A stretch of 55,579 bases of DNA from NCBI GenBank assembly GCA_001768235.1, contig MENK01000006.1:27240-82818 (forward strand), written 5' to 3'. Under the pieces are notes generated by a model. The model ran no database searches. It was not told the DNA's origin and saw only the letters and a program-made list of their open reading frames with translations. Position numbers and translations under genes: made by a program. Of the stretch, positions 1 through 55,579 are shown in pieces; within the stretch, counting starts at the first letter, position 1, and each line of letters begins with the position of its first letter. The stretch comes from Bacteroidetes bacterium GWB2_32_14 (GTDB lineage: Bacteria; Bacteroidota; Bacteroidia; Bacteroidales; UBA12077).

Positions 1-1788
1 ACCAGTTCTAAATTCTCCTTCAAGCTTAGGATTAAGCATTAAATCTGCGAAATCTTTAAAGTCAATCTGATCTTCCATGTCTTTATAATAGAACTCAATA
101 GAAGTTTCCAGAATATCTCTCCAGAAATTTCTGAAATAACCAATTGCAGCCTGGTTTGCTAATTGGGGATTAATATTTGGACTTGATGGAAGCCATACAT
201 CTAATGGTGATCCGGCGGTACTGTTTGAAGCTAAATGTAAATATTGTTTGGTTCTGGAATAGCTTGCTTTAATTGATGATTTTTGGTTTAGAGTATAGTT
301 TAAACTTAAACGGGGTTCCAGTCCATAAAACGTGTTATAAATATCCCACTTTGCATAAACAGTCGAATCAATTGCCTGGTACGAATCATTGAAATTATAC
401 ACCGTGGCTTCGCCCATATTTTGGAAAACAGATCCCCGTAATCCATAACTTAATGTAAGCTTGTTGGTTAATTTATGTTCATTACTTAAATAAACAGCAT
501 ATTCCAGGGCACTTGATTCAGGCATTTTTAAAGAGTTAGTTGTTGTTTCTCCCATGCTTTTGGCAAACCCGGGATTGAAGTGGTGATATATTGCTTCCAA
601 TCCAAATTTAATCGTATTCTTAGGATTAGGATAATACGTAAAATCAGCTTTTAGTTTATAATCTTCAAGATTAGAAGTCCATTTAAAACCAATTGAACCG
701 CTTCCGCTTTCCATTTTATAATCATACTTACTATATATTAAGGAGAAGTTTGAAAATAATTTTTCCGAAAACAAGTGATTCCATCTGGTTGTTAAAGTAT
801 AATTTCCCCAATCGAAGCCGAACATATCGCCAAATTTAAAAACATCGCGGCCAAAATATCCTGAGACGAAAATTCTGTTTTTATCGTTTATTTTGTAATT
901 CGTTTTCAGGTTCAGGTCGTAGAAATAAAGCGTATTTGAATTAATCATTTCGTCGCTTGACAGTAATAAAAACAAATCGGCATAAGTTCTTCTTCCTGCT
1001 ACCAAAACCGACCATTTATCTTCAATAATCGGGCCTTCTAACGTTAATCTTGACGATATAGTTCCTATGCCTCCTGTAGCTTCAAAATTTTTCTGGTTTC
1101 CTTCTTTCATCCGAATATCTAGTAATGATGATAGTCTTCCTCCATATTCAGCAGGTATATCTCCTTTATATAGTTTTACATCTTTAATTGCATCATTATT
1201 AAATACGGAGAAAAAACCCATTAAGTGAGATGCATTGTAAACTGTAGCTTCATCAAAAAGAATCAGGTTTTGATCGGGACTTCCTCCTCTGACATTAAAA
1301 CCCGAAAAACCTTCACCTGTGGAAGATATTCCCGGAAGTAGCTGGATAGCTTTAATTACATCAACCTCGCCCATTAGAGCAGGTATTTTTTTTATTTCTT
1401 TAGCCTGCAGTTTGGTAGTACTCATCTCGGTTTTTACAATATTCTCGTTTTTTCTCTCGGCAACAATAGTTACTTCTTCAATAGTTTTTGATGCCTCGGG
1501 TAGTGTTACATTTATAACCAGGTTTTGATTTAACTGTAAATTCTTTACTTCATTCTCATGGCCAATATACGAGTATTCTATTTCATAATTTCCCTCGGGT
1601 AATGTAATTGAATAGAATCCATAGGCATTAGTTGCTGTACCAATTTTTGAGTTCTTAACATATACAGTTGCCCCGATAAGTTCTTCGCCCGATTCATTGT
1701 TAATGTGGCCACTGATTGTAACTTTTTTTTGCGACCATAAATTAAAAGTTAATCCTAAAATTAAAGTAGTTAGAAATATGTGTTTCAT
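1..1788 (-). CDS. TonB-dependent outer-membrane receptor (C-terminus cut by window edge)
   Basis: The frame runs from ATG at 1788 to the window edge without a stop, giving about 596 residues of a receptor that is usually 750-900 long. A signal peptide (residues 1-20, ending near NLWSQ) is followed by a carboxypeptidase-D-regulatory-like beta-sandwich (about 24-105), then a plug domain with the pattern GFNVRGGSPDQNLILFD and AEYGGRLSSLLDIRMKEG, then the start of the barrel. This domain order is typical of Bacteroidota TonB receptors outside the SusC class; no SusD partner is visible. It should import a substrate across the outer membrane using TonB energy, but the substrate cannot be read from the sequence. 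It lies 70 bp downstream of lnt on the same strand. The missing C-terminal barrel lies outside the window, so this is not a pseudogene call. Confidence 0.9.
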   Translation of the reverse strand, partial: MKHIFLTTLILGLTFNLWSQKKVTISGHINNESGEELIGATVYVKNSKIGTATNAYGFYSITLPEGNYEIEYSYIGHENEVKNLQLNQNLVINVTLPEASKTIEEVTIVAERKNENIVKTEMSTTKLQAKEIKKIPALMGEVDVIKAIQLLPGISSTGEGFSGFNVRGGSPDQNLILFDEATVYNASHLMGFFSVFNNDAIKDVKLYKGDIPAEYGGRLSSLLDIRMKEGNQKNFEATGGIGTISSRLTLEGPIIEDKWSVLVAGRRTYADLFLLLSSDEMINSNTLYFYDLNLKTNYKINDKNRIFVSGYFGRDVFKFGDMFGFDWGNYTLTTRWNHLFSEKLFSNFSLIYSKYDYKMESGSGSIGFKWTSNLEDYKLKADFTYYPNPKNTIKFGLEAIYHHFNPGFAKSMGETTTNSLKMPESSALEYAVYLSNEHKLTNKLTLSYGLRGSVFQNMGEATVYNFNDSYQAIDSTVYAKWDIYNTFYGLEPRLSLNYTLNQKSSIKASYSRTKQYLHLASNSTAGSPLDVWLPSSPNINPQLANQAAIGYFRNFWRDILETSIEFYYKDMEDQIDFKDFADLMLNPKLEGEFRTG

Positions 1789-1858
1789 TAATGGGAATTA
1801 TTTATTTTTTTGTGCTTGGCTCAACAATAAATATGCCAATAAGTTAATTGCTTTGAAG

Positions 1859-3472
1859 TTAATCAATACTTTTTTTATTTATAAGTACCTGGACAAGTGT
1901 GTAGAGTATAGCCAGTAAAGCAAAGAAAGATGCTATTCTTCCGATATAATCACCGTATCGGACATAAAAAGTGTATTCTGTATTGGCTTTTAACGTATTT
2001 TCAAGAGCACCGGGAACCCACCATTTTGTGCAATTAAGAATTTCACCTTTTTGATTTATAAAGGCAGAAATTCCAGTGTTTGCCGATCGTGCAATACTTC
2101 TCCGGGTTTCAATTGCTCTAAGCTGAGAGTAGTTTAAATGTTGTTTATATCCTGGTGTGTTTCCCCACCATCCATCGTTAGTAATAACAAATATAAAGTT
2201 GGCTCCATTTTTTATGTATTCAGTAACATATTCACCATAAATGGATTCATAACAGATAACCGGTGCAATTCTTGTTTCATCCGAGGAATGTTTAAATGTT
2301 CCCCTGTAATCCTGTGTTCCACGACTTCCGGTAGTTCCTCCTAAATTTAAAATAAGATTCTCGAGTAACCTGAACAATTTGGGATAGGGCATTTTTTCAA
2401 CGCCAACAACAAGTTTCGATTTATGGTAAATAGGTAAATTAAAACTTGTATCAATTTGTATAGCCGAATTATAGGCATCATAAAAAACATCAGAATTACC
2501 TATTCTTCGTGAAGTTGGTGAGAGTTTTTCGTTTTCAGAATACCTGTAATAAGCATCAATTCCGATTACTACGTTTATTCGAGGCCGATCAGTTACAAAA
2601 TTCTTAATAGTTTGTATGGTATTATTTTCTTTCAGGTTATTAATCCATATTGAGTTGTCGAGTGCTGTTTCAGGGCCAATTACATAGTCTGTATTTTCAT
2701 CGCTGATACTATCGGCAAGGTGCATCATAATTTCAAGTTGTTGAGCATGCGACATGCCTCCAAACTTGTCGTTATATGGGTCGATATTTGGTTGAATTAC
2801 CGCGATATTGTATTCTTTTCCTTTTTCAGTATAATGAGTATGTATATACAAAGAAACTATTATTGGGAAAATAAGGATTATTGAAAATAAAATAACATTC
2901 GGAACAATTGTTCTGATTCGTTTTGACGACATGTATTGTTTTAAAATACTAAAAACCAGTAAATTAAGAATTAATATCCAGAATGTACCACCAAGAGTTC
3001 CAGTGTATTCGTACCACTGAATTAATTTAATATCTTTAGCAAGTCCGTTTCCGAGATTTAACCAGGGCCACGAAATTTCAGCATTCAGGTAAAAGTATTC
3101 AAATCCAATCCAGTAAACAAGTAAGGCAAAGTTTCCAAACCTTTCGCTTGTTTTTCGTTTAGTAAAATGTGCAAGCCAAATGGTAGTGGTTAAAACAAAG
3201 GTATTAACTAATACTGCAGCAATAACACCAATTAAGGCTGCATTGTAAACCCAATAGGTAGTTAAAATATTCCAAATTCCAAAAGTAAGGGCAGCATAGC
3301 CATAAAAAACAATTGATTTATTATCTGCTCTTGTTTTATAAATGGAGTCTTCAATAAAAAGCAAAGGAACAAATGCGATAATTAAAAGAATTCCTGAAAA
3401 CTGCTGATACCAAGGTAACGATAATAATATACTGCTTAATATGGATAGTAAAACTAAATGTAATTTTTTCAT
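1859..3472 (-). CDS. lnt: Apolipoprotein N-acyltransferase
   Basis: This inner-membrane enzyme transfers an acyl chain from phospholipid to the N-terminal cysteine of lipoproteins, the last step of lipoprotein maturation. The 537-residue protein has about seven hydrophobic segments in the first 215 residues, then a nitrilase-type domain. The expected Glu-Lys-Cys triad is visible: E268 in VIGPETALD, K353 in YHKSKLVVGVEK and C407 in APVICYESIYG. The stretch NDGWWGNTPGYKQHLNYSQL is a family hallmark. Its ATG directly follows the stop of the upstream EamA gene, so the two are probably co-transcribed. Confidence 0.95.
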   Translation of the reverse strand: MKKLHLVLLSILSSILLSLPWYQQFSGILLIIAFVPLLFIEDSIYKTRADNKSIVFYGYAALTFGIWNILTTYWVYNAALIGVIAAVLVNTFVLTTTIWLAHFTKRKTSERFGNFALLVYWIGFEYFYLNAEISWPWLNLGNGLAKDIKLIQWYEYTGTLGGTFWILILNLLVFSILKQYMSSKRIRTIVPNVILFSIILIFPIIVSLYIHTHYTEKGKEYNIAVIQPNIDPYNDKFGGMSHAQQLEIMMHLADSISDENTDYVIGPETALDNSIWINNLKENNTIQTIKNFVTDRPRINVVIGIDAYYRYSENEKLSPTSRRIGNSDVFYDAYNSAIQIDTSFNLPIYHKSKLVVGVEKMPYPKLFRLLENLILNLGGTTGSRGTQDYRGTFKHSSDETRIAPVICYESIYGEYVTEYIKNGANFIFVITNDGWWGNTPGYKQHLNYSQLRAIETRRSIARSANTGISAFINQKGEILNCTKWWVPGALENTLKANTEYTFYVRYGDYIGRIASFFALLAILYTLVQVLINKKSID

Positions 3473-4363
3473 TTATTTTCGTTGATTAACAAGGTAAACT
3501 CCAATAAAAATCAAACTTATCCAGAAAATTTGAATTAAACTAACTTTTTCACCATCAAAGATACCCCACATAATTGCAAAAACGGGAATAATGTATGTTA
3601 CCGATGAGCTAAAAAGCGCGGTGGTATTTTGAATAAGTGCATTGAATATAATTAGTGCTATTACGGTTCCAACAACAGCAAGAATTGCAATATATCCCAG
3701 ATTCAAGAGATAATCATTTGTTGATTTGGCAAATGAAAAATCGCTTAATAGAAGATATGTTGCAGCAAATGGCCCCACAAACATGAAGGCCATGGATGTT
3801 AATTCAATACTTGTAAGATTTTTAATTTTATATTTTACCTGGTTTACATTAATACCATAACAGATTGTTGCTACAACGATGAATAAACCATAATAATTAA
3901 TATTATTCAAAATAGAATTGCTGCCCGAAGTAAATACAATTAACCCCAGGGCTCCAATTAATCCTAAAAAAATTCCCAAAGTATTAATAATTCTTGTTTT
4001 GCTATTATAAAACAAGAAACCAATTATCAAAGTAAAAAGAGGAGTCATTGAATTCAATACACCAGCTAAAGCACTATCAATCTGAGTTTGCGCCTTTGTA
4101 AATAAAAATGCGGGAATAACAGATCCAACAAAGCCAACAACCAGTAACGAATAAATATTTTCTCTCGTTATTTTTTTTAAGTTTTTTATTCCGAATGGTA
4201 AAAAAGCCAGAAAGGAGATAAACATTCGTAAAGCAGCTACCTGGTCGTGTGTATATGACCTAAGCCCTTTTTTCATTAAAATAAAACTACTTCCCCATAC
4301 CAGGGATAAAAAAATCAGTGTTATCCATTGCCAGCCTTTGTTTTGTAGATTTATTTTATTCAT
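3473..4363 (-). CDS. EamA/DMT-family transporter
   Basis: This is a ten-helix drug/metabolite-type exporter of the inner membrane with two tandem EamA repeats. The first repeat contains LVWGSSFILMKKGLRSYTHD and the second ends with SVTYIIPVFAIMWGIFDGEK, both typical of the family. I chose the ATG at 4363 (MNKINLQNKG) over one 30 codons upstream because the extra stretch is charged, unlike a family N-terminus, and runs into the divergent promoter region. The protein is then 296 residues, the usual length. The substrate is unknown. The stop codon is immediately adjacent to the lnt start, indicating an operon. Confidence 0.85.
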   Translation of the reverse strand: MNKINLQNKGWQWITLIFLSLVWGSSFILMKKGLRSYTHDQVAALRMFISFLAFLPFGIKNLKKITRENIYSLLVVGFVGSVIPAFLFTKAQTQIDSALAGVLNSMTPLFTLIIGFLFYNSKTRIINTLGIFLGLIGALGLIVFTSGSNSILNNINYYGLFIVVATICYGINVNQVKYKIKNLTSIELTSMAFMFVGPFAATYLLLSDFSFAKSTNDYLLNLGYIAILAVVGTVIALIIFNALIQNTTALFSSSVTYIIPVFAIMWGIFDGEKVSLIQIFWISLIFIGVYLVNQRK

Positions 4364-4475
4364 TTCTTTAAAAATAAGTAGCAAATATAATCTATTAATA
4401 ACAAATGACTCATGGGTATGTTTTAACTTTTTGTTAAAATAATAATTTGCCAATAGGATTTTTTTGCAAAAAGGT

Positions 4476-4483
4476 TATTTTTG
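4476..4483 (+). promoter_or_regulatory. Bacteroidota -7 promoter element for the aldehyde dehydrogenase gene
   Basis: TATTTTTG matches the Bacteroidota sigma-ABfr -7 consensus TAnnTTTG exactly, 24 bp before the ATG at 4508. No well-spaced -33 TTTG is visible; a TTTG at 4446-4449 is about 26 bp away. The implied leader is short and A-rich. Confidence 0.5.
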
Positions 4484-4507
4484 TTCTAGTTTAAAAGAAA
4501 TGATTTT

Positions 4508-5932
4508 ATGTTTAGATACAAGATATATGTTGGTGGTGAATTTATAGAAACACATCAGGAATTAAAGGTGTATAATCCATACGATAATTCTCTTGTAGGA
4601 ACAACTTTTTTAGCAGGTACCGGTGAACTTGAAACAGCAATAAATAAATCAAAACTGGTGGCTCACGAACTGCGTGATATGCCAGGGTATAAAAGATATT
4701 CCATATTAATGAATATTGCCGATAAGATAAGGAGTAAAAGAGAAGAGTTATCAAAAATACTGGCTCGTGAAGCAGGTAAACCCATAAAGTATGCTCTTGG
4801 CGAAATTGACAGGGCTATCCAGGTTTTTATTGTTGCGGCAGAAGAATCAAAAAGACTTCCAAAAGAATATTTATCAATAGATTGGACTCCCGCAGGAGAA
4901 AACAAGGAAGGATTAGTAAAATATTTTCCTGTCGGATTAATAGCAGGCATTGCACCATTTAATTTCCCTTTGAATTTAGCAGTACATAAAATTGCCCCGG
5001 CAATAGCATCAGGAAATGCAATAATTTTAAAACCTGCTCGTTCTACTCCGTTATCGGTTTTGGAATTAGCAAAAATTGTCGATGAAACGGATTTGCCAAA
5101 AGGGGCGTTATCGGTTTTGCCTATGGATCGTGAAGCAGGAAATCAGCTTGTTACAGACAGCAGAATAAATATGTTATCTTTTACAGGCTCACCAGCCGTG
5201 GGATGGAAAATGAAAAGTGAAGCCGGTAAAAAGAAAGTTGTATTGGAGCTGGGAGGAAATGCGGGCGTTATTGTTTCGGAAACCGCCGATTTAAATCTTG
5301 CAGCTAAAAAATGTGTTGTTGGTGGATTCGCGTATTCAGGGCAGGTATGCATTCATGTTCAGCGAATATTTGTTCATGAAAAAGTGTTCAGCCAGTTTAT
5401 TGATCTATTTATTGAATTAACAAAAAATCTTGAAAAAGGTGATCCTTGTGATGAAAAAACAGACATATCATCAATGATTGATTTGGAAAATGCCATAAGA
5501 GTTGAAGAGTGGGTTAATGAAGCTGTTGCCAACGGGGCAAAAATTTTACATGGAGGAAAACGGGTAAATGCTTTTTTTGAACCAACACTAATTACTGGCA
5601 CAAAACCCGATATGAAAGTGTGCGCTCTTGAAATTTTTGGTCCGGTAGTTGCCATTGAGAAAATTTCAGATTTTAACCAGGCTGTTCAGCTTATAAATAA
5701 TTCAGAGTATGGCTTGCAGGCAGGTGTTTTTACAAATACTATAAGCGAAATGAATAAGGCCTTTAACGAACTCGAAGTAGGCGGTGTTATTATTAACGAT
5801 GTACCAACATTCAGAGTTGATCATATGCCTTACGGGGGAATAAAAAATTCGGGTTTTGGCCGCGAAGGAATAAAATATGCTATCTTTGAGATGTTAGAAC
5901 CTCGATTGATGGTTAAAAATACAGATTACTAA
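4508..5932 (+). CDS. NAD(P)-dependent aldehyde dehydrogenase
   Basis: This is a full-length ALDH-superfamily enzyme (474 residues) that oxidises an aldehyde to the acid in the cytosol. The conserved residues are present: N152 in APFNFP, general base E247 in LELGGN and nucleophile C281 in YSGQVCIHVQ. The C-terminal EIFGPVVAI and PYGGIKNSGFGREG motifs are also intact. The sequence looks closest to the lactaldehyde/succinate-semialdehyde group, but the exact substrate cannot be fixed. A LysE-family exporter follows after 9 bp, so the two are probably one transcript. The start is supported by the upstream -7 element. Confidence 0.9.
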   Translation: MFRYKIYVGGEFIETHQELKVYNPYDNSLVGTTFLAGTGELETAINKSKLVAHELRDMPGYKRYSILMNIADKIRSKREELSKILAREAGKPIKYALGEIDRAIQVFIVAAEESKRLPKEYLSIDWTPAGENKEGLVKYFPVGLIAGIAPFNFPLNLAVHKIAPAIASGNAIILKPARSTPLSVLELAKIVDETDLPKGALSVLPMDREAGNQLVTDSRINMLSFTGSPAVGWKMKSEAGKKKVVLELGGNAGVIVSETADLNLAAKKCVVGGFAYSGQVCIHVQRIFVHEKVFSQFIDLFIELTKNLEKGDPCDEKTDISSMIDLENAIRVEEWVNEAVANGAKILHGGKRVNAFFEPTLITGTKPDMKVCALEIFGPVVAIEKISDFNQAVQLINNSEYGLQAGVFTNTISEMNKAFNELEVGGVIINDVPTFRVDHMPYGGIKNSGFGREGIKYAIFEMLEPRLMVKNTDY

Positions 5933-5941
5933 ATTCAAATT

Positions 5942-6568
5942 ATGGAATTGGAATTTTTATTAAAAGGAATTATTGTTGGATTACTTGCTTCTATTCCTCT
6001 TGGCCCGGTTGGATTATTATGTATTCAGCGTACATTGAACAAAGGGAGGCTCTCAGGTTTTTTTTCAGGTTTCGCCGCTGCCACGGTTGATGCAATTTTT
6101 GCTTTGATTGCCGCTCTCGGGTTGACATTTATTATTAATTTTATTAAAGAACAACAGTTTTTTATTCAACTTATTGGTGGTATTGTATTAATTATTTTAG
6201 GGCTTAATATTTTTTATAAAAATCCGGTTAAACAAATTCGTAAACAAAAAAGAGGAAAAAATAAACTCTTACAAGACTATATTTCTGTATTTTTTCTCAC
6301 ATTATCAAACCCCATAGCAGTTTTTCTTTTTGTAGCAGCTTTGGCAAGTATCGATATAGTATCAGTAGAATCACCTGTTATATCAACACTAATGGTTGTT
6401 GCAGGCGTATTTTGTGGTGCCCTTTTATGGTGGATTTCTCTTATATCATTTGTCGATTTGTTCAGGAAAAAATTTCGTTTAAAACAATTATGGTGGATTA
6501 ACAAAATTGCCGGATTACTTATTGTTACATTTGGTATATTTGCTATTTTATATGTTTTTCTGAAATAA
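5942..6568 (+). CDS. LysE-family amino-acid/metabolite exporter
   Basis: A 208-residue protein with about six membrane helices. The N-terminal ASIPLGPVGLLCIQRTL contains the proline-glycine motif typical of LysE/RhtB exporters, and a central FFLTLSNPIAVFLFVAAL repeats the pattern. It probably exports an amino acid or similar small metabolite; nothing shows which. It begins 9 bp after the aldehyde dehydrogenase stop, which suggests co-expression. Bacteroidota carry several such paralogues of unknown substrate. Confidence 0.85.
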   Translation: MELEFLLKGIIVGLLASIPLGPVGLLCIQRTLNKGRLSGFFSGFAAATVDAIFALIAALGLTFIINFIKEQQFFIQLIGGIVLIILGLNIFYKNPVKQIRKQKRGKNKLLQDYISVFFLTLSNPIAVFLFVAALASIDIVSVESPVISTLMVVAGVFCGALLWWISLISFVDLFRKKFRLKQLWWINKIAGLLIVTFGIFAILYVFLK

Positions 6569-6677
6569 TTTTTAAAGTGGAATTGATAAGTATTCTTTTA
6601 ACATTAACTAAGGAGCTGTAAAAAGTTGTCCTTTAAATTCTTTATCCCGAAAATTTGAATCCTAATAATTAAACGAT

Positions 6678-7280
6678 GTGAATATAGTAAGCGCCGAATT
6701 TATTCAAAGTAATGTAAGTTACGATAAATGCCCTGAACCCAATATGCCTGAATACGCATTTGTCGGGAGATCGAATGTAGGGAAATCATCACTTATTAAT
6801 ATGCTTTTAGAAAGGAAACAAATTGCTAAAACATCACAAACACCGGGTAAAACACAATTAATCAATCATTTTTTAATTAACGGAAACTGGTACCTGGTAG
6901 ATTTACCGGGGTATGGTTTTGCAAAAATTTCAAAAAGCAAACGAAGCGACTTTTCAAAAATAATTAAAGATTATTCGGAATATAGAAAAAACCTTGTTTG
7001 CTTATTTGTATTGGTCGATTCGCGACATAAACCTCAAAAAAACGATCTTCTTTTTATCGAATGGCTTGGCGAAAAGCAAATCCCATTTTCAATTGTTTTC
7101 ACAAAAACCGACAAACTGGCAAAATTAACCAGAGAAAAAAATATCGAAGAGTACAAAAAAGTATTGCTGACAGACTGGGAAACCTTGCCCGGGATATTTA
7201 TAACATCATCAGAAACCAGTTTGGGGCGGGAAGATATACTGAATTACATTGAAAAATTAAATGCTGTTGTAAAATTTTAA
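6678..7280 (+). CDS. engB: Ribosome biogenesis GTP-binding protein EngB/YihA
   Basis: This GTPase acts in assembly of the large ribosomal subunit. The 200-residue protein carries G1 GRSNVGKSS (30-38), G3 DLPGYG (75-80) and G4 TKTD (142-145), with SQTPGKTQ as switch I. The start is GTG at 6678: it gives the family N-terminus MNIVSAEF, while the ATG at 6676 overlaps it out of frame and stops at once. About 110 bp separate it from the exporter, so it probably has its own promoter, although no exact TAnnTTTG is visible (GAAAATTTG near 6650 is one base off). Confidence 0.95.
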
Positions 7281-7370
7281 TTAAAAATTAGAATTTTGAT
7301 ATAGAACTGAGCGAAAAATAGAATGATATTTTTAACTTTGCATGGCTTTTTAAAAAGAAAATTTAAAAAA

Positions 7371-8309
7371 ATGAGCAATCAACCTCCAATAAAGATTTTT
7401 TCAGGAACCAAATCACGCTACATTGCTGAAAAAATAGCAAAAGAATATGGTATAGAATTAGGAAGTAATTCGTTTATTGAATTTAGCGATGGTGAATTTC
7501 AAACTTCTTTTGAAGAAACAGTAAGAGGTTGTTATGTTTTCATAATTCAGTCCACCTTTCCTCCTTCCGACAATTTAATGGAGCTTCTTTTAATGATTGA
7601 TGCAGCTAAAAGAGCATCGGCATATAAAGTAGTTGCTGTAATGCCTTATTTTGGATTTGCCCGGCAAGACAGAAAAGACAAACCAAGAGTTTCAATTGGA
7701 GCAAAGTTGGTAGCAAACCTTTTAACTGCTGCCGGGGTTGACAGGGTTATGACTCTCGATTTACATGCTGATCAGATTCAGGGATTTTTTGATGTTCCCG
7801 TTGATCATTTATACGCGTCATCAATATTTGTTCCTTATATTAAAAGCCTTAATCTTGATAACCTTGTTATTGCTGCACCTGACATGGGTGGAACAAAACG
7901 GGCAAATGCATATTCAAAATTTCTGGAAACACCAATGGTTATATGTCATAAATCACGAAAAAAAGCTAATGTTATCGATGAATTAACCGTTATTGGCGAT
8001 GTTGAAGGAAAAAACATTATTATCCTCGATGATATGATTGATACTGCAGGCACAATTACTAAAGCTGCAGATACAATGATTGAAAAAGGAGCATTAAGTG
8101 TTAGAGCTATTGCTACACATGCTGTTTTATCAGGGCCGGCATACGAAAGAATTAACGAATCAAAAATTACGGAGATTGTTTTTACCGATTCTTTACCCAT
8201 AAAACCAATTTCTGATAAAATTAAAATTCTCTCGATTGCAGGAGTTTTTGCTGATGTAATTAATAAAGTATATAATTATGAGTCGATAAGTTCTAATTTT
8301 ATTGTTTAA
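7371..8309 (+). CDS. prs: Ribose-phosphate pyrophosphokinase
   Basis: This cytosolic enzyme makes PRPP from ribose-5-phosphate and ATP for nucleotide, histidine and tryptophan synthesis. The 312-residue protein has the flexible-loop/active-site segment FGFARQDRKDKPR, the signature LDLHADQIQGFF, and the PRPP-binding loop IIILDDMIDTAGT near residues 214-226. I chose ATG 7371 (MSNQPPIKIFSG) over an in-frame ATG at 7323 because the upstream 16 residues are basic and not found in the family. It is followed by rplY/ctc, the same order as in many bacteria. Confidence 0.95.
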   Translation: MSNQPPIKIFSGTKSRYIAEKIAKEYGIELGSNSFIEFSDGEFQTSFEETVRGCYVFIIQSTFPPSDNLMELLLMIDAAKRASAYKVVAVMPYFGFARQDRKDKPRVSIGAKLVANLLTAAGVDRVMTLDLHADQIQGFFDVPVDHLYASSIFVPYIKSLNLDNLVIAAPDMGGTKRANAYSKFLETPMVICHKSRKKANVIDELTVIGDVEGKNIIILDDMIDTAGTITKAADTMIEKGALSVRAIATHAVLSGPAYERINESKITEIVFTDSLPIKPISDKIKILSIAGVFADVINKVYNYESISSNFIV

Positions 8310-8314
8310 AGTTT

Positions 8315-8322
8315 TATATTTG
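8315..8322 (+). promoter_or_regulatory. -7 promoter element before rplY/ctc
   Basis: TATATTTG, followed by CAC, is an exact TAnnTTTG match six bases after the prs stop. It gives a leader of roughly 90 nt before the ATG at 8418. No clear -33 element is seen. Confidence 0.5.
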
Positions 8323-8417
8323 CACACCAAAATAAAGCATATTGTATAAAAGTGTGATGGGGAATAAGAAGCTTTTTAATTTTTGTATTATTCTGAGTAA
8401 CACATAAATAAAAAAAA

Positions 8418-9041
8418 ATGAAATCAATTGAAGTTAAAGGTAGCCTTAGAGAAAAGGTTGGAAAAACAGATGCCAGAGAAATTAGAAAAAAAGAAGAAGT
8501 TCCATGTGTATTATATGGTAAAGGCGAAAATGTTCATTTTAAATTAAATGAAAAATCGTTTAAAGAATTGGTATTTTCTCCAAATGCTTATCTTGTAAAT
8601 CTCGATCTTGAAGGTAAAAAATACAATGTGGTGATGCGTGATCTTCAATTTCACCCCGTAAGTGATAAAATTATTCATGCAGATTTTTATCAGATTGATG
8701 AAAAATCACCGGTTTGGATGGAAGTTCCTGTTATTCTTGAAGGAGTTTCTGTAGGAGTACTTAAAGGAGGTAAAGTTGAGCAGAAAATGAGAAAACTTAA
8801 AGTTAAAGCTCTTCCTGCTATTTTACCAGATGTGATTAAAGTTGACATTACCGAACTGGAAATAGGTAAATCAATAAAAGTATCTGATTTATCATTCGAT
8901 AAATTAGAATTGCTTGATCCGGAAAATGATGTAGTTGTCAGAGTTAGAAGTGCACGTGGTGCTCAAACGGATACTCCGGTTGAAGGTGCTCCGGCTGAGG
9001 GCGCTGAAAAAGCTGCTGAAACAACCGATAAAAAAGAATAA
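8418..9041 (+). CDS. rplY: 50S ribosomal protein L25 / general stress protein Ctc
   Basis: This protein binds 5S rRNA in the large ribosomal subunit. The 207-residue form has the N-terminal L25 barrel (about 1-92, with ARKIRKKEEVPCVLYG-type residues as EIRKKEEVPCVLYGKG) followed by the TL5/Ctc C-terminal domain (about 93-185). An acidic, alanine-rich tail (EGAPAEGAEKAAE) completes it. This long Ctc form is usual outside gamma-proteobacteria. Pth follows closely, matching the classic prs-ctc-pth gene order. A run of A residues in place of a Shine-Dalgarno site precedes the ATG. Confidence 0.95.
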   Translation: MKSIEVKGSLREKVGKTDAREIRKKEEVPCVLYGKGENVHFKLNEKSFKELVFSPNAYLVNLDLEGKKYNVVMRDLQFHPVSDKIIHADFYQIDEKSPVWMEVPVILEGVSVGVLKGGKVEQKMRKLKVKALPAILPDVIKVDITELEIGKSIKVSDLSFDKLELLDPENDVVVRVRSARGAQTDTPVEGAPAEGAEKAAETTDKKE

Positions 9042-9063
9042 ATTCATATTAAACAGATAATTG

Positions 9064-9627
9064 GTGAAATACCTTATTGTCGGTTTAGGAAATATTGGTG
9101 ACGAATACGTCAATACCCGGCATAATGTCGGATTCCAAATATTGGATGCTTTTGCTAAGGCATCCAATATTTCTTTTCAGGATGCACGTCTTGGATTCAG
9201 GGCTGAGTATAAGATTAAAGGCCGTACTCTTGTCCTTATTAAGCCTACAACCTACATGAATCTGAGTGGCAAATCAGTAAATTACTGGCTTCAGAAAGAA
9301 AAAATCCCCGTGGAGAAATTATTGGTGATTGTTGATGATATTGCTCTTCCATTTGGCAGTTTGCGGCTAAGGCCTAAAGGGAGCGATGCCGGCCATAATG
9401 GCCTCGCAGATATTAACCTTACATTAGGAAATCAGAATTATGCCCGGTTACGTTTTGGTATTGGTGATAATTTCCCCAAAGGAACCCAGGTGCAATATGT
9501 TCTGGGTGAATGGTCTGATGAAGAGAAAAAAGCATTACCCGAACGATTTAATTTGGCTGGTGATATAATTAAAAGTTTTGGTTTAATAGGCCTTTCGCAA
9601 ACAATGAACCAATTCAATAATAAATAA
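9064..9627 (+). CDS. pth: Peptidyl-tRNA hydrolase
   Basis: This enzyme cleaves peptidyl-tRNA released from stalled ribosomes. I chose GTG at 9064 over TTG at 9061 because it gives [12 protein letters not shown] and places N10 and H20 at the same numbers as the E. coli catalytic residues; N66 and D92 also fit the active site. The motif NTRHNVGF holds the catalytic histidine. At 187 residues it has the family length. It begins 22 bp after rplY and is probably read from the same transcript. Confidence 0.95.
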
Positions 9628-9682
9628 AATCATTTTTTAAATTAAGCAGATTTAGCTTGCCTCCATCAAATTCTTGAATCTG

Positions 9683-9713
9683 TTTTAATACTTCAGGTTT
9701 ATTTCTAATTTTG
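9683..9713 (+). promoter_or_regulatory. Promoter for the S4-domain gene
   Basis: TAATTTTG at 9706-9713 matches TAnnTTTG exactly. TTTT at 9683-9686 lies 19 bp upstream, the expected place for the -33 element (consensus TTTG). The ATG follows at 9733. Confidence 0.5.
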
Positions 9714-9732
9714 TTTATTATTACATCTTACA

Positions 9733-10119
9733 ATGGAACACGAAGATAATTTACGAATCGACAAATGGTTATGGGCTGTACGGATATTTAAAACCCGTAG
9801 CCAGGCTGCCGAAGCTTGTAAAAAAGGCAGGATCGTAATTGACGATGTACAGGTAAAACCATCAAGGATTATTAAGATTGGTGAAGTAGTTATTGTAAAG
9901 CGGCCTCCGGTTACCTATCAATATCAGGTTAAAGGATTGCTCGGGAACAGGCAATCTGCAAAAATAGTTGTTGATTATGTTGATGACTTAACATCTGAAG
10001 ATGAAAAAGCAAAACTCGATATTAAAAAACATATAGGATTTGAAATTAGAGACAGGGGAGTGGGCAGGCCTACAAAACGCGAAAGAAGGTTAATTGATCA
10101 TTTGAAAAAAATTCAATAA
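9733..10119 (+). CDS. S4-domain RNA-binding protein, Hsp15-like
   Basis: A 128-residue protein with an N-terminal S4 RNA-binding fold (about 7-70), seen in LRIDKWLWAVRIFKTRSQAA and CKKGRIVIDD, then a basic tail. In E. coli the homologue HslR (Hsp15) binds 50S subunits carrying stalled peptidyl-tRNA and helps recycle them. Its place directly after pth suits a shared role in ribosome rescue. It could also be a generic S4 paralogue, so the function is inferred from family and context. Confidence 0.8.
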   Translation: MEHEDNLRIDKWLWAVRIFKTRSQAAEACKKGRIVIDDVQVKPSRIIKIGEVVIVKRPPVTYQYQVKGLLGNRQSAKIVVDYVDDLTSEDEKAKLDIKKHIGFEIRDRGVGRPTKRERRLIDHLKKIQ

Positions 10120-10129
10120 AATCAGGCTT

Positions 10130-10672
10130 ATGATAATTGCCAGGGAAAAGAAAAAAGAAAATATTGCTGAGTATATTTTATACATGTGGCAAATTGAACA
10201 CATTATCAGGGTTTTAAATTTAGATATCGAAAAAATTTACCAGAATATTATCATCAAGTTTGATCAGCCCGATTCAGTTAAAAATGAAATGAAAAGCTGG
10301 TATCTTGGGTTAATCAGCATGATGAAAGAAGAAAATAAAACCGAGAAAGGCCATTTACAGATTTTACAAAATACAATTAATGATTTATATAATTTCCATT
10401 TACAAATGTTAAATTCTGATAACGAACAGAATTATGTCGATACGTATAATTTAAGCAAGCCCGGTATTGATGACTTGGTATTAAAATCGAATCAAACGGT
10501 TCAGAATGAAATTGAGGCTTGTTTTAATGGTTTGTACGGATTGTTAATGTTCAGAATGCAGAATAAAACAATAAGCCCCGAAACAGCAGGTGCAATGAAT
10601 CATATTAGCCGGCTAATAGCATTGTTAAGCAAAAGGTATAAGCAATTCGAGAATGGAGAGATTGAAATTTAA
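10130..10672 (+). CDS. DUF4924 family protein
   Basis: A 180-residue, largely helical, soluble protein without signal peptide or membrane segment. The N-terminal IAREKKKENIAEYILYMWQ is a strongly kept block in the Bacteroidota-restricted DUF4924 family, whose function is unknown. It starts 10 bp after the S4 gene and is probably co-transcribed. Its TAA (10670-10672) overlaps the stop of the convergent DCC gene (10669-10671). Confidence 0.75.
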   Translation: MIIAREKKKENIAEYILYMWQIEHIIRVLNLDIEKIYQNIIIKFDQPDSVKNEMKSWYLGLISMMKEENKTEKGHLQILQNTINDLYNFHLQMLNSDNEQNYVDTYNLSKPGIDDLVLKSNQTVQNEIEACFNGLYGLLMFRMQNKTISPETAGAMNHISRLIALLSKRYKQFENGEIEI

Positions 10673-11085
10673 ATTATAAATTTTCCGGAATCATTTTTCT
10701 CCCCTAAATAACATTCTGTTCTCTTTCTAAATAATTTAAACCTGTACCTGGATATTAACTGATAAACAAAATCACGTAGTGGTTTAGGAATGATTTTAAA
10801 AAACCTGAGAATTGGCCAGAAACCATTTAGTTTCGAAACAATTTTTAGTACGGCATCCGATTCAAACCAAATAGTATTATCAAGAATAAGGATTACCGAT
10901 TTATCATAATTTTCAGGTAACTGAAATGACGAAAGAACTGCTTTTGCTTTTTCTGACTGTAGATTGGATAATAAGAAGAAATTTGTTTTATCTCTTTTTA
11001 AAATAAACCGTACAGAACAGGAACATAGATTGCAATAACCATCAAATAAAATTAATCCTTTATTTTTCGGAATCAGAGTATTCAT
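10669..11085 (-). CDS. DCC-family thiol-disulfide oxidoreductase-like protein (DUF393)
   Basis: A 138-residue protein with the DxxxDGxCxxC signature as LILFDGYCNLCSCSVRF near the N-terminus, typical of the DCC/DUF393 family of predicted thiol-disulfide oxidoreductases. I chose ATG 11085 (MNTLIPKNKG) because it puts the signature at the normal distance from the start; a longer frame to 11130 is embedded in manA. It still overlaps the manA end by 26 bp, so the two are translationally linked on the minus strand. The biological substrate is unknown. Confidence 0.8.
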   Translation of the reverse strand: MNTLIPKNKGLILFDGYCNLCSCSVRFILKRDKTNFFLLSNLQSEKAKAVLSSFQLPENYDKSVILILDNTIWFESDAVLKIVSKLNGFWPILRFFKIIPKPLRDFVYQLISRYRFKLFRKRTECYLGEKNDSGKFII

Positions 11086-12076
11086 CGGTTGTGTCGGGTA
11101 TGTATATTTCCAATACTTTACTCTCAACAACAGGAACCAGGTTTATTTGTTCAATTACTGCAGGAACTAAAACGGTTTCTCCCTTTTTTATATTTACCCG
11201 TTCTGTTTCATAATATTCAATTTCAAATTCACCTTCAATGCACATGAAAATTACAAATGAATCAAGCAGGTTGTAGTTAAGTTCGGTTTTTTTGTCGAGA
11301 ACAATACTGTTCGCCTGAAAATACCGAGTGGATAATATCTTCGACGATTGATTTTTGTTTAATTTGTAATTGATTTTGTAATTATCGTATTTTTTAAAAT
11401 CAATGGCATCTAATGCAAATTCGTTGTGTAATTCTCTGGAATTTCCTTTTTCATCTTTCCTGTCCCAGTCGTAAATTCGATAAGTGATATCCGACGATTG
11501 CTGTATCTCTGCTAGTAACACTCCCCCCCCGATAGCATGTATTCTCCCGGAAGGAATATAAAATACATCTCCCGGCCTGGTATCGTGATAGTTTAAAATA
11601 CCTTGTAATTCATTATTATTAAGATGATGTAAATAATGGTGCTTATCCATCTCGTGATTAAAACCTGAAATTATCTTACTGTTTTTTTCTGAATGAATAA
11701 TGTACCACATTTCGGTTTTCCCCAATGTGTTATGGTGTTTAGCGGCAAGAGCATCGTCGGGATGAACCTGTACAGATAAAACCTCGGTGGCATCAATAAA
11801 TTTAATTAACAGGGGAAATTCAAGTCCAAACTGCTCGTAAATGCGCTCACCAACCAGATCGCCCATATAAACTTCAATAATTTCCTGCAAATCGTTACCG
11901 GCTAAAAAGCCATTTTCAACAACAGACAGGTTTCCTTCAATACCTGATATTTCCCAGCTTTCTCCAATTTTTTTACCATCTTTAAATCTTTTATTTAATA
12001 TGGATTTTAAACGGTTTCCTCCCCAGATTTTTTCTTTGAATATGGGCTTAAATTTTAATGGATATAATTGATTCAT
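11060..12076 (-). CDS. manA: Class I mannose-6-phosphate isomerase
   Basis: This cupin enzyme interconverts mannose-6-phosphate and fructose-6-phosphate, feeding GDP-mannose and cell-surface sugar synthesis. The 338-residue protein has QVHPDDALAAKHHNTLGKTE and VFYIPSGRIHAIGGG, which supply the zinc-binding Gln/His/Glu/His set, and the signature EIQQSSDITYRIYDWDR. It starts 5 bp after the Dabb gene stop and overlaps the DCC gene. The coding strand has a run of eight G (complement of 11523-11530) encoding part of the IGGGV loop. Confidence 0.93.
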   Translation of the reverse strand: MNQLYPLKFKPIFKEKIWGGNRLKSILNKRFKDGKKIGESWEISGIEGNLSVVENGFLAGNDLQEIIEVYMGDLVGERIYEQFGLEFPLLIKFIDATEVLSVQVHPDDALAAKHHNTLGKTEMWYIIHSEKNSKIISGFNHEMDKHHYLHHLNNNELQGILNYHDTRPGDVFYIPSGRIHAIGGGVLLAEIQQSSDITYRIYDWDRKDEKGNSRELHNEFALDAIDFKKYDNYKINYKLNKNQSSKILSTRYFQANSIVLDKKTELNYNLLDSFVIFMCIEGEFEIEYYETERVNIKKGETVLVPAVIEQINLVPVVESKVLEIYIPDTTDEYSDSEK

Positions 12077-12081
12077 ACTTT

Positions 12082-12384
12082 TTAAATTTCGTAATCAACA
12101 ACTGCTTTTACTTTTTGAATATTCTTATTTAAACGTATTGCTTCCTGATGTGCGGGATGGTTTATGTATTCGTCCAAATCGTTCCATGTATCAAACGATG
12201 AGTTAATGGCCAGATCGTGAGCAGAATCAGAATCTCCTTTATTTATACCTACCTCATAAGAACGAATAACATCGATTTTTTCGATTAATTTTTCGAAAAC
12301 AGATTTCATTTTTAATGCTTTGTTTAACCGATCATCATTATTTCCAGCATCGGTTATTTTGAACAGAACAATATGTTTTATCAT
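12082..12384 (-). CDS. Dabb-domain (stress-responsive A/B barrel) protein
   Basis: A 100-residue cytosolic protein beginning MIKHIVLFKI with a later HPAHQE, the hallmarks of the Dabb ferredoxin-like fold. Family members form dimers; bacterial ones have mostly unassigned roles, sometimes in polyketide or stress metabolism. It is the first gene of a minus-strand trio with manA and the DCC protein and is divergent from udk. Confidence 0.8.
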   Translation of the reverse strand: MIKHIVLFKITDAGNNDDRLNKALKMKSVFEKLIEKIDVIRSYEVGINKGDSDSAHDLAINSSFDTWNDLDEYINHPAHQEAIRLNKNIQKVKAVVDYEI

Positions 12385-12465
12385 AGATTTATGATTTTTG
12401 CCATTATTTTTTTATCTTCATCCTCAATTTAAAATTGATTTGTTAAAGGTATAAAATTTATTCAT

Positions 12466-13107
12466 ATGTCATTTATTATTGGTATTGCAGGAGGAACAGG
12501 CTCGGGAAAAACAACTGTCGTAAAAAAAATTATAGAACTTTTACCAAAAGACGAGGTGGCAATAATCCCACAAGATTCGTATTATCGCGACAACAGCAAT
12601 TTGCCTTTGGAAGAACGTCAGGAAATGAATTTTGACCATCCGCGCTCATTGGAGTTTAGCTTGCTTATTGAACATATAAAACAGTTAAAAAACCGATTGC
12701 CTATAGAGCAACCTATTTATTCGTATTTAACGTGTACCCGTTCAAAAGAAACTATAAAAGTTGAACCTAAAAAAGTAGTTATTATAGAGGGTATTCTAAT
12801 ACTTGCAAATGCACAGCTTCGGAATCTGATGGATATCAAGGTATTTGTTGATGCCGATAACGATGATCGCCTTATGCGGGTTATTCGACGCGATATTGTT
12901 GAACGCGGCCGATCGGTGAATAAAGTGTTGGAACGATACGAGAAAACAGTTAAACCAATGCACCTCCAGTTTATTGAACCTACTAAACGCTATGCCGATA
13001 TTATTATTCCACAGGGAGGCGACAATAAAGTGGGTATTGATATTTTGGCTTCTATAGTTGAAAAAAAATTACATCTCGATATAAAACACAAATCCCAAAA
13101 TGCTTGA
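12466..13107 (+). CDS. udk: Uridine kinase
   Basis: This enzyme phosphorylates uridine and cytidine in pyrimidine salvage. The 213-residue protein has a Walker A loop GGTGSGKT (9-16), the nucleoside-site segment NFDHPRSLEFS, and IIEGILIL plus RRDIVERGRS typical of the family. The 3' end overlaps the next gene by 8 bp, so the two are coupled. The nearest candidate -7 element is TTGATTTG at 12435-12442, one base from consensus. Confidence 0.95.
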   Translation: MSFIIGIAGGTGSGKTTVVKKIIELLPKDEVAIIPQDSYYRDNSNLPLEERQEMNFDHPRSLEFSLLIEHIKQLKNRLPIEQPIYSYLTCTRSKETIKVEPKKVVIIEGILILANAQLRNLMDIKVFVDADNDDRLMRVIRRDIVERGRSVNKVLERYEKTVKPMHLQFIEPTKRYADIIIPQGGDNKVGIDILASIVEKKLHLDIKHKSQNA

Positions 13108-13825
13108 TCACGTAAAAATTGAAAATGTACTTTTTTTAGATATTGAAACAGTTCCTCAATATCCCGATTTCGAGAATGTTCCAAAATCTTTTCAGGAATT
13201 CTGGGAAAAGAAATCTTCTTATTTCAGAGAAACCGACCAATCTGCGGCCGATGTATATCAACGTGCAGGAATATATTCCGAGTTTGGAAAAATTATTTGC
13301 ATTTCTGTTGGTATCGTTGTTAAGAGAAATAATGAACGTTTTTTCAGGATAAAGTCTTTTTATAACGATGATGAGAAAATAATCCTTGAAGACTTTTCAG
13401 GGATGTTAAAGAAGTATCATGGTTCAAACAAAGATATTCAGCTTTGCGCACACAATGGAAAAGAATTTGATTTTCCATATATAGCACGGCGAATGCTAAT
13501 TAACGGGATTAAAATACCTGCAATTCTTGATGTGGCAGGTAAAAAACCCTGGGAAGTTATGTTTCTCGATACTATGGAGCTTTGGAAATTTGGCGATTAT
13601 AAAAACTATACTTCTTTAAATCTGCTTACTCACGTATTTAATATTCCTACTCCAAAAGATGATATTGACGGAAGTATGGTAGCAGATGTTTATTGGAATA
13701 ACAAGGATTTACCACGTATTGTAAAATATTGTGAAAAAGATGTGATCGCTATTGCCCAGGTTTTGTTGAAGTATAAAGGTGAAAATCTGATTAATCCTGA
13801 AAATATTGAATCAACAACTGGTTAG
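13100..13825 (+). CDS. Predicted 3'-5' exonuclease, PolB-like (DNA_pol_B_exo2)
   Basis: A 241-residue DnaQ-fold nuclease with its acidic residues in order: VLFLDIETVPQYP (Exo I), LCAHNGKEFDFPYIARRML (Exo II) and YCEKDVIAIAQVLLKY (Exo III). This matches the stand-alone family related to the DNA polymerase B exonuclease domain. It presumably trims DNA 3' ends in repair, though family members are poorly characterised. The start overlaps udk by 8 bp and the pairing is probably just operon packing. Confidence 0.85.
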   Translation: MLDHVKIENVLFLDIETVPQYPDFENVPKSFQEFWEKKSSYFRETDQSAADVYQRAGIYSEFGKIICISVGIVVKRNNERFFRIKSFYNDDEKIILEDFSGMLKKYHGSNKDIQLCAHNGKEFDFPYIARRMLINGIKIPAILDVAGKKPWEVMFLDTMELWKFGDYKNYTSLNLLTHVFNIPTPKDDIDGSMVADVYWNNKDLPRIVKYCEKDVIAIAQVLLKYKGENLINPENIESTTG

Positions 13826-13830
13826 AAATT

Positions 13831-14634
13831 TTATTTTAAAACAAAGGTTTCAATAGTTTTAATAAATAGCTCCGGTTGTTCGGCATGTACCCAGTGGCCT
13901 GCTTTTGGTATTGTTGTTATTTCCGCAAAAGGAAATATTTTCAGAATTTCTTTTTCATCTTTTTCTAAAATGTAATCCGAATCAGCTCCTTTTATAAAAA
14001 GAACAGGAAAACCTGATATGCTTTTTCCATTCTCATAATCTTTAATATCGAGCCCACTCATTATTTCAGGGAGTTCTTTTCGCAAAGCTGAAATATTTAA
14101 TATCCAACTGAATTTATTGTCTTTAGATCGCCTGATGTTTTTTAATAAAAATTGCCGGACATGAGTTTGGTGAATCGATTCAGCTAAAATTTTATCGATT
14201 TCTTCCCGGCTGTTTACTTTAGATAGATCGATTTTATACATTGAGTCCATAATTACAGAATGTGATAAAAGCTGAACTGAATTTGTTGATTTATATGATA
14301 ACGGGGAAATATCAACCACTATAAGGCTGTTAATTCGTTCAGGGTAATCTGCTGCAAAAAACATGGCCGTTTTCCCTCCCATCGAATGGCCAATAATTAC
14401 AGCCTTTTCGATGGAATGTTTATCCATGAATTCACGAAGGTCTTCTTTTAATAGGGAATAATTATGCTCAGGTGAATGTGGCGACTGGCCATGATTGCGT
14501 TGATCAATCAAATAAACTTCAAATTTTTCTGATAATTTTTTACCTACAGTTACCCAGTTATCTGATGAACCATACAATCCATGTACAATAATTAACGGGG
14601 GCCCCTGCCCGAATTTTCTGAAAAATAAATCCAT
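13831..14634 (-). CDS. Alpha/beta-fold hydrolase, YbfF-like esterase
   Basis: A 267-residue soluble hydrolase without a signal peptide. It has the oxyanion region IIVHGLYGSSDNW, nucleophile elbow GHSMGG, an acid candidate in FIKGADSDYI and the catalytic histidine in KAGHWVHAEQPELF. The layout resembles acyl-CoA/short-chain esterases of the YbfF type. The natural substrate is not evident. It lies tail to tail with the exonuclease gene (5 bp apart) and downstream of pdxJ. Confidence 0.85.
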   Translation of the reverse strand: MDLFFRKFGQGPPLIIVHGLYGSSDNWVTVGKKLSEKFEVYLIDQRNHGQSPHSPEHNYSLLKEDLREFMDKHSIEKAVIIGHSMGGKTAMFFAADYPERINSLIVVDISPLSYKSTNSVQLLSHSVIMDSMYKIDLSKVNSREEIDKILAESIHQTHVRQFLLKNIRRSKDNKFSWILNISALRKELPEIMSGLDIKDYENGKSISGFPVLFIKGADSDYILEKDEKEILKIFPFAEITTIPKAGHWVHAEQPELFIKTIETFVLK

Positions 14635-14780
14635 ATGTATTAAATATTAGATTAAAGTATCAAAGATTTGAGATGTGATTTATAATAAAAATATCGAATT
14701 TAGGAAACTAATTATCTTTTCTTAAAAAATATTACTCAATACGAATTTCCAGATACCAGATATTTGATACTCATATCTCT

Positions 14781-15494
14781 TTACTTTAATTCCCGTAGAT
14801 ACAATTGAATAGTATTTTCTAACCCCAAATAGAGAGCGTCAGAAATTAAAGCATGGCCAATTGAAACTTCGAGTAAACCGGGGATATTTTCTTTAAAATA
14901 TTTCAGGTTGTCAAGATTTAAGTCATGTCCGGCATTTAAACCCAGCCCGAAATCGTATGCAACTTCGGCAGCTTTAATAAAAGGAGCAATAGCTTTTTCT
15001 CTGTTTTGTGAATAGTTTGCCGCGTAAGGTTCGGTATAAAGTTCTATGCGGTCAGTACCAGTATTTACGGCATTTCTAATTAAATCAGTATCTGTTTCTA
15101 TAAATATGGATGTTCGAATACCTTTTGAATGAAATGTTGATATCACATCTTTTAAGAAATCTTTATTTTTAATGGTATCCCATCCCGCGCTCGATGTAAG
15201 TGCATCAGGCGGATCTGGTACAAGAGTTACCTGGTTAGGAACAACTTTCAATACCAAATCAATAAAACTTTGTGAAGGATATCCTTCAATATTAAATTCA
15301 GTAGTAATTATAGGTTTTATATCGAAAACATCCTGGTATCGAATATGCCTTTCATCGGGGCGTGGATGAACGGTTACGCCCTGAGCGCCAAATCGTTCAC
15401 AATTTATAGCTGCTTCAAGAACATTTGGAATATTTCCGCCTCGTGCGTTTCTTAATGTTGCAATTTTGTTTATATTTACACTTAATCTGGTCAT
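14781..15494 (-). CDS. pdxJ: Pyridoxine 5'-phosphate synthase
   Basis: This TIM-barrel enzyme condenses 1-deoxyxylulose-5-phosphate with 3-amino-2-oxopropyl phosphate to give pyridoxine 5'-phosphate, in the DXP-dependent route to vitamin B6. The 237-residue protein begins [20 protein letters not shown], contains [14 protein letters not shown], and ends with the phosphate-binding [14 protein letters not shown] chose ATG 15494 because it matches the canonical N-terminus; another ATG five codons upstream is in frame. It is divergent from the CBS gene across a 90-bp promoter region. Confidence 0.95.
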
Positions 15495-15537
15495 TTTGAT
15501 AAAATTCACAATTTAGTAAACAATAAATACGTTAAAC

Positions 15538-15569
15538 TTGTTGATAGTACAAAAATACAAGTATTTTTG
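15538..15569 (+). promoter_or_regulatory. Promoter for the CBS-nadK transcript
   Basis: TATTTTTG at 15562-15569 is an exact -7 match. CTTGTTG at 15537-15543 supplies TTG elements 18 and 21 bp upstream, as expected for -33. The ATG follows at 15584. This is the most complete Bacteroidota promoter in the window. Confidence 0.65.
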
Positions 15570-15583
15570 AGAACCAATTCACT

Positions 15584-16249
15584 ATGCTTGCAAAAGATTT
15601 AATATCAGAAGAAATACCCGCGATTCGGACATCAGATACTGCTGTAGAAGCTCTAAACTGGATGGAAGTTTTTCGTGTTTCACATTTGCCGATTGTAAAT
15701 AACGAGGAGTTTCTTGGATTGATTTCCGATGCAGATATTTATGATATGAATACACCCGAAGAAGCTATTGGAAATCACAGGTTGTCACTTATTCGGCCTT
15801 ATGTTCGTTACGATCAGCATATTTATGAAATCATTGAGTTAGCCTCCCGCCTAAAACTTACCGTTGTTCCTGTTCTCGATTATCATAACAAATATATCGG
15901 ACTGGTTCGTATGAGCGATCTTTTGCATTATTTTTCAAAATTAACTGCCATTGAAAAACCAGGAGGTATTATTGTTCTCGAATTGAGCCAGAATGATTAC
16001 TCTATGTCAGAAATTGCACAGATAGTTGAATCGAATAATGCTAAAATTCTGAGCATGTATTTAACTTCTGCTTCCGATACAACAAAAATTGAAGTTACAC
16101 TTAAACTCAACGTAACAGACTTAACTGCAATTATTCAAACATTTAACCGATACGAATATAGCATTAAAGCATCATTCATGGAATACGACGAACAGGACGA
16201 TTTGTATAATTCAAGATACGAGCTTTTTATGAAATATTTAAATATTTAA
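15584..16249 (+). CDS. CBS-domain protein with C-terminal ACT-like domain
   Basis: A 221-residue cytosolic protein. Two CBS repeats fill about residues 1-125, seen in FRVSHLPIVNNEEFLGLISD and LKLTVVPVLDYHNKYIGLVR. The rest (about 130-215) begins GGIIVLELSQNDYSMSEIA and looks like an ACT ligand-binding fold. CBS pairs usually sense adenine nucleotides and ACT domains amino acids, so it is a likely metabolic sensor with unknown target. It sits directly upstream of nadK, an arrangement I recall as common in Bacteroidota, and probably shares its transcript. Confidence 0.8.
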   Translation: MLAKDLISEEIPAIRTSDTAVEALNWMEVFRVSHLPIVNNEEFLGLISDADIYDMNTPEEAIGNHRLSLIRPYVRYDQHIYEIIELASRLKLTVVPVLDYHNKYIGLVRMSDLLHYFSKLTAIEKPGGIIVLELSQNDYSMSEIAQIVESNNAKILSMYLTSASDTTKIEVTLKLNVTDLTAIIQTFNRYEYSIKASFMEYDEQDDLYNSRYELFMKYLNI

Positions 16250-16302
16250 TTTCGAGTAATTCTTAACAAATAACAACAAAAAATCACTTTAAAAATATAA
16301 AA

Positions 16303-17181
16303 ATGAGAGTCGGGGTATTTGGAAGAACGTTTGATAAAGAATCTGAGATTTATATATCAGAGTTTTTCAAAAATTTAAAAGATTTAAATTTTGATGTTGT
16401 TGTTTACAAAGGATTTTATGAGTTTTTAGTTCATGATATTAAGCTAAAAACAGACAAGTTGCCAGTTTTTGAAACTCATCAGGAAATAAAAGATAATTTA
16501 GATTTAATGTTTAGCATAGGTGGCGATGGAACAATTTTAGAAACAGTAACACTTGTTAAAGATGCAAATATCCCTATTGTTGGTATAAATACAGGTAAGC
16601 TGGGTTTTCTTGCAAATATAGCGAAAGAAGAAATCCGGGAGGCTTTAATAGCAATCCATTCCAGAGAATATACAATTGATGAAAGGGTTTTATTGAAAAT
16701 AAATTCAAATTCGAATATCTTCAACGATTTTCCATATAGTTTGAATGAAATAGCAATTCAGAAAAAGGATTCAACAATGATTTCTTTACAGGCTTACATT
16801 AACGACGATTATTTAAATACATATTGGGCCGATGGAATAATCATATCTACCCCGACAGGCTCAACGGCTTACTCATTAAGCGCCGGCGGACCAATAATTA
16901 TTCCCCATTCAGGGAATTTTATTATTACCCCGATATCTGCTCACAATCTTACTGTTCGGCCAATCGTAATACCAGATACATGTACAATAAAGCTGAAAAT
17001 GGAAAGTCGAAACCAAAATTCACTGGTGTCATTGGATCATCGATCGATATTAATCGATAATACAGAAGAAATTGTAATTACTAAAGCCGAATTTAAAATA
17101 AAATTATTAAAACTGAATACTACAAACTATTATGCAACCTTACGTAACAAGTTAATGTGGGGTATTGATAAACGCAATTAA
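16303..17181 (+). CDS. nadK: NAD kinase
   Basis: This enzyme makes NADP from NAD and ATP or polyphosphate. The 292-residue protein has the GGDGT motif at 73-77 with D75 as the catalytic aspartate, the NAD-binding NEIAIQK block and the family signature TPTGSTAYSLSAGGPII. It lies 53 bp after the CBS gene. A stem-loop terminator follows at 17224. Confidence 0.95.
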   Translation: MRVGVFGRTFDKESEIYISEFFKNLKDLNFDVVVYKGFYEFLVHDIKLKTDKLPVFETHQEIKDNLDLMFSIGGDGTILETVTLVKDANIPIVGINTGKLGFLANIAKEEIREALIAIHSREYTIDERVLLKINSNSNIFNDFPYSLNEIAIQKKDSTMISLQAYINDDYLNTYWADGIIISTPTGSTAYSLSAGGPIIIPHSGNFIITPISAHNLTVRPIVIPDTCTIKLKMESRNQNSLVSLDHRSILIDNTEEIVITKAEFKIKLLKLNTTNYYATLRNKLMWGIDKRN

Positions 17182-17223
17182 ACAGGTTGAAAATGAGTAA
17201 ACTATTTAAGTTGTAAAAGTCTT

Positions 17224-17258
17224 AAAAAAAGTTAATTCGATTAACTTGAACTTTTTTA
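17224..17258 (+). terminator. Intrinsic terminator after nadK
   Basis: AAGTTAAT (17229-17236) and ATTAACTT (17240-17247) form a perfect 8-bp stem with a 3-base loop. A longer alternative pairs the upstream A7GTT with AACT6. A T-run follows at 17252-17257. Confidence 0.6.
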
Positions 17259-17273
17259 TTTTGTAAAATTAAA

Positions 17274-17281
17274 TACCTTTG
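17274..17281 (+). promoter_or_regulatory. -7 promoter element of the envelope gene block
   Basis: TACCTTTG is an exact TAnnTTTG match lying only 5 bp before the first ATG (17287) and 17 bp before a second in-frame ATG (17299). The transcript would be leaderless or would start translation at 17299. Confidence 0.5.
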
Positions 17282-17286
17282 TATCA

Positions 17287-18045
17287 ATGGCAATTCGAAT
17301 GGTAAGGAATAAAAAAATAGTGTTATTAATACTTTTAATAATTCCACTGGTTGGTTTTAGCCAAAAGTGGAAACTCGCGCGTACAGAAATTCTTGGAGGA
17401 ATTGGTACGGCAAACTATTTTGGAGATATTGGAGGTTCTGTTAATGCCGATGCATTATGGATTTCGGACCTTGACATAATGTCAACACGTCCAAATATTA
17501 CAGTAGGACTTCGTTACCGACTTATGGACAGGCTTTCAGTCAGGGGAAATTTAACTTATGCACGATTTTCGGGTACAGATGTTGGCTCTGTGAATGAAGG
17601 CAGGAATTATTCATTTTCAACCAATTTATACGAATTGAATGCTTATGCAGAATACTCACTTATACCAGAAAAACAAATGGTAAAGTATTGGATTAATATA
17701 CGCGATGGTTTACGAAAATTTAATGCTTCAATTAACGTGTATGTTTTTGCAGGTATAGGAGTTTCATATTTTAAACCAACAGCACTCGATAATTTTATTG
17801 GCAGCACAAGGTTTATTGATGATAAAAATATTGCCATAGTCTTACCATTGGGAGTGGGTATTAAATACCCGATTTCACCATTAAATAATATCGGGTTTGA
17901 AATAGGAGGGCGCTTTACAAGTACTGATTATATTGATGGATTTAAACCTGACTTATCAGAATCGAATGATATGTACTATTTTTCATTAATTAGCGTTACT
18001 CATAAAATAAAACCAAGAGTACGTAATACATCAGTTAGATTTTAA
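17287..18045 (+). CDS. DUF6089-type outer-membrane beta-barrel protein
   Basis: A 252-residue exported protein: a basic start, a hydrophobic stretch and GFSQ as the likely signal-peptidase site. The mature part has alternating beta strands with ILGGIGTANYFGDIGGS near its start and ends on an aromatic residue (SVRF), as barrels inserted by BamA do. It fits the Bacteroidota DUF6089 family of unknown function. The start could be 17299 rather than 17287, given the promoter position. A second, related barrel gene follows after 2 bp, then uppS and bamA. Confidence 0.7.
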   Translation: MAIRMVRNKKIVLLILLIIPLVGFSQKWKLARTEILGGIGTANYFGDIGGSVNADALWISDLDIMSTRPNITVGLRYRLMDRLSVRGNLTYARFSGTDVGSVNEGRNYSFSTNLYELNAYAEYSLIPEKQMVKYWINIRDGLRKFNASINVYVFAGIGVSYFKPTALDNFIGSTRFIDDKNIAIVLPLGVGIKYPISPLNNIGFEIGGRFTSTDYIDGFKPDLSESNDMYYFSLISVTHKIKPRVRNTSVRF

Positions 18046-18047
18046 TT

Positions 18048-18719
18048 ATGAAAAAAGTTTTTGTACTTATTATTCTTATCCCCGCTTTTTTTTTTACAAG
18101 AGCCCAAAGTAAAACCGAATTTGGAATTATACTGGGTACAAGTTATTATAATGGAGATATTAATCATTCCCAACAATTCTATTCACCATCTTTTGCAGGA
18201 GGATTAATTATTAAATACAATATTGATAAACATTTGGCTGTAGGATTAAAAGGATTTTACGGTTCTTTAAGTGGAAGCGACAGTGATTTCGATAATCCCG
18301 AAAATAACTTTCGGCAGGCTTCATTTTCAACCAGTGTTATTGATATTGCTGCCCTGGTAGAATTTAATTTTATGGCTTATTCGAGTTCAGGGTTTGTTAA
18401 AAAAAATGATGAACGATTTACTCCCTTTGTTTTTATTGGAATTGGTGGAAACTATGTATTCAATTCGTCGGGTTTTTCAAATCCTGTTACAATTCCTTTT
18501 GGATTAGGAATTAAATATAATATCTTTGACCGCCTGACTTTAGGGTTAGAATGGAGTTTTCATAAAACATTTAACGATGAAATTGATGGGGTTGTAAATA
18601 TTCAGGATGCTGAAAATACTCCTGTAATTCATAACGATGACTGGTATTCGTTTTGTGGAGTTTCATTATGTTATAAAATTTTTAAAGAAGCTATTGATTG
18701 CCCGACATATAACAAATAG
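18048..18719 (+). CDS. Small outer-membrane beta-barrel protein, paralogue of the preceding gene
   Basis: A 223-residue protein with a signal peptide (KKVFVLIILIPAFFFTRAQ) and a barrel-like mature region that starts FGIILGTSYYNGDINHSQQF, echoing the glycine/aspartate pattern of the gene before it. The two look like diverged tandem copies. The role is unknown; co-transcription with uppS (3 bp away) and bamA points to envelope assembly. It ends in hydrophilic residues, unlike a terminal-Phe barrel signal. Confidence 0.65.
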   Translation: MKKVFVLIILIPAFFFTRAQSKTEFGIILGTSYYNGDINHSQQFYSPSFAGGLIIKYNIDKHLAVGLKGFYGSLSGSDSDFDNPENNFRQASFSTSVIDIAALVEFNFMAYSSSGFVKKNDERFTPFVFIGIGGNYVFNSSGFSNPVTIPFGLGIKYNIFDRLTLGLEWSFHKTFNDEIDGVVNIQDAENTPVIHNDDWYSFCGVSLCYKIFKEAIDCPTYNK

Positions 18720-18722
18720 AAA

Positions 18723-19469
18723 ATGAGCGCGAAAGATAAGATAGACAGGACAAAGCTGCCAAAACATATAGCAATAATAATGGACGGAAATGGCAGGTGG
18801 GCACAGAAAAAAGGAAATCAACGAATTTTTGGTCACCAGAATGCAGTTAAAGCTGTTCGTGAAACAGTTGAAGGTGCAGGTGAAATTGGGGTAGAATTTT
18901 TAACACTTTATACCTTTTCCACAGAAAACTGGAACAGGCCTAAAAATGAAGTTGATGCACTCATGTCTCTTCTTGTTGCAACAATAAATTCAGAGTCGGG
19001 TACACTATTACAAAATAATGTGCGTTTAAAAACTATTGGCGATATTGATGGTTTACCAAAAGATGTAAAAAAAAATCTGTTGGAATTAATCCAAAAAACT
19101 GAAAAAAATACCGGATTAACATTAATTTTGGCCCTTAATTATAGTGCGCGTTGGGAAATAGTAAATGCAGTTAAAAATATAGTATCGAAATCCAAAACTT
19201 CTGAACTTGAAGTAGATGAAATTGATAACGCGTTTTTTGAAAAGTATTTAAATACATACGGAATCCCCGATCCCGACTTGTTAATACGTACAAGTGGCGA
19301 ATACAGGATTAGTAATTTCTTAATCTGGCAAATAGCATACACGGAATTATTCTTTACCCCTGTTTTATGGCCTGACTTTAGAAAGGATGATCTGTATAAC
19401 GCTATTGTTGATTATCAAAACAGAGAACGTAGATTTGGAAAAACAAGCGACCAATTAAAAGATAGTTAA
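18723..19469 (+). CDS. uppS: Isoprenyl transferase (undecaprenyl diphosphate synthase)
   Basis: This cis-prenyltransferase makes the C55 lipid carrier for peptidoglycan and surface glycans. The 248-residue protein has AIIMDGNGRWAQKKG with catalytic D21, TLYTFSTENWNRP, and the C-terminal DLLIRTSGEYRISNFLIWQ that holds the diphosphate-binding arginines. It lies between the small barrels and bamA in one tightly packed plus-strand transcript. Confidence 0.95.
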   Translation: MSAKDKIDRTKLPKHIAIIMDGNGRWAQKKGNQRIFGHQNAVKAVRETVEGAGEIGVEFLTLYTFSTENWNRPKNEVDALMSLLVATINSESGTLLQNNVRLKTIGDIDGLPKDVKKNLLELIQKTEKNTGLTLILALNYSARWEIVNAVKNIVSKSKTSELEVDEIDNAFFEKYLNTYGIPDPDLLIRTSGEYRISNFLIWQIAYTELFFTPVLWPDFRKDDLYNAIVDYQNRERRFGKTSDQLKDS

Positions 19470-19490
19470 TAAATAAATATTAATAATAGA

Positions 19491-22103
19491 ATGCGAAGAA
19501 AGTTCTTATTGAGTTTCATAATTTTAATTACAGGAATTCACTTATCAGCACAGGAAGAAACAGATTATTCATCGTTAGATGTGATTGATTATAAAAGGCC
19601 TAAAAACTATATTATAAAAGATATTACGGTATCAGGTATAAAATATCTCGATAAAAATATACTCGTTACGTTATCTGGGTTAACGGTAAACAGGCAAATT
19701 TCAGTTCCAGGTGAAGATATTACCAGATCAATAGAAAAACTCTGGGGACAGGGTCTTTTTTCCGATGTAAAAATTACAACTACGGATATCCAGGGAGATA
19801 GTATTTCACTTGATATTTACCTTCAGGAAAGGCCTCGTTTATCTGAGTTCGAAATTTTCGGGCTGAAAAAAAGCCAGGAAAAAGACCTTCGCGAAACTCT
19901 TGAATTAAAACGAGGAGTTCAGGTTACCGAAAACACCTTAAACAATACAAAAAGAACCATAAATGATTATTTGTATAAAAAGAAATATCTCTTTTCAAAA
20001 GTTGATATTGTTCAATCCGACGATACTCTTTCACGAGCGAATAATGTAAATCTAAAAGTTTTTATCGACAGGGGTAAAAAGGTAAAAATCAAAGAAATCG
20101 ACTTTGTTGGAAACGAAGTTTTTACAGATGCCAAACTTCGTCGCAAAATGAAAGAAACAAAACGAAGAGACATCAATATTTTTAAAGGATCGAAATATAT
20201 AGAAAGCGACTATAAAGATGATAAGAACCTGGTTGTTGCAGCCTATAATTCAAAAGGTTATCGTGATGCAGAAATTGTAAGCGACAGTATTTACAAAATC
20301 AACGATCGCAGAATTGGTATTCGAATAAATGTGTTTGAAGGAAACCAGTATTTTTTCAGAAATATCGAGTGGGTTGGAAATACAAAATATTCCACATCAG
20401 TTCTCGATGCATCTCTTAAAATTAAAAAAGGCGACCCGTACGATACCGAAATGTTAAGCAAACGCTTAAATATTGACGAAGATGCCGTAAGTAATTTATA
20501 TCTTGATAATGGATATTTGTTTTTTTCTGTGAATCCAACAATTCAAAAAATTGATGGTGATTCCATCGATCTTCAAATGCGAATGTATGAAGGGAAAAGA
20601 GTTCGTTTAAACAATATAATCATTAAAGGAAACGACAAAACCAACGAGCATGTGATTCGAAGAGAATTAAGAACAAAACCGGGAGAGCTTTTCAGTAAAT
20701 CAGAGATTATGCGTTCTCAACGCGAAATAGCCCAGCTTGGCCATTTCGATCCGGAGCAATTTGGTATTGAACCCATAAATATTAATCAGGCCGAGGGAAC
20801 GGTTGATCTTGAATATACTTTAGTTGAAAAATCAAACGACCAGCTTGAAATAGCCGGTGGTTGGGGTGCAAATATGTTTATTGGAACAATTGGGTTACGT
20901 TTTAGTAATTTTTCAATTAAACAAGTTCTCAAAAAGAATGCATGGAGGCCAATTCCTTCTGGCGACGGGCAGACGCTTAGCTTAAAAGTCCAAACCAATG
21001 GGGAATATTACTCGGCTTATAGTGCAAGTTTTATGGATCCCTGGTTTGGTGGCAAAAAACCAAATTCATTTTCTGTTTCTTTTTACCATACTTCACGCCA
21101 TAGTACCAGTTCAAGTTATTTAGTTGAAGTTGGCGAAGAATATATTAAAGTTACAGGTGCATCAGTAGGCTTAGGGCAGAGATTAAAATGGCCAGATGAT
21201 TATTTTACTATTTCAAACTCAATCAATTACCAGTTATACAGCCTGAACGATTGGAGCGGTTTTATTATGAGTAATGGTTATGCAAACAATATTAGTTTTG
21301 GATCAACCTTTGCCAGGAGTTCTGTTGACTGGCCAATTTATCCTCGCCGGGGTTCCACGTTCTCTTTAAGCTTACAGATTACTCCTCCTTATTCATTGTT
21401 TAAAGCAGAAAAATGGTGGGAATTATCTCAGGCTGATAGAGATACTCTTAATGCAAATACTATTGAGAGTTTTGGTGATAGCTGGGATGATTTAACATCT
21501 GATGAACAAAATGATTATTTAGAGTATTATTATACTGATAAAGTAAATCAAACAAAATATAAATGGCTCGAATATCATAAATGGAAATACAAAGGAGCCT
21601 GGTACCTGAAAGTATGGAAAGACATGGTACTTGCTGCTAATACTGAATTCGGTTACCTGGGTTACTTTAATAAAAACGTGGGGTATGCGCCATTTGGTAA
21701 ATTTGAACTAGGTGGCGATGGACTTTCCGGATATAGCATGTATGATGTAGAATATATTGCCCTTCGTGGATATGAAAATCAAAGTGTTACTCCATATGAT
21801 AAGAACGGAGATAAAGCAGGTAATGTTTATGAAAAAATTAATTTTGAATTACGTTACCCTATTTCTTTAAAACCGCAGGCTGTTATTTATGTTTTAGCAT
21901 TTGTTGAAGCAGGTAATGCATGGGAAAGTATTGATGTGTTTAATCCATTTAAAGTGAAACGCTCGGCAGGTATTGGATTAAGAGCATTTTTACCCATGTT
22001 TGGCTTACTTGGTGTTGACTGGGGATACGGTTTTGATGATATACCAGGCCGGACAGATGCTAACGGAAGTCAGTTCCACTTTGTTATTGGACAACAGTTC
22101 TAA
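19491..22103 (+). CDS. bamA: Outer-membrane protein assembly factor BamA
   Basis: This Omp85 protein folds and inserts beta-barrels into the outer membrane. The 870-residue sequence has a signal peptide (to about LSAQ), five POTRA repeats over about residues 38-445 (for example ITVSGIKYLDKNILVTLSGL and IIIKGNDKTNEHVIRRELRT) and a C-terminal barrel. YPRRGSTFSLSLQ is the usual strand motif, and FVIGQQF provides the terminal phenylalanine. An acidic/aromatic insert at about 640-705 (LTSDEQNDYLEYYYTDK) probably forms a long surface loop. It is followed by two Skp-like chaperone genes. Confidence 0.95.
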   Translation: MRRKFLLSFIILITGIHLSAQEETDYSSLDVIDYKRPKNYIIKDITVSGIKYLDKNILVTLSGLTVNRQISVPGEDITRSIEKLWGQGLFSDVKITTTDIQGDSISLDIYLQERPRLSEFEIFGLKKSQEKDLRETLELKRGVQVTENTLNNTKRTINDYLYKKKYLFSKVDIVQSDDTLSRANNVNLKVFIDRGKKVKIKEIDFVGNEVFTDAKLRRKMKETKRRDINIFKGSKYIESDYKDDKNLVVAAYNSKGYRDAEIVSDSIYKINDRRIGIRINVFEGNQYFFRNIEWVGNTKYSTSVLDASLKIKKGDPYDTEMLSKRLNIDEDAVSNLYLDNGYLFFSVNPTIQKIDGDSIDLQMRMYEGKRVRLNNIIIKGNDKTNEHVIRRELRTKPGELFSKSEIMRSQREIAQLGHFDPEQFGIEPININQAEGTVDLEYTLVEKSNDQLEIAGGWGANMFIGTIGLRFSNFSIKQVLKKNAWRPIPSGDGQTLSLKVQTNGEYYSAYSASFMDPWFGGKKPNSFSVSFYHTSRHSTSSSYLVEVGEEYIKVTGASVGLGQRLKWPDDYFTISNSINYQLYSLNDWSGFIMSNGYANNISFGSTFARSSVDWPIYPRRGSTFSLSLQITPPYSLFKAEKWWELSQADRDTLNANTIESFGDSWDDLTSDEQNDYLEYYYTDKVNQTKYKWLEYHKWKYKGAWYLKVWKDMVLAANTEFGYLGYFNKNVGYAPFGKFELGGDGLSGYSMYDVEYIALRGYENQSVTPYDKNGDKAGNVYEKINFELRYPISLKPQAVIYVLAFVEAGNAWESIDVFNPFKVKRSAGIGLRAFLPMFGLLGVDWGYGFDDIPGRTDANGSQFHFVIGQQF

Positions 22104-22114
22104 TTTTATATAAA

Positions 22115-22627
22115 ATGAAAAAAGTAGCTTTAATATTTGTTTTTCTTCTTTTGATTGTACAGGCATATTCACAAAAATTTGCATATGTTGATTCTGAATA
22201 CATTTTAAGTAAAATGCCCGCGTATAAAGCTGCTCAGGATAAATTAAACCAGCTTTCTAAAGAGTGGCAAAAAGAAATTGAAGCAGAATTCCAGGAAGTA
22301 AATAAAATGGTTAAAGATTTTCAAACAGAAAAGATTCTTTTAACCGAAGAAATGAAAACATTGCGCGAGCAAGAACTTGTTAACAGGGAAAAAGAGGTAA
22401 AAGATTTACAACGAAAATACTTTGGCCAAGATGGATTATTGTTTCAGAAAAGGGTTGAGCTTATAAAACCTATTCAGGATGAGATATATAATGCTATTAA
22501 AGTGATGGCAGAAACCGGGAATTATGGTATTATTTTTGATACGTCTGGTGGTGCATCAATACTTTATACCGATCCAAAGCATGATAAAAGTGATGAAATA
22601 TTAGAAAAATTAGGGTATAAAAATTAA
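22115..22627 (+). CDS. OmpH/Skp-family periplasmic chaperone, copy 1
   Basis: A 170-residue exported protein (signal peptide ending near AYSQ) with FAYVDSEYILSKMPAYKAAQ, the typical OmpH start, then a long charged coiled coil (about 45-115) and a C-terminal strand region GNYGIIFDTSGGASILY. Skp trimers hold unfolded outer-membrane proteins on the way to BamA, and the gene begins 11 bp after bamA. A second copy follows. Confidence 0.9.
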   Translation: MKKVALIFVFLLLIVQAYSQKFAYVDSEYILSKMPAYKAAQDKLNQLSKEWQKEIEAEFQEVNKMVKDFQTEKILLTEEMKTLREQELVNREKEVKDLQRKYFGQDGLLFQKRVELIKPIQDEIYNAIKVMAETGNYGIIFDTSGGASILYTDPKHDKSDEILEKLGYKN

Positions 22628-22666
22628 TTTATTAAATTTGTTAATTATTAAAAAAATCGAAAAAAT

Positions 22667-23191
22667 ATGAAAAAGTTTTTAGGACTATTTTTAGTTGGGA
22701 TATTCTTTACAACTACTGCTTTATACGCACAGAAAACCGAATTAAAATTCGGGCATATTAATTCAAATGAATTATTGAGCCTTATGCCAGAACGAGCAAC
22801 TGCAACAACACAATTGCAAGAATATGGACAAATGCTTCAAAAAGAAATGGAAGCAATGCAAGCCGAATACCAGACAAAAGTAAATGCTTACGTTGAAAAA
22901 CAAGCTACTTATTCTGATTTGGTAAAAAAATCAAAAGAAACAGAAATTCAGGAAATGCAACGCCGGATTCAGGATTTTCAATCGACAGCTCAACAGGACT
23001 TCCAACAGAAAGAAACCGAATTAATGCAACCCATAATTGATAAAGCTCAGGCAGCTATTGAAAAAATTGGAAAAGAAAACGGGTTTATTTATATCTTCGA
23101 TATAAGCAATGGTTCTGTTGCATATTTTTCAGCTCAAAGCACTGATATTTTACCTTTGGTAAAAAAAGAATTAGGTATTGTAACTCAATAA
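22667..23191 (+). CDS. OmpH/Skp-family periplasmic chaperone, copy 2
   Basis: A 174-residue paralogue of the gene before it: signal peptide to about LYAQ, FGHINSNELLSLMPERATA, a glutamine-rich coiled coil and the closing block GFIYIFDISNGSVAYFSAQ. The Gln-rich helix differs from the Lys/Glu-rich helix of copy 1, suggesting either different clients or hetero-oligomers. A strong terminator follows. Confidence 0.9.
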   Translation: MKKFLGLFLVGIFFTTTALYAQKTELKFGHINSNELLSLMPERATATTQLQEYGQMLQKEMEAMQAEYQTKVNAYVEKQATYSDLVKKSKETEIQEMQRRIQDFQSTAQQDFQQKETELMQPIIDKAQAAIEKIGKENGFIYIFDISNGSVAYFSAQSTDILPLVKKELGIVTQ

Positions 23192-23208
23192 ATATCTTTT
23201 AAAGAAAT

Positions 23209-23246
23209 AAAAGACCATCTTTTTAAACAAAAGATGGTCTTTTTTA
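23209..23246 (+). terminator. Strong intrinsic terminator after the ompH pair
   Basis: AAGACCATCTTTT (23211-23223) pairs perfectly with AAAAGATGGTCTT (23229-23241), with a 5-base loop and a T-run at 23240-23245. It ends only 8 bp before the murI ATG. Confidence 0.8.
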
Positions 23247-23253
23247 TAAAATT

Positions 23254-24036
23254 ATGAATAAACCTATAGGAATATTTGATTCGGGTGTAGGCGGATTATC
23301 CGTATGGCGTCATCTGGTTAAGGATTTGCCAAACGAATCAGTTGTTTATTTTGCTGATACAGCAAACTGCCCTTACGGTCCAAAATCACAACCTGAAATT
23401 ATAGCTGTTGTTGATAAAGTAGTCAGGTTTCTTATTTCAAAAAATGTTAAACTAATTGTTGTTGCATGTAATACAGCAACAGCAGCTGCCATAGATTATC
23501 TGAGAGCAACTTACAATATTCCTTTTATTGGTATGGAACCTGCGGTAAAACCTGCTGCACTGAATTCAAAAACAAAAAGTATAGCTGTTCTCGCTACCGA
23601 AGGTACATTTAATGGTAAATTATACATAGAGACTAGCCAGAGATTTGCATCCGATGTAGATTTACATATTAAAATAGGCGATAAGCTTGTTGATATTGTT
23701 GAAAAAAACCAAATTAACAATAGTGAAACAGAAAACCATGTAAAAGAGCTCATGGCTCCTTTGATTCAGAAAAATATCGATCACCTTGTTTTAGGATGTA
23801 CACATTATCCTTTTTTAACTGAAGTTTTAAAAAAAGTCCTTCCGGCAAAGGTTCATATTATCGATCCGGCTCCGGCAGTTATAAAACAAACATCTAAGAT
23901 ACTCGAAGAAAATAATTTGTTAAGCAATAATTCTTTAAAACCAGTTTACGAATTTTATTCTTCAGGCGAATCACAAGTTCTGCAATCGCTAATTTTTAAT
24001 ATTACTAACAAGAAATATATAGTTAAATCTTTATAG
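23254..24036 (+). CDS. murI: Glutamate racemase
   Basis: This enzyme supplies D-glutamate for peptidoglycan. The 260-residue protein has IGIFDSGVGGLSVW, the paired catalytic cysteines C72 (VVACNTATAA) and C182 (LGCTHYPF), and FADTANCPYG. The ATG lies right behind the terminator of the bamA-ompH block, so expression probably depends on read-through or a promoter upstream of the hairpin. The stop is 1 bp from the convergent carbonic anhydrase stop. Confidence 0.95.
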   Translation: MNKPIGIFDSGVGGLSVWRHLVKDLPNESVVYFADTANCPYGPKSQPEIIAVVDKVVRFLISKNVKLIVVACNTATAAAIDYLRATYNIPFIGMEPAVKPAALNSKTKSIAVLATEGTFNGKLYIETSQRFASDVDLHIKIGDKLVDIVEKNQINNSETENHVKELMAPLIQKNIDHLVLGCTHYPFLTEVLKKVLPAKVHIIDPAPAVIKQTSKILEENNLLSNNSLKPVYEFYSSGESQVLQSLIFNITNKKYIVKSL

Positions 24037-24037
24037 T

Positions 24038-24559
24038 TCAGGGTTTTTCTTCATACCATTTCGAGTACATGAGGTAATTGTTTGCAATTTTCTCAATCAT
24101 TTCTTTGGTTTGTTGAATATCTACCGACTTGATTCTTTTTGCAGGAATTCCCCCATAAATACTTCCCGGTTCAACAATTGTACTATCAAGCACTAAAGCC
24201 CCGGCTGCTATTATTGAATTTTCTCCAATTACAGCATGATCCATAACAATAGCACCCATACCAATTAAAACATTATCGTGAATAGTAGCTCCATGTATAA
24301 TTACATTGTGGCCAACAGAAACATTATCTCCAATTTCAATTTTTGATTTTTCATAAAGACAATGTAAAACTGCTCCATCCTGGATATTTACTTTATTTCC
24401 AATTTTTATAGAGTTTACATCGCCCCGGATTACCGTGTTAAACCATACGCTGCAATCGTTACCCATTGTAACTTCACCAACAATTGTTGAATTATCGGCT
24501 AAAAAACAATTCTTGCCGAATTGGGGTGTAAATCCTCTGACTGTTTTTATAAATGCCAT
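24038..24559 (-). CDS. Gamma-carbonic anhydrase / hexapeptide-repeat protein
   Basis: A 173-residue left-handed beta-helix built from hexapeptide repeats. The three zinc-binding histidines of the gamma-carbonic anhydrase family are in place: H66 (GAVLHC), H84 and H89 (VGHNVIIHGATI). Family members (YrdA/PaaY/Cam) are trimers; some hydrate CO2 and some are inactive, so activity is plausible but not shown. There is no signal peptide. It lies convergent to murI. Confidence 0.85.
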   Translation of the reverse strand: MAFIKTVRGFTPQFGKNCFLADNSTIVGEVTMGNDCSVWFNTVIRGDVNSIKIGNKVNIQDGAVLHCLYEKSKIEIGDNVSVGHNVIIHGATIHDNVLIGMGAIVMDHAVIGENSIIAAGALVLDSTIVEPGSIYGGIPAKRIKSVDIQQTKEMIEKIANNYLMYSKWYEEKP

Positions 24560-24663
24560 CTTTTATGAATATTCGAATTTATATCTATTTTAAACTGAGA
24601 AAAATCATGTAAGTAAAAAGATAAAATTATACGAAAAATAAGGATTAATTAATTAACATTGAT

Positions 24664-24671
24664 TAATTTTG
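24664..24671 (+). promoter_or_regulatory. Candidate -7 element upstream of korAB
   Basis: TAATTTTG is an exact TAnnTTTG match. It would give a leader of about 140 nt before the korA ATG at 24815. A second, weaker candidate (AAAATTTG, one mismatch) lies near 24768-24775 and would give a short leader. Confidence 0.35.
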
Positions 24672-24814
24672 TGTCATTATTAGAAAAAATTTTCGTTATA
24701 GAAATTAATTTGATAATAAAATTAGAGGAATGCATATAAAATGGTGTCGCTGTTTTGTATGCATTTAAAATTTGTACAAACCTGTTATTAATAATTACTA
24801 AATTAAAAATTTTT

Positions 24815-26668
24815 ATGGATAAAAAAGCAAAAGCCATCGAAAGAGATGACGTTGTTATCCGGTTCTCGGGTGATTCTGGAGATGGTATGCAACTTACTGG
24901 AACATTGTTTTCCGATGCATCTGCATTATTCGGAAATAGTGTCAGTACATTTCCGGATTATCCTTCGGAAATACGAGCACCTCAGGGTACTGTTGCAGGT
25001 GTTTCCGGCTTTCAGGTAAACATTGGAAATTCAAAGGTATATACTCCAGGTGACTACTGTGACGTGCTTGTAGCCATGAACCCGGCTGCACTTAAAGCAA
25101 ATGTAAAGTGGGTAAAACCCGGAGGAATGATTATTGTTGATAACGATACTTTCAATGAAAAGGGCCTTCAGCGTGCTGGTTTCAAAACGAATAATGCAGT
25201 TGAAGAGCTGAAAATTGAAGATTATAAGGTAATATTTGCAAACATTACCGAATTAACCAAGGAGAGTTTAAAAGATGAAGGCCTTGATAATAAGAGTGTT
25301 CTGCGAAGCAAGAATATGTTTGCTCTTGGTATGGTTTACTATATCTTCTCACGTCCATTAAATTTTACGGAGAAGTATTTTGAATCGAAGTTTAAGAAAA
25401 AACCAGAAATCGTTGAAGCCAACAAAAAGGTTCTTCGTGATGGGTTTAATTATGCTGCAAATATTCAGGCTATTCCTAATACATATCAAATTTCGGCTGC
25501 GACAAGTACACCCAAAGGAACTTATCGAAATATTAATGGGAATACTGCTGCTGCATGGGGCTTAATTGCTGCTTCAGAGAAATCGGGGTTACCTCTTTTC
25601 TGTGGTTCATATCCTATAACTCCCGCTACCGAGATATTAATTGAGCTTGCAAAACGTAAAGATCTTGGTGTAAAAACCTTACAGGTTGAAGATGAGATTG
25701 CTGGTATTTGTACTGCAATCGGTGCTTCTTTTGCTGGAAATTTTGCTGTAACAACCACATCCGGTCCTGGCCTTTCGCTTAAGAGCGAGGCAATGGGTTT
25801 AGCCGTAATTACTGAGTTACCTTTAGTTATTATTGACGTTCAGCGTGGTGGCCCATCCACAGGATTACCTACTAAAACTGAACAATCCGATCTTTTCCAG
25901 GTTTTATATGGCCGCAATGGAGAATGTCCATTGATAGTTATTGCTGCAAGTACACCTGGTAATTGTTTTGATTATGCTTTTCTTGCCGGTAAATTGGCTA
26001 TGGAACATATGACTCCGGTTGTTTTGCTGACAGATGGTTATATTGCCAATGGAACAGAACCTTGGAAGATTCCAAACATGAAGGATTTCCCATCAATTAA
26101 TCCTCCAATTGTTGCAGAGGGAACTACAGGATTTCTGCCTTATGCACGCGACGAAAAACGCCTGGCACGTTCATGGGCCTTCCCTGGTAAAAAGGGCATT
26201 ATGCATCGTGTAGGTGGTCTCGAAAAGGATTTTCTCAAAGGAAGCGTATCACACGATCCAATAAACCACCAGAAGATGACTGATGTTCGTGCTGCTAAAG
26301 TGGAAAGAGTTAAGGAATTTATTCCTGAACAAGAAGTTTATGGTGATAAGGAAGGCGATTTACTTGTAATTGGCTGGGGAGGTACATACGGGCATTTGCT
26401 AACAGCTGTTCAAGAGATGAGAGAAGAAGGTAAAAGTGTTTCATTATGTCATTTCAATTATATCAACCCACTACCAAAGAACGTGAAGGAAATCTTTGGA
26501 CGCTATAAAAAACTTGTTGTATGCGAACTAAACATGGGGCAATTTGCAAATTACTTACGCATGAATTTCCAGGAATATAACTATTTGCAGTTCAATAAGG
26601 TGCAAGGGCTTCCATTTACGGTAGTTGAATTAGTTGATAAGTTTAATCAAATTTTGGAGGGCAAATAA
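24815..26668 (+). CDS. korA: 2-oxoacid:ferredoxin oxidoreductase, fused gamma-alpha subunit
   Basis: With KorB, this subunit oxidatively decarboxylates a 2-oxoacid (probably 2-oxoglutarate) to its acyl-CoA while reducing ferredoxin, a usual anaerobic replacement for the 2-oxoglutarate dehydrogenase complex. The gamma domain comes first (about 10-190: IRFSGDSGDGMQLTGTLF, FPDYPSEIRAPQGTVAG). The pyrimidine-binding alpha domain follows from about 215 (FCGSYPITPATEILIEL, TTTSGPGLSLKSEAMGLA). I chose ATG 24815 (MDKKAKAIERDD) over 24755 because the longer form adds a non-conserved hydrophobic stretch. KorB follows after 2 bp. Confidence 0.9.
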   Translation: MDKKAKAIERDDVVIRFSGDSGDGMQLTGTLFSDASALFGNSVSTFPDYPSEIRAPQGTVAGVSGFQVNIGNSKVYTPGDYCDVLVAMNPAALKANVKWVKPGGMIIVDNDTFNEKGLQRAGFKTNNAVEELKIEDYKVIFANITELTKESLKDEGLDNKSVLRSKNMFALGMVYYIFSRPLNFTEKYFESKFKKKPEIVEANKKVLRDGFNYAANIQAIPNTYQISAATSTPKGTYRNINGNTAAAWGLIAASEKSGLPLFCGSYPITPATEILIELAKRKDLGVKTLQVEDEIAGICTAIGASFAGNFAVTTTSGPGLSLKSEAMGLAVITELPLVIIDVQRGGPSTGLPTKTEQSDLFQVLYGRNGECPLIVIAASTPGNCFDYAFLAGKLAMEHMTPVVLLTDGYIANGTEPWKIPNMKDFPSINPPIVAEGTTGFLPYARDEKRLARSWAFPGKKGIMHRVGGLEKDFLKGSVSHDPINHQKMTDVRAAKVERVKEFIPEQEVYGDKEGDLLVIGWGGTYGHLLTAVQEMREEGKSVSLCHFNYINPLPKNVKEIFGRYKKLVVCELNMGQFANYLRMNFQEYNYLQFNKVQGLPFTVVELVDKFNQILEGK

Positions 26669-26670
26669 TC

Positions 26671-27699
26671 ATGGCAGAAAATTTTAAATATACACCACAG
26701 GATTTTAAAAGTGATCAGGAAGTACGTTGGTGTCCAGGTTGTGGTGATCACGCGATTCTTAGCGCCGTGCAAAGAGCTCTTCCAGAAATATCGGATACTC
26801 TTAACTACGATATAGAACGTTATGTATTTGTTTCGGGTATTGGCTGTTCAAGCCGTTTCCCATATTATGTAAATACTTTTGGATTCCATGGAATACATGG
26901 CCGTGCATCAGCAATTTCAACAGGAGTGAAAGTTGCCAATCCAAATCTTAGCGTTTGGCAGATTACTGGTGATGGTGACGCTTTAGCAATTGGTGGTAAC
27001 CATTTTATTCACGCTGTACGTCGTAATATTGATATCAATATTCTCCTATTTAATAACGAGATTTATGGTTTAACCAAAGGTCAATATTCCCCAACATCAA
27101 AGTTGGGTTCTATTACAAAAACATCACCATTTGGGACCGTTGAACATCCTTTCCGTCCAGGTGAATTAGTTATTGGAGCCCAGGGTAAATTCTTTGCCCG
27201 TTCAATTGATGTTGATGTTAAGTTAACATCAGAGATAATGGTTGATGCTGCAAAACACGATGGTACTTCAGTTGTTGAAATCCTTCAGAACTGTGTTATT
27301 TACAACGATAAAACACATTCGTTAATTATTGATAAGGAGAACCGCGAAGATAGAACAATAGTACTTCGTCATGGCGAAAAAATGATATTCGGAAAGAACC
27401 GTGATAAGGGACTTATACTTAGTGGAATTAGCCTTAAAGTTGTTGCGATTGGGCAGGGAGGATTCTCGATGGATGATATTCTTACACATGACGCTTATGC
27501 AGCAAATCCCGGAGTACATATGATGCTTGCAAACATGGCATATCCAGAATTCCCCGTTGCTTTAGGTGTTATCCGAAACGTGAAGGATTCAACTTATGAT
27601 GATAATGTTCGCGATCAGGTACTGGAAGTTATGAAAACTGCTAAAATTAAATCTGTTGACGATTTACTTCATAGCGGAGAAACCTGGGAAGTAAAATAA
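26671..27699 (+). CDS. korB: 2-oxoacid:ferredoxin oxidoreductase, beta subunit
   Basis: A 342-residue subunit that binds thiamine diphosphate: GDGDALAIGGNHFIHAVRRN with the later NNEIYGLTKGQ forms the ThDP/Mg motif. VRWCPGCGDHAIL holds the first two iron-sulfur cysteines, and SGIGCSSRFPYY another. It lacks a separate ferredoxin-type delta subunit, as in the two-subunit KorAB class. An unusually good Shine-Dalgarno sequence (GGAGG at about 26656) precedes the start. A terminator follows. Confidence 0.92.
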   Translation: MAENFKYTPQDFKSDQEVRWCPGCGDHAILSAVQRALPEISDTLNYDIERYVFVSGIGCSSRFPYYVNTFGFHGIHGRASAISTGVKVANPNLSVWQITGDGDALAIGGNHFIHAVRRNIDINILLFNNEIYGLTKGQYSPTSKLGSITKTSPFGTVEHPFRPGELVIGAQGKFFARSIDVDVKLTSEIMVDAAKHDGTSVVEILQNCVIYNDKTHSLIIDKENREDRTIVLRHGEKMIFGKNRDKGLILSGISLKVVAIGQGGFSMDDILTHDAYAANPGVHMMLANMAYPEFPVALGVIRNVKDSTYDDNVRDQVLEVMKTAKIKSVDDLLHSGETWEVK

Positions 27700-27718
27700 T
27701 TTCAATTAAAATAGATTT

Positions 27719-27748
27719 AAAAGGGATGATAGTTTTCATCCCTTTTTT
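27719..27748 (+). terminator. Intrinsic terminator after korAB
   Basis: AAAGGGATGA (27720-27729) pairs with TCATCCCTTT (27736-27745) around a 6-base loop and runs into T6. Confidence 0.8.
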
Positions 27749-27923
27749 ATAAACTTTACTTTCTGTTAGCAACAAGTTAACTTGACGACACGGAAAGACA
27801 AATTCCAAGACAACGAAAAGAAGAAGAAAAATAAACCCACTGCACAAAAGCATAGTATGTCAGCCCTTTCCCTGTATGCCTCCCTTCGCTGCCATACACA
27901 GCTTTTCTTACCCCGCACATAAT
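27749..27923. other. GC-richer non-coding left flank of the restriction-modification island
   Basis: The stretch between the korB terminator and the C-gene control region has no credible gene. Its second half (about 27860-27920, CCCTTTCCCTGTATGCCTCC and similar) is richer in C and G than neighbouring DNA and resembles the spacer on the right side of the island. An ATAGTATG at 27852-27859 matches half of the operator described next. Confidence 0.5.
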
Positions 27924-27938
27924 GCTAACTATAGTATG
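27924..27938 (+). promoter_or_regulatory. Candidate C-protein operator, upstream copy
   Basis: GCTAACTATAGTATG has the palindromic core ACTATAGT. Its reverse complement CATACTATAGTTAGC matches the copies at the C-gene and methyltransferase start sites. It abuts the expected -33 region of the C promoter, centred near -44, a position suited to activation. Confidence 0.65.
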
Positions 27939-27961
27939 TAGTTTATTAAATTAACATTAGA

Positions 27962-27969
27962 TAGATTTG
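27962..27969 (+). promoter_or_regulatory. -7 promoter element of the C-R operon
   Basis: TAGATTTG is an exact TAnnTTTG match, 18 bp before the C-gene ATG at 27988. A candidate operator begins two bases after it. Confidence 0.65.
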
Positions 27970-27971
27970 TG

Positions 27972-27986
27972 CATACTAAGATTAGC
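27972..27986 (+). promoter_or_regulatory. Candidate C-protein operator, start-site copy
   Basis: CATACTAAGATTAGC differs at two positions from the copy at the methyltransferase promoter (CATACTATAATTAGC). It covers the predicted start site and ends one base before the ATG, so bound protein would repress transcription. Confidence 0.65.
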
Positions 27987-27987
27987 A

Positions 27988-28203
27988 ATGAAAACGAAAT
28001 CTGATATATTAGTGAAATTTGGCAATAGGGTTAAAGAATTGAGAAAAGAACTTGGAATTTCTCAAGAAGAACTGGCTAGCAGAGCCGATTTGCATAGAAC
28101 CTATATCGGGATGATTGAGCGAGCTGAAAAGAATATCACTCTAATCAATATTGAAAAAATTGCTGACGCCTTAGAAGTTGAGATTATTGAACTTTTAAAA
28201 TAA
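27988..28203 (+). CDS. Restriction-modification controller protein (C protein), HTH XRE-type
   Basis: A 71-residue helix-turn-helix protein: FGNRVKELRKELGISQEELA followed by the recognition helix area RADLHRTYIGMIERAEKN is the classic C-protein/XRE pattern. I chose ATG 27988; an upstream TTG at 27967 would overlap the -7 element and the operator. Such proteins delay restriction until the host genome is methylated, by activating or repressing their own operon. The endonuclease gene begins 5 bp later, and matching operators lie at both promoters of the island. Confidence 0.85.
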   Translation: MKTKSDILVKFGNRVKELRKELGISQEELASRADLHRTYIGMIERAEKNITLINIEKIADALEVEIIELLK

Positions 28204-28208
28204 CTTCG

Positions 28209-28814
28209 ATGACAAAATCACCCTATGCAGGAAAGACAGTTTCAGAATGGAGCAAAATAACCGATGAATTAATAGCAAAACATCCTATGACACCTGATGA
28301 AATAGTAACAGCAGTTTTAAAATCATGGGATGATATATTCAATTCAAAAATTGGGTCATTTTCTATTGGAAAAGAAATTGAACCTAACCCTCAAATAATG
28401 AGTTTTCTTTTGCACGAACTAGTAGCACATTATTTGAGTTTAAAACATCCTGGTATCTATAAAGCAGGTACTGTAAAAAGCGAAAAGGATATACATTGTA
28501 TAACTGATAATTCCTTATCAATTGAAATTAAGGGTTCATCACATCCTAACCAGATTTTTGCAAACAGAAGTTACGCTCAACCACAATCTGGAAACGGTCA
28601 AAAAGACAAGAACGGCTACTATATTGCCATTAATTTTGAAAAGTTTGATGACGTAAAGCCAAATCTCCCCAAAATTTTACTTATCCGTTTTGGTTATTTG
28701 GAGCATACTGATTGGATTGCACAAACAGCTGCAACAGGGCAACAAGCAAGACTATCAGCAGATGTTTATAATTATAAGCTAAAACAGATATATCCTAAAA
28801 CTGAAATAAAGTAG
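28209..28814 (+). CDS. Type II restriction endonuclease, ScaI-like family
   Basis: A 201-residue protein that I recognise as similar to the ScaI restriction endonuclease family, from blocks such as DIFNSKIGSFSIGKEIEPNP, QIMSFLLHELVAH and the C-terminal DWIAQTAATGQQARL. The pattern EKDIHCITDNSLSIEIKGSS fits a PD-(D/E)XK active site (D...ExK). If the specificity is that of ScaI it would cut AGTACT, but specificity is not readable here. It is translated just after the C gene and its last 20 bp overlap the convergent methyltransferase end. Family assignment is from memory of the sequence pattern. Confidence 0.7.
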   Translation: MTKSPYAGKTVSEWSKITDELIAKHPMTPDEIVTAVLKSWDDIFNSKIGSFSIGKEIEPNPQIMSFLLHELVAHYLSLKHPGIYKAGTVKSEKDIHCITDNSLSIEIKGSSHPNQIFANRSYAQPQSGNGQKDKNGYYIAINFEKFDDVKPNLPKILLIRFGYLEHTDWIAQTAATGQQARLSADVYNYKLKQIYPKTEIK

Positions 28815-29652
28815 GAGACATTGCCTTAAGTTCTTCTTGCTTTATTGCATTCTCAAGTCTATTTACGATAGTTTGGCAATAATCTTCTCTTATTTCAAAG
28901 CCGATTGATTTACGATTGTTTTTCATACAAACATCGGCAGTTGTTCCTGACCCCATAAAAGGGTCTAAAATTATATCATTTGGGTTAGTAAAACCTAAAA
29001 CCATTCTTGTAATTAAATCGACTGGAAATTGTGCTGGATGGTCTGTCCTCTCATCTGAAGAACGATTTGTACCAGAAGTTACTTTTGCGATTTGCCAAAC
29101 ATCAGATGGATTTTTGCCCAACGTGTTACACCTCAATTTCCCATTCTTTTTTTGATTTGGATATTTTACATCTGGGTCTCTAATATCATCAAGATTAAAA
29201 GTATAGTTTTCTTTGTCCTTGATGTACCAAAGAATTTTTTCATTACGTGGTGATAAATAGTGCTTTGCTGCAACACCAGCACCGTAATTCCAAATTATTT
29301 CTTGATTTAGGTAAAATTTTAATTTATCCCATAATAGATAAGTAATTGGTACAGCCCTACCTTTGTTAGGAACTTCTAAATAGCCAACATTAAGCAAATA
29401 GCATCCGTCTCTTTTTGTTATATCATAGATTAAATCACTAATTTCTGTAATCCAACTAACAAAATCATCAACAGGCATAACCTTTTCATATTCTTTTCCA
29501 ATATTATATGGTGGACTTGTTATTGTAGCATCAATCATCACTTCATGGTCTTTCAATAATTTCAATCCTTCAAGACAATCCATATTGTAAATGATTGAAT
29601 CCTCATTCTCGTAAAAAGGATTTCCTAAGACGTTTTTAATTCTATCAAACAT
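28795..29652 (-). CDS. Type II DNA methyltransferase (N4-cytosine or N6-adenine, beta-class order)
   Basis: A 285-residue amino-methyltransferase. Catalytic motif IV TSPPY (45-49) comes before the AdoMet-binding motif I DPFMGSGTT (from D230), the order of the beta class; SPPY is often found in N4-cytosine enzymes. It should protect host sites from the neighbouring endonuclease. It runs against the C-R operon and overlaps the endonuclease tail by 20 bp. Its own promoter carries one operator copy, which suggests repression by the C protein. Confidence 0.9.
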   Translation of the reverse strand: MFDRIKNVLGNPFYENEDSIIYNMDCLEGLKLLKDHEVMIDATITSPPYNIGKEYEKVMPVDDFVSWITEISDLIYDITKRDGCYLLNVGYLEVPNKGRAVPITYLLWDKLKFYLNQEIIWNYGAGVAAKHYLSPRNEKILWYIKDKENYTFNLDDIRDPDVKYPNQKKNGKLRCNTLGKNPSDVWQIAKVTSGTNRSSDERTDHPAQFPVDLITRMVLGFTNPNDIILDPFMGSGTTADVCMKNNRKSIGFEIREDYCQTIVNRLENAIKQEELKAMSPTLFQF

Positions 29653-29659
29653 ATTGTGC

Positions 29660-29682
29660 GCTAATTATAGTATGCAAATTTA
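29660..29682 (-). promoter_or_regulatory. Methyltransferase promoter with overlapping C-protein operator
   Basis: On the minus strand TAAATTTG (29682-29675) is an exact -7 match. It is followed at once by CATACTATAATTAGC (29674-29660), the third copy of the operator, then 7 bp to the ATG at 29652. Confidence 0.7.
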
Positions 29683-29888
29683 CAACATTATTTCAATATT
29701 TCAAACCAATAATATTAAAAGTTATCAACCCGCCCCTCTCTTCGCTCTCAGGTACATTTGCAGCCCGCACCTGCCCCCCTTAATCCAATGGCTGTAAAAG
29801 AACCTTCAAGCCCTTTCAGCGCCCCAAAGCCACTCGTAGGAAAGTGTATTGTGAATGGAAACAGATAGGCTACTTCGCTAATAACCAG
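29683..29888. other. Non-coding right flank of the restriction-modification island
   Basis: No gene is visible. The stretch from about 29729 to 29850 is clearly richer in C (CCCGCCCCTCTCTTCGC, CCGCACCTGCCCCCC) than typical DNA of the window, like the left flank. With the palindrome that follows it makes a 370-bp gene-free block. Confidence 0.5.
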
Positions 29889-30021
29889 TTGCTAACAGCG
29901 TATTTATTGTATTTGGACTGATGACGCATTTGGAGTTCTTAACGCTTTTTGGTAGTTTACTAACGCGGGACAAGAAAACGTTTCAAACTCCCAAACACAA
30001 CAAATATGCAAAACGTTAGGT
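29889..30021. repeat. Long imperfect palindrome, attC-like
   Basis: The left arm GCGTATTTATTGTATTTGG (from 29898) matches, in reverse complement and with a few mismatches, the right arm CCAAACACAACAAATATGC (29991-30009). The ends carry GCTAAC (29891-29896) and GTTAGGT (30015-30021); the latter fits the integron core-site pattern GTTRRRY. The middle pairs only in part. Size and layout resemble an integron-cassette attC site, but no integrase is present in the window. Confidence 0.5.
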
Positions 30022-30025
30022 TATA

Positions 30026-30217
30026 TTATTCCGCAATGCAGCCATTGGAATGCCCACAACCACAACCTATATTTTTATCTCTCAACTCTTTTGATTGATT
30101 ACTGCATGATCCTCCATGGAAATCTCCTTTAGGTTTAAAAATTAATCGAACAGATAATGCCAGCATGGCAATTAGTATTATTGCAGTAGTTAATATTATT
30201 AATTTCAAGATTTGCAT
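30026..30217 (-). CDS. Small single-helix membrane protein with cysteine-rich tail
   Basis: A 63-residue protein: a hydrophobic helix (about 5-27), LIFKPKGDFHGGSC, then a tail with C38, C52, C54 and C60 (GCGCGHSNGC). Small Bacteroidota proteins with a membrane anchor, an F-x-G-S-C motif and clustered cysteines are known near ApbE and Nqr genes and lack a clear function; this one resembles them, from memory. The cysteine set could bind metal or an Fe-S cluster. Here it stands alone, its stop 4 bp from the attC-like palindrome. Confidence 0.6.
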   Translation of the reverse strand: MQILKLIILTTAIILIAMLALSVRLIFKPKGDFHGGSCSNQSKELRDKNIGCGCGHSNGCIAE

Positions 30218-30607
30218 AAGTAGATGTCTTTTATTTATCTATTAACAGTTTTTATTTTTAAGTGTTCAATTTTATTTAAAAAATTACTATTCATGTAATT
30301 AAGGTTAGGAAGTTGATTTTCAATAATGTATTTTTAAAATTTAAAATATAAACCTAAAATTTATGATTCTGAGAAAATTCTAACAATTAGTTTAATGCTG
30401 GTTTTTACTTTGTTTTGCAGAAAATAATACGGAAAACCCTTATTCGGAAAAGAACAGTTGTAATTAGATTGGCAAATAGAGAGGCATTAAAAATAGAGAG
30501 GTTTTCTATTACATAAAAAACTGATATTTCTCCTTTTTTTTACTGTAAAATTGAACTAATTATGCAAAATCAAATAGTAGTTATAAACCTATAAAATAAT
30601 TTAAAAC
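30218..30607. other. Gene-free AT-rich region upstream of proline dehydrogenase
   Basis: No open frame of interest is seen. It must hold the promoters for the small membrane protein (minus) and for proline dehydrogenase (plus), but I see no exact TAnnTTTG at a good distance. An 11-base direct repeat AAATAGAGAGG occurs at 30474-30484 and 30491-30501. Confidence 0.5.
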
Positions 30608-31519
30608 ATGTTTAACAAATTTATTGCATCCATTCTTCCATACTTCCCAAAAAGTTTTGTATGGTTATTTTCAAAAAGATATATCGCTGGTAAAACTGTA
30701 GAAGATGCTATTCGTGTATCAAAAGAGCTGAACAGCCAGGGTGTTATGGTAACTATTGATATTTTAGGTGAATTTATTAAAAATCTCGATGAGGCTGAAA
30801 CTAACAGGAAAGAATATATTGAACTTATCGAGCGAGTTGAAAAAGAAAAAATCAATGGAAACTACTCTGTAAAACCAACCATGTTTGGTTTATTAATCGA
30901 CAAAGAAGTATGTTACAAACACATCCGTGAAATTGTTGCTGTAGCGGCAAAACACAACAACTTTATTCGTATCGATATGGAAGATTCTCCATGTACCGAT
31001 ATGGAAATTGAGATTTATCGCAGACTTAAAGCAGAATTTCCAAATCATGTTGGATTAGTTCTCCAGGCTTATATGAAAAGAACACTTTCTGATATTCAAA
31101 ATCTTATGGAAGTTCACACTCCAGAAGTTCCATTAAACTTTAGATTATGTAAAGGTATTTATGTTGAACCTGCAAAAATTGCTTACAAGAAGTATGAAGA
31201 AATAAATGAGCATTTTCTTGAAGATATTGATTTCTGTTTAAAGAACGGAATCTACCCGGGTATTGCAACACACGACAAACCTGTTGTTGAAGGTGCATAT
31301 AAGCTTATAGAAAAGTACAATGTGCCTCGCGAAAAGTATGAATTCCAAATGCTTTATGGCGTAACTCCTGAATTACGTAAATCAATTATTGATAAGGGAC
31401 ACCGCATGAGAGTGTATGTTCCTTTTGGTGAGCAATGGTTCGGATATTCAACCCGCAGGTTAAAAGAAAACCCTAAAATGGCTTGGCTTATTATTAAAGC
31501 AATCTTTGTGAGAGGTTAA
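30608..31519 (+). CDS. Proline dehydrogenase
   Basis: A 303-residue flavoenzyme of the single-function proline dehydrogenase type, which oxidises proline to pyrroline-5-carboxylate. It has a TIM-barrel pattern with FIRIDMEDSPCTDMEI, VGLVLQAYMKRTLSDIQNL, NFRLCKGIYVEPA and the C-terminal RMRVYVPFGEQWFGYSTRRL, which supplies the substrate-binding arginines. No pyrroline-5-carboxylate dehydrogenase gene is adjacent. It is bounded by a gene-free region upstream and a terminator downstream, so it is monocistronic. Confidence 0.9.
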   Translation: MFNKFIASILPYFPKSFVWLFSKRYIAGKTVEDAIRVSKELNSQGVMVTIDILGEFIKNLDEAETNRKEYIELIERVEKEKINGNYSVKPTMFGLLIDKEVCYKHIREIVAVAAKHNNFIRIDMEDSPCTDMEIEIYRRLKAEFPNHVGLVLQAYMKRTLSDIQNLMEVHTPEVPLNFRLCKGIYVEPAKIAYKKYEEINEHFLEDIDFCLKNGIYPGIATHDKPVVEGAYKLIEKYNVPREKYEFQMLYGVTPELRKSIIDKGHRMRVYVPFGEQWFGYSTRRLKENPKMAWLIIKAIFVRG

Positions 31520-31550
31520 AAAATCAAAACGTAAAATTTCAGATACATTA

Positions 31551-31583
31551 AAAACACGGATCAAAAGATTCGTGTTTTTTTAT
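31551..31583 (+). terminator. Intrinsic terminator after proline dehydrogenase
   Basis: AAAACACGGATC (31551-31562) pairs with GATTCGTGTTTT with one mismatch (31567-31578) around AAAA, then runs into T-rich DNA. Confidence 0.7.
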
Positions 31584-31695
31584 TTCATTAAAAACCAGGA
31601 TAAAGTTTACACGTTTGGTTATCAGTCTTTTCAATCTTTATAAGAATTATCAAAAACGAATAATGGCATAATTAATAATAATACCGTAATTTTAG

Positions 31696-31730
31696 TTTAA
31701 CATTTAATTAACATAAATTAATCAATTTTG
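31696..31730 (+). promoter_or_regulatory. Candidate Pho-box-like repeats and -7 element before the phosphate operon
   Basis: TTTAACA (31696-31702), ATTAACA (31707-31713) and the weaker TTAATCA (31718-31724) are spaced 7-4-7-4-7, the 11-bp phasing of PhoB/PhoP boxes. CAATTTTG (31723-31730), one base off TAnnTTTG, overlaps the last repeat. The first gene starts at 31768. The motif is AT-rich, so chance similarity is possible. Confidence 0.4.
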
Positions 31731-31767
31731 CACCGGAATCAAATACAAAAACTTTAAATTTTACTCT

Positions 31768-32754
31768 ATGGAAAAACTATTTACGTTCGGGATTGCTTTT
31801 ATTTTATCAGCAACAGTATTAATGGCGCAGGAAACAACAGGAGAATTTAAACCAGGAGGAAAACCTGCTGTTACAATATTTAGTAATGCTCATACGGTTT
31901 TTGTTGATGAAACAAATACATCTGCTTTTGAATTGCAACGAGCCTATTTAGGATACGAATACGCGTTTAGCACTAACTTTTCAACGAAAATACTTTTTGA
32001 TGTTGGTAATCCGGAATCTGGAAAGCTGCAAATGACAGCTTATGTAAAAAATGCATTGTTAAATTACAAAACGGACAAACTAAATATAAACTTTGGATTA
32101 ATCGGGTTATATCATTTTAATCTTCAGGAAAAAAACTTTGGATACCGTTACATTATGAAACCTTACATTGATGAGTATGGTTTTGGAACCAGTGCTGACC
32201 TGGGTGCAAGTATCGAATACAGGTTTACAGATTTTATAAGTGCCGACTTTACTGTAATGAATGGCGAAGGATTTAAAAAACTTCAATCAGATGAAACATA
32301 TAAAGCCGGATTAGGAATTACAGTTACTCCTGTTAAAAATCTTGATTTAAGAGTTTATTCCGATTATATGAAACAAGATTTTGCCCAGCAAGGATATGCA
32401 TTTTTTGCAGGTTACAAAGCTGATAAATTCAGAGTTGGTACTGAATACAACATGCAGAAAAATCATGACATGATTGAAAATCAGGATTATTCAGGAATAT
32501 CAATGTATTCAACGATTTCAATTGGTAAGAAATTTGGCATTTTTGGCCGGTTCGATCATCTGAAATCAGAAACTTTGGAAGGAGCTGATAATTCATGGAA
32601 TTATTCAAAAGATGGACAGGCTTATATTGTTGGTTTTGAATATAACCCTGTAAAAGGTGTAAAACTGGCTCCTAACTTCCGGGGGTGGAATCCTGCTGAT
32701 GAAAGCAAAGGATTCATTTCAAGCATTTATTTAAATTGTGAAATAAAATTTTAA
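31768..32754 (+). CDS. Outer-membrane porin-like protein heading the pst operon
   Basis: A 328-residue exported protein (signal peptide to about VLMAQ) rich in amphipathic beta strands and ending in a terminal phenylalanine (IYLNCEIKF). Blocks such as AFELQRAYLGYEYAFSTNFS and LGASIEYRFTDFISADFTVM fit a phosphate-selective-porin-like barrel. It lies 21 bp before pstS and no terminator intervenes, so it probably passes phosphate through the outer membrane for the ABC system. That function is inferred from context, not motif. Confidence 0.75.
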   Translation: MEKLFTFGIAFILSATVLMAQETTGEFKPGGKPAVTIFSNAHTVFVDETNTSAFELQRAYLGYEYAFSTNFSTKILFDVGNPESGKLQMTAYVKNALLNYKTDKLNINFGLIGLYHFNLQEKNFGYRYIMKPYIDEYGFGTSADLGASIEYRFTDFISADFTVMNGEGFKKLQSDETYKAGLGITVTPVKNLDLRVYSDYMKQDFAQQGYAFFAGYKADKFRVGTEYNMQKNHDMIENQDYSGISMYSTISIGKKFGIFGRFDHLKSETLEGADNSWNYSKDGQAYIVGFEYNPVKGVKLAPNFRGWNPADESKGFISSIYLNCEIKF

Positions 32755-32775
32755 ACAAATAAAAAACAAACTAAA

Positions 32776-33840
32776 ATGAAAAAATTAATTATTCTTTTGA
32801 TCTCGGTAGCTGTATTGGCTTCATGTGGTCAACAAAAATCAGAATCATCAGGCGATGGTTCAAAAAAAGTAACATTAACAGCAGCCGGGGCAACTTTTCC
32901 AATGCCTTTCTACAACCTGGCATTTAAAAAATATACCGAAGAAAGCGGGTTGCTTTTAACTTACGGGGGAATTGGATCGGGAGGAGGCATTCGCAGCTTA
33001 AAAGATAAAGTAGTTGATTTTGGCGCAACGGATGCATTTTTATCTGATGAAGAATTAGCAGAAATTCCTTTAAAAGTAGTTCATATTCCTACCTGTATTG
33101 GTGCAGTGGTTATTGCATACAATCTTCCTGGTGTTGCTGAATTGAAACTGTCAGACAAGCTTCTTGAAGGAATATTCTTAGGGGATATTACAAAATGGAA
33201 TGATGAGAAAATTAAAAATGAAAACCCTTCGGCAAAACTGCCTGACATGAATATTACCGTGGTTTATCGTTCCGATGGGAGTGGTACTACACATATTTTC
33301 AGCGATTACATGACAAAAATAAGCAAATCCTGGGCAGAAAAAGTTGGAACAGGAAAATCCCTGAACTGGCCGGCAGGTATTGGAGCAAAAGGAAATCCAG
33401 GTGTTGCAGGTACAATATCACAATCTGCCGGTTCTATTGGCTATATTGGTTCAGAATACGCGTTTGCCCAGAATATAAGTTATGCTTTGGTACAAAATAT
33501 GGCAGGAAATTATGTTAAGCCAACAAACGAATCTATAAGCGCGTCAGCAAAAGGTGATATACCTGCTGATACAAGAGTAATGATAACCAATTCCTCCGAC
33601 CCTGATGCTTATCCTATCAGCGGATTTACCTGGATTATTTTTTATCGCGAACAGGCTTATGATGGCCGTACGATTGGACAGGCCGTAGAAACAATAAAGT
33701 TTCTTGAATGGTTAATTGGCCCCGATGCCCAGGCAATTGCCGAAAGTGTTCATTATGCGCCGCTTCCTGAAAAAGCAGTTGAACTTTCAAGAGAAATACT
33801 TAAATCAATTACTTTTGAAGGAAAACCAGTGCTTAAATAA
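32776..33840 (+). CDS. pstS: Phosphate ABC transporter substrate-binding lipoprotein
   Basis: A 354-residue phosphate-binding protein. The signal sequence ends in the lipobox LASC with C17 as the lipid anchor, so it is membrane-tethered. The mature part has AAGATFPMPFYNLAF, YGGIGSGGGIRSL and YRSDGSGTTHIF, which line the phosphate site in PstS proteins. It is part of porin-pstS-C-A-B-phoU, and sits 16 bp before pstC. Confidence 0.95.
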   Translation: MKKLIILLISVAVLASCGQQKSESSGDGSKKVTLTAAGATFPMPFYNLAFKKYTEESGLLLTYGGIGSGGGIRSLKDKVVDFGATDAFLSDEELAEIPLKVVHIPTCIGAVVIAYNLPGVAELKLSDKLLEGIFLGDITKWNDEKIKNENPSAKLPDMNITVVYRSDGSGTTHIFSDYMTKISKSWAEKVGTGKSLNWPAGIGAKGNPGVAGTISQSAGSIGYIGSEYAFAQNISYALVQNMAGNYVKPTNESISASAKGDIPADTRVMITNSSDPDAYPISGFTWIIFYREQAYDGRTIGQAVETIKFLEWLIGPDAQAIAESVHYAPLPEKAVELSREILKSITFEGKPVLK

Positions 33841-33856
33841 GTATGTGAAAATTTAA

Positions 33857-34708
33857 ATGAAAAGCGAAAAAATAACTAAATATGTTTTATTTGCTGTATC
33901 ATTAATAATACTATTGATATTTGCAGGTATGGTATTCTCTCTCGCGGGAGGTGCCATGCCTGTTTTTAAAGAATATGGATTAAAATTTATTTTTTCAGCT
34001 GACTGGAACCCTACAACTGGCAGAGAATCGTATGGTGCATTGCCTTTTATTGCAGGTACTTTAATAACATCAATACTTGCACTGTTAATATGTTTTCCAT
34101 TGTCTTTCTCAACATCATTGTTTATTGCCGAATATTATCATAAAACCCGTGTTGCTTCTGTATTGGGAACTATGGTTGATCTTTTAGCAGGAATCCCTTC
34201 TATAGTTTATGGCTTATGGGGATTTTATGCTTTACGCCCTGTAATTATTGCTTTAGGTTTAAGCGATCAGGGATTTGGTATTTTTACTTCATCCATTATT
34301 CTGGCCATAATGATTATTCCTTATGCTACATCGCTAAGCAACGAGATAATTACAATGGTCCCCAACGAGTTAAAAGAAGCTGCATACTCGTTAGGTGCAA
34401 CACGTTTTGAAGTCATTTTTAATGTAATAATACCCAATGCTCGTTCTGGTATTGTAGCAAGTTATATTCTGGCTCTTGGTCGCGCATTAGGCGAAACAAT
34501 GGCTGTTACCATGCTTATTGGAAACGCGAATATTATTCCTGATGGCCTTTTTAGCACAGGAAACACTATGGCCAGCTTAATTGCAAATCAGTTTGGCGAA
34601 GCCGATGGCTTAAAACTCAGTGCATTAATTGCAATCGGGTTATTACTTTTCCTTATTACTGCCGTTGTGAATGCAATAGGAAAATATATTATTAAAAAAT
34701 TATCATAA
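33857..34708 (+). CDS. pstC: Phosphate ABC transporter permease PstC
   Basis: A 283-residue inner-membrane permease with about six helices. It has LLAGIPSIVYGLWGFYAL and the cytoplasmic coupling loop VPNELKEAAYSLGATRFEVI (EAA motif), typical of PstC. It pairs with PstA to form the channel energised by PstB. The pstA gene follows after 15 bp. Confidence 0.93.
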   Translation: MKSEKITKYVLFAVSLIILLIFAGMVFSLAGGAMPVFKEYGLKFIFSADWNPTTGRESYGALPFIAGTLITSILALLICFPLSFSTSLFIAEYYHKTRVASVLGTMVDLLAGIPSIVYGLWGFYALRPVIIALGLSDQGFGIFTSSIILAIMIIPYATSLSNEIITMVPNELKEAAYSLGATRFEVIFNVIIPNARSGIVASYILALGRALGETMAVTMLIGNANIIPDGLFSTGNTMASLIANQFGEADGLKLSALIAIGLLLFLITAVVNAIGKYIIKKLS

Positions 34709-34723
34709 ACCGATTTTGAGAAA

Positions 34724-35617
34724 ATGAATGTAGGATCAGGCATTACATACTTAGATATTGCTCAAAGGCGAAAAGTACGCAACAATATATTCAGGGTAAT
34801 TGTTATTGTATTGTCTGTTATTACTATATCTCCAATTATCCTGATTATTTCTAAACTTATAATTGAAGGGATTGGACAAATCAATCTTGATTTTTTTACA
34901 CAACTTGCTCCCGACACCTTTCAGGCCATGTCGGCTAAAATGAGCGGGGAAAAAATACCCGGCGGAATTGTAAATGGAATTACAGGCACTTTATTTCTCG
35001 TGCTTTTAGCTTCGTTAATGGCGATTCCTGTAGGTATAATGGCAGGTATTTATTTATATGAGAATGGAAATAAAAGATATGCTGGTTTTATCCGCAATCT
35101 TACTGATATTTTGCAGGGTGTTCCATCTATTGTACTTGGAATAATCGGTTATATATGGATAGTTAAAAATGTTACAAATGGATTCTCTGCTTTAGCCGGA
35201 AGTGTAGCTCTGGCTATAATGATGCTTCCTTTAATTGTTCGATCAACCGAGGAAACCATGAAAATGGTTCCCGAGAGTATTAAAGAAGCTGGCGCTGCAT
35301 TAGGTGTTCCTTACCATCGCATAATTTTAAAAGTAATGATTCCATCAAGCTTTAGTGGCTTAATGACAGGAATATTGCTTGCTGTTTCAAGAATTATTGG
35401 AGAAACTGCTCCTTTGCTTTTAACAACTCTTGGAAGTCCCGTAATTAATTTCGAAATTGATAAACCAACAAGTGCAGTACCTTTATTGATTTGGAATTTT
35501 TATAACGATCCTAATATGATTGATCTGATATGGAGTTCATCATTATTTCTTATGGGATTCGTGTTAATATTAAATTTAATTTCTAAACGAATTATCGCTC
35601 ATAGAGAAAAGAACTAA
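34724..35617 (+). CDS. pstA: Phosphate ABC transporter permease PstA
   Basis: A 297-residue permease with six predicted helices. Family features are the periplasmic stretch before GGIVNGITGTLFLVLLASLM, LTDILQGVPSIVLGIIGYI and the EAA loop VPESIKEAGAALGVPYHRII. It forms the membrane channel with PstC. Seven bases separate it from pstB. Confidence 0.93.
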   Translation: MNVGSGITYLDIAQRRKVRNNIFRVIVIVLSVITISPIILIISKLIIEGIGQINLDFFTQLAPDTFQAMSAKMSGEKIPGGIVNGITGTLFLVLLASLMAIPVGIMAGIYLYENGNKRYAGFIRNLTDILQGVPSIVLGIIGYIWIVKNVTNGFSALAGSVALAIMMLPLIVRSTEETMKMVPESIKEAGAALGVPYHRIILKVMIPSSFSGLMTGILLAVSRIIGETAPLLLTTLGSPVINFEIDKPTSAVPLLIWNFYNDPNMIDLIWSSSLFLMGFVLILNLISKRIIAHREKN

Positions 35618-35624
35618 TTACATT

Positions 35625-36407
35625 ATGATAGAAAATAATATCGGCATAAAAGATCCTGTTTTATCTATTGCTAATCTTTCCATTGCTTATGATGAGAAGA
35701 AGTTTGCTGTTAAAGATGTAAATGCATTCATTGAGCGTAATGCCATAACTGCTATAATGGGGCCATCGGGGTGCGGAAAAAGCACATTGCTCAGGGCTAT
35801 AAACAGAATGCATGAATTGTACCCTAATATTATTACAAAGGGTGAGATTTTGTTAAATGGCCAGAGTATTTACGAAATGCAAACCATTCAGTTGCGACGC
35901 AAAGTAGGTATGGTCTTTCAGCGGCCAAATCCTTTTCCTACATTGAGCATTTACGATAATGTTATTGCCGGGTATAAACTTAACGGTATAAGATTAAACA
36001 AGCAACAACGCGACGATATTGTTGAAAAATCGCTACTTGATGTTACTTTATGGGATGAAGTAAAAGATTCACTGTTTAAGAAAGGTACTTTTCTATCCGG
36101 AGGGCAGCAACAGCGTTTATGCATTGCACGCACGCTGGCATTTAATCCCGAAGTAATTTTGCTCGACGAACCTACATCGGCCCTTGACCCTATTGCTACA
36201 GCAAAGGTAGAAGAGCTGCTCGTGGATTTAAAAAAGAAATATACAATAGTATTGGTTACTCATAACATGTCGCAGGCTGCACGTATCTCTGATTATAGCA
36301 TGTTCATGTACCTGGGCGAACTTCTTGAACATGGGAAAACAGAAGCCATGTTTACCAATCCTAAAAATCCAAAAACTGAAGAATATTTAACAGGTAAATT
36401 CGGATAA
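35625..36407 (+). CDS. pstB: Phosphate ABC transporter ATPase PstB
   Basis: A 260-residue ABC ATPase. Walker A is GPSGCGKST (46-54), the signature FLSGGQQQRLCIARTLA lies near 157, Walker B is VILLDEPTSALDP, and the H-loop is VLVTHNMSQAAR. The Q-loop VFQRPNPFP is specific to phosphate importers. It is the energy subunit for PstCA. Confidence 0.96.
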   Translation: MIENNIGIKDPVLSIANLSIAYDEKKFAVKDVNAFIERNAITAIMGPSGCGKSTLLRAINRMHELYPNIITKGEILLNGQSIYEMQTIQLRRKVGMVFQRPNPFPTLSIYDNVIAGYKLNGIRLNKQQRDDIVEKSLLDVTLWDEVKDSLFKKGTFLSGGQQQRLCIARTLAFNPEVILLDEPTSALDPIATAKVEELLVDLKKKYTIVLVTHNMSQAARISDYSMFMYLGELLEHGKTEAMFTNPKNPKTEEYLTGKFG

Positions 36408-36460
36408 ATCAAATTGGTAATAGATTTTGTAAATTAGTAAATTGCAAAGGAGAGTTAAAA

Positions 36461-37174
36461 ATGAATATTAAAAATAATGCCATACAGGATATACAAGCAA
36501 GTTTTATCGAATTTGCTAATTTAATTCTTAAACAACTTGAGTTGCTCGAGAAACAAATGAATTGTAATGAGAATCTCAATTGTATTGAAACTCTTGAACA
36601 AATAAAGAAAAATGAAGAACGGATCGATCAATTCGAAATAGAGATAAGCGATAAATTTATTCATGCCATTGTTCTCTATCACCCTGTTGCATCTGAATTA
36701 CGAAAAATAATTGCAATTTACAGAATGTCAATAAACCTGGAACGTATTGGCGATTTGGTGGTTAATATTACAAACTCGGTTCGTAAGATGAAAGATTCAG
36801 AAATCTATTCTGGCATGTCGGATGTTGTTTTTAATATGTTGATGCAAAGTATCCATATGGTTGAAAAATCATTACTTTCATTTATTAATAAAGATAAAGA
36901 ATATGCTATCTGGACTATTCAAAACGATTCTGTAGTTGATAAAATGAACCATAAACTTTTAACAAAAGCGATTGATAAAAATGAAATTTCTGATGAAATC
37001 AAACAAATGCTTTTGAGCTTTACAAACCTTCGTAGCATAATCTCGAACATTGAACGTATCGCCGATCATGCAACAAATATAGCCGAAGCATCAATATATT
37101 CGCTTGACGGTACAGATATACGGCATACGAAACTTAAAAATGACGATGTGGATAAAAAAGATACTATAAACTAA
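36461..37174 (+). CDS. phoU: Phosphate uptake regulator PhoU
   Basis: A 237-residue all-helical protein with two PhoU repeats; the motifs RMSINLERIGDLVVNI and ISNIERIADHATNIAEA carry the metal-binding E-R-I-x-D-x-x-x-N/T-I pattern. PhoU damps Pst uptake and, with PhoR, shuts off the phosphate-starvation response. A clear Shine-Dalgarno site (AGGAG at about 36449) precedes the ATG. The sensor kinase gene follows. Confidence 0.95.
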   Translation: MNIKNNAIQDIQASFIEFANLILKQLELLEKQMNCNENLNCIETLEQIKKNEERIDQFEIEISDKFIHAIVLYHPVASELRKIIAIYRMSINLERIGDLVVNITNSVRKMKDSEIYSGMSDVVFNMLMQSIHMVEKSLLSFINKDKEYAIWTIQNDSVVDKMNHKLLTKAIDKNEISDEIKQMLLSFTNLRSIISNIERIADHATNIAEASIYSLDGTDIRHTKLKNDDVDKKDTIN

Positions 37175-37222
37175 AAACATCAAAGAATTTAACATCTTTA
37201 CAGATAATAAAAACGAATTGTT

Positions 37223-38998
37223 ATGATACGCAGATTCTCTTTCCAACGAAAATTATTTACTTATTTCTTTACTCTCTTTTTGCTTTACACCTTAATAATT
37301 TTATTGTTTCAATATTCGCGTGAAAAGAAATACCGGATCGGACAACTTAATAATTCTCTTTATACTATCTCTGAATTAACGAATAACTATATTGATGCGA
37401 ATTCAATACTCCGGTCAAAAAATTACACTTTGCTCGATTCGCTGATAAAAATATACCCGCAGCAGGATATCCGTTTAACTATTGTAAATAACGATGGTAC
37501 TGTTTTATACGATAATTCGGTTGATGATATTCGTAAAATGGAAAACCATAAAAGCAGGCCGGAAATTCAAAAATCGTTATATTCTGAATTTGGTGCCAAT
37601 ATTCGAAAATCAGCAACAACAGGTGTAGATTATTACTATTATTCCCGATTTTACGAGCATTATTTTATCAGAACAGCTGTTGTTTACAATATTCGGGTAA
37701 TAAATTTATTAAAAGCCGATAAGCTGTTTTGGTTTTTTATTGCTTTCGTTTTTGGTTTAAGTTGGGTTATTCTCAATATAATAACCAGGAAATTTGGCGA
37801 GTCGGTAACCAAACTTAAAGATTTTGCTTCGAGGGTCATTAACGATAGAAATTTAGAACCCAATATCCGGTTTCCTAAAGATGAATTAGGTGTTATAAGT
37901 AATAAAATCGTTGAGATTTACCAGAATATGAAAAAGGCAATAGATGCTGCCGAAATAGAGAAAGAAAAGTTATATAGCCACATGTTTGTTTTAAATGAGG
38001 GAGTTGCATTTTTTAATCAAAATAAGGAAAATACATTATTTAACAATCACTTTGTTCAGTATTTAAATACAATATCCAGTCAGTTATCAATAAACTCTGA
38101 AGATTTCTTTAAAATTAATGAATTAAAAGCGATACATGATTTTATTGATGAAAAAAACAGTACTATAAAAACCGGCTCAACCCAGGATTTGTCCCGTTAC
38201 GAACATACTGTTTCTAAAAGCGGAAAATATTTTAACATTCAATGTATAATTTTTCAGGATAAAAGTTTTGAGATAATAATAACCGATGTTACAAAGAAAG
38301 AAAAAAACAGGATTATTAAACAACAAATGACAGCAAATATTGCCCACGAGCTGAAAACTCCGGTTACTTCGGTTAAAGGATACCTGGAAACAATCTTAAA
38401 TGATCCTGAAATGGAACCCGACAAGCAAAGACATTTTTTAGAGCGTGCAGATGCTCAGGCTAACAGGTTGACCGATTTAATTAATGACATTGTAATATTA
38501 AATAAAATAGAAGAAGCAGGCGATAATTTTGCATTGGAGAAATTAAATGTACTCGAACTGGTTTCAGAAATTGCTGATGAATATTCAAGCGACATAAAAG
38601 AAAGAAAAATGTCTCTCGAAATAAAAATAGGTTCCGATATCGAAATTAAAGGCAACCGTACTCTTGTTTTGTCTGTATTTCGAAACCTGATGGGAAATTC
38701 AATAAATTATGCCGGGGAAAATACGAAGATGGCAATAAATGCGTATCACCAGGATAATAAGTTTCATTATTTTTCTTTTTCCGATAATGGTGTAGGAATA
38801 CCTGAAGAGCACTTACCCAGAATTTTCGAACGGTTTTATCGTATTGATTCCGGGAGATCAAGAAAATTAGGAGGAACAGGCCTCGGGCTTGCCATTGTCA
38901 AAAATGCAATTTCGTTGCATAAAGGTGAAATTTCGGTACGTAATAAAAAAGAAGGAGGAGTAGAGTTCTTGTTTTCTCTTCCGAAAATTGTTGAATAA
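37223..38998 (+). CDS. Sensor histidine kinase, PhoR-like
   Basis: A 591-residue membrane kinase: helix 1 (about 12-31), an extracytoplasmic sensor region (about 35-165), helix 2 (about 167-187), HAMP linker (about 188-240), a PAS-like stretch, then HisKA with phospho-acceptor H375 (ANIAHELKTPVTSVKG) and an ATPase domain (NLMGNSINYA, FSDNGVGIPEEH, GGTGLGLAIVKNA). Its place after phoU suggests a PhoR role in phosphate sensing. No response-regulator gene lies beside it, which is unusual, so the partner must be elsewhere. A terminator follows. Confidence 0.88.
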   Translation: MIRRFSFQRKLFTYFFTLFLLYTLIILLFQYSREKKYRIGQLNNSLYTISELTNNYIDANSILRSKNYTLLDSLIKIYPQQDIRLTIVNNDGTVLYDNSVDDIRKMENHKSRPEIQKSLYSEFGANIRKSATTGVDYYYYSRFYEHYFIRTAVVYNIRVINLLKADKLFWFFIAFVFGLSWVILNIITRKFGESVTKLKDFASRVINDRNLEPNIRFPKDELGVISNKIVEIYQNMKKAIDAAEIEKEKLYSHMFVLNEGVAFFNQNKENTLFNNHFVQYLNTISSQLSINSEDFFKINELKAIHDFIDEKNSTIKTGSTQDLSRYEHTVSKSGKYFNIQCIIFQDKSFEIIITDVTKKEKNRIIKQQMTANIAHELKTPVTSVKGYLETILNDPEMEPDKQRHFLERADAQANRLTDLINDIVILNKIEEAGDNFALEKLNVLELVSEIADEYSSDIKERKMSLEIKIGSDIEIKGNRTLVLSVFRNLMGNSINYAGENTKMAINAYHQDNKFHYFSFSDNGVGIPEEHLPRIFERFYRIDSGRSRKLGGTGLGLAIVKNAISLHKGEISVRNKKEGGVEFLFSLPKIVE

Positions 38999-39021
38999 AT
39001 TATGCCTTTTATAAGATTGAA

Positions 39022-39055
39022 AAACCGCTTAGTTTTTATTTATTCTAAGCGGTTT
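39022..39055. terminator. Bidirectional terminator between the kinase gene and yebC
   Basis: AAACCGCTTAG (39022-39032) pairs perfectly with CTAAGCGGTTT (39045-39055). A-rich and T-rich flanks let it serve both convergent transcripts. Confidence 0.75.
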
Positions 39056-39067
39056 AAATTTGCATAT

Positions 39068-39778
39068 TTAAGCAATATTCGTGTAAACAGCCTGAATATC
39101 TTCGTCATCTTCAATGCGGTCGAGCATTTTTTCAATATCAACAAGCTGCTCTTCGGTAAACTCAACCGGATTTGTAGGAATACGTTGTAAGCTGGCCTTT
39201 TTAATGTCAATTCCTTTTTCTTCAAAGGCTTTTGATAATGAACCAAAATTGGTATAATCGCCATAGGCATAAATCATATCTTCTTCCACGTGAATTTCTT
39301 CTAACCCGGCATCAATCAATTCAAACTCCAGTTCTTCAATATTGATATTGTCTGTTTTTTCAAATTCAAAAACGGCTTTACGTAAAAACATGAATTCGAG
39401 TGATCCTGTTGGAACAACCATTCCCCCTGATTTGTTAAAATAAGCTTTAACATTAGCGACTGTTCGTGTTGTATTATCGGTGGCGCATTCAACAAAAACC
39501 AGAACCCCGTGCGGGCCTTTACCCTCGTAATTAACCTCTGCAAATGTTTCTGCATCTTTACCGGCGGCTCTTTTTATTGCCGCATCAATATTGTCTTTGG
39601 GCATATTCTGAGCTTTGGCATTCAGAATAGCTGTTCGTAGTTTAGCGTTTAATTCAGGATCGGGGCCTCCCTCTTTAGCTGCAACAGTTATTGATTTCCC
39701 TAGTTTTGGAAACAATCGCGACATTTTATCCCATCGTTTTTCTTTCGATGCCCTGCGATATTCAAATGCTCTTCCCAT
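39068..39778 (-). CDS. yebC: YebC/PmpR-family protein
   Basis: A 236-residue cytosolic protein beginning [20 protein letters not shown], with [18 protein letters not shown] and [14 protein letters not shown], all hallmarks of the family. Members were described as DNA-binding regulators; recent work also links YebC-type proteins to translation of proline-rich stretches. Which applies here cannot be told from sequence. It is convergent with the kinase gene and downstream of the Rrf2 gene. Confidence 0.92.
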
Positions 39779-39888
39779 AAAAAATATTTTTAATTTGTGC
39801 CTAAAATTACAAATTTGAAATGATTTGGATTATTTTTTTGTGTAAAAATCTTTTTTTAGGAAAAAGGAAATAAAAAGGTTAAAGAATT

Positions 39889-40308
39889 TTAAGGATTAAT
39901 TTCTTCACGAATATGAATAAGATCATCAAGGGTTTTGTTTTCTAAATAATCAACGATTAATTTATTCAGTTCGTCCCATATTCTTTTTGATGCACATTTT
40001 AATTCCTGTTCGCATTGCTTGTTTGCAGCAAGGCAATCAACAATATTAATACCTGGTTCGAATGCTTTATGAATATCGTAAATACTAATTTCAGAAGGTT
40101 TTCGGGTAAGCATGTACCCGCTTTTTTTACCTTTAACCGAGGTAATTAAACCTGCAACTCTAAGTGCAGCAATAATATGGTCGAGGTAACGATTTGAAAT
40201 TTCCTGGTTTTTTGAGATGTCTTTTTGAAAAATTCCGTGAGGTGAGTTATTTACTGCTATTTCGAGCATTGTTCTAACTCCATACCGTGTTTTAGTATTA
40301 AATTTCAC
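39889..40308 (-). CDS. Rrf2-family transcription regulator with IscR-like cysteines
   Basis: A 139-residue regulator with an N-terminal winged helix (KTRYGVRTMLEIAVN, NRYLDHIIAALRVAGLITSV). Three cysteines, C92, C99 and C105, occupy the site where IscR binds a [2Fe-2S] cluster (C92, C98, C104 in E. coli), so it may sense redox state, nitric oxide or Fe-S supply. It starts 11 bp after the yceI stop and probably shares its transcript. Likely targets are the adjoining yceI-porin genes, by proximity. Confidence 0.88.
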   Translation of the reverse strand: MKFNTKTRYGVRTMLEIAVNNSPHGIFQKDISKNQEISNRYLDHIIAALRVAGLITSVKGKKSGYMLTRKPSEISIYDIHKAFEPGINIVDCLAANKQCEQELKCASKRIWDELNKLIVDYLENKTLDDLIHIREEINP

Positions 40309-40319
40309 AAATTGAAAAA

Positions 40320-40919
40320 TTAGGAATTATTATTTGATATAATGATATCAAATTTAATACTTATTAAATCTTTAACCTGCAAAACTCCCAACATTTTTTT
40401 TGGAGGATTTATTGAGAAATCGGTAAGCTTAACTTGAGTTGAACCTTGCAGTATGATCTCGTTTTCACCACACAGGTTAATCAGGTAATTCCCATTTATT
40501 AATTTGGTGACACCTGCAATTGTTAAATAAAAACTTAATTCCAGGTTACCTGATTCAGAAATTATATCATTTAATTTATTTCTTTCAATACCAACCTTTA
40601 CCATTGGGTAATCTTGTGCATTTAATAATTCCTGGAAATCGGATTCCATTAAATAATTACTCCCCCGGAATGCACGAACCGGAATAAAAAACTCTACAAT
40701 ATCCTTATCAGAAGAACTATTTATCGATTTTTCTTTAACCGGGATAATATTAATTTTTGAATTATTGAATGAGAAATTGAAATTATTAATATTTGTTTCA
40801 CCTTCAATTAATACATTCTTCAAAAAATAATAATTACTAAATCGTTCGCTTGTTATATTGGGTTGAGCAAACAGTGACAAATGCATTATAAGCAAACTAT
40901 ATACAATTGCATTTCTCAT
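40320..40919 (-). CDS. YceI-like exported lipid-binding protein, copy 1
   Basis: A 199-residue protein with a signal peptide (to about SLFAQ) and a lipocalin-like beta-barrel of the YceI type, seen in DIVEFFIPVRAFRGSNYLME and the closing VKLTDFSINPPKKMLGVLQV, which strongly matches the end of the second copy (VQLKMTDFNIDPPTAMLGAL). It is shorter on recognisable N-terminal YceI features. YceI proteins bind isoprenoid or other amphiphilic molecules in the periplasm. It lies between a porin gene and the Rrf2 regulator. Confidence 0.75.
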   Translation of the reverse strand: MRNAIVYSLLIMHLSLFAQPNITSERFSNYYFLKNVLIEGETNINNFNFSFNNSKINIIPVKEKSINSSSDKDIVEFFIPVRAFRGSNYLMESDFQELLNAQDYPMVKVGIERNKLNDIISESGNLELSFYLTIAGVTKLINGNYLINLCGENEIILQGSTQVKLTDFSINPPKKMLGVLQVKDLISIKFDIIISNNNS

Positions 40920-41005
40920 TTTATTACTTTTTTAATCATTAACAACTTACTATTCAATAAGAATTGGTGTTCTTCTTACTTAAAAATATTTTTGAAACTT
41001 TTGAA

Positions 41006-41042
41006 ATATAACCGCCCCCCTGGTATTTCGAGACGGTTATAT
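41006..41042 (-). terminator. Stem-loop between porin and yceI copy 1
   Basis: ATATAACCG (41006-41014) pairs with CGGTTATAT (41034-41042); the C-rich loop includes C6. For the minus-strand transcript it lies 20 bp after the porin stop, but the following tract is only moderately T-rich. Confidence 0.5.
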
Positions 41043-41061
41043 AAATCAAAAAAACTAACAT

Positions 41062-42285
41062 TTAAAATGATATTGCAGCTTCTAACATAAAGCCGTTAAA
41101 TTCTGCTCCTTTGTATGAAGCTCCTAATGTTGGAACTACACCATTACCTGTATATTTTTGGCTGACATATTCTAATTTAGCAACAATATTCTCAGTTAAA
41201 AACCAACCACCACCCGCGTTTATTCTCTCGATGTTTAAAGTCTCAGCATCTGATGTTTTTTTACCTGAAACCACGTTATATCTGCCGCCAAGATAAAATT
41301 GTTCTTTCTTGCCAAATCTGTAAAGGAGATCAGCAGCAATTTGTGTAAAATTTCCATTGTTATCATTTTCGCCACCCATTGCAGTTTCATAAATACCAAA
41401 GAATTCTAATCCTTTAAATTTAATAAATGGATTAAGCTGAATAGCAGTTATTTGAGTAAACCCGGGATTAAACCTGCCACTTGTAAAATTGTCAGCATCG
41501 CCATCAACTACTAAAACTGAATAATATCTGGAGCCGGCACGATCGCCATTATAAAGATATGTACCCGTTGATGTTCCATTATTTAAATACCACGAACCTG
41601 TAAGCCTGGCTCTAAAATCATCATTGAATTGTTTATCGTAACCTAATTTGCCATAAAACGAAATGGCATTGTCATGATTATACCTGGTTGTAACCGTAAC
41701 ATTTTGGTTTAATTTACCATTAGATAAACCAACTACACCTACAAAACCTGATGATTGAACAACTACTTCTCCAAATGCTTCAGTAGTAAAAGCATCCATT
41801 ATGTAGTTTCCAACAAATGGGTTGTTTATTGCTTCGGCATTATCGGTTCTTCTAAAGTGGGCATCGCCATAGTTAATTTCATCAAGGCCAAATTTTAAAG
41901 TTGTAACATTCATTATACCAGATAAGAATCCTTCGCTGATAAAATCTAGTTTATCAATTTCAACATATCCGCCTTTAACCCATGCTTCGTTATGGTGACG
42001 AGCAGATAAATATGTTCTTAAATGCATCTTAATACCATCGGCCAGCAATACATCTAAATTTAAGTTTGCTGTAGGGAGATTGAAATTTGAAACTAACTCA
42101 TAATAATCTATAGTATCGTTCGAATTACTATGATTTAGGCCTTGATATTGGATTGCAAAATCGCCACCAACCTTTACTTTCAATTTTTCAAATACCGGCA
42201 AGTCGGATTTTTGATTCTCGAATTGTTGACTAAATACATTTGTTACTAAAGCCAACATCATAAATACAATTAAAATTCTCTTCAT
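41062..42285 (-). CDS. Outer-membrane porin-like beta-barrel protein
   Basis: A 407-residue exported barrel: signal peptide to about NVFSQ, many amphipathic strands (LKVKVGGDFAIQYQG, FYLGGRYNVVSG) and a terminal phenylalanine (FMLEAAISF). The MHLRTYLSARHHNEAWVKGG and LKFGLDEINYGDAHFRR segments resemble substrate-specific porins such as the OprO/P group. Its substrate is unknown. It starts 30 bp after yceI copy 2 and likely shares its promoter. Confidence 0.75.
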   Translation of the reverse strand: MKRILIVFMMLALVTNVFSQQFENQKSDLPVFEKLKVKVGGDFAIQYQGLNHSNSNDTIDYYELVSNFNLPTANLNLDVLLADGIKMHLRTYLSARHHNEAWVKGGYVEIDKLDFISEGFLSGIMNVTTLKFGLDEINYGDAHFRRTDNAEAINNPFVGNYIMDAFTTEAFGEVVVQSSGFVGVVGLSNGKLNQNVTVTTRYNHDNAISFYGKLGYDKQFNDDFRARLTGSWYLNNGTSTGTYLYNGDRAGSRYYSVLVVDGDADNFTSGRFNPGFTQITAIQLNPFIKFKGLEFFGIYETAMGGENDNNGNFTQIAADLLYRFGKKEQFYLGGRYNVVSGKKTSDAETLNIERINAGGGWFLTENIVAKLEYVSQKYTGNGVVPTLGASYKGAEFNGFMLEAAISF

Positions 42286-42315
42286 AATTTTTAATGTTTA
42301 ATAGTTACTAATAAT

Positions 42316-42900
42316 TTAATTTATTGATTTTACAAATTGGAAATCATAACTGATTTTAACCTCATCACCTGTTTTAAGTGCTCCAAGCATTGCTGTTGGC
42401 GGGTCGATATTAAAATCGGTCATTTTTAATTGCACAACCCCTTTAATTTGCATAATTCCTGATACATTTACTTTTCCACTAAACGGGAGGGTTATACTTC
42501 TGGATTTTCCTGCAATTGAAAGATTGCCTGTAATCTCCCCTGAGAAATCAGTATTTTGCTTTTTATATGATTTAACTGATTTGAAATTGAATGTAATATC
42601 AGGATGCTTTTCTGCATCCAGCGCTTTATGTGTTTTGTTATCCATGACACTATTATCGCTTAAAATTTTGTTTGCTTTACAATTAAATCTTACATCCAGA
42701 ATAGTTAAGGGGAGAGTTCCATCAGTTTCAAAAAGCAATGTGCCTGAGAAAACTGTAGAGTTCATTATCCAGTCATGAACAGTTGACGTTCCTTCCACGG
42801 TTAACTTGCTTTTTGCTTGATCCAAGCTATACTTTTGCTGACCATAAACTGCAAATTGTAATGAAATCAGTGCAGTTAATAACAATAATTTTGTTTTCAT
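42316..42900 (-). CDS. YceI-family exported protein, copy 2
   Basis: A 194-residue periplasmic lipocalin-like protein, signal peptide to about VYGQ. The YceI pattern is clear: LTVEGTSTVHDWIMNS, NKTHKALDAEKHPDITFNFK, FSGEITGNLSIAGKSRSITL and KMTDFNIDPPTAMLG. It probably carries a hydrophobic ligand across the periplasm. First gene of the minus-strand yceI-porin pair, with a good promoter upstream. Confidence 0.9.
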   Translation of the reverse strand: MKTKLLLLTALISLQFAVYGQQKYSLDQAKSKLTVEGTSTVHDWIMNSTVFSGTLLFETDGTLPLTILDVRFNCKANKILSDNSVMDNKTHKALDAEKHPDITFNFKSVKSYKKQNTDFSGEITGNLSIAGKSRSITLPFSGKVNVSGIMQIKGVVQLKMTDFNIDPPTAMLGALKTGDEVKISYDFQFVKSIN

Positions 42901-42945
42901 ATTATTTAAAATTTATAACCTACAAATCCTATCGAAATGATAGTG

Positions 42946-42953
42946 CAAATATA
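42946..42953 (-). promoter_or_regulatory. -7 promoter element of the yceI-porin transcript
   Basis: On the minus strand TATATTTG (followed by CAC) is an exact TAnnTTTG match, 45 bp before the ATG at 42900. A TTG at 42967-42965 is too close for -33. Confidence 0.5.
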
Positions 42954-43129
42954 TACGATTAATTCAATATTACGTTACCAGATTACTATATTATAAAACA
43001 TAATTTTATTTAATTATCAGTAAATCAGCGAGTAAATTATGTGAAAAAAGAATGTTTTTTATTTTTCGGATAGTTAAATAATTTTATAGGGTAATTCTGA
43101 TTAAGTTAATCTTTAAAAAAACATTATGT

Positions 43130-44125
43130 ATGAAAAAATTTATGGCCTTTTTATTTGCTTTTTTCTTATTCTGCCACATTGGAATAAGTCAATCTATAAC
43201 GGAAATATTAATACCGATTAAACTATCTGAAAATTTGTATGCCATTGAAAATTCTCACGGCGGAAACATTGCTTTTTTGGTAACTGATGAAGGAATAGTA
43301 GTAGTAGATGCCGGAAGTACTCCGGGTAATGGGAAACAGATTGTTACAGCTATTCAATCCGTTTCTGATAAACCTATAAAGTATTTGGTTTATACACACT
43401 TGCATGGCGATCATATAAATGGCATATCATCTTTTCCCCGGGATGTTATTATAATAGCTCAAGATAACCTGGTTGAAAATTTTAGGACAATTACCGAACC
43501 GTCTTTAAAAAACAATGTTGAAAATGTATTCCCGCAATATATTAATGGCTTAGTTTCTCAAATGGATAGTATAAGCGATAAAACGAGTGACGAATATGAA
43601 AAAATTAGTCAGCAGCTTAATATGTATAATGCTTATTTTCAGGAATTAAAAAAGGTTCAGGTTTGTTATCCCGATACAACGTTTACAGAGAAGTTTGAGA
43701 TAAATCTGGGAAATGAAAAGGTAATACTTGAATTTCCAGGCAACGGTCATACGAACGATAATATTATTGTTTGGTTTCCAAAGCATAATGCAATACATAC
43801 AGGGGATTTAATTTTTAATGGCAGTGTACCATATGTCATAGCATCACATGGAGCAACAGTTAAAGGATGGATTAGCATAGTTGATAAACTTTATACAGGA
43901 AAGTTTAAATACGTTATTCCCGGTCATGGTTCAATAACGAATAACGAAGCTTTTAAAATCCAGGCGGATTATTTTAAAAATCTAACTGAGAAGGTTAAAG
44001 AACATAAAAGCCACGGATTAAGTTTAGAAGATATAAAAAACAAAATTAGTTTTAATGAAATTAACCTGTCTGATGAAGGGAACCAATTCCCGGTAAATAT
44101 AGAAGTTGTTTATAATGAGTTATAA
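43130..44125 (+). CDS. Exported metallo-beta-lactamase-fold hydrolase
   Basis: A 331-residue protein with a signal peptide (to about GISQS) and a complete dizinc site: H90, H92, D94 and H95 in THLHGDH, then the histidine in FPGNGHTNDN, the aspartate in HTGDLIFNG and the last histidine in VIPGHGSI. It resembles subclass B1-like/SoxH-type hydrolases. It may be a beta-lactamase relative, but a lactonase or other periplasmic hydrolase is as likely. It is divergent from yceI copy 2. Confidence 0.85.
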   Translation: MKKFMAFLFAFFLFCHIGISQSITEILIPIKLSENLYAIENSHGGNIAFLVTDEGIVVVDAGSTPGNGKQIVTAIQSVSDKPIKYLVYTHLHGDHINGISSFPRDVIIIAQDNLVENFRTITEPSLKNNVENVFPQYINGLVSQMDSISDKTSDEYEKISQQLNMYNAYFQELKKVQVCYPDTTFTEKFEINLGNEKVILEFPGNGHTNDNIIVWFPKHNAIHTGDLIFNGSVPYVIASHGATVKGWISIVDKLYTGKFKYVIPGHGSITNNEAFKIQADYFKNLTEKVKEHKSHGLSLEDIKNKISFNEINLSDEGNQFPVNIEVVYNEL

Positions 44126-44140
44126 TGGAATAACCCAAAT

Positions 44141-44172
44141 AAAAATGGTTGGCAATTTTGCCAACCATTTTT
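44141..44172. terminator. Bidirectional terminator between the hydrolase and AOR genes
   Basis: AAAAATGGTTGGCAA (44141-44155) pairs perfectly with TTGCCAACCATTTTT (44158-44172). It has A and T runs on the two sides and serves both convergent genes. Confidence 0.85.
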
Positions 44173-44189
44173 ATTTATAATGAAGTGAT

Positions 44190-46343
44190 TTATTGTAGAT
44201 TTTTAACAACGTCAATTACTTCAGGCAGATCCATTCCTAAATCTTTAAGATGTTCAATCTTTGGAATACCATTTGAATTCCACCCTCTGCGTTTGTAAAC
44301 TGCATCGAGTAATTGCTCGTATCTGTTCTCGCGGTATTTACGAGTAATTGCAACTTTTTCCTGGGTTGTTTTTCCTACAGGATCAACTCCGATGATCTCT
44401 TTCATCTGTTTATCGTAACGTTCTGCTCTTGATTCGTATTCTTCAACTGTTACAGGCCCGGCAGCACGATAAGGTTGTGCATCGTTTTTACGCAAACCAT
44501 AACCACGGCGAATGTTAAATACACGCTGGAAGTTATAAACACGTTCTGACATACGGATTAATTCGTGTTTGTCGAATTCGTTGCCTGTAACTGCTTTATA
44601 AATAGCAACATAATTATCAACATGCTCAGGAACTTTTGCTGGTTCGCTTGTTTTTGCGTTATCTTCAGGTTCAACATCGTTCCAGGGGAGTTTGCATAAT
44701 CCCATTAATCCAAACCAGGTACGGAACATTGGAAAATAATGTAGTGCTTCGGCTTTCTTTTCAAAGGTTGGAATCTGGTTATTTACCATATCCATAAATA
44801 TTAACCATGCTTCGTCGTGCTGAGGCCCTTTGTTGGTCATTGCATAACCACCCTGTTGTGCTAATGATTCTTTTGAAACATATTGCGAATATTCCAATCC
44901 TTTATTTTCCATACCAATGTCTTGCATGAACTGGGCATCGCCCCATCCCTGGGCAGCAAAATATTCTTTCATTTTACGAACACCCATCCCTGCAATCTTT
45001 CCAAAACCTTCGCCACGTGCCATTTGATGCAATACTTCCATTGCCCCGTCAGCATTACCAAAATTAAGTTTAATACCTCCGGTACGTTCTTCATTTAGAA
45101 TGCCATTTTCATAACATTCCATTACAAAGCCCATAAGAGTACCGAATGTAATTGTACAAATACCGTAAGTATCGCAATAGAAGTTTGTTTCAATAGTAAA
45201 ATCAGGATTGAAAATCCCCATAATTGAACCATTCGATGATGTTGTTTCATATTCTGGCCCGTCAACGATTACTTTTTGTCCGGCATAAGGCCCTGTTCTT
45301 ACAAGGTAGTTGTCAACCCCTTTGGCGCACGACATGTTGCAACCTATCCAGCAGCCATCAGGAATATTTTGGGTAAATCTTGATTTCCAAACGTTAGCAT
45401 GAATTTTATCTGCATCTTTATGGCTTCCGAATTTAAAATTGTTTACAGGTAAAAGATCGTAATCATTCATAACATTTGTGAGGTGAGCTGTACCGATAGC
45501 ACGCATCTGGCATTGGGAGTCGTCCAAATCACGCATTTCTTTATTGAAACGTTTTCCACGTTCCATAATAGCTTCCAAATCAACAACATTATTCAGGTTT
45601 CCTTTTACCCCGGGAACTTTTGCTACTAAAGCTTTTATTTTTTTGTTTCTGAAAACAGTACCAATACCACCACGGCCAGCTTGTTTTAAACGAACCAGTT
45701 TACGTTTTGGATCCCAAAAAGTAAAGTTTAACATTCCTATTAAACTGTGATCGGCTGCTGTACCAGCAGAAACTACAGAAACATTTTTTCGATCTTTTTC
45801 GTCATCAGAGAACATTTCGTGCAGTACTTCGCCTAATACATGGCTATCGATTGGTTCTTGAGGAGCTTCGATAATTTCAACTTTTCCATTAACACCGTCG
45901 ATAAAAACAATAACTTCTTTATCCGATTTTCCCTGGATTTCAACAGCATCGAAACCGGCAAATTTTGAGAATGGCCCAAAATGCCCGCCTACGTTTGAAT
46001 CCATTATGGAATCGGTTTGAGGAGAAATAGATACAACTATGGCTTTACCTGTACCTGAGTACTGGGTTATACCACAAATAGGGCCTCCTGCAATTACAAT
46101 CTCATTTTCAGGATCATCCCATTTTGTGTTTGGTTTAGTTCCATCCCACAATAACTTCAATCCAAAGCCTTTACCACCAACAAATTTATCTTTCATTAAT
46201 TCGGTAACAGGTTTTTCTTTGATTTCATGTGTTCCAACATTCACGTACAAGGTACGGTTGTTGTATCCTTTATCAATTTCATGTAATTCATATTTCCACT
46301 CTTTGAGTAGTTTATGTGCTGCTTTCATCTTTTGAATATCCAT
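44190..46343 (-). CDS. aor: Aldehyde ferredoxin oxidoreductase (tungsten/molybdopterin type)
   Basis: A 717-residue cytosolic enzyme that interconverts aldehydes and carboxylates with ferredoxin, using a tungsto-bispterin and a [4Fe-4S] cluster. The N-terminal AOR domain has FVGGKGFGLKLLWDGTKP and AGGPICGITQYSGTGKAIVV. Cluster cysteines are C331, C335 and C339 (DGCWIGCNMSCAKG) with C550 (GLMGLCKLPWND); the first gap is x3 rather than the x2 of archaeal AOR. It is longer than the roughly 600-residue archaeal enzymes. A clear Shine-Dalgarno site (AGGGAG) precedes the ATG. DUF364, ThiF- and MoaD-like genes lie divergently upstream. Confidence 0.92.
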   Translation of the reverse strand: MDIQKMKAAHKLLKEWKYELHEIDKGYNNRTLYVNVGTHEIKEKPVTELMKDKFVGGKGFGLKLLWDGTKPNTKWDDPENEIVIAGGPICGITQYSGTGKAIVVSISPQTDSIMDSNVGGHFGPFSKFAGFDAVEIQGKSDKEVIVFIDGVNGKVEIIEAPQEPIDSHVLGEVLHEMFSDDEKDRKNVSVVSAGTAADHSLIGMLNFTFWDPKRKLVRLKQAGRGGIGTVFRNKKIKALVAKVPGVKGNLNNVVDLEAIMERGKRFNKEMRDLDDSQCQMRAIGTAHLTNVMNDYDLLPVNNFKFGSHKDADKIHANVWKSRFTQNIPDGCWIGCNMSCAKGVDNYLVRTGPYAGQKVIVDGPEYETTSSNGSIMGIFNPDFTIETNFYCDTYGICTITFGTLMGFVMECYENGILNEERTGGIKLNFGNADGAMEVLHQMARGEGFGKIAGMGVRKMKEYFAAQGWGDAQFMQDIGMENKGLEYSQYVSKESLAQQGGYAMTNKGPQHDEAWLIFMDMVNNQIPTFEKKAEALHYFPMFRTWFGLMGLCKLPWNDVEPEDNAKTSEPAKVPEHVDNYVAIYKAVTGNEFDKHELIRMSERVYNFQRVFNIRRGYGLRKNDAQPYRAAGPVTVEEYESRAERYDKQMKEIIGVDPVGKTTQEKVAITRKYRENRYEQLLDAVYKRRGWNSNGIPKIEHLKDLGMDLPEVIDVVKNLQ

Positions 46344-46542
46344 ATATTTTCTCCCTGATTAAATAGTTCATTTTTATAGTTTCCAAAATTATAAAATTAA
46401 AGCGTTTAAGTAAAGTATAAAATGACTTAAATCAATATGTTAAATGCTGCATATCGCTTTGTTGGCCGCTATTTTCATGAACGTATGTGAATATGAGTAT
46501 GTTGATATACAAAAGCAAGCGCGTAAATAATATAAGTTTTTG

Positions 46543-46550
46543 TAAATTTG
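46543..46550 (+). promoter_or_regulatory. -7 promoter element of the DUF364-thiF-thiS transcript
   Basis: TAAATTTG is an exact TAnnTTTG match, 29 bp before the ATG at 46580. No -33 element is clear. Confidence 0.5.
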
Positions 46551-46579
46551 TTTATCCTTGTAAAAATAATTATTGTAAA

Positions 46580-47281
46580 ATGCAGGAACCTGTTGAATAC
46601 TTTTTTGAAAAATATGGCATAGACCTCCGGAATATACAGCTTATTGTTTGTGGGCAGAAATATGTAGCCGTGAAATTAAAGAATGGAAATATTGGTGTTT
46701 GTGCTACTTTAGACAATTATGTAAATATTGAAGTACGTGATTTACGGTTCCCTAATCTTAAAAATATTCAACACAGAATTGTACTTACAGCTTATTTTAA
46801 TGCTACTTTCAATTATGAAAATAAATATAATTCTTCCATTGATATTTTTGATAAAATTAATTTCAGGGAGTATAAAAACATTGTTATGATTGGTTTTTTT
46901 CAGTCTCTTTCGGAGAAATTCAAGGCAGAAGGGATTAATTTAACTATATTTGATAACAATATTCAGCATACTATGTTAACAGATATGCAGGAACAAATTT
47001 CTAAAGTCTCAGGAGCTGATGCATTAATCCTGACTTCTACAACGGTTTTCAATAATACTTTTTTGAATTTGATAAATGCTACTAATAAAAAGTGTGATAT
47101 TTTCACTTTAGGCCCATCTACCATAATGAATAAAGAAATGTTTAGGTATAGAAATGTAAAATTACTTTTTGGTTCTATATTTGAGCCAAACGACATACTT
47201 ACACTTAAAATAATTCAGGGCGGAGGAGGAACTAAACAATTTATGCCTTATATGAAAAAAGTTTTTTTGCAAAACAATTAG
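46580..47281 (+). CDS. DUF364/DUF4213-family protein (putative heavy-metal chelation domain)
   Basis: A 233-residue soluble protein. I chose ATG 46580 (MQEPVEYFFEKYG) because the in-frame ATG at 46487 lies upstream of the promoter element. The C-terminal half has DALILTSTTVFNNTFLNLI, FTLGPSTIMNKEMF and IIQGGGGTKQF, which match the DUF364 pattern of a putative metal- or pterin-binding fold. Such proteins often sit near molybdenum/tungsten genes. Here it is divergent from aor and ahead of ThiF- and MoaD-like genes, so a role in loading or transport of W/Mo for AOR is plausible but inferred. Confidence 0.7.
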   Translation: MQEPVEYFFEKYGIDLRNIQLIVCGQKYVAVKLKNGNIGVCATLDNYVNIEVRDLRFPNLKNIQHRIVLTAYFNATFNYENKYNSSIDIFDKINFREYKNIVMIGFFQSLSEKFKAEGINLTIFDNNIQHTMLTDMQEQISKVSGADALILTSTTVFNNTFLNLINATNKKCDIFTLGPSTIMNKEMFRYRNVKLLFGSIFEPNDILTLKIIQGGGGTKQFMPYMKKVFLQNN

Positions 47282-47400
47282 TGTTTTTACTTTGAATCTC
47301 TTTTTGAAAATCCGAATGTCCTAAGTGGTAAAACATGAACTGCCAAGAAGCATAAAATAACAAAGGAAAAGAACAATTACTTTATAAAATTTAATAGAAA

Positions 47401-47979
47401 ATGACTTTCGAAGAAATAAGGGAAAGACTTAAAAATTTTACGGCAGGTATTGCCGGGGCTGGCGGACTGGGTTCTAACTGTGCTGTTGCTCTGGCCAGAG
47501 TTGGTATTGGGAAATTAATAATTGCCGACTTTGATATAGTAAGTGAATCGAACCTGAACAGACAATATTACTTCAGAGATCAGGTGGGTATGAAAAAAGT
47601 AGAAGCTCTTAAAGAAAATATTTTAAGAATAAACCCGGATGTTGAAATTGAAATTCATGATATCAAACTTAATCAATCAAATTTAAGTACAATTTACAAA
47701 GAATGCCATGTACTTGTTGAAGCATTTGATTTGGCTGAAATGAAAAAAATGCTGATAGAAACCTGTATTTCAGAGTTGCCAGATAAACCCGTTGTTGTTG
47801 GTTTAGGAATGGCAGGATGGGGTGATAGCAACTCGATACATTTGCGAAAATCTGAAAATATCTATATTTGTGGAGATGAAAAATCTGAGATTTCTGAAAT
47901 CAACCCGCCTTTAGCCCCAAGAGTTGCAATGGTGGCAAATTTACAGGCAAATACAGTGCTTGAAATATTGATTAAATAA
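47401..47979 (+). CDS. ThiF-family adenylyltransferase, short form
   Basis: A 192-residue E1-like enzyme that adenylates the C-terminal GlyGly of a sulfur-carrier protein. It has GAGGLGSN (19-26) as the nucleotide loop, IADFDIVSESNLNRQYYF with the conserved Asp and Asn-Arg, and DLAEMKKMLIE as crossover region. It lacks the CxxC zinc sites and catalytic cysteine found in MoeB and longer ThiF, fitting the short ThiF family 2. The ThiS/MoaD-like gene follows after 21 bp. Whether the pair serves thiamine or metallopterin is open; the aor context favours the latter. Confidence 0.85.
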   Translation: MTFEEIRERLKNFTAGIAGAGGLGSNCAVALARVGIGKLIIADFDIVSESNLNRQYYFRDQVGMKKVEALKENILRINPDVEIEIHDIKLNQSNLSTIYKECHVLVEAFDLAEMKKMLIETCISELPDKPVVVGLGMAGWGDSNSIHLRKSENIYICGDEKSEISEINPPLAPRVAMVANLQANTVLEILIK

Positions 47980-48000
47980 TGAATATTGAAATTTGAATAA

Positions 48001-48204
48001 ATGAATATTGTACTCAATAACAGGGAAGAATCTTTTGAACAATCGACATTAACAATAACCCGGTTGTTACATATAAAAAATTTTACTTTTAAAATGTTGG
48101 TAATTAAAGTTAACGGGCAACTTGTTAAAAAAGATGAATATAATTCCTATGTAATTAAAGATGGCGACGATGTAAATGTACTTCATCTCATTTCTGGTGG
48201 ATAA
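48001..48204 (+). CDS. ThiS/MoaD-like sulfur-carrier protein
   Basis: A 67-residue ubiquitin-like protein ending in LHLISGG, with the C-terminal GlyGly that is adenylated and thiocarboxylated. The GDDVNVLHLISGG tail is typical of ThiS and MoaD. Paired with the ThiF-like gene just upstream. No other thiamine genes (thiG, thiH, thiC, thiE) are in the window, which leaves molybdopterin/tungstopterin sulfur transfer as an alternative. Confidence 0.85.
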   Translation: MNIVLNNREESFEQSTLTITRLLHIKNFTFKMLVIKVNGQLVKKDEYNSYVIKDGDDVNVLHLISGG

Positions 48205-48337
48205 TAATTAATAGTGCTTTTTTAATGTAATCTATATTCCAATACTTCATTCTGTTGAATAAATTGTTGATACTTTCATTTATTAAAGCTTTGAGCAAGG
48301 CAGTATTTTAATTTAATTTGCACTATTATTATCAACC

Positions 48338-48646
48338 ATGAGCACTTTAAACAGAATCATAAAAAAACTTATCCCGTATTTTAAGAATAAATACATTCTT
48401 ACACTTTTTATTTTTGTTTTATGGTTATTGTTTTTCGATCGTAATAATTTGATTGACAGAGTAAAAGAAATACAAAAATTGCGTCAGTTTGAGAAAGACC
48501 GCGAATATTATATTGAACGTATCGAAACAGATTCTAAAAGGCTAAAACAGCTTAAAACAAACAATAAGAATCTGGAAAAGTTTGCCCGCGAACAATACTT
48601 CATGAAAAAAGATAACGAAGAAATTTTTGTAATTATTGAAGAATAA
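48338..48646 (+). CDS. Septum formation initiator, FtsB/DivIC family
   Basis: A 102-residue bitopic membrane protein: short basic N-terminus, one helix (about 18-34, ILTLFIFVLWLLFF), then a coiled coil (about 40-80) and FAREQYFMKKDNEEIFVI, the typical DivIC/FtsB C-terminal block. It scaffolds the divisome with FtsL and FtsQ. A near-consensus TTAATTTG lies about 25 bp upstream. Confidence 0.85.
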   Translation: MSTLNRIIKKLIPYFKNKYILTLFIFVLWLLFFDRNNLIDRVKEIQKLRQFEKDREYYIERIETDSKRLKQLKTNNKNLEKFAREQYFMKKDNEEIFVIIEE

Positions 48647-48764
48647 ATTCTTATCTTTTAACTGCAATTATTTTCAGCTATATTTATAGAAAAAGAAATA
48701 CTTTTTTTATACATTTTATTGAGCAGCACAGGAATAAGTGTAATTAATAACCAATTCATAAAAA

Positions 48765-51700
48765 ATGGCTGAGTCATTAAATCACAATAATGAGTTTAGT
48801 AAGCTTTTAGCCGAGAATAAAGAACGGTTAAAAGAATTATCATGTATAAATCAGACAACAGCTATAATAAAGGAAGGGAAATCGGTTGAAGAAACCTTAC
48901 AAATGATAGCGTTGTTATTGCCACATGCATGGCAATATCCCGATTATACTGTTTCCAGGATAAACTTTGGAGGATTAAGCTATCTTAGCCCAGGTTTTAA
49001 TGAAACAGAATGGGTTCAGAAACAGTCTTTTCAAAGCATTGATGGCGAAGAAGGAACAATAGAAATATTTTACACGAAAGAATTCCCAAAACTTTTTGAA
49101 GGCCCATTTTTAAAAGAAGAACGGGATTTAATCAACAATCTTTCAAATTTAATACTTGGTTATATCAACAGCTTAAAAGCAAAAAAAATAATCAGGCAGC
49201 AGTCAGATAAACGTCCGGTACCCAGAACAGCTTCTCAATCAGCAGACAAAGATTTAAATAGCCGCCAGTTATTACAGAAATTCTTAAATAAACACAATGC
49301 CGACAGGGACTTGCTGCATGATCTTATGCCTTTTAAAGTTAAAGAAATACTTTTAATTGCAAATCTTTACGATGCTTATAGTATAGAAAAAGAAGGGCGG
49401 TTTACCGATCATATTTTAGGTGAGTATCATCAGTTAAATTTAACTTCACTGCCAAGGGTAACAGGAGTATCAACCGAAGATGAAGCCCTTGAAGCAATGG
49501 AAAACAAACATTTCGACCTGGTTATCCTTATGATGGGAGTTGATAAAAAAACCCCTTTAAAGATAAGCCATACTCTAAAAGAAAAATATAAATACATCCC
49601 GTTATTCCTTTTACTCAATAACAATAGCGACTTAACTATTTTAGAAGAGCAAAAAAAAGACCTTTCATCAATAGATAAAGTTTTTGTATGGAATGGTGAC
49701 TCCAAGGTATTTTTTGCAATGGTTAAGCTAATTGAAGATAAGGTGAATGTTGAAAATGATACCAGGGGAGGCTTAACGCGGGTTATTCTTTTAGTTGAAG
49801 ATTCTGCTAAATATTATTCCCGCTATTTGCCCATGCTTTATAAAATTATTATGGAACAAACCCGTCGGTTAATTGAAGATGTAAATACCGATGATTTATA
49901 TAAAGTTCTGAAAATGCGTGCACGGCCAAAAATATTACTTGCCGGGAATTACGAGGAGGCTATGGAGATTTTTGAACTTTACAAAGATTATTTTCTTTGT
50001 GTTATTTCCGATGTGTGTTTCCCCCGAAATGGAGAGTTAAACGAAACAGCAGGCTTTGAACTTATTAAATATGTAAAACAAAATGTTGCAAATCTGCCAA
50101 CAGTTTTGCAATCATCGAATCCCGATAATGCAACTTTTTCATACGAAATAAAGTCGAACTTTATTAATAAAAATTCAGAAAGCTTATTACAGGATTTAAA
50201 AAGTTTTATTAACTATCACCTTGGGTTTGGCCATTTTGTTTATCGCGACAACCAGGGCAGGCAAATTGCAGTTGCAAAATCAATGGCCGAATTTGAATCG
50301 TATCTTAAAACTGTTCCCGACGATTCGTTAATTTATCATGCTGTAAAAAACCAGTTCTCACTATGGCTCATGGCACGTGGAGAGATTCAGATTGCTAAAA
50401 TTATTAATCCTTTAAGAATTAGTGATTTTGAAAATACACAACAATTACGCAATTTTTTAATTGATATCTTAAAACTATACCGAAATGAGCAGGAAAAGGG
50501 TAAAATTGTAAATTTCAGCGAATCGGCTATTTTAGAAGAAAACAATATTGTCAGCCTTGCATCAGGTTCGCTTGGCGGCAAGGGTCGTGGATTAGCATTT
50601 ATTAATACCCTCATTTATAATTTTAAATTTAAAGAATTACTTCCTCTTATCAATGTTCGAACCCCTCGAACGAGTATTATTGGAACCGACGAATTTGATA
50701 TGTTTATTGAATCAAATAAGCTTGAAGATACAATTTTTAATGAGACAAATTATGTTGAATTGCGTAAGGTATTCTTACAAGGCGAATTATCATATACATT
50801 AAAGAAACGACTAAAAATATTCCTTGAATTAATAACAAAACCTTTAGCTATTCGTTCGTCAAGTTTATTTGAAGATAGCATTAATCAACCTTTTTCGGGG
50901 ATATTTGAAACATATATTTTACCTAATAACAATCCCGATTTTGATACCAGGCTACAACAAACCATGGATGCAATAAAACTTGTTTATGCATCAATATATT
51001 CAAACCATTCACGAAACTATTTTAAAGCAATTGACCATAAAGTTGAAGAGGAAAAAATGGCAGTGATTATACAGGAAGTTGTAGGTAATCAATTTGATGG
51101 ATGCTATTATCCTCATATTAGCGGAACGGCTCAATCGCACAATTTTTATCCTGTTGCACACATGAAACCTGACGAGGGGTTTGCTGTTGCAGCACTCGGG
51201 CTTGGTCAATATGTTGTTGAAGGCGAAAAAGCTTTCCGTTTTTCACCGAGTTATCCCGAATTGGAAATTGTTTCTGCAAAAGATTTGTATAAAAGCTCTC
51301 AGGTTTATTTTTATGCCGTAGATCTTAAAAAAGAAAACCTGAACTTACTTGAAGGCGAAGATGCCGGTTTAATCAGGCTCGATATTAGCGAAGCTGAAAA
51401 ACACAACACATTAAAACATCTCGCATCTGTTTATGATGTAACTAATGACCGTGTAAATCCTGGAACTGATACTTTTGGACCACGAATAATAAATTTTGCC
51501 AATATTCTAAAATTCGAATACATTCCTCTTGCCAAAACAATTAATATTATTCTTGATGTAGTTAAAGAAGCTCTTGGTTCCCCTGTAGAAATAGAATTTG
51601 CTGTTGATCTTTCCAAAGATAAAAGCGGCCTTGCATCATTCTATCTTTTACAAATAAAACCGTTAGTGGGTAACGAAGATGATTTTAATATTGACATTGA

Positions 51701-52226
51701 AAATATTCATAAAGAAAAAACTGTTTTGTATTCCGAAAGAACTATGGGGAATGGTAAAATACAGAATATTAGCGATATAATATATGTTAAACCAGAAACC
51801 TTTGATAATACAAAAACTCTTGAAATGGCCGATGAAATTGATAAACTGAATTCAAAAATGCAATCACGGGGAAAGTCATATGTCTTAATTGGACCGGGCA
51901 GGTGGGGAACAAGAGATAAATTTATTGGCATTCCTGTCGTTTGGCCACAAATATCAAATGCAAAAGTTATTGTAGAAATTAGTCTCGAAGATTTTCCTTT
52001 AGATGCTTCACTGGGTTCTCACTTTTTTCATAATGTTACATCAATGAATGTAGGTTATTTCTCAGTAAACCATAAGTTTATTAAAGATTTTATTACCTGG
52101 GATATTTTAAATGAACAAAAAGTAGTTGAACAAACTAAATATTTTAAGCATATTCGATTCGAGAAACCAGTAACAATTACAATGGATGGACGAAAACGAA
52201 TATCTGCAATTACTTATGATGAATAA
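48765..52226 (+). CDS. GAF-like / degenerate receiver / receiver / PPDK-type ATP-grasp protein (paralogue 1)
   Basis: A 1153-residue soluble protein in four parts. Residues about 20-140 look like a GAF-type sensor (INQTTAIIKEGKSVEETLQM). About 193-325 is a receiver-like fold with methionine M256 in place of the phospho-acceptor Asp (DLVILMMGVD). About 339-485 is an intact receiver with E345/D346, D416 (VISDVCF) and K469, and a long first helix. From about 596 comes a PPDK N-terminal ATP-grasp domain: SGSLGGKGRGLAF, LAIRSSSLFEDSINQPFSG and a closing VLIGPGRWGTRDKF. I see no phosphohistidine swivel domain and no PEP-binding barrel, so it is unlikely to be PEP synthase. The substrate is unknown. 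Confidence 0.8.
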   Translation: MAESLNHNNEFSKLLAENKERLKELSCINQTTAIIKEGKSVEETLQMIALLLPHAWQYPDYTVSRINFGGLSYLSPGFNETEWVQKQSFQSIDGEEGTIEIFYTKEFPKLFEGPFLKEERDLINNLSNLILGYINSLKAKKIIRQQSDKRPVPRTASQSADKDLNSRQLLQKFLNKHNADRDLLHDLMPFKVKEILLIANLYDAYSIEKEGRFTDHILGEYHQLNLTSLPRVTGVSTEDEALEAMENKHFDLVILMMGVDKKTPLKISHTLKEKYKYIPLFLLLNNNSDLTILEEQKKDLSSIDKVFVWNGDSKVFFAMVKLIEDKVNVENDTRGGLTRVILLVEDSAKYYSRYLPMLYKIIMEQTRRLIEDVNTDDLYKVLKMRARPKILLAGNYEEAMEIFELYKDYFLCVISDVCFPRNGELNETAGFELIKYVKQNVANLPTVLQSSNPDNATFSYEIKSNFINKNSESLLQDLKSFINYHLGFGHFVYRDNQGRQIAVAKSMAEFESYLKTVPDDSLIYHAVKNQFSLWLMARGEIQIAKIINPLRISDFENTQQLRNFLIDILKLYRNEQEKGKIVNFSESAILEENNIVSLASGSLGGKGRGLAFINTLIYNFKFKELLPLINVRTPRTSIIGTDEFDMFIESNKLEDTIFNETNYVELRKVFLQGELSYTLKKRLKIFLELITKPLAIRSSSLFEDSINQPFSGIFETYILPNNNPDFDTRLQQTMDAIKLVYASIYSNHSRNYFKAIDHKVEEEKMAVIIQEVVGNQFDGCYYPHISGTAQSHNFYPVAHMKPDEGFAVAALGLGQYVVEGEKAFRFSPSYPELEIVSAKDLYKSSQVYFYAVDLKKENLNLLEGEDAGLIRLDISEAEKHNTLKHLASVYDVTNDRVNPGTDTFGPRIINFANILKFEYIPLAKTINIILDVVKEALGSPVEIEFAVDLSKDKSGLASFYLLQIKPLVGNEDDFNIDIENIHKEKTVLYSERTMGNGKIQNISDIIYVKPETFDNTKTLEMADEIDKLNSKMQSRGKSYVLIGPGRWGTRDKFIGIPVVWPQISNAKVIVEISLEDFPLDASLGSHFFHNVTSMNVGYFSVNHKFIKDFITWDILNEQKVVEQTKYFKHIRFEKPVTITMDGRKRISAITYDE

Positions 52227-52249
52227 AAATATGAAAAACGAATAGAGTT

Positions 52250-55222
52250 ATGAGCTTTTATACCAATCAACAAGATACTTTAAGAATCGATTTTAACGAT
52301 ACTTCGTTTAACTTATTGATGCAGCGGCGAATTCATAAAGTATTATTAATAGCCAGCAGTTACGACTCATTTATGCTCGAAGAAGATGGACGTATTGATG
52401 AACAGATTTTTAACGAATATGTATCATTGAACTTACGTTATCCTCCCATATTTATTCTGGCAAATACAGCCGAGCAGGCATTTGAAATCCTGCGTACCGA
52501 TAATATCGATTTAGTTATCAGTATGCTTCGTATTGGTGGAACTGATACTTTTAGTTTTGCACGTGAAATAAAAAAATTGTATCCTTCAGTACCAATTGTT
52601 GTTCTGACACATTTCTCCCGCGAAGTATCAATGCGTCTCGATAAGGAAGATTTAAGCGCAATCGATTATGTTTTTTGCTGGCTTGGAAATGCTGATTTAT
52701 TGTTGGCAATCATAAAACTTATTGAAGACAGGATGAATGTGAATTACGATGTTGAAGTCGTTGGTGTTCAAACCATTCTCCTGGTTGAAGATTCAATCCG
52801 TTATATATCTTCTTATTTACCCAATATTTACAAGATAATCTTTTTGCAATCGAAAGAATATATGAGGGAAGCATTAAACGAACATCAACAAATGCTTCGT
52901 ATGCGGGGGCGCCCCAAAATTCTTTTAGCAACTAACTACGAACAGGCTATCGAACTTTATGATAAATTCAGGTTTAACATGTTAGGTATTATTTCTGATA
53001 TCACTTACAAACGTAAAGGAGTAAAAGATAAACTTGCCGGAATTAAGTTATGCCAAAAGGTACGCGAAGAAGATGAGTTCATGCCGTTCCTGCTTCAATC
53101 GTCAGAAATGGAAAATATAAAGTATGCCGATGAGCTAAATGTGGGTTTTATACATAAATATTCAAAAACATTACCTATAGAACTTAGAAATTATATTATC
53201 AAGCAATTTGCATTCGGGGAGTTTATCTTTCGCGATCCGGAAACATTAAAACCTATAGGGCACGCTTCCGATTTGCAATCATTACAACATTTAATCTTAA
53301 CAATACCTGACAATTCACTCGAATATCATGCTAGTCGTAATGATTTGTCGAAGTGGTTAAACGCCCGTGCAGTATTTCCAATAGCACAACTCTTTAAATA
53401 TCTTACTTTAGGAGATTTTAAAAACCTGAAAGAAGCTCGAACATACATATATAAAGCGATATCAAGTTATAGAATGAGCAAGGGGAGAGGTGTTATTGCA
53501 AAATTCGATAAAAGCAGTTTCGACGAATACCTTATTTTTTCACGTATTGGCGATGGATCTATTGGAGGTAAAGCCAGGGGGCTTGCTTTTGTAAATTCAA
53601 TAATTAAAAAATACAATATTTTCAATAAATTCCCGGGTATAATAATTACGATACCCCGAACCGTTGTTTTAAGTACAGATATTTTCGATGAATTCATGGA
53701 AGAAAACGATTTGTATAAAATCGGAATGTCTGACAGAAGTGACGAAGAAATTCTTGATCACTTTGTTCAGGCAAAACTTCCAAGTCGTGTTTACCAAGAT
53801 TTATATGCATTTATTTCTGTAATACAAAACCCGATAGCCATACGTTCATCATCAAAATTGGAGGATTCACATTATCAACCGTTTGCAGGAATTTATTCAA
53901 CATATATGATTCCTAAAACCAGCAATGGCACGCTCATGATAAAAATGCTTTCCGATGCCATTAAATGTGTTTATGCTTCTGTATATTTTAAAGGAAGTAA
54001 AGCATATATGGCTGCAACATCAAATGTTATTGATGAAGAAAAAATGGGTATTGTTTTACAGGAAGTTTGTGGCACACAGTTCGGAAACAAATTTTACCCA
54101 ACAATATCAGGTGTTGCAAGATCAATAAATTTTTATCCAATTGAACCCGAAAAACATGACGATGGAATAGCGAATATTGCTTATGGGCTGGGTAAACAGA
54201 TTGTTGATGGAGGTGTTTCATTAAGATTTTCACCAAAATACCCGAAAAAGATATTACAGCTCTCATCGCCTGAACTTGCATTAAAAGATACTCAGAAGTT
54301 TTTTTATGCACTCGATATGTGTCCTACAAAATTTATCCCTTCCGTTGATGATGGAATAAATCTGGTAAAATACGAGATAAAAGAAGCAGAAAACGACTCT
54401 TCATTACGATTTGCGGCATCAACATATGATTTTCAAAACCATATCCTTCGCGATGGAATTATTTATGAAGGGAAGAGAGTTCTTACTTTTGCTAATATCT
54501 TAAAAAATGATATTTTCCCATTAGCCGAAATTTTAAGAACATTGCTCGAAGTTGGTCAGAAAGAAATGAGCAACCCCATAGAAATTGAATTTGCCGTAGA
54601 TTTGAATGTCGAAAAAGGAGAGCCTGTTGTGTTTAACTTTTTGCAAATCAGGCCCATTGTAGATAATGATCAAACTACAAATTTTAATATAAAAGATGTT
54701 AATAAAGAAGATACTATTATTTATTGTGAATCGGCTTTAGGTAATGGTAAAATTGATGATATTTACGATTTTGTATATGTTAAACCTGATGCATTTAAAT
54801 CGCTGGAAAGTGAGAAAATTGCGTTCGAAATAGGACAGATGAATGATAAATTTGTCAGAGAAAAGAAGAATTATGTTTTGGTTGGCCCGGGAAGATGGGG
54901 AACAAGCGATCCCAATTTAGGTATTCCTGTTAAATGGGCACATATTTCCCAGGCAAGAGTTATTGTTGAAAGCGGGTTAGAAAATTACAGGATCGACCCA
55001 AGCCAGGGAACACATTTTTTCCAAAACCTGACATCTTTTCGTGTTGGGTATTTTACTATTAATCCGTATATTAATGATGGGTTTTTTAATCTGGACTATT
55101 TAAATAAGTTTAAACCGGCTTCAGATAATAAATATTTAAGGCATATCAGGTTCGAAAATCCTATTAAAGTTATGATTGATGGGAAAAACAATAAGGGGGT
55201 AATCTTAAAAGAAAATATATAA
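52250..55222 (+). CDS. Degenerate receiver / receiver / PPDK-type ATP-grasp protein (paralogue 2)
   Basis: A 990-residue paralogue of the preceding gene, 23 bp downstream, lacking its GAF-like N-terminus. The first receiver-like unit (about 28-160) has methionine M92 at the phospho-acceptor site (DLVISMLRIGG). The second (about 173-318) keeps E180/D181, D250 (GIISDITYK) and K303. The ATP-grasp region starts near 433 (GDGSIGGKARGLAF) with IAIRSSSKLEDSHYQPFAG and ends with FNFLQIRPI near 795-803, followed by YVLVGPGRWGTSDPNLGIP. The two probably act together in a signal-controlled phosphotransfer or ligase reaction. No swivel histidine domain is evident. Confidence 0.8.
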   Translation: MSFYTNQQDTLRIDFNDTSFNLLMQRRIHKVLLIASSYDSFMLEEDGRIDEQIFNEYVSLNLRYPPIFILANTAEQAFEILRTDNIDLVISMLRIGGTDTFSFAREIKKLYPSVPIVVLTHFSREVSMRLDKEDLSAIDYVFCWLGNADLLLAIIKLIEDRMNVNYDVEVVGVQTILLVEDSIRYISSYLPNIYKIIFLQSKEYMREALNEHQQMLRMRGRPKILLATNYEQAIELYDKFRFNMLGIISDITYKRKGVKDKLAGIKLCQKVREEDEFMPFLLQSSEMENIKYADELNVGFIHKYSKTLPIELRNYIIKQFAFGEFIFRDPETLKPIGHASDLQSLQHLILTIPDNSLEYHASRNDLSKWLNARAVFPIAQLFKYLTLGDFKNLKEARTYIYKAISSYRMSKGRGVIAKFDKSSFDEYLIFSRIGDGSIGGKARGLAFVNSIIKKYNIFNKFPGIIITIPRTVVLSTDIFDEFMEENDLYKIGMSDRSDEEILDHFVQAKLPSRVYQDLYAFISVIQNPIAIRSSSKLEDSHYQPFAGIYSTYMIPKTSNGTLMIKMLSDAIKCVYASVYFKGSKAYMAATSNVIDEEKMGIVLQEVCGTQFGNKFYPTISGVARSINFYPIEPEKHDDGIANIAYGLGKQIVDGGVSLRFSPKYPKKILQLSSPELALKDTQKFFYALDMCPTKFIPSVDDGINLVKYEIKEAENDSSLRFAASTYDFQNHILRDGIIYEGKRVLTFANILKNDIFPLAEILRTLLEVGQKEMSNPIEIEFAVDLNVEKGEPVVFNFLQIRPIVDNDQTTNFNIKDVNKEDTIIYCESALGNGKIDDIYDFVYVKPDAFKSLESEKIAFEIGQMNDKFVREKKNYVLVGPGRWGTSDPNLGIPVKWAHISQARVIVESGLENYRIDPSQGTHFFQNLTSFRVGYFTINPYINDGFFNLDYLNKFKPASDNKYLRHIRFENPIKVMIDGKNNKGVILKENI

Positions 55223-55369
55223 TCAATTCAAAAACGGGGTAATAAATAATTGTTTTTTTATAAAGTATCTAAAGTTTTTATAAATCTTGTTTATCCAGAT
55301 TGCCATGAAACATGAGTAAAATCATGTTAATCTGTGTTCTTTAATAGATTTTTTTTATTAAAGAAAAAC

Positions 55370-55398
55370 TATTTTTGTACTGTTATTTCATTAACAGT
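55370..55398 (+). promoter_or_regulatory. gdhA promoter with adjacent perfect dyad
   Basis: TATTTTTG (55370-55377) is an exact -7 match. ACTGTTA (55379-55385) and TAACAGT (55392-55398) form a perfect inverted repeat across the predicted start site, fitting an operator or a leader hairpin. Confidence 0.5.
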
Positions 55399-55438
55399 GT
55401 TTTTAATTTAATGGTATTATTTTAAATAAATAAAAGTC

Positions 55439-55579
55439 ATGAACGTAGATAAATTAATTAATCAGCTGGAGAAAAAACATCCTGGAGAAGTTGAGTATCT
55501 TCAAGCTGTCAGAGAAGTTTTAGAATCAATCGAGGAAGTTTATAACCAGAACCCTCAGTTCGAAAAAGCAGGTATTATC
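55439..55579 (+). CDS. gdhA: Glutamate dehydrogenase (N-terminal 47 residues, cut by window edge)
   Basis: The frame from ATG 55439 is open to the end of the window. The segment VEYLQAVREVLESIEEVYNQ is the conserved N-terminal helix of hexameric NADP-type glutamate dehydrogenases, which make glutamate from 2-oxoglutarate and ammonia. Coenzyme preference cannot be confirmed from this fragment. It is monocistronic at its 5' side, with its own promoter. Confidence 0.8.
   Translation, partial: MNVDKLINQLEKKHPGEVEYLQAVREVLESIEEVYNQNPQFEKAGII

Follow-up and report, generated by a model that had tools for sequence, protein, structure and literature searches.

The window analysed here is a stretch of 55,579 nucleotides of contig MENK01000006.1 from Bacteroidetes bacterium GWB2_32_14. 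Towards its 3′ end, two genes, called P1 and P2 in the following, are located on the forward strand with a spacing of 23 bp (Table 1). The initial annotation had described them as adjacent paralogues of 1153 and 990 amino acids; both open reading frames were confirmed, and the two proteins are 38% identical over 960 alignment columns. The start codon of a glutamate dehydrogenase (GDH) gene is located 216 bp after the P2 stop codon, and the last 141 bases of the window are the beginning of this gene. Over its 47 codons, the stretch shares 89% identity with the GDH of L045, a close relative with the gene order KorA, KorB, P1, P2, a 233-aa protein and GDH. GDH fragments also stand at the beginning of three other contigs of the genome: another 5′ end on C4, and 3′ ends on C21 and C27. 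Together with the end of the window, they suggest that the assembly broke at two GDH copies of closely similar sequence.

Table 1. Features of the P1-P2 locus in window coordinates. Domain boundaries of P1 are approximate, as derived from Pfam and from the alignment to P2.
Feature	Position	Strand	Length or residues	Remarks
P1	48765..52226	+	1153 aa	
P1 N-terminal domain			residues ~1-150	without Pfam match
P1 receiver-like domain 1			residues ~193-337	
P1 receiver 2			residues ~338-484	
P1 DUF5752-like helical domain			residues 504-583	weak match
P1 PPDK-type ATP-grasp			residues 602-982	
P1 orphan tail	51720..52223	+	residues 986-1153	invariant tail residues as in P2
P2	52250..55222	+	990 aa	
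P2 pseudo-receiver 1			residues 29-172	
P2 receiver 2	52769..53203	+	residues 174-318	Asp250, Ser284 and Lys303 each in 63/63 rows
P2 helical domain			residues 322-415	weakly DUF5752-like
P2 PPDK-type ATP-grasp			residues 437-820	
P2 orphan tail	54713..55219	+	residues 822-990	GPGRWG, Asp887, Glu907, S-x-G-T-H922-F-F
GDH gene start	55439..55579	+	first 47 codons	cut by contig end

Several other genes of the window were annotated as well. A small DivIC/FtsB-like protein is encoded directly upstream of P1 (48338-48646, + strand; DivIC E 3e-6, slightly below the cut-off), a position that is taken by KorB and not by this gene in L045 and L046. The alpha and beta subunits of a 2-oxoacid:acceptor oxidoreductase are encoded at 24755-27699, with alpha above the TIGR03710 cut-off and beta below its cut-offs; in close relatives such as L045, a pair of this kind is located directly upstream of P1-P2. 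Further genes encode a member of the aldehyde ferredoxin oxidoreductase family (44190-46343, - strand; AFOR_C E 3e-97), a ThiF family 2 adenylyltransferase above the NCBIfam cut-off (47401-47979, + strand) and, before the latter, a DUF4213/DUF364 putative heavy-metal chelation protein (46487-47281). The product of the gene at 43130-44125 (+ strand) has a metallo-beta-lactamase fold and resembles SoxH-related hydrolases. It was not called a beta-lactamase, since it is below the cut-off of all 25 NCBIfam families listed (of 69 matched).

P1 and P2 represent a real, widespread and functionally unassigned family, for one member of which RefSeq gives only the name "PEP/pyruvate-binding domain-containing protein". 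The order of receiver 1, receiver 2, helical domain, ATP-grasp and tail was obtained from a 63-row alignment and from an AlphaFold2 model of P2 (mean pLDDT 85.3). The domain-wise structure prediction that had been proposed for this locus thus returned two receivers, a helical domain and the ATP-grasp, together with a confidently folded tail without a clear match in the PDB. The receiver had been described as fused directly to the ATP-grasp; the fusion is real and involves the intact receiver 2, but the helical domain stands between the two. The DUF5752 label of this helical domain is weak because of the low scores (22.9 bits in P1 and 15.1 in P2 at a cut-off of 23; 25.8 in one relative). The N-terminal domain of P1 is shared with a sister family and with a separate 275-aa protein of the same genome. 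This domain, the helical domain and the GDH neighbour were absent from the initial annotation.

Judged by their sequences, both proteins belong to the PPDK_N ATP-grasp superfamily (PF01326), in agreement with the domain type originally proposed: the Pfam model matched P1 with 124 bits (E 8.3e-36) and P2 with 129 bits (E 3.7e-37) at a cut-off of 27. Eight residues of the P2 domain (Lys441, Arg532, Glu538, Asp539, Gln604, Glu778, Glu780 and Gln799) are present in 63/63 rows, while Arg801 is replaced by Lys in 11 rows of the same alignment. Lys441, Arg532, Glu778, Glu780 and Gln799 presumably have the roles of their counterparts in PPDK.

The claim of two receiver folds holds for the folds themselves. 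The P2 model has two alternating strand/helix units in this region, and Foldseek pairs it with PleD and many single receivers, although Pfam reports only receiver 1 of P2 above its cut-off (32.0 vs 30.2 bits), with 16.6 bits for receiver 2 of P2 and 14.0 and 13.9 bits for the two receivers of P1. A phospho-accepting aspartate is found in only one of the two. At the acceptor position of receiver 1 (92), Asp occurs in 0/63 aligned rows, which marks this domain as a pseudo-receiver. Receiver 2 combines the fold, the phospho-Asp, Ser/Thr and Lys positions (Table 1) and an acidic pocket consisting of Glu180 (63/63) and Asp181 (61/63, Asn in 2), as expected of a phospho-acceptor. With receiver 2 intact, P1 and P2 count as response regulators in this respect, and their output is unusual.

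In the tail, Arg882, Trp883, Gly884, Asp887, Glu907, Ser918 and His922 are present in all 62 tail-bearing rows, the split gene L051 with its gaps in the tail being left out of these counts. The motif VGPGRWGT, previously given for both proteins, is found in P2, whereas P1 reads IGPGRWGT. With the sister family added, the motif residues are invariant in 24/24 rows although its tails share only 25-32% identity with that of P2, so that the motif is not due to chance. The tail alone folds at a pLDDT of 93.7. A Foldseek search of this model against the PDB gave nothing below E 0.001 (best 0.027, TM ~0.28), and the tail profile found only chance-like matches among PDB sequences (best E 0.25). In 34 of 198 genomes of the phylum, the tail was found in frames of at least 575 aa, whose lengths fit the receiver-type proteins and the SHORT and LONG proteins of the sister family described below. 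On the tests run (Pfam, hhalign, Foldseek), it is an orphan domain, which may be catalytic or dock GDH.

The lack of a phosphohistidine swivel domain and of a PEP barrel, noted from the start, was borne out. At E <= 1, no Pfam match to PF00391 or to the PEP barrel was listed for P1 or P2, and none was listed for 37 tails at E <= 10; a profile match in the C-terminal tail was the finding named in advance as refuting. With hhalign, two tail profiles reached probabilities of 0.3% and 0.1% against ten PPDK swivel domains and 0.2-1.1% against the single E. coli ppsA and ptsI swivels, compared with 96.8% (ppsA) and 94.1% (ptsI) for a PPDK profile as positive control. For the C-terminal PEP/pyruvate barrel, no Pfam or NCBIfam match was listed, and P2 stops after the 169-residue tail. 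The tail was also considered as a divergent swivel domain, with GTHFF corresponding to GGxTSH; this was rejected on the basis of the Pfam scan of the 37 tails, hhalign with its controls and Foldseek.

For the analysis of gene neighbourhoods, 39 other genomes with a receiver-type match at E <= 1e-200 were selected from 296 genomes of the phylum, the genome of the window being left out. Two candidates were scored per genome, and the resulting 49 receiver-type genes are thus not a full census. GDH genes were searched with the GDH-family model PF00208, a few members of which may be other amino-acid dehydrogenases, and 78 PF00391 genes of the same genomes, by length mostly PPDK and enzyme I, served as controls. 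A PF00208 gene is located within 5 kb of 42 of the 49 receiver-type genes (within 1.5 kb of 40), while none of the 78 controls has one even at 20 kb; linkage to GDH is thus above background. PF00208 genes are likewise found within 5 kb of 12/13 LONG/SHORT genes, and in the opposite direction 70/91 PF00208 genes have a family member within 5 kb. The neighbourhood survey had been suggested as a search for a stand-alone histidine-domain protein; instead of such a protein, GDH emerged as the neighbour, and the idea that the partner is a separate protein is probably right.

The linkage is not universal, since 7 of the 49 genes have no GDH within 8 kb and since it is less frequent in a second set, drawn from another collection and consisting of the best 80 of 576 relatives, with GDH within 8 kb in 32 loci and none in 48 (10 and 14, respectively, of the 24 loci with full flanks). 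Where GDH is linked in this set (32 loci), its nearest copy is transcribed divergently from the family gene in 14 loci and lies downstream on the family gene's strand in 13; in these arrangements the family gene is upstream of gdhA. Phylum-wide, the nearest GDH within 1 kb is located upstream on the same strand for 30/40 receiver-type genes and for 16/16 LONG/SHORT places. In a record of Parabacteroides distasonis, the gene annotated as gdhA and the family gene, itself annotated as 'PEP/pyruvate-binding domain-containing protein', are divergent, and a second GDH follows about 3.5 kb further. The linked GDHs also differ in type: of four representatives, those of L045 and L042 are above the NCBIfam GDH cut-offs, and those of L033 and L040 clearly belong to the GDH family with scores below the equivalog cut-offs. 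A partnership of the family with GDH is considered very likely.

Pairing of family genes with their GDHs was analysed in two ways. With the nearest GDH of any orientation, the correlation was 0.11 and inside the permuted range, with 21/28 concordant comparisons. With the upstream same-strand GDH, a choice made after the first test had failed, the distance correlation was 0.68 over 36 pairs (permuted mean 0.005, maximum 0.40), and the same subfamily split was found in 60/60 comparisons, which are non-independent and come from six two-copy loci. This second test is weaker than its numbers, because it was chosen post hoc and its comparisons come from six loci. As linked genes are co-inherited, the pairing shows a conserved unit of family gene and GDH, which may reflect duplication of the unit and not contact.

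Only in L040 (L040:1646-14312) was a histidine kinase confirmed to lie directly between two family units; there, GDH, family gene, PAS histidine kinase, LuxR-type regulator, GDH, family gene and GDH follow each other on one strand. In L196, an annotated HAMP kinase is located about 5.5 kb from the family gene, and in L035, L039 and L041 receiver-like proteins are found a few genes away according to the gene listing. Among the window genes scanned with Pfam beside P1 and P2, there was no kinase.

The sister family consists of LONG and SHORT proteins. The LONG proteins, mostly of about 1060 aa, have ATP-grasp and tail in common with P1 and P2, and most of them carry a C-terminal pol-beta-type nucleotidyltransferase; of three LONG-type proteins scanned, two had NTP_transf_2 above the cut-off, and the signature GS...DxD was counted by eye in 18/23 rows. 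Several of them share the N-terminal domain of P1. The SHORT proteins (about 580 aa) consist of ATP-grasp and tail. Some LONG genes follow a SHORT gene, and most follow a GDH of a different type. GDH is present within 8 kb in 17 of 22 LONG/SHORT places, counted also in genomes beyond the 39 and with adjacent SHORT and LONG genes merged into one place. A metallophosphoesterase adjoins LONG in 12 of 23 loci. No such neighbour turned up in 152 further loci of the family; many of these are short-flanked or overlap with one another. The 275-aa protein mentioned above, on contig C8 of the genome of the window (L199:227-1920), consists of the P1 N-terminal domain and a pol-beta-type nucleotidyltransferase and adjoins a calcineurin-like phosphoesterase of the same kind as the one beside LONG. 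The position of a transferase beside a phosphoesterase suggests a reversible nucleotide tag in the sister family, on a putative target.

P1 and P2 are interpreted here as dedicated, ATP-dependent regulators of GDH that are gated by a two-component system, a reading to which we give about an even chance. A histidine kinase would phosphorylate receiver 2, which together with the pseudo-receiver would gate the PPDK-type ATP-grasp. The ATP-grasp and the tail with its invariant Arg, Asp, Glu, Ser and His would then modify or clamp the GDH encoded next to them at the expense of ATP, and glutamate synthesis or breakdown would be turned up or down with the nitrogen or energy state. Covalent modification of GDH would be the likeliest chemistry. 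Two features favour it over simple binding, though only moderately: the tail has invariant polar residues, and the sister family carries a nucleotidyltransferase. As a tentative possibility, the ATP-grasp and tail (GPGRWG...SxGTHFF) would form a covalent switch that modifies GDH, e.g., by phosphorylation, with the nucleotidyltransferase and metallophosphoesterase of the sister family attaching and removing a nucleotide. Non-covalent regulation, in which the ATP-grasp serves only as a sensor of ATP, ADP or AMP (and perhaps also of glutamate or 2-oxoglutarate) and binding of the protein to GDH leads to allosteric inhibition or activation, appears doubtful. The linkage to GDH and the lack of a phosphate-accepting swivel domain would fit it, and the output of receivers is often a protein-protein contact; however, the invariance of the ATP-grasp residues (63/63) and of the polar tail residues (62/62) suggests chemistry, and the sister family adds a nucleotidyltransferase.

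It is unlikely that P1 and P2 are instead metabolic enzymes, i.e., receiver-gated ATP-dependent kinases or ligases with glutamate, 2-oxoglutarate or ammonium as substrate, in a pathway shared with GDH. Such a function would be in line with the PPDK-type ATP-grasp, with a drug phosphotransferase as best structural match (see below) and with the presence of KorAB (2-oxoacid:ferredoxin oxidoreductase) in the vicinity of family genes at 11 of the 80 loci of the second set, but the linked GDHs are of several types, and besides GDH (32 loci) no neighbour cluster occurs in more than 12 loci of this set plus the window. Members without a nearby GDH and the divergent arrangement in 14/32 linked loci would also be explained by co-location for transcriptional reasons only, with the protein acting elsewhere, for example in general nitrogen signalling, and merely co-regulated with GDH. 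Against this very unlikely explanation stands a linkage that is found in several arrangements, to several GDH types and in two diverged subfamilies. A split PEP synthase or PPDK-like phosphotransfer in which another protein carries the phosphohistidine domain, an arrangement close to the original idea, would account for a PPDK_N ATP-grasp without swivel and barrel. No stand-alone PF00391 protein was found to support it, as the only match in the genome of the window is in a 919-aa frame and the 78 places listed in the 39 related genomes are all in frames of at least 581 aa; this scheme is highly improbable.

GDH is a meeting point of carbon and nitrogen metabolism, and the linkage of the family to it points to a name that would suit these proteins better than 'PEP/pyruvate-binding domain-containing protein'. 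A trans-acting gene appears in the title of Baggio and Morrison 1996 (J Bacteriol 178:7212), as cited in PMC4539542. As a lead, the GDH-linked family offers a testable class of candidates for this gene.

The best Foldseek match of the P2 model is rifampin phosphotransferase (RPH, PDB 5hv1; E 9.2e-13, 445 columns, 17% identity), and RPH (5hv1, 5hv6, 5fbs) also gave a sequence-profile match within the P2 ATP-grasp at residues ~466-654. The domains of RPH include one for drug binding and a His swivel, whereas P1 and P2 have receivers in front, the orphan tail behind and no swivel according to Pfam and hhalign; the general Pfam and NCBIfam scans also listed no rifampin-binding domain for them. With PEP synthase and PPDK (TIGR01418, PF01326), they share the PPDK_N ATP-grasp and its conserved residues, but the PF00391 swivel and the PEP/pyruvate barrel are missing, and the NCBIfam PEP synthase models match both proteins through part of the ATP-grasp only (TIGR01418 ~28 vs 740 bits). 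P1 and P2 are thus not PEP synthase, PPDK or RPH, all of which have the swivel and the first two also the barrel; the comparison suggests a lineage of PPDK-type ATP-grasp proteins without phosphohistidine swivel and with a tail of no recognised fold. Regulators of the PleD type have two receiver folds in tandem as well; here one of them is degenerate, and the output is an ATP-grasp with an orphan domain instead of GGDEF or DNA binding. In a nitrate-resistance cluster of Desulfovibrio, a gene for a PPDK-type ATP-grasp protein has genes for a histidine kinase and for a receiver protein as neighbours (PMC4001038). The ATP-grasp protein of this cluster has a mobile (swivel) domain and the receiver is separate, and the passage of PMC4001038 on this cluster names no GDH.

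In the literature searched, judged by titles and abstracts and with most subscription papers outside its scope, no study of the family was found, and we know of no described GDH control system of such a build. GarA of mycobacteria and APRTh of Thermus are likewise dedicated protein regulators of GDH, and are set apart from P1 and P2 by acting through binding and by unrelated folds. GlnE and GlnD, the modifying enzymes of glutamine synthetase and PII, exert dedicated covalent control of nitrogen assimilation. The likeness to them is conceptual, and no homology is claimed beyond the pol-beta signature: the nucleotidyltransferase of this type is present in the sister family and not in P1 and P2, and the putative target is GDH. 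If the tentative reading as a covalent switch together with the sister system is true, Bacteroidota would have a previously unrecognised way of controlling GDH, which would parallel the GlnE/GlnD cycle with different components.
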